Assembly: GCA_030656215.1 (NCBI GenBank)
Contig: JAUSOD010000045.1
Coordinates: 1 to 34,307, forward strand
Length of the DNA: 34,307 bases
From: Azoarcus sp.
GTDB lineage: Bacteria; Pseudomonadota; Gammaproteobacteria; Burkholderiales; Rhodocyclaceae
Reading direction: 5' to 3'
The notes under the pieces are model-generated. The model saw only the letters and a program-made list of their open reading frames with translations. It searched no databases and was not told the origin of the DNA. The translations under genes were made by a program, and so were the position numbers. Positions 1 to 34,307 of this stretch are shown piece after piece. How positions within the stretch are numbered: position 1 is the first letter of the stretch; each line of letters starts with the position of its first letter.

Positions 1-35
1 GGTCCATCCGTCCGTGCGGTTCGCTCGGTCAATGG

Positions 36-58
36 ATGGTCGGATCAAGTCCGACCAT
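36..58. repeat. Palindromic repeat, REP-like or terminator
   Basis: A perfect inverted repeat: arm ATGGTCGGA (36-44), loop TCAAG, arm TCCGACCAT (50-58). A T-rich stretch ending in TTTTTA follows at 64-70, so on the + strand it could terminate a gene lying left of the window. The sequence also resembles short dispersed palindromes common in proteobacterial intergenic DNA. Which of the two it is cannot be decided from one copy. Confidence 0.6.
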
Positions 59-82
59 GACGAGTTTTTATTGCCATCCCCC

Positions 83-123
83 CAGACCGTCACCCCCGGC
101 ACAAGGCCGGGAATGACGGTCTG
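83..123. repeat. Long palindrome downstream of thiC (REP-like or terminator)
   Basis: The outer arms CAGACCGTCA (83-92) and TGACGGTCTG (114-123) are perfectly complementary. An inner stem CCGGC/GCCGG (96-100 and 106-110) closes on loop ACAAG, with a small internal mismatch between the two stems. It sits 17 bp past the thiC stop, so it may end the thiD-thiC transcript. On the minus strand a short A-rich stretch, not a U tract, follows. It looks like a member of a dispersed intergenic repeat family. Confidence 0.6.
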
Positions 124-140
124 AGAGGGAGGTCTCCCGC

Positions 141-2952
<2,812 letters not shown>

Positions 2953-2954
2953 GA

Positions 2955-3045
2955 TCGCGTTTCCCTACGCCGGTATGAGCCGGGTCAGGTTCGAAGGGTC
3001 TCTCTCAGCGCGCACCAAATGTGCGGGCACCCCCAACGGCAGGAC
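2955..3045 (-). promoter_or_regulatory. TPP (THI-box) riboswitch controlling thiD-thiC
   Basis: Read on the minus strand, the THI-box landmarks occur in order: GGGGGTGCC (about 3036-3028), GCTGAGAGAGACCC (3008-2995), then TTCGAACCTGACCCGG and, after a short link, ACCGGCGTAGGGAAA ending near 2960. These are the conserved bases that contact pyrimidine and pyrophosphate in the TPP aptamer. The terminal AGGGA is only about 9 nt from the thiD ATG, so the 3' strand of P1 probably doubles as the Shine-Dalgarno sequence. No terminator hairpin with a U tract is seen, so control of translation initiation is more likely than attenuation. Confidence 0.95.
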
Positions 3046-3143
3046 GGACGATACTGGATGGCGGCGGGCGTGACAAGCTCACCATCGTCAGGGTTATTGC
3101 CGCGGCCTTGTGCGGCCCCGAGGTCTGTCCGCTCCGGGGCGTC

Positions 3144-4061
3144 TCAGCCGCGGGCGAGTGCGGCAAGCGCCTCGACCTGAGCCTGGATCGGCCCCGGTAC
3201 CGGCTGCTCGCCAGCCAGCATGGCGCGGATCACGGTCACGTTGTCGGCGATCGACGAGCTGTCGGGCAAGCCGGCCAGCGGCGGGGCGCCACCCTCCTCG
3301 CCGACCACGGCAGTGCGGCATTCGCCCTCGGCATAAACCTTCATCTCGGGGCAGCGACGCGGGTTTGCGTAGATTTCCCCCTCGGTACCACGCAGCAGCA
3401 TGGACCGGCCGCCATCGGCGCGCAGAAATTCGTCCATGCGCTCGAGGTACTCGGGGTGGGTCACCGCCACCACCCGCACGCTGCGCCCGGGACAGGGGTC
3501 GAGCAGTTTGGCCATGGTGTGGGCGCTGCTGCGCACCCCCATGCGCATGCGCAGCGCCAGCAGACGGTCGAGGCCGGGCAGCAGGGCAGACACCGCGATA
3601 CATGCGAGCCGCTGCGTAGCCAGTTGCGCGGCGGCCTCCTCCGCATCGAGGGCGGGGTGAATGTCGAGTGCGGCGAGGAGTTCGAGCGGGCTGACCCGGG
3701 TTTCGAAATCGTGCCGCCCCTGGATCAGCACCGGCACGCCGTCGCGCGCCAGCAGCAGGGCCACCAGCGGCATCAGGTTGGGCTGGCGGCGGGCGCCGTT
3801 GTAGGTGGGCAGGATCACCGTGCGCGGGCCGGGCGGCGCGCTGATCCGGGCGCCGAGCTCGTCCATGGCCCGCTTGAAGCCGAGCAGCTCGTCGAGCGAC
3901 TCGCTCTTGATCCGCAGCGCGATCAGGATCGCGCCGAGCTCGAGTTCGGGCGCAGTGCCATCGAGCATGCCGGTGAATGCGAGGGTAGCCTGGGCGCGGT
4001 CGAGGGAACGTGCACCCTTGGCGCCGCGACCGATTTCCTTGATGATTGGGGCGTAGTTCAT
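3144..4061 (-). CDS. ybiB: YbiB/TrpD2-family DNA-binding protein
   Basis: The 305-aa protein has the anthranilate phosphoribosyltransferase-like fold of the YbiB/TrpD2 family, which binds nucleic acid and is not a tryptophan enzyme. The N-terminal helical domain carries the family pattern LGAILIALRIKSES followed by ELLGFKRAMDE (roughly residues 41-68). The central part has LPTYNGARRQPNLMPLVALLLA, in place of the glycine-rich loop of true TrpD. E. coli YbiB, induced by the SOS response, has similar length. It converges on thiD-thiC with the riboswitch between, and is divergent from the next gene. No strong ribosome-binding site is visible before the ATG. A stem GCCCCG/CGGGGC at 3115-3140, without a U tract, may help end the transcript. 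Confidence 0.85.
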   Translation of the reverse strand: MNYAPIIKEIGRGAKGARSLDRAQATLAFTGMLDGTAPELELGAILIALRIKSESLDELLGFKRAMDELGARISAPPGPRTVILPTYNGARRQPNLMPLVALLLARDGVPVLIQGRHDFETRVSPLELLAALDIHPALDAEEAAAQLATQRLACIAVSALLPGLDRLLALRMRMGVRSSAHTMAKLLDPCPGRSVRVVAVTHPEYLERMDEFLRADGGRSMLLRGTEGEIYANPRRCPEMKVYAEGECRTAVVGEEGGAPPLAGLPDSSSIADNVTVIRAMLAGEQPVPGPIQAQVEALAALARG

Positions 4062-4167
4062 CGCCGGATTATCCGCTGCCGGCCGGGTTTGCGGTAGCGC
4101 GGCGATGCGCCCCCGCTCTTGAGCGAAGATTTCCCCCCAAACACATTACTGACGGAGCTGGAACAGA

Positions 4168-5049
4168 ATGGAAGTCGGATTCATCGGACTGGGCCTGATG
4201 GGCCGCCCCATGGCGCTGAACCTGATCAAGGCCGGGCACAGCGTCCACGTCTGGAGCCGGCGTCGCGAATCGATGCAGCCGCTGGTGGACGCCGGGGCCG
4301 GCGATTGCGCCTCGGCGGCCGAGCTCGCGGCCCGCGCGCCGATCACGATCAGCATGGTTGCCGATGCGCCGGATGTCGAGCAGGTGACGCTCGGCCCGGA
4401 CGGCGTGGCCGCCGGGGCGCGTGACGGGCATATTCACGTGGACATGAGCACGATCGCGCCCGCCGCCGCACAGCGCATTGGCGAGGGGCTGCTGGCGCGG
4501 GGTGTGGTCGCGCTCGATGCGCCGGTTTCCGGGGGTGAGGTGGGTGCGATCGCGGCATCGCTGACCATCATGGTGGGTGGCGATTCAGCGGCCTTCGAGC
4601 AGGTGAAACCGCTGCTTGAGGCGATGGGCAAATCGGTCACCCGGATCGGGGATGCAGGCGCCGGACAGGTGGCCAAGGCCTGCAACCAGATTCTGACCGG
4701 GGTCGGTGTGGCGGCGGTGGCCGAGGCGCTCAACTTCGCCACCCGCAGCGGGGTGGATGCGGCCAAGGTGCGTGAGGCACTGCTCGGCGGCTTCGCCTAT
4801 TCGCGCATCCTCGAGAACCATGGTCAGCGCATGCTCGATCGCAACTTCCGCCCCGGCTTCAAGGCGTGGATGCATCAGAAGGACATGCGCATTGTGATGG
4901 AAGAGGCGCATCGGCTCGGGTTGGCGCTGCCGTCGTCGGCTGCCACCGCTCAGATGTTCAATGCCATGGTCGGCAGCGGCCTGGGCGAGGACGATTCGGT
5001 CGCGATGCTCAAGTTGCTCGAGCGCATGAGCGGGGGAGACGGCGAATGA
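4168..5049 (+). CDS. NAD(P)-dependent beta-hydroxyacid dehydrogenase (copy 1)
   Basis: A 293-aa member of the 3-hydroxyisobutyrate dehydrogenase / tartronate semialdehyde reductase (GarR, GlxR) family. The N-terminal Rossmann domain begins with VGFIGLGLMGRPMA, the dinucleotide loop. The substrate motif DAPVSGGEVGA lies near residue 118. The catalytic lysine motif GAGQVAKACNQ, near residue 166, precedes the all-helical C-terminal domain. GGAG lies about 11 nt before the ATG. Its stop overlaps the start of a paralogue with the same length and motifs, so the two are made together. Glyoxylate, succinic semialdehyde or tartronate semialdehyde are possible substrates; sequence alone does not choose. 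Confidence 0.9.
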   Translation: MEVGFIGLGLMGRPMALNLIKAGHSVHVWSRRRESMQPLVDAGAGDCASAAELAARAPITISMVADAPDVEQVTLGPDGVAAGARDGHIHVDMSTIAPAAAQRIGEGLLARGVVALDAPVSGGEVGAIAASLTIMVGGDSAAFEQVKPLLEAMGKSVTRIGDAGAGQVAKACNQILTGVGVAAVAEALNFATRSGVDAAKVREALLGGFAYSRILENHGQRMLDRNFRPGFKAWMHQKDMRIVMEEAHRLGLALPSSAATAQMFNAMVGSGLGEDDSVAMLKLLERMSGGDGE

Positions 5050-5927
5050 GGGTCGGCTTCGTTGGCCTCGGCGCCATGGGGGCGCCGATGGCCGCTCATC
5101 TGCTCGCCGCTGGGCACGAACTCGCGGTATGGGCACGGCGAGCACACAGTGCGGCGCCGCTTGCCACGGCGGGCGCGGTAGTGTGCGCGACGCCGGCCGA
5201 ACTGGCCGCACGCAGTGAGGTGGTGATCAGCATCATCACCACCAGCGCCGACGTCGATGCGCTGGTGCGCGGAGCGCAGGGTCTGGCCGCAGGTTTTGCG
5301 CCGGGGGCGATCCATGTGGACATGAGCACGATTGCGCCGGATACCGCGCGCAGCCTGTCCGCGTACTATGCCGGGCGTGGCGTCGGCTGGCTCGATGCGC
5401 CGGTGTCGGGCGGCGAACTGGGCGCGCGCGAGGCCACGCTGGCGGTGATGGCCGGTGGTGAGGCCGAGGTGCTGGCGCGGGTGCGTCCGTTGCTTGAGGT
5501 GCTGGGCAAGCGCATCGTGCATGTCGGGCCGGCCGGGGCGGGGCAGGTGGCCAAGGCCTGCAACCAGATGATCATGGTGTCGGCGATCCAGGCCTGTGCC
5601 GAGGCCATGCATCTGGCCCGCGCCCACGGGGTCGATCTTGCCGCCGTGCGCCAGGCGTTGATGGGCGGGTCGGGCGCATCGCGTGTGCTTGAGGTGATGG
5701 GTGAGCGGATGGTGGCGCGCGACTTTGCGCCGGGCATCGAGGCTCGACTGCACCACAAGGACTTCGGCATCCTGATGCAGGAAGCCTGCAGCCTCGGGGT
5801 GCCGCTGCCGATTGCCGCCCAGGTGTGGCAACAGCTCAATGCGCTGATGGCGGCGGGCTGGGGGGGCGACGATACGGCCAGCCTGCTGCGGGTGCTGGAG
5901 GCTGCGTCGGCACCTCCGGCGCATTAA
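5046..5927 (+). CDS. NAD(P)-dependent beta-hydroxyacid dehydrogenase (copy 2)
   Basis: A second 293-aa enzyme of the same family, starting at the ATG inside ATGA shared with the stop of the gene before it. It has the Rossmann loop VGFVGLGAMGAPMA, the substrate motif DAPVSGGELGA and the catalytic motif GAGQVAKACNQ at the same places as its neighbour. The two clearly arose by tandem duplication but have diverged through most of their length (for example FAYSRILENHG against SGASRVLEVMG near residue 215), so they may prefer different substrates or form a mixed oligomer. The gene ends 22 bp from the convergent stop of the GGDEF/EAL gene. Confidence 0.9.
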   Translation: MRVGFVGLGAMGAPMAAHLLAAGHELAVWARRAHSAAPLATAGAVVCATPAELAARSEVVISIITTSADVDALVRGAQGLAAGFAPGAIHVDMSTIAPDTARSLSAYYAGRGVGWLDAPVSGGELGAREATLAVMAGGEAEVLARVRPLLEVLGKRIVHVGPAGAGQVAKACNQMIMVSAIQACAEAMHLARAHGVDLAAVRQALMGGSGASRVLEVMGERMVARDFAPGIEARLHHKDFGILMQEACSLGVPLPIAAQVWQQLNALMAAGWGGDDTASLLRVLEAASAPPAH

Positions 5928-5949
5928 GTCAGTCGGCTGTTGCTTTCGT

Positions 5950-8337
5950 TCAGCAGTTCGGTACGGGTGGCAGCAGCTCGGTCACGCGTGCGGCTTTCAT
6001 CCCCTGCAGCAGGGCAGTGATGCCGTCTCCCGATAGCGGACGGCTCGACAAGAAACCCTGATACATGTCGCACTTCCATCCGCGCAGCAGGCGCAGCTGG
6101 TCTTCGTCCTCGACGCCCTCGGCCACGACGGTGAGGCGCAGGCTGTGCGCCATGGCGATGATGGTCTGTGCGATCGCGGCGTCGTCCGGTTCATCGACGA
6201 TGTCCTTGATGAAGGAGCGGTCGATCTTCAGCCGGTCGATCGGGAAGCGGCGCAGATAGGCCAGGCTGGAGTAGCCGGTGCCGAAATCATCCACCGCGAT
6301 CTTGAGCCCGAGTGCCTTGCACCGGGCCAGCGCCGCCGAGCTGCGTTCGGGATCGCGCATCACCAGACTCTCGGTCAGCTCCAGCTCAAGGCGGTCTGGT
6401 GGCAGTCCACTCATGTCCAGCACACTGGCGATCAGTTCGGGCAGGTCCTGCTGGTCGAACTGACGGGCGGACAGATTGACTGCCATCACCACGTCGATCA
6501 GCCCGGAATCGCGCCACGCCCGTGCCTGGCGGCAGGCGGCACGCAGCACCCATGCCCCGAGCGGCACAATCAGACCGCTGTCCTCGGCGATCGGAATGAA
6601 CTGGTTGGGCGCCACCAGGCCGCGCTCCGGATGCTGCCAGCGCAGCAGCGCCTCCATGCCGGTGATTTCGCCGCTGGCAACGTCGAGCTGAGGTTGGTAG
6701 TGGACAATGAACTCGCCACGCTTGAGCGCCAGGCGCAGCTCGTTCTCGATCACCAGTCGCTCGGAGACGTGGTGCGACAGCTTGCGGTCGTAGAAGCGGT
6801 ACGCGTTGCGACCTTCTTCCTTGGCCTGATACATCGCGGCATCGGCGTGTTTGATCAGGGTTTCCGCATCGGTGCCATCGTCGGGATAGAGGGCAATGCC
6901 GATGCTGGGCGAGATCGTCAGCTGCTGGCCGCGGATGTGGAAGGGTTCGCGCAGGGCCGCCAGCACTCGTTCGGCGAGGGTAAGGACCTGGTCGCGCTCG
7001 GACAGTGAGGACAGCAAGATGACGAATTCGTCGCCACCGGTGCGGGCCACGGTGTCCTCAGCTCGCACGCAGCGCATGAAGCGCTTGGACACGGCTTGCA
7101 GCAACTGGTCGCCGGCGTGGTGGCCGAGCGAATCATTGACGTACTTGAACCGATCGAGATCGAGTACGAGCACCGCAAGCTGCTCGCTGTGGCGCTGGCA
7201 GCGCTCCTGCGCCTCGCCCAGTTTCAGCAGCAGATGGCTGCGGTTGGGTAGTTCGGTGAGGGTGTCGTAGTGGGCCAGGAAGCGGATGCGGGATTCGGCC
7301 GCTTTTTGCTGGCCGATATCGGTCGCGATCCCGAGATAGCCCCGGATCGTGCCGTCCTGACCGGTCAGCGGCGAGATCGACAGGCTGGCGGGAAACTGGC
7401 TGCCGTCCTTGCGCTGCAGGGTGAATTCGTACGGGCCGACCGCCTGTCCGCGTCGTGCCTCGCCGACCAGACCGTGAAAACCGGGGCCGTTGCGACTGCT
7501 GATCCGGGCAATCTCGTCACTCGGGTAGAGCAGCATTGGCGTGGCCCGGCCGATCATTTCCGTTGCCGACCAGCCGAAGATCCGTTCGGCGGCCGGATTG
7601 AACAGTTCGATCAGACCATCGGTGTCGGTGGATACAATGGCATATTCCGATCCGTCGAGGATGGCTCGCTGCAAGGCCGTGGTCTCGCGCAGGGCGTGCT
7701 CGGATTCGGTGCGCCGTTCAATCTCGGACTGCAGTGCGAGGTTGCCGCGTTCGAGCTGATGGTTCATGCGTTCGAGCGCGGCGGTTTGCTGCAGCACTCG
7801 GCGGCGCACGCTGCGATTGCGGGATTGGAGCAGCACCACCAGGAGCGCACCGAGGATGCCGATCAGCGGCCCGCCCCAGCCCAGCATTTCGACCTGGGCG
7901 CTGGGCGACAGCAGGTAGTGGCCCGGCATGGGCGACACCTCGACCAGCCAGCGCTGCTGTCCCAATGCAATCCGCTCGACATACATCAGGGTGGCCGGAC
8001 GCAGGTCCGGGTCGCGATAAATCAGCTGCGGGTTTGTGCCGCCGAGGTCGAGGATCTCGATGCTGACGTCGCGTGCGTCGCGTCGCTTGCCGAGCAGGTG
8101 CGCTGCGTTGGTGCGTGGGTCGGGGCTGGCCGGGTCGAGTGACGCCAGCTCACGCCGGATGCGCTCGACCTGCAGTGCAGCGGTTTGCTGGAATCGTGAA
8201 ATATTGAGGACTTGCTCGGTCTCGCGCGCATCGTCCTCAAGCAGGCCGATTCCGAGCCACAGCACCAGGAAGACCACGAGCGGGAACACGACCTGCGTCA
8301 GCATGCCGAGAAGTGATCTCAGGGGAGGTCGCTTCAT
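5950..8337 (-). CDS. Membrane PAS-GGDEF-EAL c-di-GMP enzyme
   Basis: A 795-aa inner-membrane protein. A transmembrane helix (about residues 11-33) is followed by a short periplasmic region (about 35-150) of unrecognised type, a second helix (about 153-171) and a coiled linker (180-212). A PAS domain (about 218-345) comes next, then a GGDEF domain with intact TGGDEF at 433-438 and inhibitory-site RxxD at 425-428. The EAL domain starts with EALLRW at 562 and keeps NLSARQF, ELTES, DDFGTGYSS and AEGVE. Both the synthase and the phosphodiesterase residues look intact, so it could make or break c-di-GMP. It lies 49 bp downstream of the aldolase gene on the same strand and may be co-transcribed with mtnA. 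No strong ribosome-binding site is seen. Confidence 0.93.
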   Translation of the reverse strand: MKRPPLRSLLGMLTQVVFPLVVFLVLWLGIGLLEDDARETEQVLNISRFQQTAALQVERIRRELASLDPASPDPRTNAAHLLGKRRDARDVSIEILDLGGTNPQLIYRDPDLRPATLMYVERIALGQQRWLVEVSPMPGHYLLSPSAQVEMLGWGGPLIGILGALLVVLLQSRNRSVRRRVLQQTAALERMNHQLERGNLALQSEIERRTESEHALRETTALQRAILDGSEYAIVSTDTDGLIELFNPAAERIFGWSATEMIGRATPMLLYPSDEIARISSRNGPGFHGLVGEARRGQAVGPYEFTLQRKDGSQFPASLSISPLTGQDGTIRGYLGIATDIGQQKAAESRIRFLAHYDTLTELPNRSHLLLKLGEAQERCQRHSEQLAVLVLDLDRFKYVNDSLGHHAGDQLLQAVSKRFMRCVRAEDTVARTGGDEFVILLSSLSERDQVLTLAERVLAALREPFHIRGQQLTISPSIGIALYPDDGTDAETLIKHADAAMYQAKEEGRNAYRFYDRKLSHHVSERLVIENELRLALKRGEFIVHYQPQLDVASGEITGMEALLRWQHPERGLVAPNQFIPIAEDSGLIVPLGAWVLRAACRQARAWRDSGLIDVVMAVNLSARQFDQQDLPELIASVLDMSGLPPDRLELELTESLVMRDPERSSAALARCKALGLKIAVDDFGTGYSSLAYLRRFPIDRLKIDRSFIKDIVDEPDDAAIAQTIIAMAHSLRLTVVAEGVEDEDQLRLLRGWKCDMYQGFLSSRPLSGDGITALLQGMKAARVTELLPPVPNC

Positions 8338-8386
8338 GCCCGACGCCGCCGACGGACGGGGGCGAAACTCAAGGTGGTGGTCCGGG

Positions 8387-9046
8387 TCACGCGCAACCGG
8401 ATTCGCGCGGCCGGCCGTACCAGCGGAAACGTTCGATCACCTCGGCCATTTCGGCGTCGGACAGCAGCACTGGTTCGCCCAGTTGGCGGGTGCGCCAGTA
8501 TTGTTCGCACAGGGTTTCGAATTCGACCGCCAGTGCCAGCGCATGGGCCAGGTCGCGACCGAACACGACCATGCCGTGATTGGCCAGCAGGCAGGCGTTG
8601 CGCCCGGTCAGCGCAGTCACCGCGGCATCGGAAAGCGCGCGGGTGCCAAAGGTGGCGTAGGGCGCACAGCGCACGGTGGTGCCGCCGAAGCGCGCGATCA
8701 TGTAATGAAAGGGCGGGATGCCACTGCGTTGGCATGCCAGCGCAGTGGCAAAGGGCGAATGGGCATGCAGGATGGCGCCGGCGTCGGCTCGGGCGGTGTA
8801 GATGTCACGGTGCAGTTGCCATTCGGACGAGGGCGCCAGCGAACCTCGGAAGTTGCCGTTGGTGTCCACCAGGACCATGTCTGCTGCTGCACAGGTCTCC
8901 GAGGCGAGGCCGCTCGGCGTGATCAGGAAGTCGCCTCCGAGGCGTACGCTGGCGTTGCCCGAGGTGCCGACATTGAGTCTTGCCCTGCTCATTTCAAGGG
9001 TGGTGGCGAGCAAGTCTTCGCGCAGGGTGTGTTCGGTAATGCTCAT
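8387..9046 (-). CDS. Class II (FucA-like) aldolase, probable methylthioribulose-phosphate aldolase
   Basis: A 219-aa zinc aldolase of the L-fuculose-1-phosphate aldolase family. The catalytic glutamate is E75 (PSSEW). The zinc histidines are H94 and H96 (HAHSPFATA) and H157 (ANHGMV), matching FucA E73, H92, H94 and H155 almost position for position. The phosphate loop NVGTSGNASVR is at 25-35. It overlaps the end of mtnA by ATGA, so the substrate is likely the MtnA product: 5-methylthioribulose-1-phosphate, or the deoxy form, cleaved to dihydroxyacetone phosphate and an aldehyde, as described for Ald2 of the DHAP shunt. The MtnB dehydratase shares the fold, but MtnB motifs such as PSAETLLH and HTHSVAAT are not the ones present. 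A general fuculose aldolase remains possible. Confidence 0.85.
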   Translation of the reverse strand: MSITEHTLREDLLATTLEMSRARLNVGTSGNASVRLGGDFLITPSGLASETCAAADMVLVDTNGNFRGSLAPSSEWQLHRDIYTARADAGAILHAHSPFATALACQRSGIPPFHYMIARFGGTTVRCAPYATFGTRALSDAAVTALTGRNACLLANHGMVVFGRDLAHALALAVEFETLCEQYWRTRQLGEPVLLSDAEMAEVIERFRWYGRPRESGCA

Positions 9047-10113
9047 GTGCGCGCTCGTCGGTAAGTCCGCAACAGGTCGCCCGGCGCAATCACGCCAAGC
9101 TCGGTGACAATGCCGGCGATCAGCCGGGCAGGGGTGACGTCGAACGCCGGGTTGACGGCGCGGGTGTCTGGCGGGCTTAGCCGGACTTGCGTCGGCATGC
9201 CTGCTGTATCCAGCCCGAACACGGTGCAGACCTCGTCCCCACCGCGGTCCTCGATCGGAATCGAGTCGCCGTCGGGGCAGGCAAAGTCGAGCGTGGAGTA
9301 GGGGGCAGCGATGTAGAAGGGCACGCCCGCTTCGCGCGCGGCGAGCGCCTTGAGGTAGGTGCCCACCTTGTTGGCGGTGTCGCCGTTGGCCGCAATCCGG
9401 TCGGCGCCGGTGATCACCACGTCCACTTCGCCCCGCGCCAGCATCAAGCCGGCCGCATTGTCCGCGATCAAGGTGTGGGGGATGCCCGCTTCACGCAGCT
9501 CCCAGGCGGTCAGCAGCCCCTGGTTGCGCGGACGGGTTTCGCTGACCAGGATGTCGACCGCCAGTCCGGCGGCCTGCGCCGCATAGACCGGCGCCAGGGC
9601 GGTGCCGGCGCCGAGGGTGGCGAGCCAGCCTGCATTGCAGTGGGTCATGATCCGGATCGGGCGCGCGTCGTCTACGCGCAGCCCGAGCAGGAGTTCGAGC
9701 CCGTGGCGGCCGATGGCATCGCAGGTGGCGGCATCGTCGGCGCAGATGGCGGCCGCTTCGTGCCATGCCGCGGCTACCCGTTCTTCATCCGGTAGCGGGC
9801 GCAGCACGGCGGCCATCCGGCCCAGCGCCCAGTGCAGGTTGACTGCAGTCGGGCGGGTCGCGCCAAGCAGTGCGAGGGCATGCTCGAGACGGATGGCGTC
9901 TGCACCGTCCCGGCTCAGCGCGAGTGCGACACCGTAGGCTGCAGTGCCGCCGATCAGCGGTGCACCGCGCACCTGCATCGAGCGTATGGCGTGTGCGACA
10001 TCGTCGAGCGTGTGCAGGCGGCACTGCGCGCGACGCCAGGGCAGGGCGGTCTGGTCGAGTATCAACACGCTGTCGCCATCACGGCACAGCGTTGGAACGG
10101 GTTGTACGAACAT
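9043..10113 (-). CDS. mtnA: S-methyl-5-thioribose-1-phosphate isomerase MtnA
   Basis: Converts 5-methylthioribose-1-phosphate (and 5-deoxyribose-1-phosphate) to the ribulose form in salvage of methylthioadenosine and 5'-deoxyadenosine. At 356 aa it has family length. The expected active-site residues are C159 in THCNAGWLATLG and D238 in ITGADRIAANGDTANKVGT, and the N-terminal stretch MQVRGAPLIGGTAAYG is the substrate loop. It overlaps the FucA-like aldolase by four bases. No mtnB, mtnC or mtnD gene is in the window, which fits the short DHAP-shunt version of the pathway. The start has no clear ribosome-binding site. A strongly paired element lies about 96 nt upstream. Confidence 0.93.
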   Translation of the reverse strand: MFVQPVPTLCRDGDSVLILDQTALPWRRAQCRLHTLDDVAHAIRSMQVRGAPLIGGTAAYGVALALSRDGADAIRLEHALALLGATRPTAVNLHWALGRMAAVLRPLPDEERVAAAWHEAAAICADDAATCDAIGRHGLELLLGLRVDDARPIRIMTHCNAGWLATLGAGTALAPVYAAQAAGLAVDILVSETRPRNQGLLTAWELREAGIPHTLIADNAAGLMLARGEVDVVITGADRIAANGDTANKVGTYLKALAAREAGVPFYIAAPYSTLDFACPDGDSIPIEDRGGDEVCTVFGLDTAGMPTQVRLSPPDTRAVNPAFDVTPARLIAGIVTELGVIAPGDLLRTYRRART

Positions 10114-10607
10114 GGTGTGGATGCGGGTGCTCGGTTCGTTTCACGCGGGTTACAGGTGTTTCGTCCGCGTGCCGTCCAGGCCCCTTCTCCTGCTCTCTTC
10201 GGCAAGTTGAAGGGCGGAATGTGCCAGTCCTTGGCCGTCGCCGCAAGCCTGTCGGGTTGCGGCGACGCGTGTTTTGCGGGTACAGCCCGCCCTTCGCGTC
10301 ACCCGTTGTTGACCGGCGTGCAGGGTATCCTTAGGCGCTGTTCTGCTGCGGCCGGGCAGCGAATTGACCGCAGTGGCGGGTAGTGTGCCGCCGAACTGGA
10401 TCGAGGCCGCCTGCCGGTGTCGAACCTTGAACGACGCAGCGTTCATGGAGTGTTCGATGTGTTTTACCGGCAGCGGGTTGCAGCACACAATGGCGCGGTG
10501 GAACAAAGCGGGTCGACGGGCGCCCAGCAATGCACGGCGAGGGGGTTGTCGGTCGACATGAATGAGTCAGGCCGTCAATGTCGCGTAACTTTAGAAAGGC
10601 TGTGGTC
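10114..10607. other. 494-bp divergent intergenic region, mtnA / aminotransferase
   Basis: No convincing protein gene lies here: the one longer minus-strand frame (10150-10530) has low-complexity, Arg/Ala-rich content and no recognisable domain. The region must hold promoters for mtnA and for the aminotransferase. A strongly base-paired segment at 10209-10295 is listed separately. A smaller stem GGCGG/CCGCC occurs near 10375-10393. No sigma-54 site or known riboswitch consensus was found. Confidence 0.5.
10209..10295 (-). ncRNA. Candidate structured leader RNA upstream of mtnA
   Basis: Three complementary pairs nest into a junction. A closing stem pairs GAAGGGCGG (10209-10217) with CCGCCCTTC (10287-10295). 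A perfect 11-bp hairpin pairs CGTCGCCGCAA (10236-10246) with TTGCGGCGACG (10257-10267). A small hairpin pairs GCCA (10223-10226) with TGGC (10232-10235). On the minus strand it would end about 96 nt before the mtnA start, a usual leader position; on the plus strand it would be about 310 nt from the aminotransferase. It matches no riboswitch I know (SAM, SAH, cobalamin and TPP landmarks are absent). The strand is inferred. Confidence 0.35.
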
Positions 10608-11774
10608 ATGAGCGGAAAACAATGGTTTACACCGAAGCCGGTTCTGGCGAATACGGGCACCACCATTTTCACCGTGATGTCGCGGCTCGCCCAAGAGTGC
10701 GGCGCGATCAACCTGTCGCAGGGTTTCCCCGATTTCAATGCCGAGGACGTCCTGTTCGAACGCGTGCTGCACTGGATGCGGGCCGGGTTTAACCAGTATG
10801 CGCCGATGGCCGGGTGCCTGCCCTTGCGGGCAGCGGTTGCGGGCAAGGTCGAGGCGCTGTACGGCACCATCTACGATGTCGAACACGAGATCACGATCAC
10901 CGCGGGAGCAACCCAGGCCCTGTTCACCGCGGTAATCGCTTTCGTCGGCGCGGGCGACGAGGTGATCGTGTTCGAGCCGGTATACGACGCCTATTGCCCG
11001 GCAATCGAGCTCGCAGGAGGCACCGTGGTGCGGATGCAGCTTGCGGCACCCGACTATCGCCCCGACTGGGCGGCCGTGGCGGCGGCGATCGGGCCACGCA
11101 CGCGGATGATCATGATCAACTCGCCGCACAACCCGACCGCCACGGTGTGGTCGGCCGATGATCTGGCGCAACTCGCGGCGCTCACCCGCGACACTGGCAT
11201 CATTGTGGTGTCGGACGAGGTCTATGAGCACATCGTGTTCGACGGCGGCGCCCACCAGAGTTGTGCGGCACACCCCGAGCTGGCAGCGCGCAGCGTCGTG
11301 GTGTCGAGTTTCGGCAAGACTTATCACATCACCGGCTGGAAGGTGGGCTATGTGGTGGCGCCGCGCGAGCTGATGAGCGAGTTTCGCAAGGTGCATCAGT
11401 TCAACGTGTTCACCGTGAACACCCCGGTACAGCTGGCGCTGGCCGACTACATGGGCGATGCCGGGCGTTATCTGCACCTGTCCGCCTTCTATCAGGACAA
11501 GCGCGACCACTTCCGCTCAGCGCTCGCCGGTTCGCGTTTCGAGTTGCTGTCCTCGCATGGGACCTACTTTCAGCTTGCCCGCTACGGCGCGATTTCGGCG
11601 CGGCCCGACACCGCTTTCTGTGAGTGGCTGACGCGCGAAGTGGGGGTGGCCGCGATTCCGGTCTCGGCCTTCTTTGCCGATGGGCGCGACGAGGGGGTGA
11701 TCCGCTTCTGTTTTGCCAAAAACGAGGTCACCCTGGACGCGGCCTGCGAGCGTCTGCTGCGCTTGCATCGCTGA
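10608..11774 (+). CDS. YbdL-like methionine aminotransferase (PLP, class I/II)
   Basis: A 388-aa fold-type I PLP enzyme. The motifs closely follow E. coli YbdL: TTIFTVMSRLAQE, INLSQGFPDF, NQYAPMAGC, NSPHNPTATVW, SDEVYEH and SFGKTYHITGWKVGY with the Schiff-base lysine K237. YbdL prefers methionine and aromatic amino acids, and this reaction, run toward methionine from 2-keto-4-methylthiobutyrate, is the last step of methionine salvage. That suits the neighbouring mtnA, which is divergent from it across 494 bp. The ATG at 10608 is preferred over the one at 10578: GAAAGG lies 8 nt ahead and the length then matches YbdL. Kynurenine or glutamine aminotransferase activity cannot be excluded. Confidence 0.88.
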   Translation: MSGKQWFTPKPVLANTGTTIFTVMSRLAQECGAINLSQGFPDFNAEDVLFERVLHWMRAGFNQYAPMAGCLPLRAAVAGKVEALYGTIYDVEHEITITAGATQALFTAVIAFVGAGDEVIVFEPVYDAYCPAIELAGGTVVRMQLAAPDYRPDWAAVAAAIGPRTRMIMINSPHNPTATVWSADDLAQLAALTRDTGIIVVSDEVYEHIVFDGGAHQSCAAHPELAARSVVVSSFGKTYHITGWKVGYVVAPRELMSEFRKVHQFNVFTVNTPVQLALADYMGDAGRYLHLSAFYQDKRDHFRSALAGSRFELLSSHGTYFQLARYGAISARPDTAFCEWLTREVGVAAIPVSAFFADGRDEGVIRFCFAKNEVTLDAACERLLRLHR

Positions 11775-11916
11775 AGATGCGCGATGGCAGCAGGAGAATG
11801 GGCGAGCCCGCGCGCGAGTTCGAGGCTGGCCGGGTTCTGCACCCACGCGCCGACCGGAGCCGCGGATCGCGCATGGTAAACTGCGGTCTTATTCCAACCC
11901 TCCCGTCTTCCTCATC

Positions 11917-12156
11917 GTGCGCAATCTGCTGATCTTTCTGCTGTTACTGGGTGCCATCTGGTGGGTGCGCCGCGCACTGACACGGCCGCGAAACGGTGCC
12001 AGCCGCGGAGCGAAGAAAGTGGCAGGGCCGGAGCGCATGCTGGCCTGCGCCCACTGCGGCGTGAACGTTCCCGAAAGCGAGGGGGTGCGCGACGGCGAGG
12101 TCTTCTTCTGCTGCGAGACGCATCGCAGCCTGGGTGACGCCGGCAAGGGAGACTGA
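11917..12156 (+). CDS. PP0621-family small membrane/zinc-ribbon-like protein
   Basis: A 79-aa protein starting at GTG 11917. An N-terminal membrane helix (MRNLLIFLLLLGAIWWVRR) is followed by a short basic linker and a C-terminal CAHCGVNVPESEG...FFCCETH segment, where the CxxC and later Cys/His residues look like a small metal-binding ribbon. This arrangement is typical of the PP0621 family, whose function is unknown, and such genes are often found just before pilS in beta- and gammaproteobacteria. Only 2 bp separate its stop from the TTG start of pilS, so it is the first gene of the PP0621-pilS-pilR operon. Confidence 0.8.
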   Translation: MRNLLIFLLLLGAIWWVRRALTRPRNGASRGAKKVAGPERMLACAHCGVNVPESEGVRDGEVFFCCETHRSLGDAGKGD

Positions 12157-12158
12157 TC

Positions 12159-13715
12159 TTGCGCGTGCCCGTGCAGGCCGGCGTAGATCCTTCGCGCCGT
12201 CAGTCGCTGCGCTACTTCAATCTGTTCCGGCTGGTCGTGGCCGGCCTGTTCGTGGTCGCCGGGCGGGAGCTCAATCTGGGCGACGAACATCCGAACGTGT
12301 TCGTCGCCGCGGCGGTCGTCTATCTTGCCGCCATCCTCACACTCGGTTTTCCGGACGCGGCGCGCCGGCTCGGGTTCGATCGTCTGGTCACGCTGCAGGT
12401 GGTCATCGACATTGTGCTGCTGACCGCGATCATGTGGGCCAGCGGCGGTTACCGCAGTGGCATGCCGGTGCTGATGATGATCGTGCTCGCAGGCGCGGGG
12501 CTGGTTGCCGAGGGGCGGATGGTGCTGTTCCTGGCGGCCTTCACCACGGTCGCGGTGTTGTCGGAGAACGGCTGGCGCTTCATTGTCGACGGTACGCCGG
12601 GGGATTTTCTGCAGGTCGGGATCACCTGCATGGCCTTCTTCGGCATTGCCATGGTGGCTCGCCTGCTTGCCCTGCGCGCCAAGGCCAACGCGTCCCTGGC
12701 CGAGGAGCGGGGCGAGGCGCTGGCCAAGCAGCAGGCGGTCAATGAACGCATCATTCGCGACATGCGTGACGGCGTGATCGTGCTCGGCCCGGAAGGCAGT
12801 GTCCGCCATGCCAACCCGCAGGCCATTGCGTTGCTGGGGCTGCAGGGCATGGAGGGCCTGGCCCTGAGCGACATCGATCCGGCGTTCGCCGATTGTCGCG
12901 AGCAATGCTGCGGCACCGATGGCCGCCTGATGCGGCTGGGGCCGGCACGTCGGCTGCTGCGCTGTCGGGTGGTCGGGGCCGATTGCGAGGGGGTGGCAGC
13001 GGCCGATGCGTTGATCTATTTGACCGATTTCGAGGACATCCAGCGCCAGATGCAGCAGCTCAAGCTCGCCGCGCTCGGTCGGCTGACTGCGAGCATGGCG
13101 CACGAGATCCGCAATCCGCTGTCGGCCGTGAGCCAGGCTGCCGAATTGCTCAAGGAGGAAAAGCGCAGCGACATGCAGGCCCGGCTGGCGCGCATCATCA
13201 ACGACAATGCACAACGGATCGAACGCATGATCCGCGATGTGCTCGCGCTCGGTAAGCGCGAACAGGCCCTGCCTGAGGCCCTGCCGCTGGCCCAGTTCGT
13301 CAGCGAGGTGGTGGATGCGCAGGGCTTGTGCAAGGGTGCGGAGCGCGCAGTCTATGCAGTGGACATCGATCCTGCATTGACATTGGCGATCGATCGCGCC
13401 CACCTGCACCAGATCCTCGACAATCTGTTGTCCAATGCGCGTCGACACTGCAGCGGGCAAGCGGGAGCGGTCAGCATCCGCGCCGAGGCAGTTGCGGGCG
13501 GGCGGGTGCGCATGCATGTGCAGGACGACGGCCCGGGCATCAACGACGAGGTTCGGGCGCACCTGTTCGAGCCCTTCTTCACCACTCACCCCAAGGGCAC
13601 CGGGCTCGGGCTCTACATTGCCCGCGAACTGGCCGAGGCCAACGATGCCACGCTCGAACTGTTGCCCGACGGGCCGGGCGCCCATTTCGTGCTCACCGGA
13701 CGGAGTCGCCCATGA
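12159..13715 (+). CDS. pilS: Sensor histidine kinase PilS
   Basis: A 518-aa inner-membrane kinase that with PilR controls type IV pilin transcription. The N-terminal 170 residues hold about six hydrophobic helices (22-37, 47-64, 75-94, 103-115, 121-135 and 152-171). A PAS-like region (about 195-295) follows, then the dimerisation box ASMAHEIRNPLSAV with phosphoaccepting H314, and a C-terminal ATPase with N box (DNLLSNARRH), G1 (DDGPGIND) and G2 (GTGLGLYIA). The start is taken as TTG 12159 because GGGAG lies about 7 nt upstream; GTG codons at 12165 and 12171 are alternatives. The stop overlaps the pilR start (ATGA), as expected for a two-component pair. Confidence 0.93.
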   Translation: MRVPVQAGVDPSRRQSLRYFNLFRLVVAGLFVVAGRELNLGDEHPNVFVAAAVVYLAAILTLGFPDAARRLGFDRLVTLQVVIDIVLLTAIMWASGGYRSGMPVLMMIVLAGAGLVAEGRMVLFLAAFTTVAVLSENGWRFIVDGTPGDFLQVGITCMAFFGIAMVARLLALRAKANASLAEERGEALAKQQAVNERIIRDMRDGVIVLGPEGSVRHANPQAIALLGLQGMEGLALSDIDPAFADCREQCCGTDGRLMRLGPARRLLRCRVVGADCEGVAAADALIYLTDFEDIQRQMQQLKLAALGRLTASMAHEIRNPLSAVSQAAELLKEEKRSDMQARLARIINDNAQRIERMIRDVLALGKREQALPEALPLAQFVSEVVDAQGLCKGAERAVYAVDIDPALTLAIDRAHLHQILDNLLSNARRHCSGQAGAVSIRAEAVAGGRVRMHVQDDGPGINDEVRAHLFEPFFTTHPKGTGLGLYIARELAEANDATLELLPDGPGAHFVLTGRSRP

Positions 13716-15076
13716 ACGGTCCTGATCGTCGAAGCCGCTCTACCACCGCAGATGTGCTGGTGGTGGATGACGAGGAAGACATCCGCGAGCTGCTCGAACT
13801 TTCGCTGCTACGAATGGGGCTGGCGTGCGACGCGGCCGGCTCGGTGGCCGAGGCGAAAACGCTGCTCGACAGTCGGCGCTATCGCCTGTGCCTGACCGAC
13901 ATGCGTTTGCCCGACGGCGACGGGCTGGAAATCATCGAGCACATCCAGCGCCATATGTCCGGTCTGCCGGTGGCGATGATCACGGCTTTCGGGAGCATTG
14001 AAACGGCCATCCGCGCGCTCAAGCTCGGCGCCTTCGATTTCGTCACCAAGCCGGTCGAGCTGCAGGCGCTGCGCGAACTCGTTACCCATGCGCTCAAGCT
14101 GCAGAGCCCCACGGCCCAGCCAGCGGGCGCCGGCGGTCGGCAGCTGATCGGCTGCTCGCCGGCGCTGGCGCAGCTACGGGTGCAGATCGAGAAGCTGGCG
14201 CGCAATCAGGCGCCGGTCTTCATTCACGGCGAGTCGGGTACCGGCAAGGAAGTCATCGCCCGCCTGATCCACGCGCTTGGTGCGCGTGCGGCGGGGGCCT
14301 TCGTGCCGGTGAACTGCGGCGCGATCTCGCCCGAGCTGATGGAGAGCGAATTCTTCGGTCATCGCAAGGGCAGTTTCACCGGCGCGTCGACCGACAAGGA
14401 GGGGCTGTTCCAGGCGGCGAGCGGCGGCACGCTGTTCCTCGACGAAGTCGGCGAGTTGCCGCTGGCGATGCAGGTCAAGCTGCTGCGTGCGATCCAGGAG
14501 CGGGCGGTGCGTCCGGTGGGCGCGCATGCCGAGGAGGCGGTCGATGTACGCATCCTGTCGGCATCGCATCGCGATCTTGCCCAGCTGGTCACCGAAAGCC
14601 GTTTTCGTCAGGATCTGTACTTTCGCATCAACGTCATCACCCTGCGGGTGCCGCCCCTGCGCGAGCGCCCGGAGGACATCCCCGACCTGGCGACGCATGT
14701 GCTGGCAAAGCTGGCCGAGCGCGAGGGCGGACCGCTGCGACGCCTGTCGCCCGCGGCGGTCGGGACGCTGCAGCAGCACGCCTTCCCGGGCAACGTGCGC
14801 GAGCTTGAGAACTTGCTCGAGCGAGCGTGTGCGCTATGCGACGGTGACGAGATCACGGCGTCCGACCTCGATCTTCACCCCACCGAGGGGCTTACCCACT
14901 CCGCGTTCAACCTGCATGTACCCGACGATAACCCGGAGGCGGATTCGGACGATGAACGCATCCGCGTACTGCGCGCACTCGACGAGACCCGCTGGAACCG
15001 CTCGGCGGCGGCGCGCAAGCTCGGCATGACCCTGCGCCAGCTACGCTATCGGCTGCAAAAGTGGGGGATGGACTGA
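13712..15076 (+). CDS. pilR: Sigma-54-dependent response regulator PilR
   Basis: A 454-aa NtrC-type activator. The receiver domain has D19/D20, the phosphoacceptor D63 (TDMRLPDGDG) and K113. The AAA+ domain carries Walker A GESGTGKE (173-180), the sigma-54 contact loop as GSFTGA (220-225) and Walker B GGTLFLDEV (238-246). The common GAFTGA has Ala where this has Ser, a variant often seen in PilR. A Fis-type helix-turn-helix ends the protein (NRSAAARKLGMTLRQLRYRL). It is translationally coupled to pilS. The usual target, pilA, is not in the window. NifA, which uses the same sigma factor, is not encoded here either, so this is not the nif activator. Confidence 0.94.
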   Translation: MNGPDRRSRSTTADVLVVDDEEDIRELLELSLLRMGLACDAAGSVAEAKTLLDSRRYRLCLTDMRLPDGDGLEIIEHIQRHMSGLPVAMITAFGSIETAIRALKLGAFDFVTKPVELQALRELVTHALKLQSPTAQPAGAGGRQLIGCSPALAQLRVQIEKLARNQAPVFIHGESGTGKEVIARLIHALGARAAGAFVPVNCGAISPELMESEFFGHRKGSFTGASTDKEGLFQAASGGTLFLDEVGELPLAMQVKLLRAIQERAVRPVGAHAEEAVDVRILSASHRDLAQLVTESRFRQDLYFRINVITLRVPPLRERPEDIPDLATHVLAKLAEREGGPLRRLSPAAVGTLQQHAFPGNVRELENLLERACALCDGDEITASDLDLHPTEGLTHSAFNLHVPDDNPEADSDDERIRVLRALDETRWNRSAAARKLGMTLRQLRYRLQKWGMD

Positions 15077-15110
15077 ACAGTTAGCATCACCCCATCACGG
15101 GAGCGCGACG

Positions 15111-16499
15111 ATGACGTATTCGTACTCGATCGGGGCAACACGCTACGGTTTTGCCGACTTGCGCGCGCTGCTCGCGAAGGCGAGCCCGCTGCGCTCGGGC
15201 GACGTCCTCGCCGGTCTGGCGGCGGCGACGGCGGAGGAGCGCATGGCTGCGCGCCTGTGTCTGGCGGATCTGCCGCTCACGACCTTCCTCAATGAGGCGC
15301 TGATCCCCTACGAGGCGGACGAGGTTACCCGGCTGATCGTCGACCGCCATGACGCCACCGCCTTTGCCGAGTTGGCGCATCTCACCGTGGGCGGCTTTCG
15401 CGACTGGCTGCTGGCGTATGAGGCGGATGCTGCGGTGCTCGCCCGGGTGGCGCCCGGGATCACGCCGGAGATGGCCGCGGCGGTGAGCAAACTGATGCGC
15501 AACCAGGACCTGATCGCAGTGGCGCGCAAGTGCCGGGTGGTGAGCGCGTTTCGCGACACCATCGGCCTGCCCGGGCGGCTGGCGGTGCGGCTGCAGCCCA
15601 ACCACCCCACCGACGACGCGCGCGGCATCGCCGCCTCGCTGCTCGACGGCCTGCTGCTCGGTTGCGGCGATGCGGTCATCGGCATCAACCCGGCCTCGGA
15701 CAAACTCTCCACCTTCATGCAGCTGTGGCACATGCTCGACGAGCTGATCGCGCGCTTCGACATCCCCACCCAGTCCTGCGTGCTGACCCACGTCACCAGC
15801 CAGATCCGCGGCATCGAGCAGGGCGCGCCGGTGGATCTGGTTTTCCAGTCCATCGCCGGCACCGAGGCCGCCAACCGCAGCTTCGGCATCGACCTGGCGC
15901 TGCTCGGCGAGGCGCGTGCGGCGGCACTGTCGCTCGGCCGCGGTACGGTGGGCGATCAGGTGATGTATTTCGAGACCGGGCAGGGCAGCGCGCTGTCGGC
16001 CGGCGCCCACCACGGCGTGGACCAGCAGACCTGCGAGGCGCGCGCCTACGGGGTGGCGCGGGCGTTCTCGCCGCTGCTGGTCAATAGCGTGGTCGGCTTC
16101 ATCGGTCCGGAATACCTGTACGACGGCAAGCAGATCACCCGTGCCGGGCTGGAGGATCACTTCTGCGGCAAGCTGCTCGGGGTGCCGCTCGGTTGCGACA
16201 TCTGCTACACCAACCACGCCGAGGCCGACCAGGACGACATGGACAACCTGCTGACCCTGCTCGGGGTGGCAGGGGTGAGCTATGTGATGGGCGTGCCCGG
16301 TGCCGACGACGTGATGCTCAACTACCAGAGCACCTCGTTTCACGACGCGCTCTACGTGCGCGAGGTGCTGGGCCTGCGTCACGCGCCCGAATTCGAGGCC
16401 TGGCTCGAGCGCATGCAGATCCTCGGCCCCGGCGGGCGGGTGCTCGACCAGCCGGCGGCGGCGTTGCTGCCGCTGCTGGACGACCTGGGGCGGCCATAG
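15111..16499 (+). CDS. eutB: Ethanolamine ammonia-lyase large subunit EutB
   Basis: The catalytic TIM-barrel subunit of the adenosylcobalamin enzyme that splits ethanolamine into acetaldehyde and ammonia. The protein is 462 aa, full length. Clear family motifs include RLQPNHPTDD, LLGCGDAVIGINPASDK, QSCVLTHVTSQI, FQSIAGTEAANRSFGIDL, MYFETGQGSALSAGAHHGVDQQTCEARAYGVAR, and GCDICYTNHAEADQDDMD. GGGAG lies 7 nt before the ATG. It follows pilR by 34 bp on the same strand but is functionally unrelated. No eutP, eutA, shell-protein or regulator genes are nearby, so this is the simple, shell-less eutBC type. The ammonia released could serve as nitrogen source, which matters beside nif genes. Confidence 0.96.
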   Translation: MTYSYSIGATRYGFADLRALLAKASPLRSGDVLAGLAAATAEERMAARLCLADLPLTTFLNEALIPYEADEVTRLIVDRHDATAFAELAHLTVGGFRDWLLAYEADAAVLARVAPGITPEMAAAVSKLMRNQDLIAVARKCRVVSAFRDTIGLPGRLAVRLQPNHPTDDARGIAASLLDGLLLGCGDAVIGINPASDKLSTFMQLWHMLDELIARFDIPTQSCVLTHVTSQIRGIEQGAPVDLVFQSIAGTEAANRSFGIDLALLGEARAAALSLGRGTVGDQVMYFETGQGSALSAGAHHGVDQQTCEARAYGVARAFSPLLVNSVVGFIGPEYLYDGKQITRAGLEDHFCGKLLGVPLGCDICYTNHAEADQDDMDNLLTLLGVAGVSYVMGVPGADDVMLNYQSTSFHDALYVREVLGLRHAPEFEAWLERMQILGPGGRVLDQPAAALLPLLDDLGRP

Positions 16500-16652
16500 C
16501 ACGTTCCGCGCGCAGGCTTGTGGCGACTTCCGGCGCTTCGTGCCAGCGTCGGATAAGGAAGCAGCAAGCACGACGATCGAAGCATCAAAGGCTACATCCG
16601 GACTGACGCAAGCAACATGGCGACGGCGTTCCCACCACCACAGGACGAGCCC

Positions 16653-17417
16653 ATGGACGAAGCCTCCCCACCCGACCGCTGGCAGGCGCTGCGCGCCCTG
16701 ACCCCGGCACGCATCGCGCTCGGGCGCAGCGGCAACGCGCTGCCCACTGCCGAGGTGCTGCGCTTTGGCCTCGCCCACGCACGCGCCCGCGATGCGGTGC
16801 ATCTGCCGCTGGATGTCGGCGCCCTGGTCACCGATCTCGCTGCCGCGGGCTTTTCGGCGCTGCAGGTCCACAGCGCAGCGGATGACCGCGTGCGCTACCT
16901 GCTGCGCCCGGACCTGGGGCGCCGCCTGAGCGACGCCAGCGGCCAGGCACTCGAAGAGCACGCCGGCCCCGGCGCCGATTTGTGCTTCGTGATCGCCGAC
17001 GGCCTGTCCGCGGTGGCGGTGCAGAAGCATGCGGTAGCGCTGCTGCGCGCTTTCGATGCGGTGGCACACGGGCAGTGGACGCGCACCCCGGTGGTGATTG
17101 CCGAACAGGGTAGGGTGGCGATCGGCGACGAGATCGGCCAACGCCTGCGCGCGCGCCTGGTGGCGGTGCTGATCGGCGAGCGCCCGGGGCTGTCGGCGCC
17201 TGACAGCCTGGGCCTCTACCTCACCCACGCACCCCGCGTCGGGCGCAGCGACGCCGAGCGCAACTGCATCTCCAACATCCGCCCCGACGGCCTGCCCTAC
17301 ACGGCCGCCGCCCGCTCGCTGGCCTGGCTGGTGCAGGAAGCGCTGCGGCGCGGCGAGACGGGGGTGGCGCTGAAGGACGAGGGCGACGTGCCGCTGATCG
17401 GGGGCGATGCGCGTTAG
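16653..17417 (+). CDS. eutC: Ethanolamine ammonia-lyase small subunit EutC
   Basis: The small subunit that helps bind the cobalamin cofactor of ethanolamine ammonia-lyase. With the start at 16653 (MDEASPP) it is 254 aa. Motifs include [54 protein letters not shown] and the ending [22 protein letters not shown]. The frame stays open to an ATG at 16617, but AGGA lies closer to 16653. The gap from eutB is about 150 bp, large for this pair, and holds no gene that I can see. The stop is followed within 30 bp by the antitoxin-like remnant. Confidence 0.93.
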
Positions 17418-17444
17418 GATACAGACCAGGGCAAAGTTCAGGCA

Positions 17445-17600
17445 GTGCGGAGGCGCCCGGATTACGACCAGCGCGACTTTTCCGAGATCGGTAGTCAGCG
17501 CGTCACATCGGAAATCCGTGCCGAAAAGCACGAACTCAACATTCTGCAGGTACGGCGGCTGGCCGAGCGCTTTGGTGTGTCACCGGCCCTGTTCATCGGA
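17445..17600 (+). pseudogene. Remnant of an XRE/HigA-like antitoxin (C-terminal part)
   Basis: About 50 codons read RRRPDYDQRDFSEIG, SQRVTSEIRAEKHELN and ILQVRRLAERFGVSPALFIGG. This is the second half of a helix-turn-helix of the HigA/XRE antitoxin type, where related proteins read QRDLPEIGSQ, SEIL.GKRELN and LAERF.VSPAVF. The first helices and a proper start are missing (the frame is closed by the eutC stop just upstream), and the end runs into the antisense of waaA. No toxin gene is adjacent. I read it as the scar of a deleted toxin-antitoxin module. Confidence 0.6.
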
Positions 17601-17616
17601 GGCCCTGCACTCCGAC

Positions 17617-18879
17617 TTACGATGCGCTCAAGTCCGCGAGCAGCCCGATCGTGCGCTCGGTGGCGCCGCGGTTCATGGCGGCGAAGTCGCGGCCGGCAGT
17701 GGACATGGTTTCCAGCCGGGCAGGATCGTCGATCAGGGCGAGGGCGAAGCGCATGCCCTGATCGACCGTCTCCAGACGGTGTGCGGCGCCCGCGGCGATG
17801 GCCTGTTCGGCGACCTGCTCGAAATTGTAGGTGTGGGGCCCGGCCAGCACCGGGGTGCCGACCGCGCACGCTTCGATCAGGTTCTGGCCACCAAAGGGCA
17901 GCCAGCTGCCACCGATCAGGGCCACGTCCGCGGCGGCGTAGTAGGCGAACATCTCACCCATCGAATCGCCGAGCCACACCCGGGTGTCGGCGGCGAGCGG
18001 CTGGTTGTCGCTGCGGCGTTGCAGTTTCAGGCCGGCAGACGCGACCAGCGCGGCGACATCGTCGAAGCGCTGCGGGTGGCGTGGCACCAGCAGCAGGATG
18101 GCGTCGGCCGGCGCCAGGCGGTGGAAGGCGTCGATCAGCAGCGCCTCTTCGCGCTCGCGGGTGCTGGCGGCGAGGATCACCGGTCGTCCCGCGCAGCGGG
18201 TGCGAAAGCTGGCGCCGAGCGCCAGCGCGATGTCGGGCGGGGCAATGTCGAACTTGATGTTGCCGGTGATGGTGACCCGGCGCGCACCAAGGGCCGACAG
18301 GCGGGCGGCATCGGCGGCCGTTTGTGCGCCAATCGCGCTCAAGGCGCCTAGGGTCAGGCCGGTCAGTGCCGGGAGGCGGGCATAGCGGCGGGCCGAGCGC
18401 TCCGACAGGCGGGCATTGGCGAGCAGCACCGGGGTCCGGTGCCGGTGGCAGCGGGCGAGCAGGTTGGGCCACAGTTCGGTCTCCATGATGACCCCGAACG
18501 CCGGGTGAAAATGGCGCAGGAAGCGGCCGGCAAGAAAGCCGATGTCATACGGCAGATACACCCGTAGCACCCGGGTATCGTCGCCGAACAGGTCCTTCGA
18601 AGTGGCGCGTCCGGTCGGGGTCATGTGGGTCAGCACCACGGTATGGCCGGGCCAGCGCGCCAGCAGCGCGCGCACCAGCGGCTCGGCTGCACGGGTTTCG
18701 CCCACCGATACCGCATGCACCCAGACCACCGGCCCGGGCGCCCGGACGGTATAGCTGCCGAATCGCTCGCGCAGGTGTTTGAGATAGGCGGGCTGGCGGC
18801 GGGCGCGCCACAGCAGGCGCAACAGGACCAATGGTAGGGCGAGCAACCAGAGCAGGGAGTACGGCAGGCGTTGAAGCAT
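17617..18879 (-). CDS. waaA: 3-deoxy-D-manno-octulosonic acid (Kdo) transferase WaaA
   Basis: Glycosyltransferase family 30 enzyme that adds Kdo to lipid IVA on the inner face of the cytoplasmic membrane. With the start at 18879 (MLQRLPYSLLW) it has 420 aa, the family length. An N-terminal membrane anchor (about residues 3-24) is followed by the acceptor domain with VWVHAVSVGETRAAEPL, then METELWPN, the linker ITGNIKFD, and the CMP-Kdo domain with AASTREREE, LLLVPRHPQRF and GGSWLPFGGQNLIEACAVGTPVLAGPHTYNF. An ATG at 18924 is in frame, but the added residues are not typical. Neither start has a good ribosome-binding site. It is divergent from the glycan operon, and its 3' end lies against the antitoxin remnant. 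Confidence 0.94.
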   Translation of the reverse strand: MLQRLPYSLLWLLALPLVLLRLLWRARRQPAYLKHLRERFGSYTVRAPGPVVWVHAVSVGETRAAEPLVRALLARWPGHTVVLTHMTPTGRATSKDLFGDDTRVLRVYLPYDIGFLAGRFLRHFHPAFGVIMETELWPNLLARCHRHRTPVLLANARLSERSARRYARLPALTGLTLGALSAIGAQTAADAARLSALGARRVTITGNIKFDIAPPDIALALGASFRTRCAGRPVILAASTREREEALLIDAFHRLAPADAILLLVPRHPQRFDDVAALVASAGLKLQRRSDNQPLAADTRVWLGDSMGEMFAYYAAADVALIGGSWLPFGGQNLIEACAVGTPVLAGPHTYNFEQVAEQAIAAGAAHRLETVDQGMRFALALIDDPARLETMSTAGRDFAAMNRGATERTIGLLADLSAS

Positions 18880-18996
18880 CGGGGCCGACGGGAACGGAAC
18901 GGCGAAAGTATAAGGGCGTGACATGATCGGCGGGCAATCGTCATGAGGCTCGTGAGATAATCCGCGTCACTTTTTGACTCCGGCACCCTGTTCCCC

Positions 18997-20004
<1,008 letters not shown>

Positions 20005-20006
20005 GC

Positions 20007-21632
20007 GTGCGGCTGGACGCGCGCAGCACGCTGGCGTGCTATCTGCTGTTGCTGGTGGGGTATGTCGGCGGGGCGCTGGTCCCGCTGATGAACAACGATT
20101 CCGCGCATCACGCCGGGATTGCACTGCACATGTACCTGTCGGGTGACTGGCTGCAGCTAGTCACCCAGGGGCAGGACTACCTCGACAAGCCACACCTGCT
20201 GTTCTGGCTGGCGGCAGCTTCGTTCAAGGTGTTTGGTGTCACCACCTTCGCCTACAAGCTGCCCTCGCTGCTGTTCTCGGTGCTGGCGGTGTATTCCACT
20301 ACGCAACTCGGCCGCCTGCTGCACTCGGCCGAGGTCGGTCGCCTGGCCGGGCTGATCCTGGCCAGCGCGCTGGCCTTCGTCATCGCCAACAACGACGTGC
20401 GGATGGATGCGCTGCTCACTGGCGCGATCATCTTCTCGATCTGGCAGCTGGCCGAGTTCGTCGCTGGCGGGCGCTGGCGCAACCTGTTGCTGGCCGGGCT
20501 CGGGCTGGCGCTGGGGTTTGCGACCAAGGGCATGATCGGGGTGGCGATGCCGGGGATCGCGATCTTCCTCCATCTGCTCTATCGGCGCGACTGGGGGCGG
20601 CTGTTCGACCCGCGCTGGCTGGCGTTGCCGCTGATCGTGCTCGCCTTCGCGTCGCCGGTGCTGTTTGCCTACCATCATCAGTTCGGTGTCGACGGGGTGA
20701 AATTCATCCTGTGGTCGCAGAACTTCGAGCGCCTGGCCGGCGAACGTTTCGGCAATGCCGGTGCCGAGGACCCGTTCTTCTTCTTTCACACCTTCCTGTG
20801 GGCCTTCCTGCCGTGGTCGCTGCTCACCCTGTGGGCGCTGGTGGTCCATGGCGGGCGTGTGATCGGTGGCGGGCTGCGGCTGCAGGCGGGCGAAGAGGTG
20901 CTGAGCTTCGGCACCATCGTGGTGCTGTTCGCAATCATCTCGAGTTCGCAGTTCAAGCTGCCGCACTACCTCAATATTCTGCTGCCACTGTTCTCCATCC
21001 TCCTTGCCGGCTGGCTGGCGCCGCGCATCGAACGCCCGGCCACGCGGGCGCTGTGGATCGTGCAGGGCGCTGCGATTGCACTCCTCGTGGTGCTGGCGGT
21101 GGCGATCAATGGCTGGGCGTTTCCGCTCCGCAGCCCTGGTGTGGCCGCGGGTGCCATTACGCTCGCGGTTGTGGGGCTGGTCTTGATGCGCCGGCGGCAG
21201 GGCGGTGCCCGGGTCGTGGTTGCATCGGTGGCAGCGGCCGCTGTGTTCAATTTCCTGCTCAATCTCAACTTCTATCCGCAGCTGCTGGGCTACCAGGCTG
21301 GCAACATGCTGGGCGAGGCGGTCGAGCGTCTCGGAGTCGAACCCGATTCGGTGTACTACCTCGAGGGCATGGGGCGGGCGGGCAGCTTCGATTTCACCAC
21401 CGCGCGCCTGACGCCGACCCTGAGCGTGGACGCGCTGCGGTCGATGTCCGGCACGGTGGTGATCTACACCTCGGACCGCGGGCGTGAGGCGGTCGAGGCG
21501 TCCGGCCTGCGTACGGAAATCCTGGCAACAAATCCGGATTTTCGTGTCACCCGGCTCAATGCCCGCTTCCTCGACCCGGCCAAGCGCCCCGCGACCCTGA
21601 CACCATACTTCTTGCTCAAGGTGGGACCATGA
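20007..21632 (+). CDS. ArnT-like GT-C glycosyltransferase
   Basis: A 541-aa integral membrane protein starting at GTG 20007, with GGAG 7 nt ahead. It has about ten to twelve hydrophobic helices. The first large periplasmic loop has NNDSAHHAGIALHMYLSGDW and then YLDKPHLLFWLAAASFKVFG, the layout of ArnT/PMT-family enzymes that use undecaprenyl- or dolichyl-phosphate sugars; KPHLLFW replaces the usual KPPLLYW. The C-terminal 120 residues form a soluble domain. Probable role: transfer of a lipid-linked sugar to a surface glycan, lipid A or protein at the periplasmic face. The epimerase just before it may make the sugar. The donor and acceptor are unknown. Confidence 0.85.
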   Translation: MRLDARSTLACYLLLLVGYVGGALVPLMNNDSAHHAGIALHMYLSGDWLQLVTQGQDYLDKPHLLFWLAAASFKVFGVTTFAYKLPSLLFSVLAVYSTTQLGRLLHSAEVGRLAGLILASALAFVIANNDVRMDALLTGAIIFSIWQLAEFVAGGRWRNLLLAGLGLALGFATKGMIGVAMPGIAIFLHLLYRRDWGRLFDPRWLALPLIVLAFASPVLFAYHHQFGVDGVKFILWSQNFERLAGERFGNAGAEDPFFFFHTFLWAFLPWSLLTLWALVVHGGRVIGGGLRLQAGEEVLSFGTIVVLFAIISSSQFKLPHYLNILLPLFSILLAGWLAPRIERPATRALWIVQGAAIALLVVLAVAINGWAFPLRSPGVAAGAITLAVVGLVLMRRRQGGARVVVASVAAAAVFNFLLNLNFYPQLLGYQAGNMLGEAVERLGVEPDSVYYLEGMGRAGSFDFTTARLTPTLSVDALRSMSGTVVIYTSDRGREAVEASGLRTEILATNPDFRVTRLNARFLDPAKRPATLTPYFLLKVGP

Positions 21633-22927
21633 ACTTCACTCGCTGGTTGGGCGGGGGGCTGATTGTCCTCGTCACGGCATGGGCCGCGTGGCCGGGGATG
21701 AATCCGAGCCTCTCCCCGACCCTCACGCCCGGCTTTGTGCCGCCTGCGCCTTCGTCCGCAGGCGTGGCGACGCCCCGTTTCAGCAGCGCGATCGTCAATG
21801 CCGCCGAGCCGCTGCGTGTGCATGCAGCGTCGATCACCGAGCTGCCCGACGGTCGCCTGTTCTCGACCTGGTTCGGTGGCGAGCGTGAGGGCGGCACCGA
21901 GGTCCAGGTCTACGCGGCCTTCCGCGACGCGGATGCGCTTGCATGGGGCCCCCAGCAGGCGATCGCCTCGCCCGCGCAAAGCACGCGCGATCTCGGTCTG
22001 CTGGTGCGCAAGATGGGTAATCCGGTCGCCTTCGTGACCCCGCGCGGCGAGCTGTGGGTGATCTACGTCAGTGTGACCATGGGGGGCTGGGCGACCAGTC
22101 ATCTCAACCTGCTGCGCTCGCCCGATCTCGGCCGTAGCTGGCTGCCGGCCACCCGACTGGTGAGCTCGCCCTTCATCAATCTCAGTACCCTGGTCAAGGG
22201 CGCGCCGGTGTTCTACGACAATGGCGAGATCGGTGTGCCGGTGTATCACGAACTGGCGGGCAAGTTCGCCGAGTTGCTGGTGCTCTCGGATGCGGGTGAG
22301 GTGCGGCGCAAGATCCGCATGGATCACGGCCATCGCACCTTGCAACCGGTGGTGCTGGTGCAGGACGCGCAGCGCGCAGTGGCGCTGATGCGTGACGCCA
22401 CCGAAGATCCGCCGCGCGCATGGCGCAGCGAAACCCGGGACGGTGGACGCAGCTGGAGCGCACCGCAATCCACCGATCTCCCCAACCCGAACTCGGCGCT
22501 GGCTGCCGTGCGCCTGGACGACGGTCGGCTGATCGCGGTTGCGAACGACACCGAGCACGATCGCCTGCGCCTGTCACTGCTGGTGAGTACGGATGAAGGC
22601 CTGCACTGGCGGGTCATTCACCGCTTCGAGGACAAGCAGGCGCTGTTTGGCCAGAACCTCGATATCGATCGCTTCCGTCCGGTGCTGGCGGGTGATCTCG
22701 ATGCGCTCGGGCCGGGTCCGGCCCGCGATGCGATCGCGGCCAATGCCGAACGCAACCTGTGCCGTTCGGGCGATAGTTGCAGCTGGCAATATGACTACCC
22801 GCACCTGATTCGCGCCGGCAACGGCGACTTTCACCTCGTCTACACCTGGAACCGCTCCTTCGTGCGCCACCTCAGCTTCAATCACGCCTGGCTGGATGCG
22901 CGCCTGCGGCTGGAGGAGCGCCTGTGA
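21629..22927 (+). CDS. Asp-box (sialidase/BNR-type) exported protein
   Basis: A 432-aa protein starting at the ATG of the ATGA overlap with the glycosyltransferase. An N-terminal hydrophobic segment (about 6-24) is a signal anchor. The rest is a beta-propeller of the exo-alpha-sialidase superfamily: Asp boxes occur as SPDLGRSW, TRDGGRSW and STDEGLHW, with FSTWFGGEREG and YPHLIRAGNGDFHLVYTWNR at the ends, where catalytic arginine and tyrosine residues would sit. Sialidase activity itself is not shown, since a glycan-trimming or lyase-like role on the polymer made by this operon is as likely. The gene overlaps the next one as well. Confidence 0.8.
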   Translation: MNFTRWLGGGLIVLVTAWAAWPGMNPSLSPTLTPGFVPPAPSSAGVATPRFSSAIVNAAEPLRVHAASITELPDGRLFSTWFGGEREGGTEVQVYAAFRDADALAWGPQQAIASPAQSTRDLGLLVRKMGNPVAFVTPRGELWVIYVSVTMGGWATSHLNLLRSPDLGRSWLPATRLVSSPFINLSTLVKGAPVFYDNGEIGVPVYHELAGKFAELLVLSDAGEVRRKIRMDHGHRTLQPVVLVQDAQRAVALMRDATEDPPRAWRSETRDGGRSWSAPQSTDLPNPNSALAAVRLDDGRLIAVANDTEHDRLRLSLLVSTDEGLHWRVIHRFEDKQALFGQNLDIDRFRPVLAGDLDALGPGPARDAIAANAERNLCRSGDSCSWQYDYPHLIRAGNGDFHLVYTWNRSFVRHLSFNHAWLDARLRLEERL

Positions 22928-23541
22928 TTGCCACCGTGTTCGATACCCTGGTTTGGGCACTGGCGTTTTCCTTGTGCGTGCCCGGACTCGGCGGCCGGCC
23001 CGCACGCGCCGTCGCGGTTTTGCTCGGCATCGCACTGGCGATCAGCATTCCGCTAGCCGACAGCAGCCTGATGGGGGCATTGCGGGGCCTGTTCGCCGGG
23101 CTGTCGGTGGCAAGTCTGGTGGTGCTGACGGCGTTGTTCGTCGCCCGGGTGCAGCGCGGTGGCGTGTTCGCAGGCGGCGAGCGGGTGTCGATTGCGGTGC
23201 TGGCGACGGTGGTGGGCGTGCTGTTCTATCCGCTCGCGCTCGGCCTGGGGCCGGTTGATCCCTATGCCTGGGGCTACGGCGGCGCCACCCTGGCGCTGAT
23301 CGCGGGTGGCGTGGGTTTGCTCGCGTGGATGGCGGGTTTGCGCGTGCTTGTGCTATGCCTCGTGCTGGCGCTGCCGGCATGGCGCATGCAGTTGCTGGCT
23401 TCGCCCAATCTGTGGGATTACCTGATCGACCCGCTGCTTGCGATCGGCGCCTTGATCGCGCTGATCGTGATGGCGCTGAAGTCTGCGCGTCGAGTCAGCA
23501 GCCGGCCGGAACAGCCAGGTGTCAAAAGGGGCGCAGCTTGA
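22924..23541 (+). CDS. Hypothetical multi-spanning membrane protein
   Basis: A 205-aa protein beginning at GTG 22924, which overlaps the preceding stop (GTGA). It has about six hydrophobic stretches, roughly residues 5-20, 30-45, 55-73, 86-106, 118-150 and 168-185, and a short basic tail. I recognise no domain. Its place at the end of the epimerase - glycosyltransferase - Asp-box operon suggests a helper for the same glycan pathway, perhaps a partner of the glycosyltransferase. The stop lies 3 bp from the convergent stop of the hemerythrin gene. Confidence 0.75.
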   Translation: MIATVFDTLVWALAFSLCVPGLGGRPARAVAVLLGIALAISIPLADSSLMGALRGLFAGLSVASLVVLTALFVARVQRGGVFAGGERVSIAVLATVVGVLFYPLALGLGPVDPYAWGYGGATLALIAGGVGLLAWMAGLRVLVLCLVLALPAWRMQLLASPNLWDYLIDPLLAIGALIALIVMALKSARRVSSRPEQPGVKRGAA

Positions 23542-23544
23542 TGT

Positions 23545-23952
23545 TCAGGCCACCGCGCCCGCCTTGCGCAGATGGGCGGCGAGGGCCGCGTCCATCGTTG
23601 CCAGATGCAGTTCGAACCACTCGGGCAGGCTTTCGCGCACATAGGCGCGCACCAGCAGCAAGCGTCCACGCTGCACCCCGCGGCTGAAAGCGCGCAGTTC
23701 GGCGAGCACCCGCTGGTGCTCGCCGATGTGTTCGCCAATCGCGGGAAAGCGGCTCGCGCGCATGGCCGCGTCCTCGGCGGTGAAATGCGCGCGGCTATGG
23801 TCGAGCAGTTCGCTGAACAGGGCCGGAAATTCCGCATCCCCGGCCGTCGCCAGGCGTGCCGCGAGGCTCACGAAGCTGCGGTGGGTGGCGTCCATCTCCG
23901 CCACCCCGAGTAGGTGGCGGTCGTCATTCCACTGCAGTGCTTCGATCGCCAC
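23545..23952 (-). CDS. Bacteriohemerythrin, nif-linked
   Basis: A 135-aa single-domain hemerythrin beginning at GTG 23952 (VAIEALQWNDDRH). The seven di-iron ligands expected of the family are all present: H24, H56, E60, H75, H79, H116 and D121. It should therefore bind oxygen reversibly at a di-iron centre. It follows the SIR2-like gene with 1 bp between stop and start. Both share a promoter region with sigma-54 and NifA-type sites, so the gene is probably made when nitrogenase is. Oxygen delivery to respiration or scavenging near nitrogenase is the likely purpose; sensing is also possible. Confidence 0.92.
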   Translation of the reverse strand: MAIEALQWNDDRHLLGVAEMDATHRSFVSLAARLATAGDAEFPALFSELLDHSRAHFTAEDAAMRASRFPAIGEHIGEHQRVLAELRAFSRGVQRGRLLLVRAYVRESLPEWFELHLATMDAALAAHLRKAGAVA

Positions 23953-23953
23953 C

Positions 23954-24796
23954 TCAGGCCGCCTCGGCCACCGGCAGGCCGGCCAGCTCGCGCCAGTCGG
24001 CATCGATGACTTCCAGCCCGATGCGGGCGCAGAAGCGCTTCTCCTTGTCGTTTGCACCCGGGATGAGCGCCCAGCCGGCGGGGCTGGCGGCACCGTAGAT
24101 GAAATCGGCCAGCAGCATGCGGATGGTGTCGCGGTTCAGACGCGCGCCGAGCACCACATAGCGTAGCCCCTTGCGCCGCTCCTTGAGGTAGGGGGGGATG
24201 GCGAAGCCGCCCATCAGTTCGGTGATGTAATCGACGAAGTCGGCATCCGACGCAATCCAGTTCGGCTCCGGCCACGGCGTGCCACAGGGCTTGAACAGGA
24301 TGGGTGCAGCAGGATCGATGTCGCCGTCTTCCGCGGCGGTATAGCTGGTGCCATCGTGACGGAACAGCTTGTAGCGCAGGCCGCCGGCAATGCGCGCGAT
24401 ACCGACGATCAGGGTATGCGGGCGATCGGCCCAGGCTTGCTGTAGCCCGGTGTCGCGGTTGAGGTCGATGATGTAGGGCAGCTTCAGCCCGGTGAGCCAC
24501 TGGTGGAGCGCGGCTTCCGACCAGCCGCGGTCGGCGTAGATGCCTTCCAGCGCCCGATTGACGGCAACCCGGCCGCGTTTGAGTTCGATGTTCATCGCCG
24601 CGCGGGGGAACTCGTACATCAGGCGCGGTGACATCGGCTGGCCGTTGTTCAGGGCAAGGATCAGCTCGTCGCTGGTGGCGGGGATCTTGCTGCCGGTCTT
24701 CTTGTTGGTGACATCGGAGAGCGCGTCGGCGCCGATGAAGGGGACTATTTCACCGGCGGCGAGGCCGGCCCGGATCTGGTCTAAGCTTGTCGTCAT
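23954..24796 (-). CDS. SIR2-like domain protein in the nif regulon
   Basis: A 280-aa protein with start at 24796, which has AAGGAA about 6 nt ahead. The N-terminus VPFIGADALSDV (18-29) matches the NAD-binding GAG motif of SIR2-like proteins but reads GAD. IIDLNRDTGLQ (109-119) stands where the family has a T-N-x-D motif. KPCGTPWPEPNWIASDADFVDYI and LRYVVLGARLNRDTIRMLLADFIYG resemble the later HG-like and C-terminal parts. No zinc-binding cysteines of true sirtuins are seen. It may be an NAD-binding or NADase-type protein. It is the first gene of an operon with bacteriohemerythrin, next to draT, which also consumes NAD. The true function is unknown. Confidence 0.8.
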   Translation of the reverse strand: MTTSLDQIRAGLAAGEIVPFIGADALSDVTNKKTGSKIPATSDELILALNNGQPMSPRLMYEFPRAAMNIELKRGRVAVNRALEGIYADRGWSEAALHQWLTGLKLPYIIDLNRDTGLQQAWADRPHTLIVGIARIAGGLRYKLFRHDGTSYTAAEDGDIDPAAPILFKPCGTPWPEPNWIASDADFVDYITELMGGFAIPPYLKERRKGLRYVVLGARLNRDTIRMLLADFIYGAASPAGWALIPGANDKEKRFCARIGLEVIDADWRELAGLPVAEAA

Positions 24797-24874
24797 GAGC
24801 CTTCCTTGTGGTGTTCGGCGGGGGTTCGGAGCGGGTGCCAGGAGCGCGAAATACGCAGCGTCAAGTACACATGT

Positions 24875-24889
24875 GCAAGATCGGTGCCA
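24875..24889 (-). promoter_or_regulatory. Sigma-54 promoter of the SIR2-hemerythrin operon
   Basis: On the minus strand the sequence reads TGGCAC-CGATC-TTGC, an exact match to the -24/-12 consensus TGGCAC-N5-TTGC. It lies about 80 bp before the start codon at 24796 and reads toward it. Two enhancer-type sites lie upstream. Confidence 0.9.
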
Positions 24890-24961
24890 TCGGTGCCGGC
24901 CGCCTGCAATGGCGTATCTGCAGGGATGGTGGCGCGCCCGCGATGAGCGGGGGCTGGCAGG

Positions 24962-24977
24962 TGTCGTGCGCACGACA
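24962..24977. promoter_or_regulatory. NifA-type upstream activator site 1 (SIR2 operon)
   Basis: TGTCGTGCGCACGACA fits TGT-N10-ACA exactly and is also a perfect 16-bp palindrome. Its centre is about 80 bp upstream of the -24 element, the usual distance for a NifA enhancer. Confidence 0.85.
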
Positions 24978-24983
24978 AGCGTG

Positions 24984-24999
24984 TGTCGAGTTTCCGACA
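24984..24999. promoter_or_regulatory. NifA-type upstream activator site 2 (SIR2 operon)
   Basis: TGTCGAGTTTCCGACA fits TGT-N10-ACA, with a TGTCG/CGACA inverted repeat. Its centre lies 22 bp from that of site 1, about two helical turns, so two activator dimers or hexamer contacts could lie on the same DNA face. Confidence 0.8.
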
Positions 25000-25088
25000 G
25001 GGCGTTCACCCACCCCGGGATCAGCTCACGCGCCGAAGAAGTCCGGCGGCATGCCGGAGCGGGGTGGGGCGTGCGCCGACGCTCGTCT

Positions 25089-26024
25089 TCAACATTCCCG
25101 CCGTGCGGCAACCACCCCGCCAATCACGAGGAATTCCTCTTCTCCCTGCAGCAAACCGGGCAGCAGTCCGGTAAAGGCGAGGATCTTCTCGCGCGGGATC
25201 GCACATGACACCACGACATCACCAAACTCGTCCGCGCGCTCGCGGCTGGCGGAGAAGGAGCTGAGGTTGTTCAGTTCGATCAAGTGGCGGCCGTCTTCCA
25301 GCGCCGGGGCGCCGGGCAGGGTGCGTGCGCCCGACAGGCCGCGATAAAGGGTGAGGTGAGGGGTGGACTGACCGGGCGCGTCGCCGTGCCGCGCCAGTTC
25401 GTGCTGCGACCATGCGTAGAGCAGGTCGATCTGCGCCTCGAGTGCGCCGGTGGTGTACAGGCCGGCGCCGGCCTCGCGCTCGAAGGCGATGCGGGAGGCG
25501 GTGCCGCTGTCGCCGACCGGTCCGCGGTGAAAGCGGGTGAGCAGGCCGAAGCGCGATTCCACCCAGGCTTTGAGGATGGCCCCTTCCCGGCTTTCGGCAT
25601 TGAACAGCCAGCCGCGCAGCAGACGCAGGTAGTCCAGCCGGCTGCGATCGATACGGGCGCTCGCCGAGAAGCCGAGCGCGCCCGGATTGTCGAGCTGGAA
25701 ATGCGCGTTCATGTAGGTGCGAAACAGTTGTGCACGCGCTGGCGCCTGGTTGAGCCCCGCCAGCCGGTCGAACAGCGGGCGGTGCAGGGGTAGAACGCCA
25801 TCCAGTTCCAGGGCGCAGGGTGCGAGCTGGAAGGCGAAGCTGGCCAGCGCTTCGGGCGGCAGGTTGGCGCGATTGAGCGGGCGCCGGCCTGCAGCCGGAA
25901 TGGTAAGGCGTGCGAGCCTTGCAGGAATCCCGACGTGAATGTTGTCGGCCCTACAAAATGTAGGGGTTTTGTCGCACAGGGCATCCCCCGAGCTGCCAGG
26001 GGTGTCAGGGGTGTTCTCTTTCAT
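25089..26024 (-). CDS. draT: NAD+-dinitrogenase-reductase ADP-ribosyltransferase DraT
   Basis: Transfers ADP-ribose from NAD+ to an arginine of NifH (R102 here) and so shuts nitrogenase off when ammonium appears or energy falls. The protein is 311 aa. Conserved motifs are NLPPEALASFAFQ, LDGVLPLHRPLFDRL, DYLRLLRGW, AWVESRFGLLTRFHRGP, TGALEAQIDLLYAWSQHELAR, LYRGLSG, LNNLSSFSASRERADEFGD and GLLPGLLQGEEEFLVIGG. The LYRG arginine, the SFS stretch and the later glutamate give the R-S-E type site. The start at 26024 gives an N-terminal extension of about 45 residues; no ATG, GTG or TTG lies between it and the conserved part. The activating hydrolase gene draG is not adjacent. It is divergent from nifH and holds the probable nifH enhancer in its 5' end. 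Confidence 0.93.
   Translation of the reverse strand: MKENTPDTPGSSGDALCDKTPTFCRADNIHVGIPARLARLTIPAAGRRPLNRANLPPEALASFAFQLAPCALELDGVLPLHRPLFDRLAGLNQAPARAQLFRTYMNAHFQLDNPGALGFSASARIDRSRLDYLRLLRGWLFNAESREGAILKAWVESRFGLLTRFHRGPVGDSGTASRIAFEREAGAGLYTTGALEAQIDLLYAWSQHELARHGDAPGQSTPHLTLYRGLSGARTLPGAPALEDGRHLIELNNLSSFSASRERADEFGDVVVSCAIPREKILAFTGLLPGLLQGEEEFLVIGGVVAARREC
25940..25955. promoter_or_regulatory. NifA-type upstream activator site of nifH
   Basis: TGT-TGTCGGCCCT-ACA fits TGT-N10-ACA. It lies about 100 bp upstream of the nifH -24 element and falls inside the draT coding region. It overlaps a perfect palindrome CCCTACA-AAA-TGTAGGG (25949-25965). Confidence 0.75.
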
Positions 26025-26036
26025 TTCAATGGCTTG
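26024..26036 (+). promoter_or_regulatory. Possible IHF site between nifH enhancer and promoter
   Basis: TTTCAA-TGGC-TTG is one mismatch from the IHF consensus WATCAA-N4-TTR and lies between the NifA site and the sigma-54 promoter, where IHF bends DNA in many nifH promoters. The match is short, so this is tentative. Confidence 0.3.
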
Positions 26037-26053
26037 GAGAAAAATTATCGAGG

Positions 26054-26068
26054 TGGCACGCTCATTGC
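26054..26068 (+). promoter_or_regulatory. Sigma-54 promoter of nifHDK
   Basis: TGGCAC-GCTCA-TTGC matches the -24/-12 consensus exactly and is followed by AAAAGC. It sits 87 bp before the nifH ATG, giving a leader of about 60 nt. Confidence 0.95.
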
Positions 26069-26134
26069 AAAAGCTTGCTCGTGGTTCAACGCAACACGAT
26101 CGATTCACGAGTCCCAAGTTCCGACAAGGAGTAA

Positions 26135-27046
<912 letters not shown>

Positions 27047-27052
27047 TCTGCC

Positions 27053-27073
27053 GTGCGGGCGTGAAGCCCGCAC
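27053..27073 (+). other. Intercistronic hairpin nifH-nifD, 1
   Basis: Perfect 8-bp stem GTGCGGGC/GCCCGCAC with loop GTGAA, 6 bp after the nifH stop. No U tract follows, so it is more likely a processing or stability element than a full terminator. A similar stem recurs before nifK. Confidence 0.8.
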
Positions 27074-27079
27074 TATCAG

Positions 27080-27109
27080 CCCGGTGGCCGGCTGCTGCCT
27101 GCCACCGGG
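27080..27109 (+). other. Intercistronic hairpin nifH-nifD, 2
   Basis: Perfect 9-bp stem CCCGGTGGC/GCCACCGGG around a 12-nt loop, 6 nt after the first hairpin. The tandem pair occupies the first half of the 125-bp spacer. No U tract is present. Confidence 0.8.
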
Positions 27110-27171
27110 TATCGCGCAAAACCTAAGCATGGTGTGCACAGATTGGTGCCAGCATGAACAGGAGAAGCAAG

Positions 27172-28647
27172 ATGTCTACGCTCACCCGTGAAGAAACCGA
27201 GAGCTTGATCCAGGAAGTACTCGAGGTTTATCCCGAAAAGGCCAAGAAAGATCGCGCCAAGCACCTTGCGATCAATGATCAGTCGATCGAACAGTCGAAG
27301 AAGTGCATCACCTCCAACCGCAAGTCGCTGCCTGGCGTGATGACCATCCGCGGCTGTGCCTACGCTGGTTCGCGTGGTGTGGTGTGGGGTCCGATCAAGG
27401 ACATGATCCACATCTCCCACGGCCCCGTCGGCTGCGGTCAGTATTCGCGCGCCGGTCGCCGCAACTACTACGTCGGCACCACCGGCGTGAACACCTTTGC
27501 CGAGATGAACTTCACCTCCGATTTCCAGGAGAAGGACATCGTTTTCGGCGGCGACAAGAAGCTCGCCAAGATCATGAACGAGATCGAAGGCCTGTTCCCG
27601 CTGCACAAGGGTATCAGCGTGCAGTCGGAATGCCCGATCGGCCTGATCGGCGACGACATCGAAGCCGTGTCCAAGAAGGCCGCGAAGGAACTCAACAAGG
27701 TCGTGGTGCCGGTGCGCTGCGAAGGCTTCCGCGGCGTGTCGCAGTCGCTCGGCCATCACATCGCCAATGACGCGATCCGTGACTGGGTGCTGTCGAACCG
27801 TGACGGCAAGGAATTCGAGTCCACCCCGTACGACGTGACCATCATCGGCGACTACAACATCGGTGGCGATGCCTGGGCTTCCCGCATCTTCCTCGAAGAG
27901 ATGGGTCTGCGCGTCATCGCCCAGTGGTCCGGCGACGGCACCATCGCTGAAATGGAAAACACCCCGAAGGCGAAGCTGAACCTGCTCCACTGCTACCGCT
28001 CGATGAACTACATCAGTCGGCACATGGAAGAGAAGTACGGCATCCCCTGGATGGAGTACAACTTCTTCGGCCCGACCAAGATCGAAGAGTCGCTGCGTCG
28101 TATCGCCGCCTTCTTCGACGACTCCATCAAGGAGAAGTGCGAACTGGTGATCGCGCGCTACAAGCCGATGATGCAAGCCGTCATCGACAAGTTCAAGCCG
28201 CGTCTGCAGGGCAAGCGCGTCATGCTCTACATCGGTGGTCTGCGTCCGCGTCACGTCATCGGCGCCTACGAAGATCTGGGCATGGAAGTGGTCGGTACCG
28301 GCTACGAATTCGGCCACAACGACGACTACGATCGCACCATCCAGGAAATGGGTAACGCCACCCTGCTCTATGACGACGTCACTGGCTTCGAGCTGGAAGA
28401 GTTCGTCAAGCGGATCAAGCCCGACCTCGTTGGCTCCGGCATCAAGGAAAAGTACATCTATCAAAAGATGGGCATTCCCTTCCGCCAGATGCACAGCTGG
28501 GACTACTCCGGCCCATATCACGGCTTTGACGGCTTCGCCATCTTCGCCCGTGACATGGACATGACGCTGAATAACCCGTGCTGGGGCAAGCAAGTCCCGC
28601 CGTGGAAGCTCGTCAAGCCCGCCGAAGAAGTGAAGGCCGCTGCGTAA
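27172..28647 (+). CDS. nifD: Nitrogenase MoFe protein alpha chain NifD
   Basis: Alpha subunit holding FeMo-co and half of the P-cluster. The protein is 491 aa from the ATG at 27172, which has AGGAGA 6 nt ahead; an ATG at 27154 is in frame but would put the ribosome-binding site inside the gene. P-cluster ligands are C62, C88 and C154; FeMo-co ligands are C274 ([10 protein letters not shown]) and H441 ([14 protein letters not shown]). H195 in [10 protein letters not shown] and R-x-R near 359-361 (GLRPRH) line the cofactor pocket. It lies 125 bp behind nifH and 191 bp ahead of nifK. It is a standard molybdenum enzyme, not the Anf or Vnf form. Confidence 0.99.
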
Positions 28648-28690
28648 TCAGTGAGTCCGGCCGGATCGACGTTGCGATCCGCCTGTTCAG

Positions 28691-28719
28691 CGCCCCTTGC
28701 GCAAGATGCGCGAGGGGCG
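28691..28719 (+). other. Intercistronic hairpin nifD-nifK, 1
   Basis: CGCCCC-T-TGCGC pairs with GCGCG-AGGGGCG (28708-28719) with one mismatch inside an otherwise 11-bp stem. It lies 43 bp after the nifD stop, with no U tract. Confidence 0.7.
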
Positions 28720-28761
28720 AGTGAAACGGGTCGCGACGCTCCCCGGTGAGCAATGCGTGAT

Positions 28762-28781
28762 GTGCGGGCGATGCCCCGCAC
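28762..28781 (+). other. Intercistronic hairpin nifD-nifK, 2
   Basis: A 7-bp stem GTGCGGG/CCCGCAC around loop CGATGC. It shares its 5' arm with the first nifH-nifD hairpin. A second weaker structure, TGCCTG/CAGGCA with GTCG/CGAC, follows just before the nifK ribosome-binding site. Confidence 0.65.
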
Positions 28782-28838
28782 AACCCAAAACCTTGTGCCT
28801 GTCGTTCGCAGATTGGCGACGCAGGCAAGGAGCCAGAA

Positions 28839-30407
28839 ATGCAGACCGTTGACGACATCAAGCCCTGCTATCCCCTGTTTCGTGACGACGACTACAAGGC
28901 GTCGCTGAAGAACAAACAGGATCTGTTCGAGGATCGCCACCCGGACGACAAGATTGCCGAAGTGTTCCAGTGGACCACCACCCAGGAATACCAGGACCTC
29001 AACTTCAAGCGCGAAGCGCTCACCATCAACCCCGCCAAGGCCTGCCAGCCGCTGGGCGCGGTGCTGTGCTCGCTCGGCTTCCACAAGACCCTGCCGTATG
29101 TTCATGGCTCGCAGGGCTGTGTCGCCTACTTCCGCACCTACTTCAACCGCCACTTCAAGGAGCCGATCTCCTGCGTGTCGGACTCGATGACCGAAGATGC
29201 GGCAGTGTTCGGTGGTCAGAAGAACATGATCGACGGCCTGGAAAACGCCAAGGCGCTGTACAAGCCCGACATGATCGCGGTGTCCACCACCTGCATGGCC
29301 GAGGTGATCGGTGACGACCTGAACGCCTTCATCAACAACACCAAGAAGGCCGGCAATATTCCCCAGGATTACCCGGTTCCCTACGCCCACACCCCGTCCT
29401 TCGTCGGTAGCCACACCACCGGCTGGGACAACATGTTCGAGGGCATTGCGCGCTACTTCACCCTCAACCACATGGAAGGCAAGGTTGTCGGCAGCAACGG
29501 CAAGCTCAACCTGGTGCCCGGGTTCGAGACCTATCTCGGCAACTACCGTGTCATGAAGCGGATGATGGGCGAGATGGGTGTGGACGCGACCATGCTGTGC
29601 GACCCGACCGACGTGCTCGATACCCCGTCCGACGGCGAGTTCCGCATGTATTCGGGCGGTACCACGATGGACGAAGTCAAGGACGCGCCGAACGCCTTCA
29701 ACACCATCCTGCTGCAGCCGTGGCATCTTGAGAAGACCAAGAAGCTGGTCGAGGGTACCTGGAACCACGAAGTCCCCAAGCTCAACATTCCGATGGGCAT
29801 GGAATGGACCGACGAGTTCCTGATGAAGGTGTCCGAGATCACCGGCAAGGAAATCCCGGAGTCGCTCGCGCTCGAACGCGGCCGTCTGATGGACATGATG
29901 CAGGACAGCCACACCTGGCTGCACGGCAAGCGTTTCGCGCTGTATGGTGATCCGGACTTCGTCATGGGCATGACCAAGTTCCTGCTCGAGCTCGGTGCCG
30001 AACCGACCCACATCGTGTGTAACAACGCGAGCAAGCGCTGGACCAAAGCGATGGAAAAGATGCTGGCCGACAGTCCGGTCGGCGCCAGCTGCAAGGTCTA
30101 CCCGGGCGCCGACCTGTGGCACCTGCGCAGCCTGTGCTTCACCGACAAGCCCGATTTCCTGATCGGCAACTCGTACGGTAAGTACATCCAGCGCGACACG
30201 GTGTTCAAGGGCAAGGAATTCGAGGTTCCGCTGATCCGCCTCGGCTTCCCCATCTTCGACCGTCACCACCTGCACAGGATGACCACCCTGGGTTACGAGG
30301 GCGCGATGTACATCCTCACCACCCTGGTCAATGCGGTCCTTGAGCGGCTCGACGACGAGACCCGCGGCATGGGCACCACCGACTACAACTACGACCTCGT
30401 TCGCTGA
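28839..30407 (+). CDS. nifK: Nitrogenase MoFe protein beta chain NifK
   Basis: Beta subunit completing the P-cluster and the docking face for NifH. The protein is 522 aa, full length for this group. P-cluster ligands are C69 (AKACQPLGAVLC), C94 (GSQGCVAYFRTYFNRHF) and C152 (STTCMAEVIGDD). The N-terminal extension (about 1-45) wraps the alpha chain. AAGGAG lies about 9 nt before the ATG. The last residues DYNYDLVR are typical of NifK. A 135-bp spacer with two hairpins separates it from nifT. Confidence 0.99.
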   Translation: MQTVDDIKPCYPLFRDDDYKASLKNKQDLFEDRHPDDKIAEVFQWTTTQEYQDLNFKREALTINPAKACQPLGAVLCSLGFHKTLPYVHGSQGCVAYFRTYFNRHFKEPISCVSDSMTEDAAVFGGQKNMIDGLENAKALYKPDMIAVSTTCMAEVIGDDLNAFINNTKKAGNIPQDYPVPYAHTPSFVGSHTTGWDNMFEGIARYFTLNHMEGKVVGSNGKLNLVPGFETYLGNYRVMKRMMGEMGVDATMLCDPTDVLDTPSDGEFRMYSGGTTMDEVKDAPNAFNTILLQPWHLEKTKKLVEGTWNHEVPKLNIPMGMEWTDEFLMKVSEITGKEIPESLALERGRLMDMMQDSHTWLHGKRFALYGDPDFVMGMTKFLLELGAEPTHIVCNNASKRWTKAMEKMLADSPVGASCKVYPGADLWHLRSLCFTDKPDFLIGNSYGKYIQRDTVFKGKEFEVPLIRLGFPIFDRHHLHRMTTLGYEGAMYILTTLVNAVLERLDDETRGMGTTDYNYDLVR

Positions 30408-30425
30408 GGAAGGGTTGGACGAAGC

Positions 30426-30457
30426 GGCATGGGGTGGGTGACTAGCCCACCCATGCC
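30426..30457 (+). other. Intercistronic hairpin nifK-nifT, 1
   Basis: GGCATGG(G)GTGGG pairs with CCCACCCATGCC over about 12 bp with one bulged G and a 7-nt loop. It lies 19 bp after the nifK stop. No U tract. Confidence 0.75.
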
Positions 30458-30470
30458 CTTCGAAGTCTTA

Positions 30471-30512
30471 TCGGGGAGGCTCGGGAGCATGGTGCTCGCC
30501 GATCCTCCCCGA
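30471..30512 (+). other. Intercistronic hairpin nifK-nifT, 2 (long)
   Basis: Outer stem TCGGGGAGG/CCTCCCCGA (9 bp) continues through one mismatch into TCGG-GAGCA paired with TGCTC-(G)-CCGA around loop TGG. This gives about 18 bp in one extended hairpin, the strongest in the operon. It is 30 nt before the nifT start. Confidence 0.8.
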
Positions 30513-30542
30513 GCCCGGTTCCGAGCCAACAAGGAGTCTGTT

Positions 30543-30767
30543 GTGGCCAATATCATGATTCGCAAGAACGACACAGGTGGACTGGTGTTCTATTTGCCCA
30601 AGCGCGACCTCGAGGACAACATCTCTTCGATCGAATTCGACTCCCCGGCCAAATGGGGCGGCGAACTCAAGCTCGCGGGCGGTGGTACCTACTATATCGA
30701 GCCGCAGGAAGCGCCGGCACGGCTGCCGATTTCCGTGCGTGCGAAGCGTCTGGACTCAGCCGAGTGA
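30543..30767 (+). CDS. nifT: NifT/FixU family protein
   Basis: A 74-aa protein of the NifT family, which nearly always follows nifK and whose role in cofactor maturation is not settled. The pattern MIRKNDTGGLVFYLPKRDLED followed by KWGGELKLAGGGTYYIEP is diagnostic. The start is taken as GTG 30543 because AAGGAG lies 6 nt ahead; the frame is open further upstream through the hairpins, which I regard as non-coding. It is followed by a hairpin and the ferredoxin gene. Confidence 0.9.
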   Translation: MANIMIRKNDTGGLVFYLPKRDLEDNISSIEFDSPAKWGGELKLAGGGTYYIEPQEAPARLPISVRAKRLDSAE

Positions 30768-30773
30768 GCGTTG

Positions 30774-30807
30774 CGGACGCGCTTTCGCAATCGCGGTAGC
30801 GTGTCCG
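30774..30807 (+). other. Intercistronic hairpin nifT-ferredoxin
   Basis: CGGACGCGCT (30774-30783) pairs with AGCGTGTCCG (30798-30807): ten pairs with one G-U, loop of 14 nt. It begins 7 bp after the nifT stop. Confidence 0.65.
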
Positions 30808-30846
30808 TAAGCGCTCGAGGCGTTTCCCCATTGAAAGGAGTTCATC

Positions 30847-31050
30847 ATGGCACTCAAGATCGTCCAGGCTGAATGCACGTCCTGCGGGGACTGCAAGCCC
30901 GTTTGTCCGACCAAGTCGATCACCGACAAGGGCGGTATCTTCAAAATCAACGCTGAAACCTGTACCGAGTGCGAGGGCGAGTTCGACGTGCCCCAGTGCG
31001 TAGAGGTCTGTCCCGGTACCGACACCTGTATCGTGCCGCTCGCGGCCTGA
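30847..31050 (+). CDS. 2[4Fe-4S] ferredoxin, nif-type (FdxN-like)
   Basis: A 67-aa ferredoxin. The first cluster motif is C10-x2-C13-x2-C16-x3-C20. The second is C39-x2-C42-x8-C51-x3-C55, the lengthened CX2CX8CX3C form seen in nif-linked ferredoxins, with an extra C61. GAAAGGAG lies 7 nt before the ATG. It sits between nifT and nifY and probably carries electrons to NifH or to cofactor-assembly proteins. Whether it is the main donor cannot be told, since no rnf or fix genes are in the window. Confidence 0.92.
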   Translation: MALKIVQAECTSCGDCKPVCPTKSITDKGGIFKINAETCTECEGEFDVPQCVEVCPGTDTCIVPLAA

Positions 31051-31059
31051 TCCTGAAAC

Positions 31060-31085
31060 CGGGGTGCGCCAGTTGGCGTGCCCCG
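31060..31085 (+). other. Intercistronic hairpin ferredoxin-nifY
   Basis: CGGGGTGCGCC pairs with GGCGTGCCCCG over 11 positions (two G-U pairs) with tetraloop AGTT. It begins 9 bp after the ferredoxin stop. No U tract. Confidence 0.75.
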
Positions 31086-31112
31086 TAGCTCCCTTGCACG
31101 ATGAGGCTCGTC

Positions 31113-31850
31113 ATGAACGCCCAAGCCAGTTCCGCATCCGCTCCCACCGGAAGCCCGGTCACCCGTGAAGCTGCATTGCGCATCGCGATGGCCGCCCGCG
31201 CACTGCCGGGCATCAAGGTCACCGAGTTCGTTCGTGCACTCGGCGACCGCCTTGGCACCCCCGTTACTGAAGACAAACTTTCCCGCGTGACGGTCGCGGA
31301 CATCAAGGCTCTGCTGCAGGGCGATGAGATCGTCGACCCCGGGGTTGACGCTGCGGCGCTGAAATCGGCCGTTCGCTATCTGTGGGGCGAAGGCATCGAT
31401 GACGGCAGTCCGGTACCGGACGCAGCGCTGCCGCCGGCCGCCGGTTTGTTGCGCGTGGCGGTGGCGTCCAACAACGCCGAACTGCTCGACGGCCATTTCG
31501 GCTCCTGTAACCGTTTTCTGATCTACCTTGTTTCGGAGACCGCCGTCGCCCTCGCCGAGGTGCGTTCCACGCATGGCGCCGACCAGGCCGAGGATCGCAA
31601 TGTGGCACGTGCCGAACTCATTGGTGATTGCCACCTGGTCTACATGCAGTCGATTGGGGGCCCCGCTGCGGCCAAGGTAGTGCGTGCCGGCATTCATCCG
31701 GTCAAGTATCCGGTCGGTGGCGCGGCGCGCGAGGTCCTGTCCCAGTTGCAGGGCACCCTGCAGCGCCCGCCACCCTGGCTGGCCAAGGTGCTCGGGCGCG
31801 AGGCTGCGAGTCTGCAGCGTTATGTGACCAGCGAGGAGTCCGAAGCATGA
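31113..31850 (+). CDS. nifY: NifY/NafY-type FeMo-co-binding protein
   Basis: A 245-aa protein. The N-terminal half (about 15-95) is the helical domain of NafY/NifY that contacts apo-nitrogenase. The C-terminal half (about 110-215) is a NifX/NifY-type cofactor-binding domain: LRVAVASNNAELLDGHFGSCNRFLIYLVS, where the histidine of DGHFGSC is the expected FeMo-co contact, then DCHLVYMQSIGGPAAAKVVRAGIHPVKYP. The start is set at 31113 because GAGG lies 6 nt ahead; 31101 lacks a ribosome-binding site. The stop overlaps the next start (ATGA). Confidence 0.9.
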   Translation: MNAQASSASAPTGSPVTREAALRIAMAARALPGIKVTEFVRALGDRLGTPVTEDKLSRVTVADIKALLQGDEIVDPGVDAAALKSAVRYLWGEGIDDGSPVPDAALPPAAGLLRVAVASNNAELLDGHFGSCNRFLIYLVSETAVALAEVRSTHGADQAEDRNVARAELIGDCHLVYMQSIGGPAAAKVVRAGIHPVKYPVGGAAREVLSQLQGTLQRPPPWLAKVLGREAASLQRYVTSEESEA

Positions 31851-32113
31851 TCAACGAGGCATTGCTGGCCGAAGCTGCGGTCGTGGTGGGCCGCGAGGGC
31901 ACGGGTGACGAGTGTGTCGCCGTGTTGCGCAAACAGTGGCCGGCGCTGCGGTTTGTCGCCTGCTCCGAGGATGACATCCCCGCACGCCTGCCGCCGGCGT
32001 TCGAGGCAGCGGGGTTCAATCTCTATCTGGTCGGTAGCGGCGATCACTGCCTCGCGCTGACTCGCGAACTGGATAGCGCGATCGGCATCGTCGTGGCCCG
32101 GATCGAGGAATGA
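31847..32113 (+). CDS. Small nif-cluster protein of unknown function
   Basis: An 88-aa acidic protein starting at the ATG shared with the nifY stop. It reads INEALLAEAAVVVGREG, CVAVLRKQWPALRFVACSEDDIP, FNLYLVGSGDHCLALT and GIVVARIEE, which suggests a small alternating alpha/beta fold. Comparable short genes follow nifY-type genes in other diazotrophs (a DUF6129-type protein is my best guess, from memory). Translational coupling suggests that it acts with NifY. It is the last gene of the tight nif run. Confidence 0.75.
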   Translation: MINEALLAEAAVVVGREGTGDECVAVLRKQWPALRFVACSEDDIPARLPPAFEAAGFNLYLVGSGDHCLALTRELDSAIGIVVARIEE

Positions 32114-32158
32114 ACAAACGAGCGAGTCGCGGCAGCAGCATGTGCTTGTCGCATCGCT

Positions 32159-32174
32159 TGTGACAAATTCCACA
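32159..32174. promoter_or_regulatory. Possible NifA-type site after the nif run
   Basis: TGT-GACAAATTCC-ACA fits TGT-N10-ACA. It lies in the 191-bp gap between the small nif gene and the GGDEF-like gene. I found no -24/-12 element between it and the GGDEF-like start, so it may be chance. An inverted repeat TTGTC-N11-GACAA overlaps it. Nothing else is recognisable in the gap. Confidence 0.3.
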
Positions 32175-32304
32175 CTGTACCGAGTGCCCAGTTGGCGGCG
32201 GGCGTCATAAGGTCACGGCAAGCCCCCGCACTGGAGAATAGAGTTAAAGGCACGGGCAGCGACCGCGAGGTAGCGCTGCATTTCCAGCATCGAGCCTTTT
32301 CTCT

Positions 32305-32973
32305 ATGTCGTATATCTCCAAACTGCTACGAGTCTGTTATCGCCTCAAGTCCCTCTTTGGCCGCGGTCCCCGATCGAGCCGGATGCCACAGGCACGATCG
32401 CGGCCCCCGTCGTTGGGGGGGGGGAAGTTTGTTCCCGCGCCGGCAATCGATCCCCTGACCGGGCTCGCTTCCCGCCTTGTCCTGGAAGCTCAGATCACGA
32501 AGGCGATCGTCCGCTCGACACGCTTTGGAACAGGCCTTGTCGTTCTTTGGGTGGAGTTGCACGATCTGGAGCGCGCAGTGAAATTGCTCGGCAGGGATGT
32601 GGCCGATGCGGCGCTGATAGTGCTGGCACGACGGTTGCAGGCACTGCTGAAGATGGAAAGTGCGCTTGCCCGGGTGCGGTTTCGTGCCTTTGCCGCGGTG
32701 CATGAAGGGGTGGTGGATGACGACGAACTGGTTCAGACCGTCGCCGCTTTGCACGATGCCTTGGCCTGTCCGTTCGACGTTTGCGAAGGAATGATACATA
32801 TCGCGTCGGGTGTGGGATTCGCGTCTTATCCTGATGATGGGAAGGATGCGTCCACGCTGCTGGCAGCGGCTGCGATGCGTGCTGTCATGCCGCGCAATCG
32901 ACATCCATCGCCACTGCGGTCGCTCGCATCGGCTCAGGTTGAGGCCGGCGCAGCTGCGGCTGATGCGGCTTAG
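32305..32973 (+). CDS. Degenerate GGDEF-domain protein at the end of the nif run
   Basis: A 222-aa protein. After a basic N-terminus of about 45 residues, DPLTGLASRLVLEAQITKAI opens a GGDEF-type fold that continues to GVGFASYPDDGKDASTLLAAAAMRAV. The active-site parts are lost: WVELHDLERAVKLLG replaces the D-x-D-x-F-K-x-x-N-D segment, and FRAFA stands where GGDEF should be. It cannot be a diguanylate cyclase; it may bind nucleotide or protein, or be decaying. A run of ten G at 32415-32424 lies between the N-terminus and the domain. No clear ribosome-binding site precedes the ATG; starts at 32382 (ATG) or 32413 (TTG) are possible. Confidence 0.7.
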   Translation: MSYISKLLRVCYRLKSLFGRGPRSSRMPQARSRPPSLGGGKFVPAPAIDPLTGLASRLVLEAQITKAIVRSTRFGTGLVVLWVELHDLERAVKLLGRDVADAALIVLARRLQALLKMESALARVRFRAFAAVHEGVVDDDELVQTVAALHDALACPFDVCEGMIHIASGVGFASYPDDGKDASTLLAAAAMRAVMPRNRHPSPLRSLASAQVEAGAAAADAA

Positions 32974-33008
32974 GTGGTCAGCGGGCTTACCCTCTGAAAG
33001 ACCCGAGC

Positions 33009-33040
33009 CCGCAGGCAAGGCCCAAGGCTCCTGCCTGCGG
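33009..33040. terminator. Hairpin between convergent genes
   Basis: Perfect 9-bp stem CCGCAGGCA/TGCCTGCGG with a short inner GGCC/GGCT pairing, between the convergent ends of the GGDEF-like gene and the 187-aa gene. It lacks a U tract on either strand, so termination efficiency is uncertain. Confidence 0.5.
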
Positions 33041-33050
33041 AATGCTGCGC

Positions 33051-33614
33051 TCAGACCGGTCCGCGGCCGCCGCGCTTGACTTCGATCGTGTCGGCGAGCG
33101 CGGCTTCGAGCGTGACTTCGTTGCCTTTTGCCTTGTAGCCCTGGAACGCGGTGCCGATGGTGGCGACTTTTTCGCCGGCGGACTGGCTCTTGAGTTCGCT
33201 CTTCTCGATGTTCAGTTCGTCGAGCAGCTCGTTCCACACCATGCCGTCTTCGAGCGGGAGCAGGGCGTAGCGGATGCCGTCGAGGCTGAGCTGAACCGGT
33301 TTGCCGATATTGGAGACGAAGAAAATCACCTTCACGTCGGGGGCAAAGTCGGCGGCGTAGCGCTCGATGAAGACCGGCAGGCGCGCGATGTCGTCGAGCA
33401 GGCCGGCGGCCAGCTTGAGTTTGTCGCCGTCGGCCAGCAGCACCGACTGACGCACCGTGGCGACCGGCGGCTTGCGCCGGCCGGAGGCGTCACCGACCTC
33501 GCCCTGAACCAGGACGAGGTCGCCCCGGTAGGCAAACAGGTCGGGCGCGCCCGCGGATTCGGTGAAGTTGCTGTTGAACAGCAGTCCTTGTTGTTCGTAG
33601 CGTTGCAGGATCAT
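33051..33614 (-). CDS. Uncharacterised protein downstream of nifM
   Basis: A 187-aa soluble protein that I do not recognise. It begins MILQRYEQQGLLFNSNFTES, continues with strand-rich stretches (FAYRGDLVLVQGEVGD, VKVIFFVSNIGKPVQLSLDGIRYALLPLEDGMVWNEL) and ends with a Lys/Glu-rich tail. It has no signal peptide, membrane helix or Cys motif. It starts 71 bp after nifM on the same strand and is probably co-transcribed. GAGAG lies about 6 nt before the ATG. The tie to nifM suggests a role in nitrogen fixation, but none can be named. Confidence 0.75.
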   Translation of the reverse strand: MILQRYEQQGLLFNSNFTESAGAPDLFAYRGDLVLVQGEVGDASGRRKPPVATVRQSVLLADGDKLKLAAGLLDDIARLPVFIERYAADFAPDVKVIFFVSNIGKPVQLSLDGIRYALLPLEDGMVWNELLDELNIEKSELKSQSAGEKVATIGTAFQGYKAKGNEVTLEAALADTIEVKRGGRGPV

Positions 33615-33685
33615 GTCGTGCTCTCGTGCAGTGGAAGGAATTCGATTGTTGAGGCAGTGCGGGCGAGGGCGCTCGCATGCAGGAT

Positions 33686-34307
33686 TCAGCCGGCAGTCGT
33701 GGCACCCAGCGTGGTGGCGCCCGCAGGGCGCAGCAGTCGCGCAAGCCAGCGTTTTGCGTCGCGCCGCGCGCGGTCTTCGGTAAGGCGGCGGCGCAGGGCG
33801 TCGGCGACTTCGGCATAGCTCAGCGTGCGTGCCGGATGGATGGCATCGCAGCGCAGCAGGTGCAGGCCGAGCTCCGAGCGCAGTACGCCGGACAGGCTAC
33901 CGACCGGGAGCGTGAACAAGGCTTCGTCGAGGGCCGGGTAAAGCTGGCCACGCAGTACCTCGCCAAGCTGTCCGCCGTTAAGTGCGGTGGGGCATTCCGA
34001 GTGCTTGATCGCCTGCTCCTCGAAGCGGGCGGGTTTGCTTTCAAGGCGGCGCGCGATCTCGCGGATCCGGTGTTCGGCCCGCTCGGCCGTGTTCTCCGGG
34101 TAGTCCTCGTTTACCGTGATCAGGATGTGACGTGCGCTGCGCTTTTCGGGGCTGTGGAAGCGGTCGAGATGGGTGTAGTAAAAAATCTCGGCCTCGGTGT
34201 CGCCAACTTCTCCGCTCCGTGCGCCGACGCGGTCCATGATCGCCTCGACCAGCAGGTCGCGGTGCAGGGCATCGGCGAGTTGCGATTCGGTGAGCCCGGC
34301 GCGCGCG
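33686..34307 (-). CDS. nifM: NifM, peptidyl-prolyl cis-trans isomerase (5' end cut by window)
   Basis: A parvulin-type prolyl isomerase needed to fold NifH. The reading frame is open to the right edge, so the true start lies outside; an internal ATG at 34237 is not the start, because the upstream codons continue typical NifM sequence (GLTESQLADALHRDLLVEAI). The rotamase domain covers RSARHILITVNEDYPENT to LGLHLLRCDAIHPARTL, with HSECPTALNGGQLGEVLRGQLYPALDEALFTL inside, and a helical tail follows. It is on the opposite strand to nifHDK, probably part of a separate nif transcript. Confidence 0.9.
   Translation of the reverse strand, partial: ARAGLTESQLADALHRDLLVEAIMDRVGARSGEVGDTEAEIFYYTHLDRFHSPEKRSARHILITVNEDYPENTAERAEHRIREIARRLESKPARFEEQAIKHSECPTALNGGQLGEVLRGQLYPALDEALFTLPVGSLSGVLRSELGLHLLRCDAIHPARTLSYAEVADALRRRLTEDRARRDAKRWLARLLRPAGATTLGATTAG

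Follow-up and report, generated by a model that had tools for sequence, protein, structure and literature searches.

A SIR2-like gene and a bacteriohemerythrin gene beside nifH in Azoarcus form a predicted NifA/sigma-54 operon whose SIR2-like product probably assists nitrogenase

In the 34,307-nt stretch of Azoarcus sp. DNA analysed here (contig JAUSOD010000045.1; hereafter the window), a gene for a SIR2-like protein and a gene for a bacteriohemerythrin lie together behind a promoter of the nif type, and we regard their predicted regulation by NifA and sigma-54 as close to certain. The assignment is strongly supported because the sites are conserved in relatives, are specific genome-wide and agree with the published induction or NifA-dependence of likely homologues. 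The enzyme site of the SIR2-like protein looks dead, so that the protein is probably a helper of nitrogenase and not an NAD enzyme or a defence gene. Taken as a whole, the pair is somewhat probably a NifA/sigma-54-switched unit with a nif-specific pseudo-sirtuin that aids nitrogenase maturation or stability.

The promoter and its conservation

The two genes lie downstream of draT on the same strand, and nifH, nifD, nifK and nifT are oriented in the opposite direction, starting at 26141 (Table 1). A gap of 292 bp separates draT from the SIR2-like gene, and the SIR2 stop at 23954 and the hemerythrin GTG at 23952 leave 1 bp between the two genes, as the earlier note had described. That note had also read an exact TGGCAC-N5-TTGC promoter facing the SIR2-like gene and two TGT-N10-ACA sites 22 bp apart upstream of it, and all of these were confirmed, the activator sites at 24962 and 24984 being 22 bp apart from start to start. 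The −24/−12 box begins 93 bp ahead of the ATG, and transcription of the operon is inferred to start at ~24864, which places the centres of the activator sites ~105 and ~127 bp further upstream. NifA-type TGT-N10-ACA sites stand about 80–150 bp upstream of the start; both spacing features of NifA/sigma-54 sites, the GG/GC box at fixed spacing and the activator distance, were found at this operon.

Table 1. Positions of the SIR2-hemerythrin operon, its regulatory sites and the neighbouring genes in the window.
Feature	Position	Strand	Remarks
Bacteriohemerythrin gene, 135 aa, GTG start	23545..23952	-	Pfam Hemerythrin and TIGR02481 over cut-off
SIR2-like gene, 280 aa	23954..24796	-	N113 kept, C171 at the His position
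-24/-12 sigma-54-type promoter TGGCACCGATCTTGC, exact TGGCAC-N5-TTGC	24875..24889	-	conserved in relatives
NifA-type activator site TGTCGTGCGCACGACA, TGT-N10-ACA	24962..24977	-	perfect palindrome
Second NifA-type activator site, TGT-N10-ACA	24984..24999	-	22 bp further upstream, about two helical turns
draT	25089..26024	-	PF07357, 4e-80; upstream of the SIR2-like gene, same strand
nifH promoter	26054-26068	+	exact -24/-12 match
nifH	26141..27046	+	TIGR01287, 471.6 bits; divergent from draT

The exact promoter occurs three times in the window against 0.15 expected (SIR2-like gene, nifH and a GGDEF gene); with up to one mismatch, the six −24/−12 matches against 3.55 expected are not unusual, and TGT-N10-ACA alone is not rare (7 vs. 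3.65 expected). At the level of the genome, a strict module, defined as the exact promoter with an exact TGT-N10-ACA 70–100 bp upstream, was found four times in 5.08 Mb, against none in the reversed control, and the four modules precede nifB, a HesB-like gene followed by nifU, nifH and the SIR2-hemerythrin operon. The third exact −24/−12 match of the window (32624–32638, +) lies inside the 222-aa GGDEF gene downstream of nifHDK; no exact activator site was found in range of it, the nearest one (32159) being ~450 bp upstream, and the match was set aside.

Upstream of draT, a sigma-70-like site was observed at 26071–26044 (−; one found vs. 0.2 expected), which would fit a nitrogen-independent draT as reported for strain BH72 (see below), and draT is probably carried on a transcript separate from that of the SIR2-hemerythrin pair. 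The nifH promoter has its activator site (25940–25955) within the divergent draT gene, in the 5′ portion of the reading frame. Near the far end of the window, an open frame at 33686–34306 (−), cut by the window end, resembles by eye a peptidyl-prolyl isomerase such as NifM.

Conservation was assessed with 80 of the 172 relatives found, which together with the window gave 81 sequences, 79 of them with at least 250 bp upstream (L065 and L074 were too short). A promoter module was scored when a box with at most three mismatches and an intact GG-N10-GC preceded the start codon by no more than 120 bp, with an activator-like site of at most one mismatch upstream of that box. Such a module is kept in 68 of the 79 upstream regions; 30 dinucleotide-shuffled sets yielded 1.03 on average and never more than 3. 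If the activator site must be exact, 24/79 regions remain (0.07 in shuffles), and if promoter and activator site must both be exact, 4/79 (0 in shuffles). Counts of this kind are inflated by shared ancestry, although the sequences span Beta- and Gammaproteobacteria. In many Gallionellaceae-type loci, a TGTCGCATTTGCTCCA-like site stands at a fixed position 60 bp ahead of the −24 box. Eleven of the 79 fail the test (L009, L011, L015–L019, L072, L076, L077 and L083); among them, the promoter box is good in L009 and L011 but the activator site stands further off, and L072 and L077 are one mismatch beyond the promoter cut-off. One check named in the earlier note was whether relatives carrying the same two genes also have these sites, and its proposal of a NifA/sigma-54 operon is borne out by the 68 conserved modules, by the four genome-wide ones and by the published behaviour of likely homologues. 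Given the conservation and the genome-wide specificity, a chance promoter ahead of the SIR2-like gene is very unlikely and was rejected.

Distribution among diazotrophs

The SIR2-like gene is nearly confined to diazotrophs and is not universal among them. Among 121 relatives, 39 carry it, namely 37 of the 40 nifH genomes (three lack it) and two of the 81 others (Fisher p 4e-25), with G005 and G060, in which nifH is split between contigs and falls under the cut-off, counted as nifH genomes. The two carriers without nifH are G101, with draT on the same contig, and G069, whose SIR2 and hemerythrin genes share a 6.3-kb contig on which none of the other nif genes queried is present. The SIR2-bearing contig holds no nifH in 12 of the 39 carriers, and in 24 of the 27 genomes having both genes on one contig they are at most 10 kb apart. 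For 36 of the 38 loci with neither draT nor nifH in view, a search of the genome was possible, and nifH was present in 31. In a phylum-wide draw of 398 genomes, the family was found in 14/39 nifH genomes and 3/359 others (p 4e-13); the remaining 25 of 39 nifH genomes gave no SIR2-family match at E 1e-10, which indicates that the protein is dispensable in many diazotrophs.

As to the neighbourhood, draT lies upstream of the SIR2-like gene in 38/80 loci as far as the flanks reach. Three nifH genomes (G009, G067 and G105), all with SIR2-like genes of the second clade described below, lack draT, and an obligate partnership with DraT was rejected on their account; within the 40 nifH genomes, draT and the SIR2 gene show no association (Fisher p = 1, very few genomes lacking either). 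DraT is not a constant partner of the SIR2-like gene. In the gamma-proteobacterial loci L069 (Ketobacter), L084 (Marinobacterium) and L057 (Pseudomonadales MAG), the homologue adjoins nifH and is directly divergent from it, with one to three TGT-N10-ACA sites upstream. L069 further shows a gene for a Nif11-domain protein after the SIR2-like gene and a nifY-like gene further on. In rhizobia, nifT directly precedes the SIR2 gene in all five records examined, out of 72 matching plasmid records. For the second clade as a whole, nifT stands beside the gene in 8/16 loci, that is, the five rhizobial ones and 3 of the 11 others, whose flanks are ~1.5 kb or less; nifH is present in all eleven of these non-rhizobial genomes.

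The degenerate active site

Pfam SIR2_2 matches the window protein weakly (19.3 bits, under the cut-off of 24.5) and is passed by the L069 homologue (30.6 bits); neither NCBIfam nor PADLOC models matched the window protein. In its AlphaFold (AF2) model (pLDDT 92) the protein is predicted to have a SIR2 fold, the best 50 Foldseek matches being structures of KomC, HAM-SIR2, DSR2, ThsA and AVAST5 (E 4e-9 to 2e-7, KomC and DSR2 about 4e-9; TM-score ~0.6). Searched against PDB sequences, the family profile found no match at E up to 1. The window protein shares its predicted fold with the defence SIR2 proteins DSR2, ThsA, KomC and AVAST5 at a TM-score of ~0.6, but differs from them in the absence of the catalytic pair, in being a single 280-aa domain and in its nif context.

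In the profile alignment with other SIR2_2 proteins, N113 of the window protein falls on the catalytic Asn (N133 in DSR2) and C171 on the catalytic His (H171 in DSR2), a pairing that rests mainly on matching motifs because the E value is only 3e-4. In the window's clade, this Asn and D115 are invariant (81/81), the glycine motif is degenerate, and the His position carries Leu in 52, Cys in 14, Met in 14 and Thr in 1 of the 81 sequences, and His in none. The second clade comprises the five rhizobial sequences plus eleven from relatives among the beta-proteobacteria. All 16 lack the Asn, with Trp (15) or Gly (1) in its place, and 4/16 keep the His; those four (L097–L100), all of them among the five rhizobial sequences, combine His with Trp for Asn, the reverse of the window's clade. 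Hence, the catalytic Asn and His occur together in none of the 97 homologues compared, whereas 8 of 9 comparison SIR2_2 proteins from the same relatives show TTN-x-D and the matching HG motif (L101, in which no TTN motif was found, was left out of the SIR2_2 profile comparison). Fifteen residues are invariant across all 97, and this invariance without the catalytic pair indicates selection on the protein for some property other than catalysis. In a tree of 44 rows (midpoint root, long branches flagged), both nif clades are parted from eight other SIR2_2 rows by a branch with 100/98 support. Profile–profile comparison gave E 1e-35 between the two nif clades, against 3e-4 and 3e-5 to other SIR2_2 proteins; alignment A1 held 67 of the 81 sequences (near-duplicates and the truncated L074 left out) and alignment A2 36 rows. 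The five rhizobial proteins are 24–30% identical to the window protein. Judged by these residues, NADase and deacylase chemistry appears to have been lost across the nif SIR2-like family, whose members would be pseudo-sirtuins.

In DSR2, N133A or H171A lowers NADase activity, and H171A, though inactive, still binds NAD+ (PMC10981675), so that loss of the His may be compatible with NAD binding by the SIR2-like protein. This bears on an alternative in which the protein would bind NAD+ or ADP-ribose uncleaved and signal redox state to nitrogenase or DraT. The invariant N113 and D115, the NAD+ binding retained by DSR2 without an equivalent His, and draT upstream in many loci speak for it; the degenerate glycine motif, the missing Asn throughout the second clade, the SIR2 gene in three nifH genomes without draT, and the Pseudomonas stutzeri strain reported without DraT and DraG (PMC2820453) speak against it. 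For the family's role we consider such a sensor unlikely; the window's clade is where it would most readily apply. The link between NAD state, oxygen and nitrogenase protection, as the earlier note had phrased it, is not supported, the catalytic His being absent and the second clade lacking the Asn.

The adjacent hemerythrin

Hemerythrin is an oxygen-binding type of protein. The window hemerythrin passes TIGR02481 (64.7 bits, cut-off 51.75) and falls under the cut-off of NF033749 for bacteriohemerythrin (60.3 bits vs. 84). Taking the ligands to be five His, one Glu and one Asp, they correspond to H24, H56, E60, H75, H79, H116 and D121, and all seven are present; 62 aligned hemerythrins share them, apart from one row gapped at the first three. 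Downstream sequence of at least 700 bp was available for 77 loci. In 60 of them a hemerythrin gene follows directly on the same strand, at most 900 bp after the SIR2 gene, and 17, including L057, L069 and L084, have no adjacent one. Over all 61 pairs, the start of the second gene lies within −20 to +30 bp of the stop of the first in 51, an exact 4-bp overlap is possible in 35, and the genes are >100 bp apart in seven. No hemerythrin gene was found beside the SIR2-like gene in the five rhizobial records.

These gene ends, which overlap or almost touch in most pairs, together with the intact ligands and a nitrogenase assay of P. stutzeri carried out at 0.5% oxygen (PMC2820453), would suit a reading in which oxygen protection jointly with the hemerythrin is the main task of the SIR2-like protein. 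The 17 loci and five rhizobial records lacking an adjacent hemerythrin gene imply a SIR2-like role that does not depend on such a neighbour, and we give this reading little credence. That an oxygen carrier is made together with nitrogenase, as had been suggested, is plausible. Only some members of the SIR2-like family are accompanied by the hemerythrin, whose task is likely oxygen or iron handling.

Published counterparts

Several genes in the available sections of published reports are likely homologues, with PST1325, azo0536, Rcc03262 and ZMO1821 equated here by names and gene order. In Azoarcus olearius BH72, draT is unresponsive to nitrogen, whereas N2 fixation induces azo0536 and dcrH1, the genes below it; the authors suggest "a potential secondary promoter" below draT, for which the available text gives no sequence (PMC8467165). 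The gene order draT-azo0536-dcrH1, matched by name only, is that of the window, and the conserved promoter found here would fit this suggestion; unlike the window gene, azo0536 is not called SIR2-like in that text (PMC8467165).

In P. stutzeri, PST1325, named a SIR2 family protein (PMC11332353), adjoins nifH, has NifA and RpoN sites and is induced 9.68-fold, and its non-polar mutant shows 23% nitrogenase activity (PMC2820453). It is likened to the window gene by name and gene order, through the nifH neighbour and the NifA/RpoN sites, and the nifH-divergent homologues in L057, L069 and L084 support this equation. There are differences as well: the gene table in the available part of PMC2820453 names no hemerythrin with PST1325, whereas the window gene has one, and beyond the SIR2-like gene the three gamma-proteobacterial loci carry bolA, glutaredoxin, rhodanese-ankyrin and nifQ genes, whereas P. 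stutzeri carries rnf.

Like the window gene, Rcc03262, ZMO1821 and the rhizobial genes encode SIR2-like proteins in nif clusters. Rcc03262 of Rhodobacter capsulatus is a SIR2 family protein encoded in the operon nifB1-rcc03265-nifZT-rcc03262 and was not found in a nifA double mutant (PMC6925177), and in Rhodovulum a SIR2-like gene lies beside nifT and nifX (PMC9412634). Whereas the window gene neighbours draT and nifH, linkage to nifB, nifZ or nifT marks Rcc03262 and the rhizobial genes; the rhizobial proteins carry Trp where the window protein keeps the catalytic Asn, N113. ZMO1821 of Zymomonas lies in a nif island, is induced and is a supposed deacetylase (PMC8594446, PMC8600466).

That supposition, together with the SIR2 fold and the acetylated nif proteins found in Zymomonas (PMC8600466), would favour an active deacetylase or NADase acting on nitrogenase regulators. 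It is opposed by the absence of the catalytic pair from both clades, on which an active NAD enzyme was rejected, by the motifs kept in eight of nine other SIR2_2 proteins, and by the lowered activity of DSR2 N133A or H171A (PMC10981675); we hold it to be highly improbable. The nif-timed defence function raised in the earlier note, taken here as anti-phage, has in its favour that the nearest solved folds among the best 50 Foldseek matches are defence SIR2 proteins, but with the catalytic pair absent, no match to PADLOC models, the phage collection or viral contigs, and a strong nifH association, a SIR2 defence gene was rejected and its probability is negligible.

Discussion

The reading we favour is that NifA and sigma-54 would switch on both genes as one transcription unit, like nifH, nifB and hesB/nifU, and that the SIR2-like protein would serve as an accessory for full nitrogenase activity without NADase or deacylase chemistry. 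An accessory role fits best because the family is confined to diazotrophs and conserved, has lost the catalytic pair in two ways, lies in nif operons or their neighbourhood, and has a published mutant defect in a likely homologue. The most likely step would be nitrogenase maturation or stabilisation, because the gene sits with nifB, nifZ and nifT in rhizobia and R. capsulatus. In many beta-proteobacteria, the downstream bacteriohemerythrin would bind oxygen, or iron, near new nitrogenase. A more elaborate version, in which the dead sirtuin clade, akin in fold to defence NADases, is an assembly or gating factor of nitrogenase and, together with a dedicated beta-proteobacterial hemerythrin, the pseudo-sirtuin reads NAD and the hemerythrin reads O2 where nitrogenase matures, we consider doubtful.

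With regard to novelty, co-induction with nif is already partly published, whereas the family-wide degeneration of the active site in these nif-specific proteins, of which searches of the open-access literature found no description, and a conserved promoter of the kind suspected below draT of BH72 seem to be new. A recurring, uncharacterised nif gene thereby gains a testable identity as a degenerate SIR2 fold which, by its sequence, is not a working deacetylase, contrary to the published supposition for the Zymomonas counterpart. A promoter of this type is what would be needed to explain the nitrogen response of the genes below draT, and not of draT, in Azoarcus. The reduced nitrogenase activity in the mutant of the likely homologue PST1325 indicates that the SIR2-like gene is of importance to nitrogen fixation, which makes it a candidate for inclusion in engineered nif gene sets.
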